A stretch of 35,155 nucleotides of DNA from Clostridiales bacterium (lineage in GTDB: Bacteria > Bacillota > Clostridia > Lachnospirales > Lachnospiraceae): positions 1-35,155 of the forward strand of contig JAAYJU010000142.1 of NCBI GenBank assembly GCA_012522735.1, read 5' to 3'. The position numbers were made by a program, and so were the translations under genes. The notes under the pieces are model-generated. The model ran no database searches. It had not been told where the DNA came from and saw only the letters and a program-made list of their open reading frames with translations. The first letter of the stretch is position 1; every line of letters starts with the position of its first letter. Shown here piece by piece: positions 1 through 35,155 of the stretch.

Positions 1-52
1 CTTTTTGAGCACCTGCAAAGATGCTCTATTCGTCATGCAGTTTTCAATGTTC
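1..52 (-). other. rRNA operon leader-like sequence (gene body outside window)
   Basis: Read on the minus strand, this edge contains ACATTGAAAACTGCATGACG followed by a small hairpin (GAGCA/TGCTC). The phrase 'TTGAAAACTG' is characteristic of the spacer and leader sequences just upstream of 16S or 23S genes in clostridia. A minus-strand promoter lies about 100 bases upstream. I infer that an rRNA gene starts to the left of the window. No mature rRNA sequence is visible here, so this rests on resemblance only. Confidence 0.4.
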
Positions 53-155
53 AAATATACTTAAAACATATTTCTATGTTTTAATCGAAAATATCATTTT
101 AGACTTGACTTTTAATAGTTAGTCTTTCATTACTATCAATTTTCTTTATATTGAA

Positions 156-184
156 ATTATAACCTATTATGCTGTAAAATTCAA
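156..184 (-). promoter_or_regulatory. Sigma-A-like promoter, minus strand
   Basis: On the minus strand there is TTGAAT at 184-179, a 17-base spacer and a perfect TATAAT at 161-156. It would fire leftward into the rRNA-leader-like sequence at the window edge. The match is good but no transcription data are available. Confidence 0.55.
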
Positions 185-203
185 CGTAAAACTTTACAGC
201 ATA
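168..203. promoter_or_regulatory. Dyad overlapping the minus-strand promoter (candidate operator)
   Basis: TATGCTGTAAA at 168-178 is repeated inverted as TTTACAGCATA at 193-203, an 11-base perfect dyad with a 14-base centre. The left arm fills the spacer of the minus-strand promoter and the -35 box lies in the centre. This is the geometry of a repressor site. No regulator can be named. Confidence 0.4.
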
Positions 204-249
204 AATATGTTTTCAGTTTGTAAGTATTTCCTCTAGCATTAGGTAAATG

Positions 250-278
250 TTGACAATTGCTTAATTATAAAGCATGAT
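250..278 (+). promoter_or_regulatory. Possible promoter for the serpin gene
   Basis: A perfect TTGACA at 250-255 is followed, after 17 bases, by CATGAT at 273-278, a weak -10 box. It would give a leader of about 45 bases before the serpin start. The weak -10 keeps this tentative. Confidence 0.3.
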
Positions 279-331
279 TAAATTATAGCCAAAGATGATT
301 TGATATTGAAAACGTATAATAAAGGAGAGAG

Positions 332-1645
332 ATGAAACAGATTATAAAGCGTTATTTATTGTTTTGTAACGTACTATTAATTTGTATGATATATGTTTCT
401 TGTTCTGGTGATATAGAATATAAGGATTTAAATAAGGGCAAAGGTAGCGTTTCAGATGTGATAATTGAAACTACAGAGAATGTCATGCCTGTTAATGATT
501 CCAGTCACAAGGAAGAGATAAGTAATGAGTTTCTACAAAAATTCTATGATTTTACTGAACAAACCTCAGTAGATATCTTTCAACAAAACATAGATGAAAA
601 CCAAATCTATGCTCCCCTTAACTTGTATCTGTCACTATCTATGCTTAATGAATTATCTGTGGGAGAAGCAAGGGAGGAGATAGAAGAGGCATTAGGTATA
701 TCAGATGCTAAAGATAATGCGTTAGAGTTGGATACCGCAATATACGCCTTAGAAAAGAGAAGATTAGCTCTAGGTAGACTTAATATAAATAATTCTTTGT
801 GGCTAAGTGACGAACTAAGCTATCAGGATGATCTATTAGATATGCTACAAAATCAATATAAAACTGAAATATATAAAGGAGATCTAAAGAGCAGTATTTT
901 TCAGGATAAAATGACAAAATGGGTATATGAGAATACTAATTCTGAATTTCAACCTGACTATCATAAATCTCTTGACGTGACAGATCCACATGCATTTATT
1001 TCCTTAAATACCTTGGATTTCTATAATGAGTGGTTGAATCCATTTGATGAAGAGGATACAAGAGCAGAGTCTTTTTTCCTAAGTGGTAATGAGGAGATTT
1101 CCTGTGATTTTATGAAGATGGAGGATTTGTTTCATCCTTTTATGATTGGAGAAGATTACAAGACAACCATATGTATATTAAAAGAAAATGAATCAATGCT
1201 TTTTATACTTCCTGAGGAAGGTTTGTTAGTGGAGGATTTCATAGAGAAGAGAGGCAAATTATCAGACATCATCTATGACTGGACCAATAATAAGTTTTCT
1301 ATGGGTAAGGTGAAATTAAGTGTTCCTAAGTTTGCCTATGAGAATGAAATCGACTTGAAAGTAACAACGGAAAGTATGGGAATTAAGAGAATATTTGATA
1401 TAAATTCAAAAGCATTTTCTGGATTTGCGGATGAAAACATATATATCACTGACATCTGGCAAGCATCAAAAATTGAAATTGATGAAAAGGGTTGCTCTAC
1501 CTCCTCTTATACGGAGATAAGGGCTCAAGGCTCAGGGGTATCGAAGAATGAAGTGGAAATATATCTTAATAGGCCATTTATTTATATACTTTATAAAGAT
1601 AAAGTGCCATTTTTGATAGGAGTTGTTCGAAACCCTATAGGATAA
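332..1645 (+). CDS. Serpin-family lipoprotein
   Basis: Predicted 437-residue serine protease inhibitor of the serpin fold, exported and probably lipid-anchored. The N-terminus has a hydrophobic signal segment (about residues 8-23) ending in a Val-Ser-Cys lipobox-like site. The serpin domain runs from about residue 70 to the end. The C-terminus carries the family signature, with EVEIYLNRPFIYIL followed by PFLIGVVRNP. The hinge of the reactive-centre loop reads EKGCSTSSYTE from residue 385; Glu-Lys-Gly matches the inhibitory hinge, but Cys in place of the usual Thr/Ser is unusual. The scissile P1 residue cannot be fixed because the loop length differs from the model serpins. The start follows GGAGAG by a few bases. 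The next gene begins 15 bases downstream and is probably co-transcribed. The identification is firm; inhibitory activity is inferred. Confidence 0.88.
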   Translation: MKQIIKRYLLFCNVLLICMIYVSCSGDIEYKDLNKGKGSVSDVIIETTENVMPVNDSSHKEEISNEFLQKFYDFTEQTSVDIFQQNIDENQIYAPLNLYLSLSMLNELSVGEAREEIEEALGISDAKDNALELDTAIYALEKRRLALGRLNINNSLWLSDELSYQDDLLDMLQNQYKTEIYKGDLKSSIFQDKMTKWVYENTNSEFQPDYHKSLDVTDPHAFISLNTLDFYNEWLNPFDEEDTRAESFFLSGNEEISCDFMKMEDLFHPFMIGEDYKTTICILKENESMLFILPEEGLLVEDFIEKRGKLSDIIYDWTNNKFSMGKVKLSVPKFAYENEIDLKVTTESMGIKRIFDINSKAFSGFADENIYITDIWQASKIEIDEKGCSTSSYTEIRAQGSGVSKNEVEIYLNRPFIYILYKDKVPFLIGVVRNPIG

Positions 1646-1660
1646 CCCTGAGGAGGATTT

Positions 1661-2152
1661 ATGAAACGATATAATAAAAAAATCATACTATTATTTGCTA
1701 TTATATTTATATTAATCATGTTTACATGGTATCTTACTCCAGTTAAAAAGAATATAACCACATCTTTATGCTCAATGGATGGGGAGCAGATAAATGCTGC
1801 TTTTAATATTAGTTGGCATAGGCATATTGCACGTCCAACAGAGTTATAGGGAACGATAGGAATAGATGAAATTACATATGTTAGTGTTCATGAAACTAAT
1901 TTAGAGATAAATAATGGTAACTTTTTAGATAATATAAAAAGAAAGCTAAGGAATGAAATGCCGATACAATGGTTTGGTATTCCTTCTAATGATGCTTTTG
2001 ATATTCATAACAATAATGTTCAGATAAATCATATAGATAGGGACTTTAATACTGTATATATGATAGTTAGTAGAGATGATATATCAACTACATATTATGG
2101 TCCTGCTGAAACTGCAAAAGAAGCTAATGCAATATCGTCAAGATTAAAGTAA
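1661..2152 (+). pseudogene. Membrane-anchored protein gene interrupted by an in-frame amber codon
   Basis: An ATG after a strong GAGGAGG site opens a 62-residue frame with one N-terminal membrane segment (about residues 8-25). It stops at TAG, 1847-1849. The same frame then stays open, with no further stop, to TAA at 2150-2152. Joined, the two parts give about 163 residues: a membrane anchor plus a soluble domain ending in TYYGPAETAKEANAISSRLK. The second part has no ribosome site at its first ATG (1958). A single C-to-T change of a CAG glutamine codon would explain the stop. I do not recognise the family. It sits 15 bases after the serpin gene, probably in one operon, so an accessory role at the membrane is possible. 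A sequencing error or programmed readthrough are alternatives. Confidence 0.7.
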
Positions 2153-2190
2153 GTGAAATTATATACATTTCTACACATGCTAATAACAAG

Positions 2191-2236
2191 GATACACCTG
2201 TATTTTATGAATATATAGTTTATGTGTATCTTTTTT
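2191..2236 (+). terminator. Rho-independent terminator after the serpin operon
   Basis: GATACAC at 2191-2197 pairs with GTGTATC at 2224-2230 and is followed directly by TTTTTT. The loop is long and the stem AT-rich, so the strength is moderate. Confidence 0.6.
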
Positions 2237-2531
2237 GTGTCTATATTTTTCTATCTAATAATACCTCTTTCTGATATTACCTATAACGGCTAACTGTATG
2301 ATTTCAACATGTATGATTTCAAAATAAAAACAGGATTTGTAATATTTCATCTAATGGTGTATAATTATGGCAAATTTGATTTCGTTAATAATAAGAATTT
2401 GATTTTGTATTTGTACAGGGGAACTGCGGATTATAGCAATAATGAGAAGTTAAAAGTTCAAAAATAAATATATATTTAGTAGAATTGTAAAGAGAAACAT
2501 TATTACTTTTTAATAGATAAGAGGATACACT
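2237..2531. other. Intergenic region with a direct repeat and a cassette-boundary-like motif
   Basis: No gene is supported here. GTATGATTTCAA occurs twice in a row (2296-2307 and 2311-2322). At 2421-2451, GAACTGCGGATTATAGC runs on into AATGAGAAGTT. The first part resembles the AACTGCGAACTAA core found near 6345, and the second is an inverted, one-mismatch form of the AACTTCCCATT core found at 6284 and 7276. This suggests the left boundary of the accessory island. Confidence 0.4.
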
Positions 2532-4091
2532 ATGAGATATTATGGTATTATTAGAAAAAGAAATATTGAAAAAATAATATATAGTTTTGAGAAACATAGG
2601 CGTTTTTGTTCACAATATACTACTCTAGATAAGAAAAAACGTGAACACCGTAAATTTAATTATATTCATAGTTTTGTTGAACCATACAAGTTTAGAGCGG
2701 AAAACTTAGGTATTCCGGAAAAGAAATATTACACACCTATCTGTATAATTACATCCGATCTTATTTTGAGAGAAAACATTCCTCAGTTAAAATCCGGATT
2801 AATTAAGTTGTTAAAAAAACAATACTCTCATAAATTCTTTGGAGGACAGCAGTCAATTGATGAAATACTTAGGAATATTGAAGAAATGGACGATACATTG
2901 ACATCATGGTATGACTGCATTGATATTGGTAGATTTGATTTTGAAAGAGATAATACGTTGAACCAAGATATTTCCTACTTTGATGTATATATTAAAAATA
3001 CTAATTCTTCTTATCTATCGATAGAATTTCACCTTTATTTTGGTGATATTTTTCAAAGAGATCAAATTCAAATAATTAATAGCAATTATATTAATCTTAA
3101 AGGATATACTGTACCAGGTTTTATGTAGAATCGTAAAATTAGTGGAGGTAATCGAACATATAATGTCACACATTATAATAATGCGCATTTGAAAAGTGAC
3201 TTAATCTATGAGAGTATATCCATACTTAAGTGGCGATTTTATAATAAGATTCAAAAGTATTTTCCAACTATACTTCATCAAAAAAAAGTCAACCCGCCGA
3301 GTATTAACATTTATAAAACTAATATAAACTATACTGAAGAAACTGGTCGTCATTTCTGGGATTCTGTAGGTATTTCAGGTTATAAAGGGCAATTTATAGA
3401 TGAATCCCGAAAGCTATTTTTTAAGACAAATCTTAGTGGGAGATACGAGCGAAACAAACGAACAGATTTAATTTATGTAGTAAATGAATTGACTATGGAT
3501 CATGAGCCGGGATACTATTCTACTGACTTTCAGATAATAAATGAATTTGCAGAAAATCTAAGTACTAATATTTTCAAATTTACTTTACTAGACGCATTGA
3601 ATGAGTTGGTCGCTAATGATTTAATTTCATATAAATTAAGCCTAAATAAAATTAAACTTAGAAAAAACAGATTTAATAAGTTATTAAAGCTTCGATACTT
3701 ATATGAAAAAAACATAGATTTCTACAAAAGATATGTATGTGATGATATATGGGAAAATGCGCAAAATGAAATTGCCCATGTATTTAATGGGAAAAAACTG
3801 AAACATTCCTATGATTATCGGGTTTTAACTGATTCTCCTGTAGTTTCAAAAAGTAAGATTATCGAACAAATCAAAGCCCTATGTACAGAATTTGATGAAA
3901 AGACTTCTATTCTCCAACATCTGGCAGCATATAAAAACGAAAACAGAAATAGAATAATTAACTTAATCATGCTGTTGTTAACTATTACTACCATTGTATT
4001 TATTATCTTCCCAGAATTAAGTAAAGAGGTTGCAAAGTTTCTACTATATATTTGGAGCTTCATTAAGGATATTTCTACAGCAATAATGTAA
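2532..4091 (+). pseudogene. Large gene of unknown function with C-terminal membrane helix, split by an amber codon
   Basis: The frame opens at ATG 2532 after AAGAGGA and stops at TAG, 3126-3128, giving 198 residues. The same frame then continues without another stop to TAA at 4089-4091. The bridging codons read naturally (NRKISGGNRTYNVTHYNNAH). The downstream half offers only a TTG (3189) with no ribosome site, while the nearest ATG is out of frame. Restored, the protein would be about 519 residues. It has a lysine- and tyrosine-rich soluble body and one strongly hydrophobic helix near the end (roughly IINLIMLLLTITTIVFII), followed by a second weaker one. I do not recognise the family. The position, at the head of a run of same-strand genes of unknown function, fits an accessory or defence-type gene, but this is speculation. 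A sequencing error would restore it. Confidence 0.6.
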
Positions 4092-4114
4092 ATAGATGGA
4101 CTTTATTAATGTGA

Positions 4115-4130
4115 CATAAATTATGAATTA
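4115..4130 (+). repeat. Island intergenic repeat, core copy 1 (diverged)
   Basis: CATAAATTATGAATTA matches the core CATAAATTGTGAATTA at 6264 with one mismatch. About 24 bases further, TTATTATGTTTATCA resembles the tail of the copies at 5817 and 7244. It lies between the amber-broken gene and the HNH-like gene. Confidence 0.45.
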
Positions 4131-4223
4131 TAGTTAAGTAATAGATACGAAAAATTTATTATGTTTATCATGTAGCATTAAATCAGAAGATAATTTAAAA
4201 ATACATACGAAGAGGCGATTATA

Positions 4224-4826
4224 ATGAACTGTTCAGAATATGAAAACGTCAAACACTTTACATACGTTGAATATTGCGATTATTTGCAAAAGAAACATGG
4301 TATCGGAAAATATGATTATATGACAAAATTATGGAACAAAAATACAAAATGTACTCGAACAAAAGAAGGCTTGATTGCTCACCATAAGTACGAGAACTGT
4401 GCTATAATGCTTTCAAAAAAAGAATTTGCTATGTCAAATCCATTTGAGTGGCAATTAGCGAAAAATATTGTTTTTTGTGACTACTTAGAACATCTGCTAC
4501 TACATGTGTTAATATGTGAACAACCATCAGAAGATAAAAACGACTTAGAAGCAGTTGGTATAGGTGGAGTTATTAATTTCATTGTACCTGAGTTGAATGA
4601 TTTTTATAGTGGTTGGGTCACTAAACAAGAATGGCAAAAAAATTGCCACGACTTGATTAAGGGCGATAAAGACGTTTATTTAACTATAATAAAAAGATTT
4701 AGAAGCTCTTGTAAAAACAATCCGTTTTTTTCTGAAGACGGTTTATTTAAAAGTTTCAATGAACGATATGGATTGTGGTCGTCAACAAAAAACAAATCAA
4801 TCTATAACGAAATAAAATCATTATAG
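4224..4826 (+). CDS. Putative HNH-like protein
   Basis: A 200-residue soluble protein without signal peptide or membrane segment. The middle carries GLIAHHKYEN, then, about 30 residues on, NIVFCDYLEHLLLHVLICEQ. A paired histidine followed by Asn, Cys and a Glu-His...His helix is the arrangement of an HNH (beta-beta-alpha-metal) nuclease core, although the usual second Cys-x-x-Cys knuckle is absent. The N-terminal part (KHFTYVEYCDYLQKKHG) may be a helical recognition segment. The ATG is preceded by GAGGCG at a suitable distance. It stands alone between two copies of the island's intergenic repeat. Nuclease activity is an inference from the motif; a structural zinc site is the main alternative. 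I do not know a named family for it. Confidence 0.55.
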   Translation: MNCSEYENVKHFTYVEYCDYLQKKHGIGKYDYMTKLWNKNTKCTRTKEGLIAHHKYENCAIMLSKKEFAMSNPFEWQLAKNIVFCDYLEHLLLHVLICEQPSEDKNDLEAVGIGGVINFIVPELNDFYSGWVTKQEWQKNCHDLIKGDKDVYLTIIKRFRSSCKNNPFFSEDGLFKSFNERYGLWSSTKNKSIYNEIKSL

Positions 4827-4855
4827 AGCGGTTTCTCACAATGAGCAATCAGGGC

Positions 4856-4968
4856 AGTTCGAGATAATCTTGAACTTTCAATTATATTTGAGAAAAGCCC
4901 TTGAAGATAGGCTTTGGGAGGAATAATTGCAATAATGGGAAGTTCAGAGTGGAGAACTAAAATTCTCC
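4856..4968 (+). repeat. Cluster of hairpins and island repeat copy 2
   Basis: Three short hairpins stand in a row: AGTTC/GAACT (4856-4876), AAAGCC/GGCTTT (4894-4915) and GGAGAA/TTCTCC (4951-4968). Between the last two, AATAATGGGAAGTT is the inverted form of AACTTCCCATT with its neighbours, the core seen at 6284 and 7276. None of the hairpins has a convincing T-run, so I do not call them terminators. Confidence 0.4.
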
Positions 4969-5044
4969 TATGTAACATTTTTCAAAAGATGATTTTTCGT
5001 TATAAATAAAGCAATAAGTCATAGATAGAATAGGAGAATAAACA

Positions 5045-5638
5045 ATGGTTTATGAAGAAGACGGGAAAATTTATTATGAGAAATTAAATGATTTTATAAA
5101 GAGTTCAAGAGATTGGTTTGTAAACGTGGGAAGTAGTAAACCAGTACGAAATAAAAACAATATATCTGAAAAGGTGGCAGCAGATTTATTAAATTGTGAT
5201 AAATATGTTATTAAAATTTATATTAAATATGGTTTACTGCATTCAGATTGTATTGATGGAAAACATTATTTCACTTATGAATGGATAGAGGATTTTGCAA
5301 AAGACAATAGGCTTTTAGACGAATCCGGAAATTTGCCGAGTAAAACAGGATATGATAGTAAATATTATACCGACGAACTAGGGCGACTGATTGTTACCCC
5401 TATCATAATATGGATAGATAAAAACAATAAGGAGACTGATAAACCAAACCCTGAAAGTCCTCCGGTTAGATATGCGCAAACAATATGTGTCCATGGTAAG
5501 AAGCACAGGCACAGCATGGGTGTTGGTGGACGAGCTGAAGGATATTACTTAATGCCATTGCCCGAAGATATTAAGTTAATAAAAAAATATAATCTTAATC
5601 TTGGAGAACAATACAAAGATTTGTATTGTGACAATTAA
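5045..5638 (+). CDS. Protein of unknown function with a possible helix-turn-helix
   Basis: A 197-residue soluble protein whose ATG follows TAGGAG at a good distance. Residues about 42-68 (ISEKVAADLLNCDKYVIKIY and the next residues) look like the first helix-turn-helix of an excisionase or MerR-type domain, with YFTYEWIEDFAKDN after it as the expected wing and next helix. The C-terminal half holds a run of charged and prolyl residues, then ICVHGKKHRHSMGVGGRAEG, rich in His and Gly, which could bind metal or nucleic acid. No family is recognised. It stands alone between two intergenic repeat copies and shares its orientation with all island genes. A DNA-binding role is a guess from the motif. 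Confidence 0.5.
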   Translation: MVYEEDGKIYYEKLNDFIKSSRDWFVNVGSSKPVRNKNNISEKVAADLLNCDKYVIKIYIKYGLLHSDCIDGKHYFTYEWIEDFAKDNRLLDESGNLPSKTGYDSKYYTDELGRLIVTPIIIWIDKNNKETDKPNPESPPVRYAQTICVHGKKHRHSMGVGGRAEGYYLMPLPEDIKLIKKYNLNLGEQYKDLYCDN

Positions 5639-5679
5639 ATATCTCATCGAAAGGACAGGAGGCAGACCGAGGGGTGGCT

Positions 5680-5840
5680 GAGAATTTAGAGATGACTCAA
5701 TTCTCCAGTTTGTTTATATGCAGTCAAGATTTGCATAAGGGCATCAATGCGAAGAAAGACTTTGGACAAGTTCTATGAAAAATAATTTAAATGTTTTGCT
5801 ATATATGTGCTCAAAGTAACGTCCCGTTATGTTTATTAGG
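5680..5840 (+). repeat. Hairpin and island repeat copy 3
   Basis: In this gap before the next gene, GAGAATT (5680-5686) pairs with AATTCTC (5699-5705). At 5818-5840, AACGTCCCGTTATGTTTATT matches AACTTCCCATTTTGTTTATT near 7276 at 17 of 20 positions. The remainder of 5639-5926 shows no gene that I can support. Confidence 0.45.
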
Positions 5841-5926
5841 AAGACAATCGTGCATTGAATAATGTGAGTCGTATTTGTTACAAATGGCAAACCATCGATT
5901 ATTTATTTTTGCATAAGGAGTACACA

Positions 5927-6235
5927 ATGAATAACATTACTAAGAAATCATTAGAATTAGTGAACAAACTTTTCTCAAATGAGGACAAAGAACAAGCTAT
6001 CATATTATTAACAAATGAATGTGGGAATAATCTGCCTTATTGCGAAGAGTATATTCCTGAAGAATTAGACCGAATTCGCTTTGCCGCTATAAAAATATCC
6101 CAAGGAAATATTGGACAACTAGAATCGGCAATAATAATGGCAAAATCAGATTGGAGAGACCTACTTATGAGTGCTGACTTTGCAAAGGATGTTAATTTAC
6201 ATAATATATGGGCAGATGAAACCGTATCATTATAA
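5927..6235 (+). CDS. Conserved small protein of unknown function
   Basis: A 102-residue protein. The start at 5927 is chosen because AAGGAG stands 7 bases upstream; an upstream in-frame codon at 5855 would add 24 residues but has no ribosome site. The body reads DRIRFAAIKISQGNIGQLES and continues IIMAKSDWRDLLMSADFA. This 'ERIRFAALKLS...AxxDWRDxLxxAGF' pattern is one I associate with a widespread family of short bacterial proteins of unknown function, often in variable regions. It is all-helical in appearance, soluble, and has no catalytic signature. It lies alone between intergenic repeats, upstream of the methyltransferase. Confidence 0.6.
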   Translation: MNNITKKSLELVNKLFSNEDKEQAIILLTNECGNNLPYCEEYIPEELDRIRFAAIKISQGNIGQLESAIIMAKSDWRDLLMSADFAKDVNLHNIWADETVSL

Positions 6236-6252
6236 ATCTTTAATAATAGTGA

Positions 6253-6296
6253 TACGCCTTCTTCATAAATTGTGAATTAAGCAAACTTCCCATTGG
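6253..6296 (+). repeat. Island intergenic repeat copy 4
   Basis: TACGCCTTCTTCATAAATTG and the following TGAATTAAGC, AACTTCCCATT align over 44 bases with the copy at 7248, at about four of five positions. It lies just after the 102-residue protein gene. Confidence 0.6.
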
Positions 6297-6338
6297 TAAA
6301 AATATATTACATAAAAGATGGTAATGCATCGCTATTGT

Positions 6339-6355
6339 TATAAACTGCGAACTAA
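6339..6355 (+). repeat. Island intergenic repeat, core copy 5
   Basis: TATAAACTGCGAACTAA repeats the core of copy 4 (CATAAATTGTGAATTAA) with four changes, all pyrimidine exchanges. It lies 13 bases before the methyltransferase ribosome site, so two cores stand back to back with no gene between them. Confidence 0.45.
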
Positions 6356-6382
6356 CGATTATTATATAAGGAGGTGTTGAGT

Positions 6383-7219
6383 ATGACCGATTTTGATAAA
6401 GTTTCATCCTACTACGATGTATTCAATGAATGGGGAAGGTTAGATGCTCCGGAGGGGAAATTGGAATTTGACTTATGCTTACCAATAATTAATAAATATC
6501 TACCTCCCAATGCAGAAATACTTGATTTAGGCGGAGGGCCGGGCAGATACACGATTACATTGGCTCAATTAGGCTATACTCTGCATTTAGCTGACTTGTC
6601 TCAGACCTTATTAGACCAAGCAAAAAACAGAATTTTTGAGTTGGGGATTAATAATGTAAAATCTATCTCACAAATTAATGCAACTGATTTAAGTCTATAT
6701 AAAGACTCTTCATTTGATGCCGTACTACTTTTTGGGCCTCTTTATCACTTGACAAACGAATCTGAGAGACTTTCTTGTGTAAAGGAAGTAAACAGGGTAT
6801 TGAAAACAAACGGAGTTGTGTTTGCCAGCTTTATCCCATACCTCACAGGCGCTAAAGGCGTAGCTGTGAGGATGTTCCATTTTCCAGATCAAGCCGGAGT
6901 GGAAACATTAAGTCGGGTTTTTAATAATGGAATTTTTAATAATAATGCCAATCACGGCTTCCAAGAGGGGTACTATCCCACGTCTAAGGAAATAGCGCTA
7001 CTGTTCAACAAAAATGGATTTTCAAAAGTCTTGTTACGTTCAATTCGGGGCTGGGGAAGCGGCCAGGAAGAACAAATTTATAAACTGAAATCTGAAAATC
7101 CATTGGCATATGAGACTGTCATAGAGTTAATCAATAAAACGGCTGATGATCCATCAATAATAGAAATGTGTTCACACGCCATTTATATTGGGAAGAAAAA
7201 TGATACTAACTTCTACTAA
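6383..7219 (+). CDS. Class I SAM-dependent methyltransferase
   Basis: A 278-residue soluble methyltransferase of the type-11 kind. The start at 6383 is chosen because AAGGAGG ends 8 bases before it; GTG at 6374 lies inside that ribosome site. Motif I reads AEILDLGGGPGRY near residue 50, and the acidic residue ending strand 2 is in LHLADLS. DAVLLFGPLYHL is the motif IV region, followed by the helix EVNRVLKTNGVVFASF. The C-terminal part is specific to a subgroup and its substrate cannot be told from sequence. It stands alone between island repeats, so context does not help. The fold is secure; a small-molecule substrate is more likely than DNA because no NPPY or DPPY motif is present. Confidence 0.85.
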   Translation: MTDFDKVSSYYDVFNEWGRLDAPEGKLEFDLCLPIINKYLPPNAEILDLGGGPGRYTITLAQLGYTLHLADLSQTLLDQAKNRIFELGINNVKSISQINATDLSLYKDSSFDAVLLFGPLYHLTNESERLSCVKEVNRVLKTNGVVFASFIPYLTGAKGVAVRMFHFPDQAGVETLSRVFNNGIFNNNANHGFQEGYYPTSKEIALLFNKNGFSKVLLRSIRGWGSGQEEQIYKLKSENPLAYETVIELINKTADDPSIIEMCSHAIYIGKKNDTNFY

Positions 7220-7243
7220 TAAGCATAATACTAAGTTAGGTTA

Positions 7244-7299
7244 GTACGCTTTCTTTATCAATTGCGAATTAAATCAACTTCCCATTTTGTTTATTATAG
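7244..7299 (+). repeat. Island intergenic repeat copy 6 (most complete)
   Basis: This copy holds the whole pattern in order: TACGCTTTCTT, the core TATCAATTGCGAATTAA (7256-7272), AACTTCCCATT (7276-7286) and the tail TTGTTTATTATAG. It shares the first parts with copies 4 and 5 and the tail with copy 3. It marks the right end of the island. Confidence 0.6.
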
Positions 7300-7326
7300 A
7301 AAAATAAAAATAGGTAATCAAGTAAT

Positions 7327-7440
7327 CGCGAGACGCCTTCTCAGCTCGCGCCTCCTCGCAGCGGCATTTTTTCTTCACTTCGTTCGAAAAAAAGCCGCGG
7401 GAAGAATAAGAATGTCGGCGTGAAGGCCTCCATTCTCATT
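7327..7440. other. GC-rich block of three hairpins
   Basis: Within very AT-rich surroundings there are three consecutive dyads. CGCGAG/CTCGCG lies at 7327-7350. GCGGC plus TTTTTTC pairs with GAAAAAA plus GCCGC at 7361-7398, 12 of 13 bases. AGAATG/CATTCT with an inner GGC/GCC lies at 7409-7436, followed by CATTTTT. The last may terminate the methyltransferase transcript. The block is unlike its neighbours in composition and could be a mobile repeat or a structured RNA; no coding frame is credible. Confidence 0.5.
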
Positions 7441-7486
7441 TTTCCTAGTTTCTGTCTGTGAGAGTTTGAATACAATCTGGACACAG

Positions 7487-7528
7487 AAAAAGATAAGAAC
7501 CTATGCTTTGCATAGGTTCTTATCTTTT
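7487..7528 (-). terminator. Strong terminator of the tRNA-Gly gene
   Basis: A perfect 19-bp stem (AAAAGATAAGAACCTATGC with its complement) closes a three-base loop at 7488-7528. It begins two bases beyond the tRNA 3' end, and the minus-strand arm ends in TTTTT. Its symmetry would also stop plus-strand transcription. Confidence 0.85.
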
Positions 7529-7529
7529 A

Positions 7530-7601
7530 AGCGCGAGACGAGATTCGAACTCGCGACCCTCGCCTTGGCAAGGCGATGCTCTACCACTGAGCCACTCGCG
7601 C
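7530..7601 (-). tRNA. tRNA-Gly (anticodon GCC)
   Basis: The minus strand folds into a complete 72-base tRNA: acceptor GCGCGAG/CTCGCGC, D-loop AGTGGTA, anticodon stem TCGCC/GGCGA around TTGCCAA, and T-arm GCGAG-TTCGAAT-CTCGT. The anticodon is GCC, glycine. The discriminator base is U, as usual for glycine tRNAs. CCA is not encoded. It stands between the accessory island and the conserved region, a frequent integration position, though no att repeat was seen. Confidence 0.95.
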
Positions 7602-7723
7602 GTATTATGCTGTGCCGTTTTTGTCTCGGGCACATGTCATAATATACTACAGAAATTAACCTTTGTCAATACCTCAAAATTAAATTGTCGTGTTTTTGAT
7701 TTTATATAAATTGTATAGTTAAT

Positions 7724-8491
7724 TTAACCAATTAGCACTGTTAGAACGTATTCGTTGTTCTGCAATGATTTACTCATTACGGCATCTGATTTTACCAGCT
7801 TTACGTCTATCCAGAGCTCTTCGGCAGCTATGAGCATATTGGCTAGCATTATTCCCATGTCTATATGTTTCAGCTTCTCCAAGGGCTTTGCGAACCAGGG
7901 ATTCTTCTTTACGAATACATGGATTCTATTCTTATATACTACGAAACGCCAAGGCTGGCTGTTATAGGCGGATGGGGCAAGACGGGCCGCATCTAGCATC
8001 TTGCGGACATCGGTGGATACCTCTTCTTTATATACCACAAGCTCTTTTTCAGGCGAACGCTTTGCAAGGAATGAATCCCTATAGAGAGGCTCCCTGGACT
8101 TTCCAAAGGCAAGTGCTATTACATAATCGAATTTCATAGTTTTTTTAAGGGGCCATCCAGGGCTTGCTGCACCCAGAAAGCAGGTTCCTAGTTCTTTGGT
8201 CTCGATATATAGGCTTAACTGCTGCATAAGATATCCGGCATTTAGAAGATAGTCGTCCTTCTTTTCGGATGATAGACTGATGTAATATGGAGCTTTAACT
8301 GCAAATGGACCATTAAATCCTTGCTTCTGCTCGATATTGCTTATAAGCTTGAACTCCACCTTTATGTCCTTTGTTAGCATGGGTAAGCTATTGGCAAATT
8401 TAAGAATGTCGTCTATAACCTCCCAGTTGATGGTTTCCTGATAGAAGCTTCTTATGCTTTTTCTGGAGAATATAATGTCAAACATGTTCAT
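7724..8491 (-). CDS. Nitroreductase-family protein (TM1586-like)
   Basis: A 255-residue FMN-dependent oxidoreductase of the nitroreductase superfamily. It opens with FDIIFSRKSIRSFYQETINW, the usual arginine/serine flavin-binding start, and its second half has MLDAARLAPSAYNSQPWRFV, the classic 'APSAxNxQPW' motif. The first motif is followed by a degenerate first half, which fits the TM1586-type group where two half-domains are fused. Conserved GIMLANM and EELW segments follow. It starts 16 bases after the AraC regulator gene with AGGTG as ribosome site, so the two are probably one operon. The substrate is unknown; such proteins reduce nitroaromatics, quinones or flavins. No metal-binding or membrane part is seen. 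Confidence 0.82.
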   Translation of the reverse strand: MNMFDIIFSRKSIRSFYQETINWEVIDDILKFANSLPMLTKDIKVEFKLISNIEQKQGFNGPFAVKAPYYISLSSEKKDDYLLNAGYLMQQLSLYIETKELGTCFLGAASPGWPLKKTMKFDYVIALAFGKSREPLYRDSFLAKRSPEKELVVYKEEVSTDVRKMLDAARLAPSAYNSQPWRFVVYKNRIHVFVKKNPWFAKPLEKLKHIDMGIMLANMLIAAEELWIDVKLVKSDAVMSKSLQNNEYVLTVLIG

Positions 8492-8507
8492 ATATCAGCA
8501 CCTCACT

Positions 8508-9377
8508 TTATTGGTTGGAAGCTCGTTTTTCTAGTTCCCTTTTTCTATAGTATAATGGTGAGATTCCATAATATTTTTTAAATAGCTTGCTAAAATGATA
8601 GACATCCTCATAGCCTACTTGATTTGCTATGCTCCTTATACTGCTGTCATCAGACTTAAGTAGGATATCACTTGCCCTTTCCAATCTTATCTTTATTAGA
8701 TAATTTATAGGTGATTCTCCGGTTTCTTCCTTAAATATCTTCGATATATATACAGGGCTTAGATACATATTATGTGCAATTTGTTCCAAAGATATCTTTT
8801 GGTTGTAGTTTTCATTTAGATAATTTATTATTTGCTTTACCGCATAATTCTTATTATATGATTCGAAGCTGCATTTTGACTGTTCATAATCATCAGCGCT
8901 TACGATTTCGCGCATTATGAGAAGAAGCATCTGCATAAGATGTGTTTTGAACATGAAATACTTACCCACATTGCAGCTTTCTTTTTCTGATATCATGGCA
9001 TAGCAATGCATCATTAATTCCTGCTTTAGCTCTGCATTTGTATGAATGATACAGGCTCCGTCCTTTGTCTCAATTGAATTTTGAGCCATGTTCTTAAAAT
9101 GAAAATTATTAAAGCCCGTGATAAATTCAATGGTAGGCTCATCCTTATTGCTTACTATATGAGTATGCATAACACCGGGATTACATATTACAAGATCTCC
9201 GGCTGACACATCATATTCTACACCGTCTACAAGGTATTTACCCTTGCCTGACAATATGTAGGCTAGCTCTGTATAATCATGGTCGTGATATACACCGTTC
9301 TTGGTCATCTTACATTTGGATACATAAAATACAGTCGGATTAAAATCATTATACGTCAAATCATAATCTATTACCAT
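8508..9377 (-). CDS. AraC-family transcriptional regulator with cupin sensor domain
   Basis: A 289-residue regulator. The start at 9377 is preferred because AGAGAGGTG stands just upstream; a longer frame to 9452 has no ribosome site. Residues about 10-95 form a cupin-type effector domain (HDHDYTELAYILSGKG, then GDLVICNPGVMHTH). Residues about 185-285 hold the two helix-turn-helix motifs, ISLEQIAHNMYLSPVYISKI and SSIRSIANQVGYEDVYHFSK, ending in GISPLYYRKR. The domain order matches sugar- or stress-responsive AraC proteins. It is divergent from the ABC exporter operon and co-directional with the nitroreductase, so it may control either. The ligand cannot be told. Confidence 0.88.
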   Translation of the reverse strand: MVIDYDLTYNDFNPTVFYVSKCKMTKNGVYHDHDYTELAYILSGKGKYLVDGVEYDVSAGDLVICNPGVMHTHIVSNKDEPTIEFITGFNNFHFKNMAQNSIETKDGACIIHTNAELKQELMMHCYAMISEKESCNVGKYFMFKTHLMQMLLLIMREIVSADDYEQSKCSFESYNKNYAVKQIINYLNENYNQKISLEQIAHNMYLSPVYISKIFKEETGESPINYLIKIRLERASDILLKSDDSSIRSIANQVGYEDVYHFSKLFKKYYGISPLYYRKRELEKRASNQ

Positions 9378-9510
9378 ATTCTTCACCTCTCTATGACTTA
9401 TAGGACAGGCCACCAACATAATTATAGCATTAGCCTTATAAATAAGAAACAATATTTTAGAACTATTTTATTAACCTATAGAAAATACATTTAATTTGTA
9501 ATTATCTACA

Positions 9511-9539
9511 TTTTATTATAGAATAATTAGGGATATAAT
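9511..9539 (+). promoter_or_regulatory. Possible promoter of the ABC exporter operon
   Basis: A perfect TATAAT at 9534-9539 lies 55 bases before the first ABC gene. The hexamer 17 bases upstream (TTTTAT) is a poor -35 box, which would fit a promoter needing an activator such as the divergent AraC protein. Confidence 0.35.
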
Positions 9540-9594
9540 TAAGGCTAGATTGTTCAGCTATTAATCTGACTTATTACCACCAAGGAGGAAGCAT

Positions 9595-11352
9595 ATGACA
9601 GCAATGCAATGGGTGTTTTCTTTTCTGAAGAAATACCGTAAACGACTCATATTTGCTATGTTTTTAGCCACCATAACCGCTGTGACGGCTATAATAAATC
9701 CACATATTTCAGGAACTGTGGTAGATGATGTAATCATGAATGGAAACCATAAGATACTACCTAAGCTAGTATTGATAATGGTATTATCTACCTTAATACG
9801 TACCACCATAAGATTCTGGTTCGTCATGATTTTTGAAACGACCTCACAGAAAATGCTTTTTACCATGAGAGATTATGTATATCGCAAGTTTATGAGGCAG
9901 GATTTTAACTTTTATAATACCAATCGTACAGGTGATTTGATGTCTAGGCAGACAGGTGATATGGAGGCCATAAGACATTTTGTCGCCTATGTTATATATT
10001 CAGTTTATGAAAATGTTCTGCTATTCGTAGTGGCACTTGTAATGATATTTATAGTCGAATACAGACTGGCTCTATGTATGATAGCAGTAATGCCCTTAAC
10101 CATTTATGTGACATATAAGCAGCTAATATCGGTTAAGCCTGCTTTTCATAATATCAGACAGCATTTCTCAAGTCTTAATACCTTTGTTCAGGAAAATGTC
10201 AGTGGAAACCGTGTTGTTAAGGCATTTGCTAAGGAAGACTATGAAATCGCCAAGTTTAACAGGGAAAATGATGGTTTTAGGGATGCGGAGCTTAATGCGT
10301 CAAGGATATGGATGAAGTATGTGCCAGTATTTGAATTCTTGGCCAATGCACTTACAGTTATTCTCTACCTTGTGGGAGGCATCATGGTTGTGACAGGCTC
10401 CATGTCTCTTGGTAAGCTTGTTCAAGTAAGTGGCTACCTATGGATGCTTAACCTCCCCCTTCGTCAGGCAGGATGGCTGGCCAACGACTATCAGAGATTT
10501 GTTACATCCGCGGAGAAGGTGTATTCCACAATCAGTATTGAACCCACTATTACAGATCCCGAGGATGCGATTGTAAGGGAACGATTTAAGGGAGATATAG
10601 AATTTTCTAAGGTAAGCTATAATATAGGAGAAGAGAGGATACTTAAGGATATTAGCTTTAAGGTTCATGCTGGACAGACTATAGGCATTATTGGTTCGAC
10701 TGGTTCCGGTAAGACTACGCTTATGAACCTTTTATGTAGGTTCTATGATGTTAGCTCCGGTGAGATTACACTGGATGGAATTAATGTAAAGAATATCGAG
10801 CTTTATTCTCTTCGTGATAATATCGGAATAGCCATGCAGGATGTATTCCTATTCTCCGATACTATTGAAGGTAATATTGCCTTCGGAAGGCCGGATTGTA
10901 GTATGGAGGAGGTAATAGCTGCCGCCAAGGTGGCAAATGCCCATGATTTTATACTTCAGATGCCCGAGGGCTATGATACCATAATTGGTGAGAGGGGTGT
11001 AGGTCTATCAGGAGGCCAAAAGCAAAGGATTTCTCTTGCCAGGGCCTTACTTAAGAACCCTTCGATTATAGTTCTGGATGATACAACATCTGCCGTAGAC
11101 ATGGAGACTGAGACGCTTATTCAGGAGGAACTTACTAAGACCATCGGAAAGCATACGGTATTTGTTATTGCCCATCGAATTTCATCCATAAAGGATGCGG
11201 ATCAAATTCTTGTAGTAGAGGATGGTAAGATTGTAGAATCCGGTAATCATGATAGCCTGCTGGCTAGGAAGGGCTATTATCACAGAGTATTTCATCACCA
11301 ATATGGTGATTTTGATCAATACACAATACTACAAAAGGAAATGGGGGTATAG
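9595..11352 (+). CDS. ABC exporter half-transporter with degenerate nucleotide site
   Basis: A 585-residue type I ABC exporter half with six membrane segments in residues about 15-300 and a C-terminal ATPase domain. Walker A is GSTGSGKTT (Lys 373) and the signature is LSGGQKQR. In Walker B, Asp 496 replaces the catalytic glutamate (VLDDTTSAVD). That substitution marks the degenerate-site subunit of heterodimeric exporters such as BmrC or TM287. The partner gene follows after 2 bases and carries the complementary deviations, so the two form one transporter. AAGGAGG precedes the ATG. Known relatives export drugs and other hydrophobic compounds; the substrate here is unknown. The AraC gene is divergent. 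Confidence 0.9.
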   Translation: MTAMQWVFSFLKKYRKRLIFAMFLATITAVTAIINPHISGTVVDDVIMNGNHKILPKLVLIMVLSTLIRTTIRFWFVMIFETTSQKMLFTMRDYVYRKFMRQDFNFYNTNRTGDLMSRQTGDMEAIRHFVAYVIYSVYENVLLFVVALVMIFIVEYRLALCMIAVMPLTIYVTYKQLISVKPAFHNIRQHFSSLNTFVQENVSGNRVVKAFAKEDYEIAKFNRENDGFRDAELNASRIWMKYVPVFEFLANALTVILYLVGGIMVVTGSMSLGKLVQVSGYLWMLNLPLRQAGWLANDYQRFVTSAEKVYSTISIEPTITDPEDAIVRERFKGDIEFSKVSYNIGEERILKDISFKVHAGQTIGIIGSTGSGKTTLMNLLCRFYDVSSGEITLDGINVKNIELYSLRDNIGIAMQDVFLFSDTIEGNIAFGRPDCSMEEVIAAAKVANAHDFILQMPEGYDTIIGERGVGLSGGQKQRISLARALLKNPSIIVLDDTTSAVDMETETLIQEELTKTIGKHTVFVIAHRISSIKDADQILVVEDGKIVESGNHDSLLARKGYYHRVFHHQYGDFDQYTILQKEMGV

Positions 11353-11354
11353 AC

Positions 11355-13139
11355 TTGGCTAGGAATAAATACGACATCGACGAGACCTTACAGACAGAGT
11401 TTAATATCTCCCATATAAGAAGACTGGCTAGATATATTAAGCCCTATCGAAAGGATATGGCTATGGTTATAATACTTATGACTCTAGCCTCGGCTCTAGG
11501 GATGCTTACTCCCAGAATATTAATGGATATTCTGGATGTATACATACCTAATGGTGATATTAAAGGTATTGTATTTATAAGTCTGGTTTTATTGGTGATT
11601 TGTCTTATTATATCCGTGATACTTCGAATGAAGATATCGGTAACCTCAAGACTGGGACAGAATATGATTCACACAATCAGAAGTGATATCTTTGAGCATC
11701 TTCAGGAGCTGCCATTTTCATATTATGATGACAAGCCCCATGGGAAGATTCAAGTGAGGGTTGTTAACTATGTTAATTCCCTAAGCGACCTTCTTTCAAA
11801 TGGTATCGTAAATACTATAACAGACCTCTTTAGCCTTATTTTTATCGTAGCCTTTATGCTATCCATAAATGTTAAGCTTAGCATTATATGCTTAATGGGA
11901 CTTCCCTTACTTATGATACTGGTATTTATAATAAAGAAGAAACAGAGGGTAGCTTGGCAAAGGCTCTCTAACAAATCCTCCAATCTAAATGCCTATATTG
12001 CCGAGAGTATAAGTGGCATAAGAGTAACTCAGAGCTTTACAAGAGAGAAGGAGAATATACGGATATTCAATGATCTAAGCGGGGAATATAAGAGTTCATG
12101 GATGAAGGCGGTAACCCTAAATTTCCTACTCTGGCCTGCTATCAATAATATTTCCACATGGACCACCGCAGCCGTATATGTTATAGGGATTGCTTGGCTA
12201 AATCAAGGAATGGCAGGGATAAGTGTAGGTGTACTTGCTGCCATGTCCGGTTATATCGGGAGGTTCTGGCAACCGGTAAATACTCTGGCAGGCTTTTATA
12301 ATTCACTGCTTACAGCTATATCATATATGGAGAGAATATTTGAAACCATAGATGAGCCGGTCCTAGTTAAGGATAAGGAGGATGCCTATGATATGCCCCC
12401 GATTATAGGTGCTGTGGAATTTAAGGATGTGTCCTTTAGCTATGAGGACGGTATTCCGATTCTTAATAATATTAGCTTTAAGGTTAAGCCTGGGGATACG
12501 ATAGCGATAGTAGGACCCACCGGGGCAGGCAAGACCACAATAATCAATCTAATCAGCCGCTTCTACAACCTTGATTCTGGTGTGATTACTATAGATGATG
12601 TTGATATCAGTGATGTAACTATAAAATCACTTAGAACCCAGATGGGTGTCATGCTACAGGATAGCTTTATCTTCTCTGGAACCATTATGGATAATATCCG
12701 CTACGGTAATATGGAGGCTGAAGATGAGAAGGTAATAGAAGCCGCAAAGACCGTTCGGGCCCACGATTTTATCGAAGGACTGGAGAATGGCTATGATACT
12801 GAGGTAAATGAACGTGGAACCAGGCTATCTGTTGGCCAAAGACAGCTTATCAGCTTTGCTAGGGCCTTGCTTGCAGATCCCAAGATACTTATACTAGATG
12901 AGGCAACATCTAGCATAGACACAGAGACAGAGATCCTACTTCAAGAGGGCTTAAAGAGACTCCTAAAGGATAGGACATCCTTTATAATAGCCCATCGCCT
13001 ATCTACTATAAAAAATGCAACCTGCATCCTATATGTGGATGAGGGTAGCATCATCGAGATGGGAACACACGATGAGCTCATAGAGAAAAAAGGCCTCTAT
13101 CACGAGCTTTATCAGTCCCAGTATCAATTTTTGGCTTAA
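11355..13139 (+). CDS. ABC exporter half-transporter, catalytic partner
   Basis: A 594-residue ABC exporter half. The start is a TTG two bases after the stop of the partner gene, with GGGGG just upstream, pointing to translational coupling. Six membrane segments fill residues about 35-320. Walker A is GPTGAGKTT (Lys 393), and Walker B ends ILDEATSS with the catalytic Glu 516. The signature is LSVGQ instead of LSGGQ. In heterodimeric exporters (BmrD, TM288 type) this altered signature faces the degenerate Walker site of the partner, exactly as expected here. Its stop codon lies within an inverted repeat element. The assignment as a heterodimer is strong; the substrate is unknown. Confidence 0.9.
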   Translation: MARNKYDIDETLQTEFNISHIRRLARYIKPYRKDMAMVIILMTLASALGMLTPRILMDILDVYIPNGDIKGIVFISLVLLVICLIISVILRMKISVTSRLGQNMIHTIRSDIFEHLQELPFSYYDDKPHGKIQVRVVNYVNSLSDLLSNGIVNTITDLFSLIFIVAFMLSINVKLSIICLMGLPLLMILVFIIKKKQRVAWQRLSNKSSNLNAYIAESISGIRVTQSFTREKENIRIFNDLSGEYKSSWMKAVTLNFLLWPAINNISTWTTAAVYVIGIAWLNQGMAGISVGVLAAMSGYIGRFWQPVNTLAGFYNSLLTAISYMERIFETIDEPVLVKDKEDAYDMPPIIGAVEFKDVSFSYEDGIPILNNISFKVKPGDTIAIVGPTGAGKTTIINLISRFYNLDSGVITIDDVDISDVTIKSLRTQMGVMLQDSFIFSGTIMDNIRYGNMEAEDEKVIEAAKTVRAHDFIEGLENGYDTEVNERGTRLSVGQRQLISFARALLADPKILILDEATSSIDTETEILLQEGLKRLLKDRTSFIIAHRLSTIKNATCILYVDEGSIIEMGTHDELIEKKGLYHELYQSQYQFLA

Positions 13140-13204
13140 TGGTGTCAGGCACCATTACAAAATTGTTACATGGTGTTAATATAATCGTAATGGTGCCTGA
13201 CACC
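13137..13204. repeat. Short inverted-repeat element, copy I
   Basis: GGTGTCAGGCACCATTAC at 13141-13158 is the exact inverse of GTAATGGTGCCTGACACC at 13187-13204, an 18-bp perfect dyad around a 28-base centre. The centre (GTGTTAATATAATCG) resembles that of copy II at 15952. The right arm is followed by a run of A, not T, so a plain terminator is unlikely. It touches the stop codon of the ABC gene. Confidence 0.7.
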
Positions 13205-13305
13205 AAAAAAACAGTTGGAAGTCTGACACAATTATGCTATGATAATAAAGGTACCAGATACAGAATGTACAAGATTCGTAGTATAGCATAGTTGGAGTGA
13301 TATAA

Positions 13306-13767
13306 ATGAAGAAAAAGATAATGTTAATAATAATCACAGGAGCAGTCCTACTATTTGTTGCTTGTAAAGGAAATGACCAGGAGACGAATTTTATACAGCC
13401 ACCTGTAGAATTTACAGAAGATGATGATATAGTAATACCGGATGATCCTATAGATGATTTTGAGGAACCAACCGATAATCCCGATGATACAGAGGATGAG
13501 CCTGTATATGTAGGTGAGACCACTACAAAATACGTTAAGCTTCGCTCATATGGAGCTATATTAAATGTAAGATCGACACCCAGCACAGAGGGGGATAATG
13601 TAGTCGGATTTCTGGTGCATACAGAGCCTATTGAGGTTATCTCTATAGATGGTGATTGGGCTAAGTTTCTGTATCAGGATGAGGTTAGGTATGTAAGCGC
13701 TGAATTTCTGGTGGATACGGTACCGCCATATGTATCTCCTCCGACTCAGACATTACCAGCAAACTAA
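13306..13767 (+). CDS. SH3-domain lipoprotein
   Basis: A 153-residue exported protein. Residues 1-20 form a lipoprotein signal (KKKIMLIIITG, ending FVAC, with Cys 20 as likely lipidation site). Residues about 25-68 are a very acidic, proline-containing linker. Residues about 74-143 form a bacterial SH3 domain, with LNVRSTPSTEGDNVVGF and GDWAKFLYQDEVRYVSAEFL as its recognisable strands. Such domains bind cell-wall peptides or other proteins. The ATG follows GGAGTG by 8 bases. It is a single gene between the exporter operon and the convergent LysR gene. The role, probably at the membrane-wall interface, is inferred from the domain alone. Confidence 0.82.
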   Translation: MKKKIMLIIITGAVLLFVACKGNDQETNFIQPPVEFTEDDDIVIPDDPIDDFEEPTDNPDDTEDEPVYVGETTTKYVKLRSYGAILNVRSTPSTEGDNVVGFLVHTEPIEVISIDGDWAKFLYQDEVRYVSAEFLVDTVPPYVSPPTQTLPAN

Positions 13768-13810
13768 TATTATTGAGTTAATGCAATATAAGTATATTAC
13801 TATATATTAA

Positions 13811-14689
13811 TTAACTTACAAATTCAATAAGTTTAGTCATAGAATCTGAGAGATAGGCAGCTTTATTATAGCAAAAGCCAATCTCTCTTTTATTAATCGG
13901 TTTTTTGAGGGGGATTTGAATAAGCTTGCCCTTTTCTAATTCCTCGCTAACAAATTCCTTAATTACACAGCCCACACCCAATCCTGTCTTTGCAAATTCA
14001 ATCAGAAGATCCATGCTAGAGACCTCAAGAACATGTTGTGGACGGATATTGTTATCATTGAAATATTCTTCTACATACATTCTAGATATATTCTCTTCAT
14101 CAAGGAGCATTATATTGGCTGTAGCAAATATATCCTTATCCCTTTCTCTTAGGCGAAGGTTATCAATATATTCATTTGTTGATACAAAGATATCCTCGAT
14201 TTCATATAGTGGTATGAATTCATGTATTTTCTGGTTAGAGGGCTTTGCGACTAGGCCTATGTCTAGGGTATTATTTTCAAGTTGCTTTAGGGTATGAACA
14301 GTGGACTGACTCTCAATGGTTATTTTAATGTGAGGATATTCCTTTAGGAAACGATTAAGGTATGGTAAAAGAACATATTTGCATAGGGTAGAGCTTACGC
14401 CGATTCTAAGGTGCCCCACTCCAAGCTCCTTCATATGAGTAAGACGCTCTTCTCCTTGCTTAAGTATATCAAAAGCCTGCTTGGTATATTGATATAGAAG
14501 CTGTCCCTCCTCAGTAAGCTTTACTCCCCGGGAATTTCTTATGAATAGGGTCAGGTTTATGCTTTCTTCGAGGCTTGTGATTGATTTGCTGACAGCAGGC
14601 TGGCTCACATACAAAAGCCTGGCAGCCTGTGAGATATTTCCCGTCTCTGCCACACAGTTAAAGATATGATATAAGGATAAATTATTCAT
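13811..14689 (-). CDS. LysR-family transcriptional regulator, probable leu regulator
   Basis: A 292-residue LysR-type regulator. The start at 14689 is chosen because AAGGGAG lies just upstream; an 85-residue extension to 14944 would run into leuB and has no ribosome site. The winged helix-turn-helix is at residues 1-60 (NISQAARLLYVSQPAVSKSI, then SLEESINLTLFIRNSRGVKL). The rest is the two-lobed effector domain (LRIGVSSTLCKYVLLPYL, then TGLGVGCVIKEFV). It is divergent from leuB across 172 bases, the classic layout of a LysR regulator and its target. I infer control of leuBCD, with a pathway intermediate as likely inducer. Confidence 0.87.
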   Translation of the reverse strand: MNNLSLYHIFNCVAETGNISQAARLLYVSQPAVSKSITSLEESINLTLFIRNSRGVKLTEEGQLLYQYTKQAFDILKQGEERLTHMKELGVGHLRIGVSSTLCKYVLLPYLNRFLKEYPHIKITIESQSTVHTLKQLENNTLDIGLVAKPSNQKIHEFIPLYEIEDIFVSTNEYIDNLRLRERDKDIFATANIMLLDEENISRMYVEEYFNDNNIRPQHVLEVSSMDLLIEFAKTGLGVGCVIKEFVSEELEKGKLIQIPLKKPINKREIGFCYNKAAYLSDSMTKLIEFVS

Positions 14690-14762
14690 TGAGACTCCCT
14701 TCCGTAATAAATGAAATACTTTGATTAATTTACATAATGTCATTCGTTCATATTGATATAAC

Positions 14763-14803
14763 CATAGATTATGATAGACATTCGCAATATGTATTTCTAT
14801 TAT
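14763..14803 (+). promoter_or_regulatory. Candidate leuB promoter with upstream dyad
   Basis: TAGACA at 14775-14780, a 17-base spacer and TATTAT at 14798-14803 form a reasonable promoter, 58 bases before leuB. A small dyad, CATA-GAT-TATG at 14763-14773, ends directly before the -35 box, where a LysR activator would bind. Both are inferred from sequence only. Confidence 0.42.
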
Positions 14804-14861
14804 ATCAGTATATATGATAAAATAACAATAGAAAATGCATTTATATAGGAGGATATCTTTC

Positions 14862-15947
14862 ATGAATTTCAATATTGCGGTTATTCCCGGCGATGGTATC
14901 GGACCGGAGATTATTAGAGAGGCAAGAAAGGTTCTTGATGCCATAGGAGTACAATACAGTCATAGCTTTAGCTATACCGAGGTGCTTATGGGCGGTGTAT
15001 CAATCGATGCGACGGGGGTGCCACTTACTGAGGAAGCCCTATTAACTGCAAAGAATAGCGACTCTGTTCTTCTTGGCGCTGTGGGGGGAGATGTGGGTAA
15101 GTCTAGTTGGTACGATGTAGCCCCTAATCTTAGGCCGGAGGCAGGGCTTCTTGCCATCCGAAAAGGTCTTAATCTATTCGCTAATATCAGACCAGCAATC
15201 CTATTTAGTGAATTAAAGAGTGCTTGTCCCCTTAGAGAGGATATTATAGGGGATGGCTTTGATTTTGTGGTTATGCGAGAATTAACAGGGGGATTATATT
15301 TTGGAGATAGATGGACTAAGGAAGTGGACGGCCTAAGAACGGCAACCGATACCCTAGTCTATAATGAGCAGGAGATAGCCAGAATAGCTAGGCAGGCATT
15401 TGAAATTGCAAGAAAGAGAAGAAAGAAGGTCTGTAGCGTAGATAAAGCAAATGTGCTGGATTCCTCCAGGCTTTGGAGGCAGGTTACTAAGGAAGTCTCT
15501 ATGGAATATCCAGATGTGGAGCTTACGGATATGTTGGTTGATAATTGTGCCATGCAGCTTGTAAAGGATCCCAAGCAATTTGATGTCATCCTTACTGAGA
15601 ACATGTTCGGAGATATACTCTCTGATGAAGCCAGTATGGTTACAGGCTCAATCGGAATGCTGGCTAGTGCAAGCCTTGGGGACACCAAGCTAGGCTTATA
15701 TGAGCCAAGCCATGGGTCTGCTCCTGATATTGCGGGTCAGAACAAGGCTAATCCCATAGCAACCATTCTTTCGGCTGCTATGATGCTAAGGTATTCATTT
15801 GATCTTGATGCGGAAGCCAACAAGGTGGAGGCAGCCGTAAAGGAAGTCCTTAAGAAGGGCTATAGAACAATCGATATTATGTCACCAGGAAAAACCCTTG
15901 TTGGATGCGATAAGATGGGTGACCTGATAGCAGGTGAAATTATGTAA
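14862..15947 (+). CDS. leuB: 3-isopropylmalate dehydrogenase
   Basis: A 361-residue NAD-dependent decarboxylating dehydrogenase that turns (2R,3S)-3-isopropylmalate into 2-oxoisocaproate, the penultimate part of leucine synthesis. It opens with FNIAVIPGDGIGPEI, has the substrate-binding RKGLNLFANIRPA and MRELTGGLYFG, the metal-binding TDMLVDNCAMQL, and the NAD-loop EPSHGSAPDIAGQNKANPIA. The GSAPDIAG loop is typical of LeuB rather than isocitrate dehydrogenase. The start at 14862 follows AGGAGG by 9 bases; an upstream ATG at 14835 lacks one. The length equals the family norm. leuC follows after a 94-base gap containing repeat copy II, so the operon order is leuB-leuC-leuD, without leuA. Confidence 0.96.
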   Translation: MNFNIAVIPGDGIGPEIIREARKVLDAIGVQYSHSFSYTEVLMGGVSIDATGVPLTEEALLTAKNSDSVLLGAVGGDVGKSSWYDVAPNLRPEAGLLAIRKGLNLFANIRPAILFSELKSACPLREDIIGDGFDFVVMRELTGGLYFGDRWTKEVDGLRTATDTLVYNEQEIARIARQAFEIARKRRKKVCSVDKANVLDSSRLWRQVTKEVSMEYPDVELTDMLVDNCAMQLVKDPKQFDVILTENMFGDILSDEASMVTGSIGMLASASLGDTKLGLYEPSHGSAPDIAGQNKANPIATILSAAMMLRYSFDLDAEANKVEAAVKEVLKKGYRTIDIMSPGKTLVGCDKMGDLIAGEIM

Positions 15948-15951
15948 TAAA

Positions 15952-16026
15952 TTTGTAATGGTGCCTGACACCATTAAGAATATGTTAACACATGTAATAT
16001 TTTTGTAATGGTGCCTGACACCATTA
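15952..16026. repeat. Short repeat element, copy II
   Basis: TAATGGTGCCTGACACCATTA occurs twice in the same orientation, at 15956-15976 and 16006-16026, exactly 50 bases apart, and each is preceded by TTTG. The 29-base centre (ATGTAATATTTTTG at its end) resembles the centre of copy I at 13137. The right arm ends just before the GGGAGG ribosome site of leuC. In copy I the left arm is inverted instead. Confidence 0.7.
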
Positions 16027-16040
16027 AGGGAGGTAGTATG

Positions 16041-17306
16041 ATGGGAATGACAATGACGCAGAAGATACTGGCTGCTCATACAGGCCTTGAAGAGGTCAGT
16101 GCAGGACAATTGATTGAGGTTAATTTGGACCTGGTTCTTGGTAATGATGTCACAGCTCCTGTGGCTATAAAGGAAATGGAAAAGCTAGATACTAAGAAGG
16201 TTTTTGATAAGGATAAAATAGCGCTAGTACCGGATCATTTTACACCTAATAAGGATATTAAGTCCGCCGAGAACTGCAAATGTATGAGAGAATTTGCAAT
16301 GGATCATGATATAACGAATTATTTTGAAATAGGTGAAATGGGTATTGAGCATGCGCTACTTCCTGAGAAAGGTCTTGTAGTGGCGGGAGATGTGGTTATC
16401 GGTGCTGATTCTCATACCTGTACCTATGGTGCCTTGGGTGCTTTTTCTACAGGTGTAGGAAGCACAGATATGGCAGCAGGGATGGCGACAGGCCAGGCAT
16501 GGTTTAAGGTGCCTTCTGCTTTACGCTTTAATCTTACAGGAAAGCCTTCGAAGTGGGTTAGTGGCAAGGATATCATCCTTCACATAATCGGTATGATTGG
16601 AGTGGATGGTGCCAGGTACCAATCAATGGAATTTGTCGGTGACGGTATTGAAAACCTTACCATGGATGATCGATTTACCATAGCAAATATGGCTATAGAG
16701 GCTGGTGCAAAGAATGGTATATTCCCGGTGGATAAGCTTACTATTAAGTATATGAATGAGCATTCAGTAAAGCCATATACCATATATAGAGCAGATGAGG
16801 ATGCCAGCTATGATGAAACCTATGATATAGATTTATCTAAGATAAAGCCTACGGTCGCATTCCCGCATCTGCCGGAAAATACTCATACAATTGACAATAT
16901 TGAAGATATTAAAATAGATCAGGTAGTTATAGGCTCCTGTACAAATGGAAGACTTGATGATTTAAGAATAGCGGCTAAGGTTATGGAGGGTAGAAGTGTA
17001 GCAAAGGGAATGCGTGTCATAGTATTTCCTGCTACTCAGAAAATTTATCTTCAGGCTCTTGAGGAAGGATTACTTTCTATATTTATTAAAGCAGGAGCAG
17101 TAGTTAGTACACCTACCTGCGGGCCATGCCTAGGAGGACATATGGGTGTTCTGGCCGCAGGGGAACGGGCGGTATCTACTACAAATCGTAACTTTGTCGG
17201 ACGAATGGGTCATGTAGAATCAGAGGTCTATCTTGCTAGCCCGGCAGTTGCGGCTGCCTCTGCTGTTACCGGTAAAATATCAAGCCCTAAAGAACTGGGT
17301 TTATAG
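16041..17306 (+). CDS. leuC: 3-isopropylmalate dehydratase large subunit
   Basis: A 421-residue aconitase-family subunit that, with LeuD, isomerises 2- to 3-isopropylmalate. The 4Fe-4S cluster cysteines are visible in VIGSCTNGR (Cys 300) and TCGPCLGG (Cys 360 and Cys 363). The short length and sequence match the archaeal/anaerobe (HacA-like) branch, not the 466-residue enterobacterial form. The start at 16041 (MGMTMTQ) is chosen because GGGAGG ends 7 bases upstream. An ATG at 16038 is also possible; the frame-extending ATG at 16008 lies within the repeat. leuD begins 67 bases after the stop. The spacer repeat between leuB and leuC may affect expression of the second half of the operon. Confidence 0.95.
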
Positions 17307-17373
17307 GATGAATAATTAGCACCATCTTTATATAGGTCTTTATTTGATTGAATCGAAAGGAGTAGCTAAATAT

Positions 17374-17859
17374 ATGAAAGTATCAGGAATAGTACATCGA
17401 TATGGTGATAATGTGGATACGGATGTTATAATCCCTGCCAGATATCTCAATACCTCCGATCCTAAGGAGCTGGCCGAAAAATGTATGATTGATATTGACA
17501 AGGATTTCATAAGCAGGGTAAAGCCTGGGGATATAATGGTTGCAGGAAAGAACTTCGGCTGCGGTTCATCTAGAGAGCATGCGCCTATAGCCATAAAGGC
17601 TTCTGGTATCAGCTGTGTAATTGCCGAGACCTTTGCAAGGATATTTTATCGCAACTCTATCAATATAGGTCTTCCTATTATAGAGTGCGAGGAGGCATCT
17701 AAGGATATTGAAGCTGGTGATGAGCTAGAGGTAGATTTTGACAACGGAAAAATATATAATCTTACTAAGAATAAGCAGTATCAAGGGCAAGCTTTTCCGG
17801 AGTTTATGCAAAGGATTATTAAAGCAGAGGGCCTTATAAACTATATAAAGCAAAAGTAA
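17374..17859 (+). CDS. leuD: 3-isopropylmalate dehydratase small subunit
   Basis: A 161-residue swivel-domain subunit that completes the LeuCD enzyme. Recognisable parts are [36 protein letters not shown] and [17 protein letters not shown], the substrate-specificity loop and active-site serine region of the family. The ATG at 17374 has AAAGGAG 11 bases upstream, a slightly long spacing; a TTG at 17344 in frame would add 10 unconserved residues. The length is normal for the short LeuD form that pairs with the HacA-like LeuC. A strong terminator follows 17 bases after the stop, closing the leu operon. Confidence 0.95.
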
Positions 17860-17876
17860 GTAGGTTTTGGGGATAT

Positions 17877-17923
17877 CCTGCTAAGACAGTATAATATGTT
17901 AGCTGTCTTAGCAGGAATTTTTT
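17877..17923 (+). terminator. Rho-independent terminator of the leu operon
   Basis: CCTGCTAAGACAG at 17877-17889 pairs perfectly with CTGTCTTAGCAGG at 17903-17915, followed by AATTTTTT. The 13-bp stem and T-run make this a confident call. Confidence 0.92.
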
Positions 17924-18027
17924 AGGTAGTAAGAGTACAGGTGGATACAAAAGAACTTGACAGGAATGTCCAAATGAATAATATTGGTAGATGAGAGGCT
18001 CAAAAAATATTAATATGAGGTGGAGGT

Positions 18028-19605
18028 ATGAAACCAAATAGAACTAGGTTATTATTTTCTATTATTTTAATTATATCTATAGGTATAACTGTGAAAATGA
18101 CATTAGCACCTAGTGCCATAGCTGAAAATGCTCCAAGCACAGAATTTTCAGCTATACGGGCATTTAAGCATATCGAGGCTATTGCAAAGGAACCCCGGCT
18201 TACCGGCACTGAATCTATTAAGAAGGCTAGGGAATATGTTATCTCTGAGCTAAATGAGATTGGTATTGAAGCAGAGGTCCATAAATCAAACAGTCTGGAG
18301 AATATCTATGGAATTATAGAGGGAACCAATTCTTCTGATGCGATCATGCTAACCGCTCATCTTGATACTGTATATAATAGTCCCGGGGCCGCTGATGATG
18401 GGAGCGGTATAGCTGTTCTACTAGAAACAGCCCGTGCACTGAAATCTAACGCTCCTTATAAGAACACAATTATACTTCTCTTCACTGATGGGGAAGAACT
18501 GTGGGTAAGAGGTGCAATGGAATTCATCCGTAACTCATCTATTAGAGATAGGGTTAAAATAGTTGTCGGTTTTGATGCAGGAGGCTTATCAGGACCATCT
18601 ATATTAACATCAACTAGTGAAAATAACGGTTGGCTTATCTCCCAATTGGCAAAGGCCTATCCCTCTACTCTAGCTAGTTCGATGATTAACATCTTTGCTA
18701 ATTCAACAACTGATTATACTTTAGCCTTTCGACCGGCAGGCTATTCGGGATATGAATTTGATATAAATATGGATAAACGACACCATTCAAGAGACGACAA
18801 TATTGACAATCTTAATCCCAATAGTGTTCAGGACCATGGGAATCACGCCTTAGCGCTGGCAGACCATTTTGGGGATTTGGATAGCTTAGATGACCCTAGA
18901 GAGGAAAATGTTGTTTATTTTAGCTTTTTGCGGCTATTTATTATTTCCTATCCAATTATATTTGGCTATATATTGGCGATTATATTACTTTGTATGTTTA
19001 TAAAGCTATTATACGACAGTATAAAGAATAAATTAATAACATTAGGCGGTATATTATATGGTGCTTTTGTATGCCTAATGGCTTTAGGGCTTGCCTTTCT
19101 TCTTGGGATATCTCTGAATAAATTGCTCAAGATAGAATTATTTATGAAGCTTAATAAATCACTTGCTGAGAGTTATCAGGCTATTACATTTATGATAATT
19201 ACACTAGCCTTTATTATATGCTGGTATGCTATTTCTCTAAAAATTAGAAAAACGAGTCCTTATGATATGACTATGGGTATACTAATCCCATTGCTGATTG
19301 TTATGCTTGTCACATCTATTGCTTTCCCAGATATAGGCTTTGCCTTTTCCTGGCCTATATTATTTTCACTTTTGGCCTGCATGAATTGGATTTATAAAAT
19401 AAAGAAGAAAAAGAAGTTTATAAGTGTAAAAGTGGGTTTCCTCTTATCTGGAATAGCAATAATTTCTTTTGTGGGTCCCTATGTTTTTATGGGTTTGCAT
19501 TCGGATATTTCAATTACTTTAGTATTCACAGCACTGATATGCGGATATATTTACCCTTATATTTTAACCATGCTTGGTATGGATAATTGGATTGAGATAG
19601 TATAA
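18028..19605 (+). CDS. M28-family metallopeptidase with polytopic membrane domain
   Basis: A 525-residue membrane protein. A signal anchor occupies residues about 8-30. The M28 (aminopeptidase-like) domain spans about 40-290. Its zinc ligands can be placed at His 111 (TAHLDT), Asp 123 (AADDGSG), Glu 157 with the general base Glu 156 (DGEE), Asp 183 (GFDAGG) and His 252 or 253 (KRHHSRDD). After residue 300 come about seven hydrophobic segments. This peptidase-plus-membrane architecture resembles the eukaryotic ER metallopeptidase and vacuolar M28 proteins. The catalytic domain is probably outside the cell. The ATG follows GAGGTGGAGG. It starts 105 bases after the leu terminator and has no clear link to that operon. 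The natural substrate is unknown. Confidence 0.85.
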   Translation: MKPNRTRLLFSIILIISIGITVKMTLAPSAIAENAPSTEFSAIRAFKHIEAIAKEPRLTGTESIKKAREYVISELNEIGIEAEVHKSNSLENIYGIIEGTNSSDAIMLTAHLDTVYNSPGAADDGSGIAVLLETARALKSNAPYKNTIILLFTDGEELWVRGAMEFIRNSSIRDRVKIVVGFDAGGLSGPSILTSTSENNGWLISQLAKAYPSTLASSMINIFANSTTDYTLAFRPAGYSGYEFDINMDKRHHSRDDNIDNLNPNSVQDHGNHALALADHFGDLDSLDDPREENVVYFSFLRLFIISYPIIFGYILAIILLCMFIKLLYDSIKNKLITLGGILYGAFVCLMALGLAFLLGISLNKLLKIELFMKLNKSLAESYQAITFMIITLAFIICWYAISLKIRKTSPYDMTMGILIPLLIVMLVTSIAFPDIGFAFSWPILFSLLACMNWIYKIKKKKKFISVKVGFLLSGIAIISFVGPYVFMGLHSDISITLVFTALICGYIYPYILTMLGMDNWIEIV

Positions 19606-19655
19606 GATAGATATATCAAAATTAAAATACATAACAAAGAAGGAGAAGATAGACT

Positions 19656-20069
19656 ATGTGGGTTTTATATGCTTTATTATCTGCAGTATTTGCGGCATTA
19701 GTTTCAATTTTAGCTAAGGTAGGCTTAAAAGGCATTAATTCAAACCTTGCGACAGCCATAAGAACCTTCGTGGTTCTTCTTATGGCTTGGGGCATTGTGT
19801 TTCTAACTGGCAAGCAGAAAGAGATTACGACACTTACAAGCAAGAACTGGAGATTTCTAATTTACTCGGGTCTTGCGACAGGTGCATCCTGGCTTTTTTA
19901 TTTTAGGGCATTACAGATTGGAGAGGTATCAAAGGTTGCTCCTATCGATAAGCTGAGTGTTGTAATTACCATGATACTGGCTTTTGTATTCTTAGGTGAA
20001 ACTCTTACTCCAAAGGCTATAATCGGAGGAGTATTAATTGCAGCTGGTACTCTGGTAATGGTTTTATAA
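19656..20069 (+). CDS. Single-domain EamA/DMT-family membrane protein
   Basis: A 137-residue protein with five predicted membrane segments. It corresponds to one EamA domain, half the usual ten-segment drug/metabolite transporter. The family features are visible: a small-residue-rich first helix (YALLSAVFAALVSILAKVGL), the middle ASWLFYFRALQIGEVSKVAP and the end FLGETLTPKAIIGGVLIAAG. The last motif is the strongly conserved EamA end. Single-domain members are thought to work as dimers, possibly in antiparallel orientation. AAGGAG precedes the ATG. It lies 50 bases after the M28 peptidase gene and may be co-transcribed. The substrate is unknown. Confidence 0.82.
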   Translation: MWVLYALLSAVFAALVSILAKVGLKGINSNLATAIRTFVVLLMAWGIVFLTGKQKEITTLTSKNWRFLIYSGLATGASWLFYFRALQIGEVSKVAPIDKLSVVITMILAFVFLGETLTPKAIIGGVLIAAGTLVMVL

Positions 20070-20160
20070 CAAATACTTATACAATTACTTCTGACTGTAA
20101 CCTTTTGACAACTATCATCATAAGTTAAAATAGAACTTTATATAGGTGATGGTAAGTATT

Positions 20161-21084
20161 ATGAATGGTACAATTAGATATACAGTCCGGCCCTATGACA
20201 CCTTTTGGATGCTAGCACAGGTGTTTAATACTACTGCGGATTCAATTATGGAATTAAATCCGGGAGTAGACCCCAGAAATCTTCAGGTCGGCCATGTCAT
20301 TACAATCAGACCCGGTTTTCAGTATTATCCTCCCTATCCTATCGATAATAATATGATGGGTAATAATAACATGCTAAGAAGACCTAATAACAGCATGATG
20401 AATGGTACTATGCCAAACAGTGGCATGATGAGTGGCAATATGCCAAACAGTGGCATGATGAATGGTACTATGCCAAATAGTGGTATGATGAATGGCGGCA
20501 TGATGGACAGTGGCATGATGAATGGCGGTATGATGGACGACATGATGGATGATTGCGGAATACTACCTGATTTGACAGATCTTTTCCGTATGCTGTGGGG
20601 AGAGCATATAATGTGGACTAGAATGGTCATGCTAGGAATTATATTCGATCTTCCCGAACTAGAGTTTTCTACACAGAGGCTTCTTCGTAATGCAACTGAT
20701 ATGGCCAATGCACTAGGTACTTTTTATGGTAATGAAGTCGCAAAGACATTTGAAAATTTGTTCAGGCAGCATATTACAATAGCCGCAGAGCTAGTAAATG
20801 CAGCAAAAGCTGGTGATACTAATCAGGTGGATGCAATATGGCAGAGATGGGCAGATAATGCCAATCAGATAGCAGAGCTTCTTGGAAGCATAAATCCTAA
20901 TTGGAGCGCTGAGGATTGGAGTGCAATGATGATGGAGCATCTAGTATTACTTGGGGATAATATAAGTAATTTCTTAGAGCAAAATTACCAAGAGGCAGTT
21001 GATGGCTTTGATGATATTGTTATACAGGCTATGGAAATGGCTGATATGATGGCAGAAGGAATTGCCTTACAGTTCCCAGGATAA
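20161..21084 (+). CDS. LysM protein with Met-rich tandem repeats and helical C-terminal domain
   Basis: A 307-residue protein. Residues about 4-52 are a LysM domain (IRYTVRPYDTFWMLAQVFNT, ending NLQVGHVITIRPG), which binds glycan in the wall or spore coat. Residues about 60-130 are a Met/Asn/Gly-rich linker with five tandem 10-residue units of the type NGTMPNSGMM. Residues about 140-307 form a helical domain with regularly placed His, Glu and Trp (GEHIMWTRMVML, FRQHITIAAELV, MMEHLVLLGDNI). That pattern suggests a four-helix bundle, perhaps metal-binding. No signal peptide is seen, which fits a spore-coat or mother-cell protein. The start at 20161 is chosen because GGTGATGG stands 8 bases upstream; GTG 20146 and ATG 20149 are alternatives. 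The DUF2935 gene with a similar bundle follows. Confidence 0.72.
   Translation: MNGTIRYTVRPYDTFWMLAQVFNTTADSIMELNPGVDPRNLQVGHVITIRPGFQYYPPYPIDNNMMGNNNMLRRPNNSMMNGTMPNSGMMSGNMPNSGMMNGTMPNSGMMNGGMMDSGMMNGGMMDDMMDDCGILPDLTDLFRMLWGEHIMWTRMVMLGIIFDLPELEFSTQRLLRNATDMANALGTFYGNEVAKTFENLFRQHITIAAELVNAAKAGDTNQVDAIWQRWADNANQIAELLGSINPNWSAEDWSAMMMEHLVLLGDNISNFLEQNYQEAVDGFDDIVIQAMEMADMMAEGIALQFPG
20401..20550 (+). repeat. Five tandem 30-bp units encoding a Met-rich linker
   Basis: Five units of exactly 30 bases begin at 20401, 20431, 20461, 20491 and 20521. The first three are almost identical (AATGGTACTATGCCAAACAG, then TGGCATGATG); the last two carry GGCGGCATGATGGAC in the centre. They keep the reading frame and vary mostly at silent or similar codons, so the number of units could change by slippage. 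Confidence 0.85.
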
Positions 21085-21123
21085 ATAGATATACATTATT
21101 TTGTATAGATAACATATGATATG

Positions 21124-21215
21124 AAGCCTATGTCTTCCCTCAAAAGACATAAGGCTTATGATAATAAGAAATGCAGAAGAATGATGCAGGATTGCACCAT
21201 TCTTTTGCATTTTTT
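21124..21215 (+). terminator. Two hairpins ending the LysM gene
   Basis: The first hairpin (21124-21157) pairs AAGCCTATGTCTT with AAGACATAAGGCTT and has no T-run. The second (21169-21212) is long: AAATGCA, AAGAATG and TGCA pair with TGCA, CATTCTT and TGCATTT, with only single mismatches between blocks, and TTTC follows. The second is the likely terminator. Confidence 0.7.
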
Positions 21216-21311
21216 CTAATTATAAATATTTACTATGATTTTGGAACTTAATTCGACATTAGATAATAAACTGTTATTGTATATAAGATATTGTTTATAT
21301 AAGGAGGATTT

Positions 21312-22238
21312 ATGTTATCACGGGTAGATTATATTAGACAGTCCCTGGAAACCCATTTATTCCTTGGAAGAATTATGAAGGAGCACTCCTTTTTTCTCCA
21401 AACAGCTTTTACACCACGGGATGATAAATTTATTAAGCATGCTGACGATTTGAGATTAGCATTTGGTGAACTACTTGAAGATTGTACAGCCTTAGCTAAT
21501 GGGGTTATAAGCAGAGAGGCAGCAGCTTCAGGTGAAATAATCACGCAATATACACTGGAAGCTGAAAAACTAACTGAATTTTATACTGGTATTTCGCTTA
21601 ACACTAAAATAACACAGGCTGAGAAGGGCTTGGCACCAGGAAATGATTTTACTCCATTACTGGAGCGTAGAGTGTTTGCTATTAACAGACGAGCCTTATC
21701 ATTACTTGATGATATAATTCAATTTAAAACCACTATATTAAATGATGTATTGTGTTGTAAGATGTTTACTCTTAATTATCCACTTTTGCTTGATCATATC
21801 CTAAGAGAAGCTAAACTATATAGACGTCTGATTCAGAGACTGCAATCGAGAGAGCAAATCAATATTCTAAGAGAAGCCTTTGAACAGGAAGCATTTTGGA
21901 ATCAAATCATGGCTGAGCATGCCTATTTCATTCGTGGTCTTTTAGATCCTACCGAGGAGGAGCTATTTAATACGGCTAATCGCTTTGGACATGAATTCGA
22001 CAAGCTGACTTGTGAATCTAAGGAAGCTATGGACAGGGCAATGCCTGCTGATTTATCAAGAGTAACAAGAGAGAGTTTACAAGCGACTAAGGGTATACGT
22101 GATTTTAAAGCTCAAGGAACTCAAGGTTTATTGGAATGCAAGATTAAATCGATTATTATACCTTTACTAGCAGACCATACACTCCGTGAAGCTAACCATT
22201 TTCTTAAGCTGTTAAAAATTTTCCAAAATCTGAGATAA
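21312..22238 (+). CDS. DUF2935 family protein
   Basis: A 308-residue soluble protein of two homologous helical halves. The first half begins SLETHLFLGRIMKEHSFFLQ and the second EQEAFWNQIMAEHAYFIRGL. In each, 'W/FLxxIMxEHxxFxxxxLxP' is the DUF2935 signature, with Glu and His on the same helix face. The halves end in similar segments (LLLDHILREAKLYRRLI and LLADHTLREANHFLKLL). The arrangement resembles ferritin-like or hemerythrin-like bundles that bind metals, but metal binding is not shown. Family members are common in spore-forming Firmicutes. GGAGGA precedes the ATG. Its neighbours, the LysM protein with a comparable bundle and the DUF1540 protein, hint at a shared spore or stress role. Confidence 0.85.
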   Translation: MLSRVDYIRQSLETHLFLGRIMKEHSFFLQTAFTPRDDKFIKHADDLRLAFGELLEDCTALANGVISREAAASGEIITQYTLEAEKLTEFYTGISLNTKITQAEKGLAPGNDFTPLLERRVFAINRRALSLLDDIIQFKTTILNDVLCCKMFTLNYPLLLDHILREAKLYRRLIQRLQSREQINILREAFEQEAFWNQIMAEHAYFIRGLLDPTEEELFNTANRFGHEFDKLTCESKEAMDRAMPADLSRVTRESLQATKGIRDFKAQGTQGLLECKIKSIIIPLLADHTLREANHFLKLLKIFQNLR

Positions 22239-22309
22239 ATAGTCTGTATTTTTTACTTTCTTTATACAAACAATAAACATGTAAATTTAATGTTTGGAGG
22301 GATTAAAAA

Positions 22310-22489
22310 ATGGCTATTAGAAAAATGAATAAACCAAATGAAGGAATTAAATGTATTGTAAACACCTGTGAATATTATATGAATGGAGACCATTGCTCGG
22401 CCGAGCAGATACAGGTAGAACCAAGAAATGCAGTGGATTCACAGGAAACAGACTGCTCTACTTTCTCAAAAAGAGACACATTCAGCTAA
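22310..22489 (+). CDS. DUF1540 small cysteine protein
   Basis: A 59-residue protein beginning MAIRKMNKPNEGIKC, with GGAGG 9 bases upstream. The four cysteines lie in IKCIVNTCEYYMNGDHCSAE and ETDCSTF. The spacing Cys-x5-Cys-x8-Cys with a distal Cys before Ser-x-Phe is the DUF1540 pattern, probably a small metal- or disulfide-stabilised fold. DUF1540 proteins are frequent in clostridia and their function is not known. It follows the DUF2935 gene by 71 bases and may share its transcript. It is directly followed by the inverted-repeat element. Confidence 0.85.
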   Translation: MAIRKMNKPNEGIKCIVNTCEYYMNGDHCSAEQIQVEPRNAVDSQETDCSTFSKRDTFS

Positions 22490-22499
22490 TTAGTTGAAT

Positions 22500-22643
22500 G
22501 GGGCTGTTTCAAAACTACAAGGGATGTAATCGAACATAAATGTTCGATTTGATGTAACCATAATACTGTACTACTAATCAGTGTGTAAACACACAGCGTG
22601 TGAGGTTACATCTATATACCCCGAGTACAGTTATGAAACAGCC
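22500..22643. mobile_element. MITE-like element with 15-bp terminal inverted repeats
   Basis: GGCTGTTTCAAAACT at 22502-22516 and AGTTATGAAACAGCC at 22629-22643 are inverse copies with one mismatch, 144 bases end to end. Inside are further dyads: CGAACAT/ATGTTCG (22531-22546), GATGTAACC/GGTTACATC (22551-22612) and ACTGTAC/GTACAGT (22565-22631). There is no coding frame. 'GGGGCTGTTTCAAAA' ends are known to me from IS1182-type and related insertion sequences, so a non-autonomous relative is plausible. TTTT after the right arm means it could also act as a terminator for the convergent genes. No clear target duplication is seen. Confidence 0.6.
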
Positions 22644-22645
22644 TT

Positions 22646-23707
22646 TTAGCTAAATAAATGAATAGTTCCTTCATCATTTAGTGTCTTTATAATTGTTGCT
22701 ATGACAGGTAGGAGAAGTAATCCTAATACTCCCATCAGCTGCGCACCTACATACATTAGGATTAGTGTTATTATGGGATGAAGACCAATTTGCTGTCCCA
22801 CAATCTTAGGTTCAATCGTCTGGCGTACCGCTGTAATAATAATATATAATACGAACATACCTATACCAATCTTTGTACTGCCAAGAATAAGTGCAATAAC
22901 TGCCCAGGGGAGCAGAACTGCACCGGTACCTAGGATAGGTAAAATATCAATAAATGCTATCATGGCACCGAATAAGAAAGGATTAGGAATTCCTAAGATC
23001 CAAAACCCTATGGACAGCTCCAAGAATGTAATTGAAATTATAGCTGCGTAGGCTTTAATGAATTTTGCAATAGTGCCTATACCGTTATCCTTAAGTCTTA
23101 ACACCATTTTCCTGCGTTCTCCCGAAAACTGTCTTATTACAAAATCGGATATCTTGTAATAATCTATTGTAAAGAAGAAAGAGGATACGATTGTAAATAT
23201 GAGCTTAATCAATAAGGAAGGTAATCTTCCCGCAAGCCCAGTGATAGTAGATATAACAGTTGTAGAGGCATTCTTAACAAAGGAGAATATAGTATCATTG
23301 ATGTTAAGAATGAAATCCTCAATATATGGTTTGAGATCGGGGAATTGCTCCATGAAGTTATTTGTTATCTCATCTAGAGCTGGTTCAATAGTAAATCTAT
23401 ACAAATCGGGCAGTTGTCCGAACACATCCTTAAGAAATGTAAATACCTTTGCACCAATTACACTTAAGATCATAACCAATATTCCATAAAAAATTATTAG
23501 AATTATAATTGATACAAAGGAGCGCTTTATACGTATCTTTTTTTCTATATAATCTATTAATCTCCGAAATACAACTGCGATTACTAATCCAATTATAAAG
23601 GGCATCAAAAGGGGTAAGAGATATTTTATGACAATATATCCCAGCCCTAATATTATTGTAATATATATTACATTTAAGATAAATGACTTTCGTTTTTCTA
23701 GATTCAT
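22646..23707 (-). CDS. ytvI: AI-2E-family membrane protein, YtvI-like
   Basis: A 353-residue polytopic membrane protein of the AI-2E/PerM family with about eight membrane segments: two near the N-terminus, one at about 60-85, then after a soluble loop (about 95-155) the remainder to the end. Family marks are the IGLVIAVVFRRLIDYIEKKI start, the PNPFLFGAMIAFIDILPILG segment, and QTIEPKIVGQQIGLHPIITL near the C-terminus. The overall sequence and length match the sporulation integral membrane protein YtvI of clostridia and bacilli. The stop codon lies just outside the MITE-like element. The DUF47/PiT pair is upstream on the same strand with a 58-base gap. The exact role in sporulation is not known. 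Confidence 0.78.
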   Translation of the reverse strand: MNLEKRKSFILNVIYITIILGLGYIVIKYLLPLLMPFIIGLVIAVVFRRLIDYIEKKIRIKRSFVSIIILIIFYGILVMILSVIGAKVFTFLKDVFGQLPDLYRFTIEPALDEITNNFMEQFPDLKPYIEDFILNINDTIFSFVKNASTTVISTITGLAGRLPSLLIKLIFTIVSSFFFTIDYYKISDFVIRQFSGERRKMVLRLKDNGIGTIAKFIKAYAAIISITFLELSIGFWILGIPNPFLFGAMIAFIDILPILGTGAVLLPWAVIALILGSTKIGIGMFVLYIIITAVRQTIEPKIVGQQIGLHPIITLILMYVGAQLMGVLGLLLLPVIATIIKTLNDEGTIHLFS

Positions 23708-23765
23708 TACTGCAAATAAACCTTTCTAGTATATGGAGGTTAATAGGATATGGCTATTGTTTAGC

Positions 23766-24389
23766 CTAAGAATTTTTCATAACAATCTGTTCAATGACAT
23801 TTGCAACATCCTCACAATTATCACAGCATCTTTCTAATTTATGTAGAATTTCAGTCCAAGTCATTAATTCTACAGGATTATTTGAGGATGCATAAAGATT
23901 ACTCATCATATCAAAATATAATCCATCGCCCACCTCTTCAAGGTGATTTATTTCTATAATTTTATCATGGAGAATCCTGGAATGTTTAAAATTCTGAAAT
24001 TCCACTAATGCCTCATACATTGATTTACAGCAGTCCGAGATTAATGCTGTAAATTTCAGTACGTCAGGTCTAATAGTCTTAATATTAAACATTGAGAGAA
24101 AAAGAAGAACGTCCTCTACGGAATCTGTGACATCGTCAATCTCTTGAGATAAAGAGATAATATCTTCACGTTCAATCGGAGGAAGAAACTCCTTAACAAG
24201 ATGATTCATAATAACATGCTTCGCCAAATCAGCATTATGTTCAATTTCATGCATCTCCTTTACTCTAAGTGATAATTCAGATGGATTAAAATCTGCTAAA
24301 ATTTTATGCAGAATTTCAGCCGATGATAAGGAGTATTTGGATAGTTCCACAAATGCTTCAAAATAATTGAAACTATGTTTTCTTTTCAT
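23766..24389 (-). CDS. DUF47/PhoU-like phosphate transport accessory protein
   Basis: A 207-residue all-helical cytosolic protein of the DUF47 family, related to PhoU. Its acidic helices include REDIISLSQEIDDVTDSVED, the family's metal-binding D/E-x-x-D face, and INHLEEVGDGLYFDMMSNLY. Members are found next to PiT transporters and are thought to regulate them, as here: the pit gene lies directly upstream (81-base gap, same strand). The start is supported by GGAAG upstream. The combination of gene order and family makes the role in phosphate uptake control a good inference. Confidence 0.87.
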   Translation of the reverse strand: MKRKHSFNYFEAFVELSKYSLSSAEILHKILADFNPSELSLRVKEMHEIEHNADLAKHVIMNHLVKEFLPPIEREDIISLSQEIDDVTDSVEDVLLFLSMFNIKTIRPDVLKFTALISDCCKSMYEALVEFQNFKHSRILHDKIIEINHLEEVGDGLYFDMMSNLYASSNNPVELMTWTEILHKLERCCDNCEDVANVIEQIVMKNS

Positions 24390-24470
24390 AATGTTAACTT
24401 CCTTCCATATTTTATTATTGTTAATTTATTAAAGAACAAATAAAGATATATAATTAAAAAGTAATAACTC

Positions 24471-25514
24471 TTAAAAGATTTTAAGGAATAGATGTGCCAT
24501 TAAAAATCCCAATAGACCACAACCGGGAAAGGTTAGTACCCAGGCGATAACCATTTCCTTTACTATGCTCCAATTGACACAGGAAAGTCTTTTTGAAGCG
24601 CCGACACCCATAATAGCAGTGGTTTTAGTATGGGTAGTGCTTACGGGGATTCCGGCAAGTGAAGCGGCTAAAAGACTGACGGCAGCCGCAGCATCAGCAG
24701 AAAATCCTTGATATGTATCCAGCTTAACCATTCCCATACCTACAGTTTTTATTATACGATATCCTCCAATGGAGGTTCCCAATGCCATTACAATAGAGCA
24801 GAGTATCATAAGCCAAATGGGGATTTCGAACTCTGTAACATTTCCCTGACCACCGGCAAGAACAATCCCTAGCATAAAGATGCCCATAAATTTCTGTCCG
24901 TCCTGAGCACCGTGCATAAATGCCATAGCAGCACCACCGGCAATCTGAGCATTTTTAAAGAGCTTAGTTGTTTTTCGTTTGTCCGCACCCTTAAAGAGAA
25001 ATGACATAAATTTTGTAACCAAAAAACCTAATCCAAATCCTAATATTGTTGACATGAATAAACCGTATATAACAGTAACCCATTCATTGCCATTAATACC
25101 TTTTCCACCTTGTAGTGCAATTGCTGCACCGGTGACACCTGCAATAAGTGCATGAGATTCGCTGGTGGGTATACCAAAAGCCCAAGCGGCAGTAGCCCAT
25201 ACTACTATAGCAAATAAAGCAGCACAAAGTGCTATTAGGGCATTTTTGCTTTCGCCAAAGTAAACCATTTTTGATATGGTTTCTGCAACTGCCTTATTAA
25301 CCATAGTCATAAGCAAGACACCTAGGAAATTGAAGACAGCAGCCATAATAATAGCATTTTTTGGAGAAATAACCCTGGTAGAAACGCAGGTTGCAATTGC
25401 ATTGGGAGCATCAGTCCAACCATTTACTAATATAACTCCCAGAATTAATATGACAGTTATAAATAATGTAGGATTTGATAGAGAACTAAAGAACTCGGAT
25501 AAAGTAATTGTCAT
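24471..25514 (-). CDS. pit: PiT-family inorganic phosphate transporter
   Basis: A 347-residue membrane transporter that takes up phosphate, usually as a metal-phosphate complex, with protons. The two inverted halves carry the family motifs: GWTDAPNAIATCVSTRVISP near the N-terminus, GIPTSESHALIAGVTGAAIA in the centre, GAQDGQKFMGI, and GIPVSTTHTKTTAIMGVGAS near the end. About ten hydrophobic segments are seen. The start at 25514 is chosen because AGGAGG lies 7 bases upstream; an ATG eight codons earlier (25538) overlaps that site. It heads a probable operon with the DUF47 gene and perhaps ytvI. Sulfate permeases of the same family are possible but less likely given the DUF47 neighbour. Confidence 0.9.
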   Translation of the reverse strand: MTITLSEFFSSLSNPTLFITVILILGVILVNGWTDAPNAIATCVSTRVISPKNAIIMAAVFNFLGVLLMTMVNKAVAETISKMVYFGESKNALIALCAALFAIVVWATAAWAFGIPTSESHALIAGVTGAAIALQGGKGINGNEWVTVIYGLFMSTILGFGLGFLVTKFMSFLFKGADKRKTTKLFKNAQIAGGAAMAFMHGAQDGQKFMGIFMLGIVLAGGQGNVTEFEIPIWLMILCSIVMALGTSIGGYRIIKTVGMGMVKLDTYQGFSADAAAAVSLLAASLAGIPVSTTHTKTTAIMGVGASKRLSCVNWSIVKEMVIAWVLTFPGCGLLGFLMAHLFLKIF

Positions 25515-25566
25515 AATTTCGCCTCCTGGTGCATACATCGATTATTTCATATATTACACCACTAAA

Positions 25567-25595
25567 ATATTAACATTTATCTAGCTTCTAAGCAA
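25567..25595 (-). promoter_or_regulatory. Possible promoter of the pit operon
   Basis: On the minus strand, TTGCTT (25595-25590), a 17-base spacer and TAATAT (25572-25567) lie about 53 bases before the pit start. Both boxes deviate from consensus in this AT-rich gap, so confidence is low. Confidence 0.35.
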
Positions 25596-25664
25596 TACAA
25601 ATTATCAATTGTATAAAAATTAACATAAGATGGAAAGCACATCAAAATAAAAATAATTTAGTCA

Positions 25665-25693
25665 TTGATTTTTATGGCAAAATCCTTTATTAT
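25665..25693 (+). promoter_or_regulatory. Candidate ilvD promoter
   Basis: TTGATT at 25665-25670 and TATTAT at 25688-25693 are separated by 17 bases and would give a leader of about 105 bases. The leader holds a perfect AATTTGG/CCAAATT hairpin (25754-25775). I see no T-box specifier or GGTGG antiterminator sequence and no terminator, so tRNA-based control is not supported. Confidence 0.45.
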
Positions 25694-25805
25694 ATACTGT
25701 ACTACTTTAAAAACGACAATAACTTACAGATTAGTAAGTGATGCATAAATATTAATTTGGACTGATGCCCAAATTCGCTGTTTTATAAAAGAATGGAGGA
25801 TTACT

Positions 25806-27473
25806 ATGAGAAGCGATTCAGTTAAAAAAGGAATACAACAGGCACCCCATAGGTCGTTATTTAATGCTCTGGGATATACTAAGGAAGAATTACATAGACC
25901 GATTATCGGTATTGTAAGTTCGCATAATGAGATAGTCCCCGGACATATTAATCTAGATAAAATCGTTGATGCAGTAAAGATGGGAGTCGCTATGGCAGGC
26001 GGAACCCCCGGAGTATTTCCTGCTATAGCTGTCTGTGACGGAATTGCCATGGGACATCAGGGAATGAAATATTCTCTTGCAACAAGAGATTTAATAGCTG
26101 ATTCTACGGAAGCAGTAGCTATGGCTCATCAATTTGATGCCCTAGTCATGGTTCCAAATTGTGATAAAAATGTACCCGGTCTCCTTATGGCTGCCGCAAG
26201 GCTTAATGTACCCACTATATTTGTCAGTGGCGGACCTATGCTTGCAGGAAGAATTAGGGGACAAAAGCATAGTCTGTCCAGTATATTCGAAGCCGTAGGT
26301 GCATATAGTGCCGGTAAAATGACAGAGGAGGAAGTGGAGGAATATGAGAATAAGGTATGTGCATCCTGTGGATCTTGCTCAGGTATGTATACAGCAAACT
26401 CCATGAACTGCCTAACAGAGGCAATCGGTATGGGACTTAAAGGAAATGGAACCATACCTGCTGCATATTCTGAAAGAATCCGTCTTGCAAAGGAAGCTGG
26501 TATGAAGATAATGGAGCTTCTTGAAAAAGACATTCGTCCTCTTGATATATTGACTAAGGAGGCATTTCATAATGCACTTACAGTGGATATGGCACTAGGA
26601 TGCTCCACTAATACCATGCTTCATCTGCCAGCTATTGCCCATGAGGCAGGTATTGAGCTTAATATTGAATTGGCAAATGATATTAGTGCCAAGACACCTA
26701 ATCTATGCCATTTGGCACCAGCAGGACCCACCTATATGGAGGATCTTCATGATGCAGGTGGTGTATACGCGGTCATGAACGAGCTTAATAAAAAGGGCTT
26801 ACTATATACTGATTTAATTACCGCAACAGGTAAGTCCGTGGGAGAGAACATCAAAAACAGCATAAATTATAATCACGATATTATTAGACCTATCGATAAT
26901 CCTTATAGCCAGACAGGTGGAATAGCAGTGGTTAAGGGCAATCTAGCCCCGGATTCCGGTGTGGTCAAGCGCTCTGCAGTGGCACCTGAGATGCTTAAGC
27001 ATGAAGGACCCGCCAGAGTATTCGACAGTGAAGAGGATGCTATAGAAGCCATCCTTGGCAAGAAGATCAATCCCGGCGATGTGGTGGTTATTAGATACGA
27101 AGGACCTAAGGGCGGACCCGGTATGAGGGAAATGCTTAATCCGACAAGTGCAATTATGGGTATGGGTCTTGGCTCAACTGTAGCACTTATCACAGACGGT
27201 CGTTTTTCCGGTGCTTCCAGAGGTGCTTGTATAGGCCATGTATCACCCGAAGCAGCGGTCGGTGGTAATATAGCTCTTGTAGAAGAAGGAGATATAATCT
27301 CTATTGATATAAATAATAATTCTCTTAATTTCCTGGTTTCTGAAGTTGAATTAGAGGCTAGAAGAGCAAAATGGCAACCACGTAAACCCAAGATTACAAC
27401 AGGATATCTTGCAAGATATACAGCAATGGTTACATCCGGTAACCGTGGTGCTATCTTGGAGATTCCTAAGTAA
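25806..27473 (+). CDS. ilvD: Dihydroxy-acid dehydratase
   Basis: A 555-residue iron-sulfur enzyme that dehydrates 2,3-dihydroxy-isovalerate and -methylvalerate to the 2-keto acids, the third common step of valine, isoleucine and leucine synthesis. Signature segments are [32 protein letters not shown] (Cys 119), [17 protein letters not shown] (Cys 188 and Cys 191) and [34 protein letters not shown] near residue 460 is the conserved C-terminal signature. The length is typical. The ATG follows TGGAGG by 8 bases. ilvB starts 19 bases after the stop with its own ribosome site, so the two form an operon. Oxygen sensitivity of the cluster fits an anaerobe. Confidence 0.97.
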
Positions 27474-27492
27474 AGCAACGGAGGTATATCAT

Positions 27493-29178
27493 ATGAAATT
27501 ATCAGGTTCTCAGATTGTTATAGAATGCTTAAAAGAGCAGGGAGTTGATACCGTATTCGGTTATCCGGGCGGTGCCATTCTAAATATTTATGATGAGCTA
27601 TATAAGCACAGCGATGAAATAAGGCATATACTTACATCTCATGAGCAGGGAGCTTCTCATGCTGCAGATGGATATGCAAGAGCAACCGGTAAGGTAGGAG
27701 TATGTATGGCTACATCCGGCCCCGGGGCAACAAATTTGGTAACCGGTATCGCGACTGCTTACATGGATAGCATACCCATAGTCGCTATAACTGCAAATGT
27801 GGCAAGAAATTTACTTGGAAGAGATTCATTTCAAGAGGTCGATATAGCAGGGATTACCATGCCCATAACTAAGCATAATTTTATCGTTAAGGATGTTACC
27901 AAACTTGCAGATACATTAAGAAGAGCATTTAAAATTGCAAAGAGTGGAAGACCGGGTCCTGTACTTGTGGATATTACCAAGGATGTAACCGCACCTACCA
28001 CTGCTACAGAATACGAAAGGGTTGAGATTCAACCTATAGAACGTAGCATAGAGCATATAACCGAAGAAGACTTAGAAAAGGCTGTAGAAATGATTAATAA
28101 GTCTAAAAAGCCCTTTGTCTTTATTGGAGGCGGTGCTGTAATATCTGATGCTTATAATGAAGTAAAGGAATTTGTGGATAAGGTGGATGCCCCTGTAGCT
28201 GATACACTCATGGCAAAGGGTGCATTTGACGGCACGGATATAAGATATACAGGTATGGTTGGAATGCATGGTTCAAAGGCCTCTAACCTTGGCATTACCC
28301 AGTGTGATTTATTGATTACTATTGGAGCAAGATTTTCTGATAGAGTTACCGGAAATGCAGACAAATTTGCCCGTAAGGCCAAGATACTTCAGATTGATGT
28401 TGATCCGGCTGAAATTAACAAGAATGTTATTACCAATCACTCGGTTATTGGTGATATCAAAGAGGTATTATTAAGACTTAATAAGAAGCTAGAGCAGCTT
28501 GAGCATAAGGAATGGGTTAACCATATTATCGAACTTAATAATAAATTCCCTAATAAATATAGAAAAGACATTTTGACTGGGCCTTATATAATAGAAAAGC
28601 TATATGAGCTTACGGTTGGAAAGGCTATAATCGCTACTGAGGTAGGTCAGCATCAGATGTGGGCATCGCAGTATTATAAGTACACATCACCTAGAACATT
28701 CCTGACATCCGGTGGCTCTGGAACCATGGGTTACGGCTTGGGCGCTGCTATCGGAGCAAAGGTTGGTATGCCTGATGCTACTGTTATAAATATTGCAGGA
28801 GACGGGTGCTTTAGAATGAATATGAATGAAATTGCTACAGCAACCCGTTATAATATTCCGATAATTGAAATAGTACTAAACAACCAGGTGCTGGGAATGG
28901 TACGTCAATGGCAGACTCTATTCTACGGAAAGAGATACTCACATACTACACTGACTGACAAGGTTGATTTTGTGAAGTTAGCTGAGGCTATGGGCGCCAA
29001 GGCTTATAGGATTACTAAGCTTGAGGAAGTAGAAGAGGTATTAAAATTGGCACTAACTGCTAATGAACCGGTACTTATAGACTGTATGATCGACAATGAT
29101 GAGAAGGTTTGGCCCATGGTAGCACCAGGGGCTGCGATAGATGAGGTGTTCTCAGAAGAAGATTTAGAAAAGAAATAA
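27493..29178 (+). CDS. ilvB: Acetolactate synthase large (catalytic) subunit
   Basis: A 561-residue thiamine diphosphate enzyme that condenses pyruvate with pyruvate or 2-oxobutyrate. The N-terminal domain has VFGYPGGAILNIYDEL and the catalytic Glu 51 in SHEQGASHAADGYARATG. The FAD-domain includes GMHGSKASNL, and the TPP-binding domain has GSGTMGYGLGAAIGAK and GDGCFRMNMNEIATATRYN with NNQVLGMVRQWQ. This last arrangement is typical of anabolic, IlvB-type enzymes rather than the catabolic AlsS. The start at 27493 follows CGGAGG by 8 bases. The regulatory subunit IlvN/IlvH, normally the next gene, is absent here; an aldolase-family gene takes its place. A small subunit may be encoded elsewhere. 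Confidence 0.95.
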   Translation: MKLSGSQIVIECLKEQGVDTVFGYPGGAILNIYDELYKHSDEIRHILTSHEQGASHAADGYARATGKVGVCMATSGPGATNLVTGIATAYMDSIPIVAITANVARNLLGRDSFQEVDIAGITMPITKHNFIVKDVTKLADTLRRAFKIAKSGRPGPVLVDITKDVTAPTTATEYERVEIQPIERSIEHITEEDLEKAVEMINKSKKPFVFIGGGAVISDAYNEVKEFVDKVDAPVADTLMAKGAFDGTDIRYTGMVGMHGSKASNLGITQCDLLITIGARFSDRVTGNADKFARKAKILQIDVDPAEINKNVITNHSVIGDIKEVLLRLNKKLEQLEHKEWVNHIIELNNKFPNKYRKDILTGPYIIEKLYELTVGKAIIATEVGQHQMWASQYYKYTSPRTFLTSGGSGTMGYGLGAAIGAKVGMPDATVINIAGDGCFRMNMNEIATATRYNIPIIEIVLNNQVLGMVRQWQTLFYGKRYSHTTLTDKVDFVKLAEAMGAKAYRITKLEEVEEVLKLALTANEPVLIDCMIDNDEKVWPMVAPGAAIDEVFSEEDLEKK

Positions 29179-29205
29179 TAAATGAACAAAGGATGGAGGC
29201 AAAAT

Positions 29206-29907
29206 ATGTTAGAGAAATTGAAAGAAGAGGTATACAGAGCTAATATGGAATTACAGGAAAAAGGGCTGATTATATATACATGGGGCAATGTCAGTGGGAT
29301 TGACAGAGAAAAGAAATTAATTGTTATTAAGCCCAGTGGCCTTGACTACGATAATATGAAAGCCGATGACATGGTAGTTGTCGATTTTGACGGTAAGGTC
29401 GTAGAAGGAAAGTATAAGCCATCTTCTGATACGTCAACACATATTGAGCTTTACAAAAAATATCCAGAAATAGGCGGTGTAGTTCATACACATTCTACAT
29501 GGGCTGTAGCCTTTGCACAAGCCGGTATGGATATACCAGCCTTTGGAACGACTCATGCGGACTATTTTTTCGGTGACATCTTATGTACTCGTGAGCTGAG
29601 TGAGGCTGAGATTACTAATGATTATGAGCTAAATACAGGCAAAGTAATAATAGAAACGATTGGTGATAAAGATCCCATGGAGGTTCCTGCTATTGTAGTT
29701 AAAAATCATGGACCTTTTACCTGGGGTAAGACAGCTGCCGAATCCGTTTATAATGCTGTAGTACTTGAGAAGGTTGCAGAGATGGCATATAAGACAATGA
29801 CTCTAAATTCGGAGGTGAAACCTGTATCTCAATTCTTGCTTAACAAGCATTATTATAGAAAGCATGGCGCAAATGCTTACTATGGACAAAGTAGTGAAGA
29901 TAAGTAG
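29206..29907 (+). CDS. araD: L-ribulose-5-phosphate 4-epimerase
   Basis: A 233-residue class II aldolase-fold enzyme that interconverts L-ribulose 5-phosphate and D-xylulose 5-phosphate. The fold's marks are [26 protein letters not shown] and the phosphate site [15 protein letters not shown]. The zinc ligands are His 94 and His 96 in VVHTHSTWA and His 168 in KNHGPFTWG. The C-terminal HGANAYYGQ carries the tyrosine typical of AraD and absent from fuculose aldolases. The start at 29206 follows GGATGGAGG; an earlier ATG at 29182 lacks a site. It stands 27 bases after ilvB and probably shares the ilv transcript, an unexpected neighbourhood for a pentose enzyme. A terminator follows. Confidence 0.87.
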
Positions 29908-29923
29908 TAATGTAATAATATTG

Positions 29924-29963
29924 CCTCGTAATTCTATAAAAAGTTGGAGTTGCGAGGTTTTTT
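29924..29963 (+). terminator. Rho-independent terminator of the ilvD-ilvB-araD operon
   Basis: CCTCGTAATTC at 29924-29934 pairs with GAGTTGCGAGG at 29947-29957 (two G-U pairs), followed by TTTTTT. Confidence 0.85.
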
Positions 29964-30122
29964 ATTGGATATAGTATAAGCCATGCTAATTTTATATATT
30001 AATAAAAATAGAAATATTTTCATTTTAAAGTTTCTTAATCTATAGTAATATTATTTGTATAGAGATAATAAGCTTTTTCTGATAGATTATGAGTTTTGTG
30101 AAGAAGCAAGGAAAGAAACATA
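29964..30122. other. AT-rich intergenic stretch without recognised features
   Basis: Between the araD terminator and the serC promoter the sequence is very AT-rich. I found no coding frame with a ribosome site, no hairpin of note and no motif match. Confidence 0.6.
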
Positions 30123-30157
30123 TTGACAAAAAAATAACATAGTTCTATAATAAGAAC
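30123..30157 (+). promoter_or_regulatory. Consensus serC promoter with dyad over the -10 box
   Basis: TTGACA at 30123-30128, exactly 17 bases, and TATAAT at 30146-30151: both boxes match the sigma-A consensus perfectly. GTTCT (30142-30146) and AGAAC (30153-30157) form a dyad centred on the -10 box, a possible repressor site. The leader would be about 200 bases, long enough to contain all three hairpin repeats. Confidence 0.8.
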
Positions 30158-30193
30158 AATACTTTACTATGTTAAAGTTATAATGGATTACAT

Positions 30194-30350
30194 TGATGAG
30201 GGAGGTTAATTCCTCCGTTATATGTAACAAAAAAACAAAAATATTGAGGGAGGATAAATCCTCCGTTATATGTAACATATTAAAAATAATTTAATGAGGG
30301 AGGTTAATTCCTCCGTTATATGTATCAAAAAAACAAAAATATTGAGGAGG
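30194..30350 (+). repeat. Three tandem Shine-Dalgarno hairpins plus the true serC ribosome site
   Basis: The phrase GAGGGAGG recurs at 30198, 30246 and 30296, and GAGGAGG at 30344, a period of 48-50 bases. After each of the first three comes a four- to six-base loop, then TCCTCC and GTTATATGTAAC (ATGTATC in the third). Each therefore folds into GGAGG/CCTCC. The fourth, final copy lacks CCTCC and is the real serC ribosome site, 9 bases before the ATG. Units 1 and 3 are almost identical for about 50 bases. A similar arrangement stands before the DUF1015 gene at 32820. Mechanism unknown; the layout suggests regulation of translation or transcript end. Confidence 0.8.
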
Positions 30351-30359
30351 AATCAAAAA

Positions 30360-31442
30360 ATGGGAAGAATTTATAATTTTTCACCTGGACCGGCGATGCT
30401 TCCGGTAGATGTGCTTACCGAAGCCGCAGATGAAATGCTTGACTACAGAGGCTCAGGAATGTCAGTTATGGAGATGAGCCATCGATCTAAGGTATACGAA
30501 GGTATAATTCAGGAAGCAGAGAAGGACCTAAGAGAATTAATGAATATTCCTGATAATTACAAGGTACTATTCGTACAGGGAGGAGCCTCCCAACAGTTTG
30601 CCGCTGTACCAATGAACCTTATGAAGAATAAGGTGGCAGATTATATCGTTACAGGACAATTTGCTAAGAAGGCTTATGAGGAAGCTTTGATATACGGAAA
30701 GATCAATGTAGTTGCTTCCTCAAAAGATAAGACGTTTTCATATATACCCGATTGCTCAGACTTACCTATATCAGAAGATGCCGACTATGTGTACATATGC
30801 GAAAACAATACAATCTATGGAACTAAGTTCAAAACTCTTCCAAACACCAAGGGAAAAGACCTTGTAGCAGATGTATCCTCCTGCATCTTATCAGAACCTG
30901 TTGATGTAAGCAAATACGGCTTATTATTTGCTGGTGTACAAAAGAATGTAGGACCTGCAGGTGTGGTTATAGTTATAGTAAGAGAAGATTTAGTAAGAGA
31001 AGACACCTTACCTGGAACTCCAACCATGTTAAAATACAAGACTCAGGCCGATAACGCTTCATTATATAACACACCTCCTGCATATGGCATCTATATATGT
31101 GGCAAGGTCTTCAAATGGATTAAGAACATGGGTGGTCTAGAGGTTATGAAGGAGAAGAATGAGACAAAGGCTAAGCTTCTTTATGACTTCTTAGATCAGA
31201 GCAAGCTATTTAAGGGAACTGCAGAGAAGAAAGATCGTTCCTTAATGAATGTAACTTTTGTTACAGGTAATGATGAGCTTGATGCTAAATTCGTAAAGGA
31301 AGCTAAGGCAGTGGGTCTCGAGAACCTCAAGGGACATAGAACTGTAGGCGGTATGAGAGCTAGTATATATAATGCTATGCCTTATGAAGGTGTAAAATCG
31401 CTTGTTGATTTCATGAAGAAGTTTGAAGCAGAGAATTTATAA
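30360..31442 (+). CDS. serC: Phosphoserine aminotransferase
   Basis: A 360-residue PLP enzyme that converts 3-phosphohydroxypyruvate and glutamate to phosphoserine and 2-oxoglutarate. It begins RIYNFSPGPAMLPVDVL, the family start, followed by SVMEMSHRSKVYEGI and VLFVQGGASQQFAAVPMN. The PLP lysine is Lys 195 in GVQKNVGPAG, and NTPPAYGIYICGKVFKW follows near residue 240. The length is standard. The ATG at 30360 follows GAGGAGG by 9 bases. The frame is open to 30294 through the last leader hairpin, but those 22 residues are unconserved in appearance and start within a repeat copy. serA follows after 45 bases. Confidence 0.96.
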   Translation: MGRIYNFSPGPAMLPVDVLTEAADEMLDYRGSGMSVMEMSHRSKVYEGIIQEAEKDLRELMNIPDNYKVLFVQGGASQQFAAVPMNLMKNKVADYIVTGQFAKKAYEEALIYGKINVVASSKDKTFSYIPDCSDLPISEDADYVYICENNTIYGTKFKTLPNTKGKDLVADVSSCILSEPVDVSKYGLLFAGVQKNVGPAGVVIVIVREDLVREDTLPGTPTMLKYKTQADNASLYNTPPAYGIYICGKVFKWIKNMGGLEVMKEKNETKAKLLYDFLDQSKLFKGTAEKKDRSLMNVTFVTGNDELDAKFVKEAKAVGLENLKGHRTVGGMRASIYNAMPYEGVKSLVDFMKKFEAENL

Positions 31443-31487
31443 GAACAATTGTAGATTTATACCTGTCTAGGGAAGGAGAGTAAAGAT

Positions 31488-32666
31488 ATGAAATATAACT
31501 GTCTTAATCCGATAGCATCAATAGGCTTAAATATTTTCTCTGAAGATTATAATAAGACTGACGATGTAAATGAAGCGGATGTGATTTTAGTTAGAAGTGC
31601 TGCTATGCATGATATGGAATTTTCAGCTAACCTTAAGGCTATAGCAAGAGCAGGAGCCGGTGTTAACAATATACCCCTTGATAAATGTGCAGAAAAGGGA
31701 ATAGTAGTATTTAACACTCCTGGTGCTAATGCCAATGGAGTTAAGGAGCTGGTTGTTGCAGGTCTTATGTTAGCCTCCCGTGATATTATCGGTGGTGTTA
31801 ACTGGGTACAGACTATAAAAGGGGAAGCTGGCGTAGGTAAGCTTGTTGAAAAAGGAAAGAGTAAATTCGCTGGTACAGAAATAAAGAATAAGAAGATAGG
31901 AGTTATCGGTCTCGGGGCTATCGGTGTATTGGTGGCAAATGCTGCTATTCATTTGGGTATGACCGTATATGGATGTGACCCCTTTATCTCTGTAGACAGT
32001 GCTTGGAATTTATCAAGAGGTGTAATCCATGTAAAGAATAGAGAAGATATTTACAGGGATTGTGACTACATTACAGTACATACTCCGCTTATAGAGGATG
32101 AGAATCCCGATAGTAATACTAAGGAAATGATTAATAAAGAAGCAATCTCTAAGATGAAGGATGGAGTTATTATTCTGAACTTCTCCAGAGACCTTCTGGT
32201 AAATGATACCGATATGGAAGAGGCATTAAAGTCCGGCAAGGTGGCAAAATATGTTACTGATTTTCCTAATGACAAGACTGCAAATATGGAAGGGGTTATA
32301 GCAATACCTCATCTTGGAGCTTCCACAGAAGAATCAGAGGATAACTGTGCAATGATGGCTGTTAAGCAGCTTATGGATTATATGGACAATGGAAATATCA
32401 AGAATTCCGTAAACTATCCTAACTGTGATGCTGGAGTATGCACAACAGAGGGCCGTATAGCCATACTTCATAGGAATATCCCTAAGATGCTTACACAGTT
32501 TACAGGAAGCTTTGCCCAGCTTGATGTAAATATCGCTAACATGGTCAATAAGAGTAGAGGAGAGTATGCTTATACCCTAATTGACATAGACACACCTGTT
32601 AATGGCGAAGTTGTTACAAAGCTTAAGGCTATTGAAGGAGTACTGAATGTTAGAAAAGTCAAATAA
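31488..32666 (+). CDS. serA: D-3-phosphoglycerate dehydrogenase
   Basis: A 392-residue NAD-dependent dehydrogenase that begins serine synthesis by oxidising 3-phosphoglycerate. The substrate part has RAGAGVNNIPLDKCAEKGI, the Rossmann motif is IGVIGLGAIGVLVANAA, and the catalytic Arg and His appear in LNFSRDLLVND and IPHLGASTEESEDNCA. Residues about 320-392 form a C-terminal ACT-like domain (LPSAQLD-type segment FTGSFAQLDVNIANM), which may carry serine feedback. The length, near 390, is that of the short SerA with ACT but without the intervening domain. AAGGAGAG precedes the ATG. It follows serC by 45 bases and is closed by a strong terminator. Confidence 0.95.
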   Translation: MKYNCLNPIASIGLNIFSEDYNKTDDVNEADVILVRSAAMHDMEFSANLKAIARAGAGVNNIPLDKCAEKGIVVFNTPGANANGVKELVVAGLMLASRDIIGGVNWVQTIKGEAGVGKLVEKGKSKFAGTEIKNKKIGVIGLGAIGVLVANAAIHLGMTVYGCDPFISVDSAWNLSRGVIHVKNREDIYRDCDYITVHTPLIEDENPDSNTKEMINKEAISKMKDGVIILNFSRDLLVNDTDMEEALKSGKVAKYVTDFPNDKTANMEGVIAIPHLGASTEESEDNCAMMAVKQLMDYMDNGNIKNSVNYPNCDAGVCTTEGRIAILHRNIPKMLTQFTGSFAQLDVNIANMVNKSRGEYAYTLIDIDTPVNGEVVTKLKAIEGVLNVRKVK

Positions 32667-32687
32667 TGAGTGAAAAATTAATATATG

Positions 32688-32731
32688 AAAAGGATGTCCT
32701 AATAAATAATGTTATGGGGACATCCTTTTCA
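32688..32731 (+). terminator. Rho-independent terminator after serA
   Basis: AAAAGGATGTCC at 32688-32699 pairs perfectly with GGACATCCTTTT at 32718-32729. The T-run is within the stem, so termination also works from the opposite strand. Confidence 0.85.
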
Positions 32732-32819
32732 ATAATATCACTTGCATTTTACTATAAATAACTTAAAATTAAATAAGAGAGGATATACTTAAAAATAACC
32801 TTTAGAAGGTACTAAAATA

Positions 32820-32885
32820 GAAGATGATTAGGAGGACAAGTCCTCCGTAATAGGTTATTAAAAAATTGAAGATGATTAGGAGGAC
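32820..32885 (+). repeat. Duplicated ribosome-binding region with anti-SD hairpin before the DUF1015 gene
   Basis: GAAGATGATTAGGAGGAC occurs at 32820-32837 and again at 32868-32885, 48 bases apart. The first copy continues AAGTCCTCC, folding into GGAGGA-CAAG-TCCTCC, then GTAATAGGTTATT. The second has no CCTCC and is the real ribosome site, 8 bases before the ATG at 32892. The arrangement, the period and the GTWATA tail match the serC leader. Confidence 0.8.
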
Positions 32886-32891
32886 TATGAA

Positions 32892-34130
32892 ATGGCGGTT
32901 GTAAAACCATTTATATGCACCAGACCAAAGCCGTCTGTTGCTCATAAAATTGCAGCACTACCCTATGATGTATATAATCGTGAGGAAGCAAAGGAGGAAG
33001 TACTAAAGGAGCCCTTGTCTTTCCTTAGAATTGACCGTGCAGAGACTAACTTTTCTGATGACGTGGACACATATGATGCTAAGGTCTACAGGAAGGCAAA
33101 AGAGCTTTTAGATGAGATGATAAACCAGGGCAACCTCCTGGTTGATGAAAATGAATGCTATTATGTCTATGAACTGGTCATGGATGGTAGATTACAGACC
33201 GGTATCGTTGCCTGTGCGTCTATAGAGGATTATCTTAATAATGTTATAAAGAAGCATGAAAACACCAGAGAAGATAAGGAGCTGGACAGAATATGTCATG
33301 TGGATGTCACTAATGCACAGACAGGACCAATTTTCCTTGCCTATCGTTCTCGTGAGGAAATCAATGCTCTGGTAGAGGAGACTAAGAAGGAGGAGCCCCT
33401 TTACTACTTTACTTCAGCCGATGACATAGGTCATCATGTATGGAGAATTTCAGAAATAGAGAAGGTTAGCTTTCTTAAGGAGGCATTTTCTAAGGTTTCT
33501 GATATATATATTGCTGATGGACACCACAGATCAGCTTCAGCAGTCAAGGTGGGACTAAAAAGAAGGAAGGAAAATCCGGGTTATTTGGGAACGGAGAGCT
33601 TTAATTATTTTCTTTCTGTCTTATTTCCTCATGACCAGCTTATGATTCTGCCCTATAACAGGGCGGTAAAGGACTTAAATGGACTTAGCAAGGAAGAGTT
33701 TCTTGATAAGATAAAGGAGAATTTCGAGCTAAATGAGCAGGGAGCTATGCCTTATAATCCACAGGAGAAGGCATCATTTGGGATGTTTTTAGACGGTATT
33801 TGGTATCAACTAAAGGCTAAAGAGGTTATAAGAAGCATTATGGACCCTGTTGATTCACTAGATGTATCCATATTGCAGGATTATCTACTGCACCCCATAC
33901 TGGGTATTGGAGATCCGAGAGTAGATAAAAGAATTGATTTTATAGGGGGAATTAGAGGTCTTAAGGAACTGGAAAGACGCGCGTCAAAGGATATGCGTGT
34001 CGCCTTCTCCATGTATCCAACATCTATAAATGAATTGTTTGCTGTATCGGATGCAGGAAAGCTTATGCCTCCGAAATCTACATGGTTTGAACCCAAGCTT
34101 CGAAGTGGTTTGTTTATACACTCACTCTAA
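32892..34130 (+). CDS. DUF1015 family protein
   Basis: A 412-residue soluble protein of the DUF1015 family (COG4198), function not established. Typical segments are VVKPFICTRPKPSVAHKIAA at the start, ALPYDVYNREEA, VIKKHENTREDKELDR around residue 120, and YIADGHHRSASAVKVGLKRR around residue 210. The Asp-Gly-His-His-Arg at 209-213 recalls the catalytic Asp-Gly-His/Arg motif of ParB-type nucleotide-using enzymes such as serine kinase SerK. This is a sequence impression, not a proven relation. The gene follows serC-serA after a terminator and shares their unusual leader repeats, which suggests a role near serine or phosphoglycerate metabolism. The ATG follows AGGAGG by 8 bases. Confidence 0.85.
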   Translation: MAVVKPFICTRPKPSVAHKIAALPYDVYNREEAKEEVLKEPLSFLRIDRAETNFSDDVDTYDAKVYRKAKELLDEMINQGNLLVDENECYYVYELVMDGRLQTGIVACASIEDYLNNVIKKHENTREDKELDRICHVDVTNAQTGPIFLAYRSREEINALVEETKKEEPLYYFTSADDIGHHVWRISEIEKVSFLKEAFSKVSDIYIADGHHRSASAVKVGLKRRKENPGYLGTESFNYFLSVLFPHDQLMILPYNRAVKDLNGLSKEEFLDKIKENFELNEQGAMPYNPQEKASFGMFLDGIWYQLKAKEVIRSIMDPVDSLDVSILQDYLLHPILGIGDPRVDKRIDFIGGIRGLKELERRASKDMRVAFSMYPTSINELFAVSDAGKLMPPKSTWFEPKLRSGLFIHSL

Positions 34131-34227
34131 AACTATAATATAATAATAGGTTCTGGAATTAATAGGCATAAGATGTTATTATTAATAATGTGACATATAA
34201 ACATATACAAAAGGAGGATATACACAC

Positions 34228-34821
34228 ATGGGTAATTTAAGAGGAACGAAAACATTAGAGAACTTAATGAAGTCATTTGCAGGTGAGTCTCAGGCTAGAT
34301 TGAGATATACCTACTTTGCTTCTGTTGCGGGTAAAGAGGGTTATAAACAGATTCAAAATATATTTATGGAGACCGCCGAGAATGAGAAGGAGCACGCAAA
34401 GGTATTTATGAAGCTAGCTTTACAATACCTTGATGGCGAGAACCCTGCACCGGTAGAAATAAATGCTACATATCCCTTTGCCTACGCGGACACATTAGCT
34501 AATTTAAGGTCTGCAGCAGACGGAGAGCATGAAGAGGCAGAGGTTGACTATCCTGCTTTTGCAAAGGCAGCTAAGGAAGAGGGCTTTGATGATATTGCAG
34601 AACGTTTCCTGCTTATTGCTGAGGTAGAAAAGCATCATGAGGAAAGATATCTTAAGTTATTAGAAAACATTGAGAACGGTAAAGTGTTCAAAAAGGATAG
34701 CAAAGAATTATGGAAATGTCTTAATTGCGGTTATATCCATGAGGGAGATGCTGCACCTGATATTTGTCCTGCATGCGTACATTCACAGGCTTACTTCCAG
34801 CTTCTTGACGATTGCTTCTAA
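34228..34821 (+). CDS. rbr: Rubrerythrin
   Basis: A 197-residue non-haem di-iron protein that reduces hydrogen peroxide in anaerobes. The N-terminal ferritin-like bundle contains the metal ligands: SFAGESQARLRYTYFA (Glu), METAENEKEHAKVFMKLA (Glu and Glu-x-x-His), GEHEEAEVDYPAFA, and LLIAEVEKHHEERYLKLL. The C-terminal rubredoxin domain has Cys 164, 167, 180 and 183 in WKCLNCGYIHEGDAAPDIC and PACVHSQAYF. The one departure from the usual sequence is Ser-Gln in place of the common His-Pro-x pattern before Ala-Tyr-Phe. AAGGAGG precedes the ATG. It is monocistronic, ended by a strong hairpin terminator. Confidence 0.95.
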   Translation: MGNLRGTKTLENLMKSFAGESQARLRYTYFASVAGKEGYKQIQNIFMETAENEKEHAKVFMKLALQYLDGENPAPVEINATYPFAYADTLANLRSAADGEHEEAEVDYPAFAKAAKEEGFDDIAERFLLIAEVEKHHEERYLKLLENIENGKVFKKDSKELWKCLNCGYIHEGDAAPDICPACVHSQAYFQLLDDCF

Positions 34822-34832
34822 AACAATGAACA

Positions 34833-34852
34833 TTTGGTACTAGGCACCATAA
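34833..34852 (+). repeat. Diverged arm of the GGTGCCTGACACC repeat
   Basis: TTTGGTACTAGGCACCATAA lines up with TAATGGTGTCAGGCACCATT of copy I, keeping TGGT and AGGCACCAT. It is a single arm with no partner nearby and may be the remnant of an element. Confidence 0.35.
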
Positions 34853-34861
34853 GCATAAAAG

Positions 34862-34893
34862 AAGAACCGTTCATCCGTGGACGGTTCTTTTAT
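34862..34893 (+). terminator. Rho-independent terminator of the rubrerythrin gene
   Basis: AAGAACCGT at 34862-34870 pairs with ACGGTTCTT at 34881-34889, followed by TTA and more T. The stem extends into the stop codon of the small ORF on the opposite strand and could end that transcript too. Confidence 0.87.
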
Positions 34894-34970
34894 TTAAATC
34901 TCCCAGACAAATCATTAAATCTCCCAGACAAATCTTGTAGCAATTCCATTATTTTGTCTTCTTTGTTCAT
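34890..34970 (-). CDS. Tiny coiled-coil-like peptide (26 aa), possible gene remnant
   Basis: A 26-residue frame beginning MNKEDKIMELLQ with AAAGGAGG 6 bases upstream and a good promoter about 20 bases further. The DNA has two identical-length 21-base units in a row (34896-34916 and 34917-34937), encoding DLSGRFN and DLSGRFK. The 'DxxSRF' heptad-like pattern is that of longer coiled-coil proteins with repeated heptads in this bacterial group, so this may be a gene shortened by repeat loss and a stop. The signals for expression are intact. No function can be given. Confidence 0.5.
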   Translation of the reverse strand: MNKEDKIMELLQDLSGRFNDLSGRFK

Positions 34971-34990
34971 AGATAACCTCCTTTCTCTTT

Positions 34991-35019
34991 ATTATATCCT
35001 GTGATATTTATATATGCAA
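34991..35019 (-). promoter_or_regulatory. Promoter of the tiny minus-strand ORF
   Basis: On the minus strand, TTGCAT (35019-35014), a spacer of exactly 17 bases and a perfect TATAAT (34996-34991) stand about 20 bases before the ORF start. The AAAGGAGG site fits between them. Confidence 0.62.
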
Positions 35020-35155
35020 TATGATATAATCTTGAGTTTCCGCACTTTTATCCACAAGTACTCATTTTAGGCGATTTGTTATAAACAACTTTTAGAAAAT
35101 GCCCAAAACTTAAGGAAATCCTCTCTGTTTTGTAGTAAAATTAATTCATCACAAA
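35020..35155. other. Window edge, no gene recognised
   Basis: This AT-rich end shows no coding frame with a ribosome site. A single TTATCCACA, identical to a consensus DnaA box, is at 35048-35056, with a poorer TTATAAACA at 35079-35087. No other origin feature is visible. Confidence 0.5.

Follow-up and report, generated by a model that had tools for sequence, protein, structure and literature searches.

A clade-restricted cassette dispersed at ribosome-binding sites in the Herbinix group of Lachnospiraceae as a possible two-state translational control element

Dispersed repeats in bacteria are usually thought to land beside genes, where they are sometimes recruited. Riboswitches and erm-type leaders are anti-SD/anti-anti-SD platforms in which mutually exclusive helices decide whether the Shine-Dalgarno sequence (SD) is free. 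An upstream SD without a translation start is known as the Stab-SD of Bacillus cry and hbs mRNAs, and to our knowledge it lacks a matching anti-SD and is not repeated genome-wide. Tandem repeats of 52 nt and of 20 to 21 nt, constant in size and variable in sequence, have been described in Bacillus, with their function left open in the main text of that paper (Subirana and Messeguer 2021, PMC8161180). The pneumococcal BOX elements are, in the sections of PMC3049150 drawn on here, dispersed RNA-structured repeats that are reported to alter expression and were found once between two T-boxes. In this study we describe a repeat that, at dozens of genes in each genome, appears to take the place of the ribosome-binding site in the correct register, and whose pairing partner co-evolves with the site of each gene.

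The window (the whole stretch of 35,155 nucleotides that was analysed) comes from a genome of the Herbinix group, Lachnospiraceae, referred to below as G000; Herbinix is placed in the Lachnospiraceae in the portion of PMC4956452 used here. Upstream of a DUF1015 gene (32892-34130, PF06245), an 18-base segment GAAGATGATTAGGAGGAC at 32820-32837 recurs at 32868-32885, giving a period of 48 bases; the repeat extends to 24 nt when one mismatch is allowed. Sequence comparison thus confirmed the exact duplication of a ribosome-site segment that had been reported in the preliminary description of this DNA. The first copy holds a decoy SD, GGAGG, at 32831-32835 and is followed by the anti-SD CCTCC at 32842-32846, by a tail GTAATAGGTTATT at 32847-32859 in which internal covariation was not found, and by an A/T-rich spacer at 32860-32878 of a kind that is locus-specific across most of the family. 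The true SD, GGAGG followed by ACT, lies at 32879-32886 and is complementary to the anti-SD together with AGT at 32839-32841; all of these features are on the forward strand. The stretch AGGAGGACAAGTCCTCC (32830-32846) is the sole match to AGGAGG-N(2,12)-TCCTCC in the window, against a mean of 0.03 in 100 shuffles. The first copy had been described as locked and the second as free, but the anti-SD is paired to the second, true site in the predicted minimum-energy fold, so that the second copy is not free in that structure. The 8-bp helix concerned (AGTCCTCC 32839-32846 with GGAGGACT 32879-32886) is modelled as 3.1 kcal/mol better than the local hairpin, and this one-unit leader is predicted to be almost closed, with a P(open) of 0.002.

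In the serC leader, related units are present in three copies at 30193-30356, spaced by 48 and 50 bases, with 47 more bases to the true SD. Unit 1 occupies 30201-30248 (decoy GGAGG 30201-30205, anti-SD CCTCC 30212-30216), unit 2 occupies 30249-30298 (anti-SD 30260-30264) and unit 3 occupies 30299-30345 (anti-SD 30310-30314). They are followed by the true SD GGAGG plus AAT at 30346-30353, of which all three added bases are matched by units 1 and 3 and only the first by unit 2, and by serC at 30360-31442 (aminotransferase class V, PF00266), again all on the forward strand. In the model this three-unit leader would be mostly open, with a P(open) of 0.71, a wide difference from the DUF1015 leader. 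The reported identity of loop, tail and period between the two leaders held for the related units and the 48/50 spacing; the letters of loop and tail differ, the loops being ACAAGT before DUF1015 and TTAATT or ATAAAT before serC, and the tails GTAATAGGTTATT and GTTATATGTAAC (one copy GTTATATGTATC), respectively, a likeness at the level of the consensus only. A promoter-like TTGACA-17-TATAAT was read upstream of serC (30123-30151, forward strand) and is present in array-less members of the genus too. By reading, this promoter-like motif is followed by a CTTTAC...AAAG stretch in many genus members, with or without arrays. The serC array itself was present in four of the 29 readable leaders of the genus, the G485 leader being masked by N.

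The pattern GGAGGN{3,9}CCTCCGT occurred 108 times (51+57) in the window's genome compared to 3 times (1+2) for the reversed control pattern, and the relaxed palindromic GGAGGN{2,12}CCTCC occurred 145 times compared to 22. The matches listed included 100 of the 108 motif places, and part of the listed sites were fetched, giving 63 site clusters in this genome. A gene start on the same strand followed 55 of the 63; of the remaining eight, four ran off the contig end, two ran into degenerate units, one preceded another type of ribosome site and one was without a gene start. In the leaders that were read, the unit consisted of a decoy SD GGAGG, a loop of mostly 5 to 6 nt, the anti-SD CCTCC, a tail of about 12 nt with the weak consensus GTTRTADGTAAY, a spacer of about 20 nt that is A/T-rich and variable from locus to locus, and the next SD.

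For quantitative work, a cleaned set of 178 sites with 277 units from 10 species was assembled. From 248 relaxed clusters, those dropped comprised 57 for which no gene was called (N runs in 11, too little distance to a contig end in another 11, and partly chance palindromes among the rest), 5 at the wrong distance, 5 with a non-GGAGG site and 3 lacking G after CCTCC. Since sites were detected by the exact GGAGG...CCTCCGT (or CCTCCG), the conservation of decoy and core is partly built in; the flanking triplet and the spacing to the true SD lay outside the pattern, the cleaning keeping only sites with a true SD 42 to 54 nt from the decoy. Unit-to-unit distances fell within 45-52 nt in 99 of 99 cases and at 47-49 nt in 82, and the true SD followed the last decoy at 47-49 nt in 157 of the 178 sites. 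Of 158 parsed sites, 152 had the true SD 5 to 9 nt ahead of the start codon. One unit was present at 100 sites, two at 59, three at 18 and five at a single site. In units detected without requiring GGAGG, the decoy was still GGAGG in 170 of 172, at loci most of which had originally been selected with GGAGG. Arrays were often observed at contig ends or N runs, as in G000 at C24 (28572-28697), the start of C60, the end of C122, and C153, C164, C189, C192, C195 and C220. Arrays probably break draft assemblies, so that the array lengths seen here are probably lower bounds.

The constant unit size and variable sequence are shared with the 52-nt Bacillus satellites, as are species-specific tandem families, few conserved signals and partial conservation between strains, in so far as these are described in the main text of PMC8161180. 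The satellites described there are 51 to 53 nt long with mostly 4 to 10 units, whereas here the units are mostly 47 to 49 nt and number one to five. The cassette is also tied to the SD and start codon, unlike the satellites in that main text, in which Shine-Dalgarno, ribosome, hairpin, GGAGG, upstream and start codon (searched as word starts) are absent. BOX elements of Streptococcus pneumoniae resemble the cassette in being gene-adjacent dispersed repeats with tandem boxB middle modules, but they have boxA and boxC ends, and a ribosome-site register is not described in the sections of PMC3049150 drawn on; in contrast, the cassette supplies the SD, and its anti-SD and SD covary. No flanking modules common to the array leaders were seen on reading them. 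In Rfam release 15 the arrays had no family match at gathering score (window and 20 loci), and no description of tandem SD/anti-SD repeats was found among the open-literature papers listed, which is weak evidence of absence given that subscription journals were mostly outside the scope of that search.

The triplet that precedes CCTCC is complementary to the one that follows the true SD. Across the cleaned set, pairing beyond the 5-bp core averaged 2.81 bp. Shuffling of the suffixes among sites gave 1.23 bp (sd 0.11), the highest of 5000 shuffles being 1.65. Positions 1 to 3 were paired in 96.1, 94.4 and 88.8% of cases against expectations of 50.4, 69.5 and 79.8%, whereas positions 4 and 5 were at chance (23.6 and 53.7% against 23.6 and 57.1%), indicating a sharp stop after 3 bp. 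Perfect Watson-Crick triplets were found at 146 of the 178 sites (48.8 when shuffled, maximum 69 of 5000) and imperfect ones at 32. The matched triplets fell into 10 classes: three common ones with 56, 55 and 22 sites, and seven rare ones with 1 to 4 sites each. The decoy's own bases generally do not explain positions 2 and 3, since the loop is too short for those pairs. Among 76 orthologous pairs between species, which are non-independent inside one gene group, 45 kept both sides and 22 changed both; the change was confined to the ribosome site in 5 and to the anti-SD in 4. Within the 31 changed pairs, the site's own anti-SD paired 2.69 bp and that of the other species 0.71 bp. This covariation supports pairing and not a signal, and mutational repair of inverted repeats could be partly responsible for it. 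A structured tail hairpin (GTTA..TAAC) was rejected, as no covariation of the tail was found in the 15 pairings tested.

The energy model was applied to both helices. With only the two helices considered, the median predicted energy was -9.6 kcal/mol for the local state and -10.5 kcal/mol for the closed state (178 sites). The modelled difference between open and closed had a median of -0.94 kcal/mol (interquartile range -1.44 to -0.40), with 141 of 178 sites within 2 kcal/mol; with shuffled ribosome sites the median was +1.79 (1.36 to 2.36, 200 shuffles), and a mean of 82 of 178 lay within 2 kcal/mol. In the full ensemble of 173 sites, the predicted median cost of freeing the true SD was 2.58 kcal/mol with a single unit, 2.35 with two and 2.13 with three. 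Swapping the suffix would lower this cost to 1.4-1.7 kcal/mol, and removing the decoys in silico would raise it to 6.5-8.0 kcal/mol. Removal of the anti-SD gave a modelled 1.4-2.0 kcal/mol, from which the natural leader would seem to be poised, rather than shut, at equilibrium. The equilibrium median P(open) at 37 C was predicted to be 0.019 for natural leaders and 0.054 for the anti-SD-less leader; the anti-SD thus closes the true SD only modestly in the model, and the regulatory effect could be small. An RNA thermometer was rejected, since the modelled P(open) of the 173 leaders parallels the anti-SD-less control from 25 to 65 C.

By sequence and energy model, the arrays would thus offer two mutually exclusive helices of similar energy, maintained by covariation, as in an SD/anti-SD switch. 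On balance, and with some reserve, we favor the reading that the cassette is a lineage-specific, dispersed ribosome-site element for two-state translational control. In the proposed mechanism, a 47- to 49-nt unit would arrive directly behind an existing SD, which would become the decoy while the unit supplied the new SD of the gene. The anti-SD would then have two possible partners: the upstream decoy, in a helix of about 6 bp that leaves the true SD open, and the true SD with the three bases behind it, in a helix of 8 bp that closes it. Since the model gives both states almost the same energy, an occupant of the decoy or of the anti-SD should shift the gene toward open or closed. The likeliest occupant, at a guess, would be a 30S subunit on the decoy SD, an alternative being a factor that reads the GTTRTADGTAAY tail, and tandem duplication would add further decoy/anti-SD pairs. 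We infer that the RNA would switch in the cell and that translation would be altered. Against this reading stand the 32 imperfect triplets, the only modest closing in the equilibrium model, the wide modelled difference between the serC and DUF1015 leaders and the diversity of the genes concerned. The design differs from riboswitch and erm-type platforms in that the anti-anti-SD is a second SD and in that one design stands before dozens of unrelated genes; neither an aptamer nor a leader peptide was found in the array leaders. An upstream open reading frame beginning at the decoy was rejected, as a conserved start codon at a usable distance was not seen by reading; in this respect the decoy is like a Stab-SD, an upstream SD that does not start translation.

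The array genes share no single pathway or function. In the NCBIfam and/or Pfam libraries, 50 of the 52 cleaned genes of the window's genome were searched, along with the window's serA-like gene and two genes from other species. The genes assigned in this way in the window's genome included purM, carB, pyrF, guaA, argG, aroQ, ispF, glgA, pflB, gpsA, araA and gcvH, the tRNA synthetase genes tyrS, pheS, ileS and serS, and murD, murI, lgt, nusB, an XerD-like gene, fliE and rubrerythrin; transporters also carry arrays, and hisS, metG, cysS and flgC were added by sequence reading only. Several array proteins had no match in the libraries searched. The gene for IF-1 carries arrays in G485 and G504 (Pfam match for the G485 copy), and a putative ribosomal protein S18 gene, assigned from sequence, carries arrays in G491, G495, G496 and G504; the piece of putative S18 submitted was cut off and had no Pfam match at 1e-8. 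The nearest upstream frame (at least 70 codons, gene status unconfirmed) was on the same strand at 118 of the 161 sites with enough sequence, divergent at 41 and missing at 2. Among the 118, 51 ended within 30 nt of the first decoy or overlapped it, which is an upper bound for operon-internal sites, since the frame at serS conflicts with a T-box. Being as expected for operon-internal sites, this count fits translational control better than transcriptional control.

The cassette family is restricted to one clade. In a scan of 33 other genomes of the genus, four were array-rich besides G000, namely G485 (41+44 motifs, control 1+1), G491 (26+29, control 0+0), G504 (48+15, control 1+0) and G496 (13+14, control 1+3). 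Cleaned array sites were present at low copy in G487 (3), G488 (4), G492 (1), G493 (2) and G495 (2). In a tree of SerC and DUF1015, all array species fell into one 12-species clade (SH-aLRT 99), which also contained G478 and G479 at background motif level, and the five rich species required 3 state changes. No excess over control like that of G000 was found beyond the genus in a family sample of 199 other genomes, and no comparable excess in an order sample (294 others, partly the same genomes) or in a phylum sample (397 others, searched with a looser SD-antiSD-SD pattern). Mild excesses in these samples were 7+6 against 1+1 in G203, 9+6 against 0+2 in G647 and 9+6 against 1+1 in G772. High control-pattern counts in G288 and G543 were inspected in 10 stretches each, and the few matches were other repeats: TGCCTCC...GGAGG repeats in G288 (L446, L448, L449, L451) and a GC-rich repeat in G543 (L442), both unrelated to the cassette and matching the reversed control. 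A stricter pattern matched 42 stretches in public contigs, all but two of which (Kocuria, Sumerlaeia) were from six assemblies, these being the genus genomes G504, G485, G491, G493, G496 and G488. A phage or viral source was rejected after one exact pattern found no match among viral contigs.

Array positions are partly shared between species. Among fetched sites, arrays were assigned to 55 genes in G000, 35 in G485, 30 in G491, 37 in G504 and 5 in G496. The genes in common numbered 17 for G000/G504, 14 each for G000/G485 and G000/G491, 13 for G491/G504, 8 for G485/G504, 4 each for G485/G491 and G491/G496, 2 for G000/G496, 1 for G485/G496 and none for G504/G496, with less than 1 per species pair expected by chance, assuming a random draw from 2500 genes. 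An array in one genome only was found for 60 of 103 gene groups (fetched sites); together with the lack of sharing between G504 and G496, where 5 genes were compared, this suggests that the device is dispensable at single genes. The rich species had 175 sites in 107 array gene families, and all 12 cleaned sites of the low-copy species, clusters without a gene call being left out, were at genes also arrayed in a rich species.

The gap from the preceding stop to the gpsA start was 11 to 16 nt in eight of the nine clade members without an array there (the ninth, G487, has 39 nt), typically ending AGGAGGTATTTCATG, and 69 nt in G504 (one unit), 110 nt in G000 (two units) and 117 nt in G485 (two units); each unit thus accounts for about 48 nt, with a few bases left over. 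Between the stop and the first decoy are 2 to 10 nt, which puts this decoy at about the old position of the ribosome site. The suffix of the true site is TTT where arrays are present, matching AAACCTCC, and TAT, TAG or TAC otherwise. Compared in this way, empty and filled sites are consistent with units of about 48 nt having been inserted at the former ribosome site, and with that site then having become the decoy. Empty orthologous sites of this kind are MITE-like. MITEs share terminal inverted repeats read by a transposase; the cassette ends NNNCCTCC and GGAGGNNN are inverted repeats in most copies, and their NNN differ from copy to copy, falling into 10 matched classes, a variation not expected of a transposase site of fixed sequence. 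AGGAGGT flanks the gpsA insert on both sides and may belong to the unit rather than to a duplicated target. Arrays with similar spacers are present at gpsA in G000, G504 and G485, while G491, G493, G495 and G496 are empty. The spacer is nearly the same in G485 and in G000/G504, and the closest relatives of G485 are empty, suggesting horizontal exchange. At ispF, arrays are found in G000, G485, G491 and G496, with a degenerate decoy in G504; the gaps of array-less relatives are long and irregular there, so the insert size is unreadable.

Within loci, neighboring units of one array were 84% alike compared to 51% for random loci, and 53 of 99 neighbor pairs were at least 90% alike, whereas orthologous spacers were 67% alike compared to 62% for random loci, near saturation. 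Arrays are therefore homogenized or re-duplicated within the locus. At 23 of 172 sites, the spacer was also matched to at least 75% by the stretch that precedes the first decoy. The DUF1015 array was present in only one of the 30 orthologous loci read in the genus, that of the window's genome, and its spacer scored 17 against the array at L024, the top of 3109 within-genome pairs (runner-up 16, A/T-rich). By reading, the two leaders are also alike ahead of the decoy, in the tail and in the bases that lead to the start codon. This resemblance in spacer, flank and tail makes a copying step between loci likely, with the gene at L024 as a possible donor. That gene (L024, 1048-1458, minus strand, 137 aa) carries an array in G000, G491 and G504, and its protein had no match in NCBIfam at 1e-25 or in Pfam at 1e-8.

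The main rival to a control element is a self-preserving or neutral repeat without regulatory function, MITE- or BOX-like, that targets ribosome sites; we regard it as a real possibility, if on the unlikely side. Such a repeat would insert behind GGAGG, the SD at its end would restore function harmlessly, and the old SD would neutralize the anti-SD. The spread, the patchy occurrence and the restored SD are all accounted for by such a repeat, which is also in agreement with motif counts that range from background to 108 within one clade, with the many gene groups arrayed in a single genome, with a DUF1015 array that looks copied from one like that of L024, with the gpsA distribution suggestive of horizontal spread, and with the likeness of adjacent units. 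A harmless passenger should, however, avoid pairing with the new SD, and the match is instead extended and kept through two-sided changes; the location of all 12 low-copy sites at genes arrayed in array-rich species also speaks against it. The preliminary description had named a neutral repeat targeting ribosome sites as the outcome that would count against its own proposal. The targeting part has stood, in that the element sits at ribosome sites, but the covariation of anti-SD and true SD, together with positions common to species, argues against plain neutrality. Complementarity might also arise from mutation alone: quasi-palindrome correction by template switching would yield coordinated changes on both arms, and it could keep GGAGGNNN and NNNCCTCC in step, as the two-sided changes observed would lead one to expect. 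We consider this quite unlikely, since it would leave unexplained the exact spacing, the end of pairing at 3 bp, the confinement of the repeats to ribosome sites and the constant GGAGG decoy.

Three further explanations concern what the arrays might do. That the upstream SDs are 30S landing sites of the Stab-SD type, which stabilize the mRNA by shielding its 5' end from a 5' exonuclease, agrees with a non-coding upstream SD with a good GGAGG core, with the tandem copies and with the Firmicute host; an anti-SD matching the true SD would be unneeded, though, and many arrays seem to be operon-internal (frames unconfirmed), making this role very unlikely. A DNA-level binding array for a nucleoid or regulatory protein has been proposed for the 52-nt Bacillus repeats, and the constant period, variable sequence and short conserved signals are as described in the main text of PMC8161180, but here the orientation follows the gene (55 of 63 clusters) and the complementarity follows the ribosome site, and we find such an array highly improbable. 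To an element of a serine/one-carbon regulon we attach next to no weight. It was suggested by the presence of serC, gcvH and serS among the array genes and by the four serC arrays of the genus, but most array genes are unrelated, the DUF1015 array is confined to one of 30 loci, and the gene list led to its rejection. The scan of the genome that had been proposed as a check for serine, glycine or one-carbon enrichment returned 63 fetched clusters that precede mostly unrelated genes. Of the earlier proposal of a regulon-specific element rather than a chance duplication, what survives is a recurring ribosome-site element, and what does not is its specificity for serine, glycine and one-carbon genes.

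Returning to the two-state control element, we note that it suggests, for at least one family of bacterial tandem repeats with constant unit size and variable sequence, a concrete function that can be tested. With species that have no motifs, a few or 27 to 108 of them, the question of how a global layer of translational control arises is also open to direct test. A bolder version, which we hold to be doubtful, is a genome-wide translational code in which, at dozens of genes in each genome, the ribosome site would now be a balanced switch that reads free 30S subunits through decoy SDs, with the number of units as the gain, the cassette being young and spreading within the clade. If true, about a hundred gene families in five species would be affected, including those for tRNA synthetases, IF-1, putative S18 and purine, pyrimidine, amino-acid and cell-wall functions, and the comparison of species would allow the birth of a global riboregulatory system to be watched.

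Several minor observations were made along the way. The TATAAG of the tail resembles a promoter -10 element except for a G at one position, which is the position at which the T of the -10 element is most conserved. In L032 (G000:C59, minus strand), a shortened unit reads GGAGGTTAAAACCTCCGT and then almost immediately GGGAGGTTTAGGGTG of a possible HTH regulator gene, a type assigned from reading the sequence only, and so breaks the 48-nt rule. In G489, outside the array clade, a repeat at a contig end (L212, G489:C300, minus strand) has six units with a period of about 52 bp, mostly GGAGGAATTTCCTCC; no gene follows as far as the contig reaches, and a link to the 52-nt Bacillus satellites may exist. 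Immediately ahead of the lgt array, close to the end of a contig, there is a match to the group II intron family (RF00029, 46 bits, gathering 40; L051, 2695-2770, minus strand). T-box leaders (RF00230) were detected in 5 of the 20 array loci scanned, and a T-box lies upstream of the array and in the same direction at tyrS (L031, G000), serS (L075, G000) and, as read, metG (L170, G491), so that at these three loci transcription attenuation is stacked with the putative translational element.
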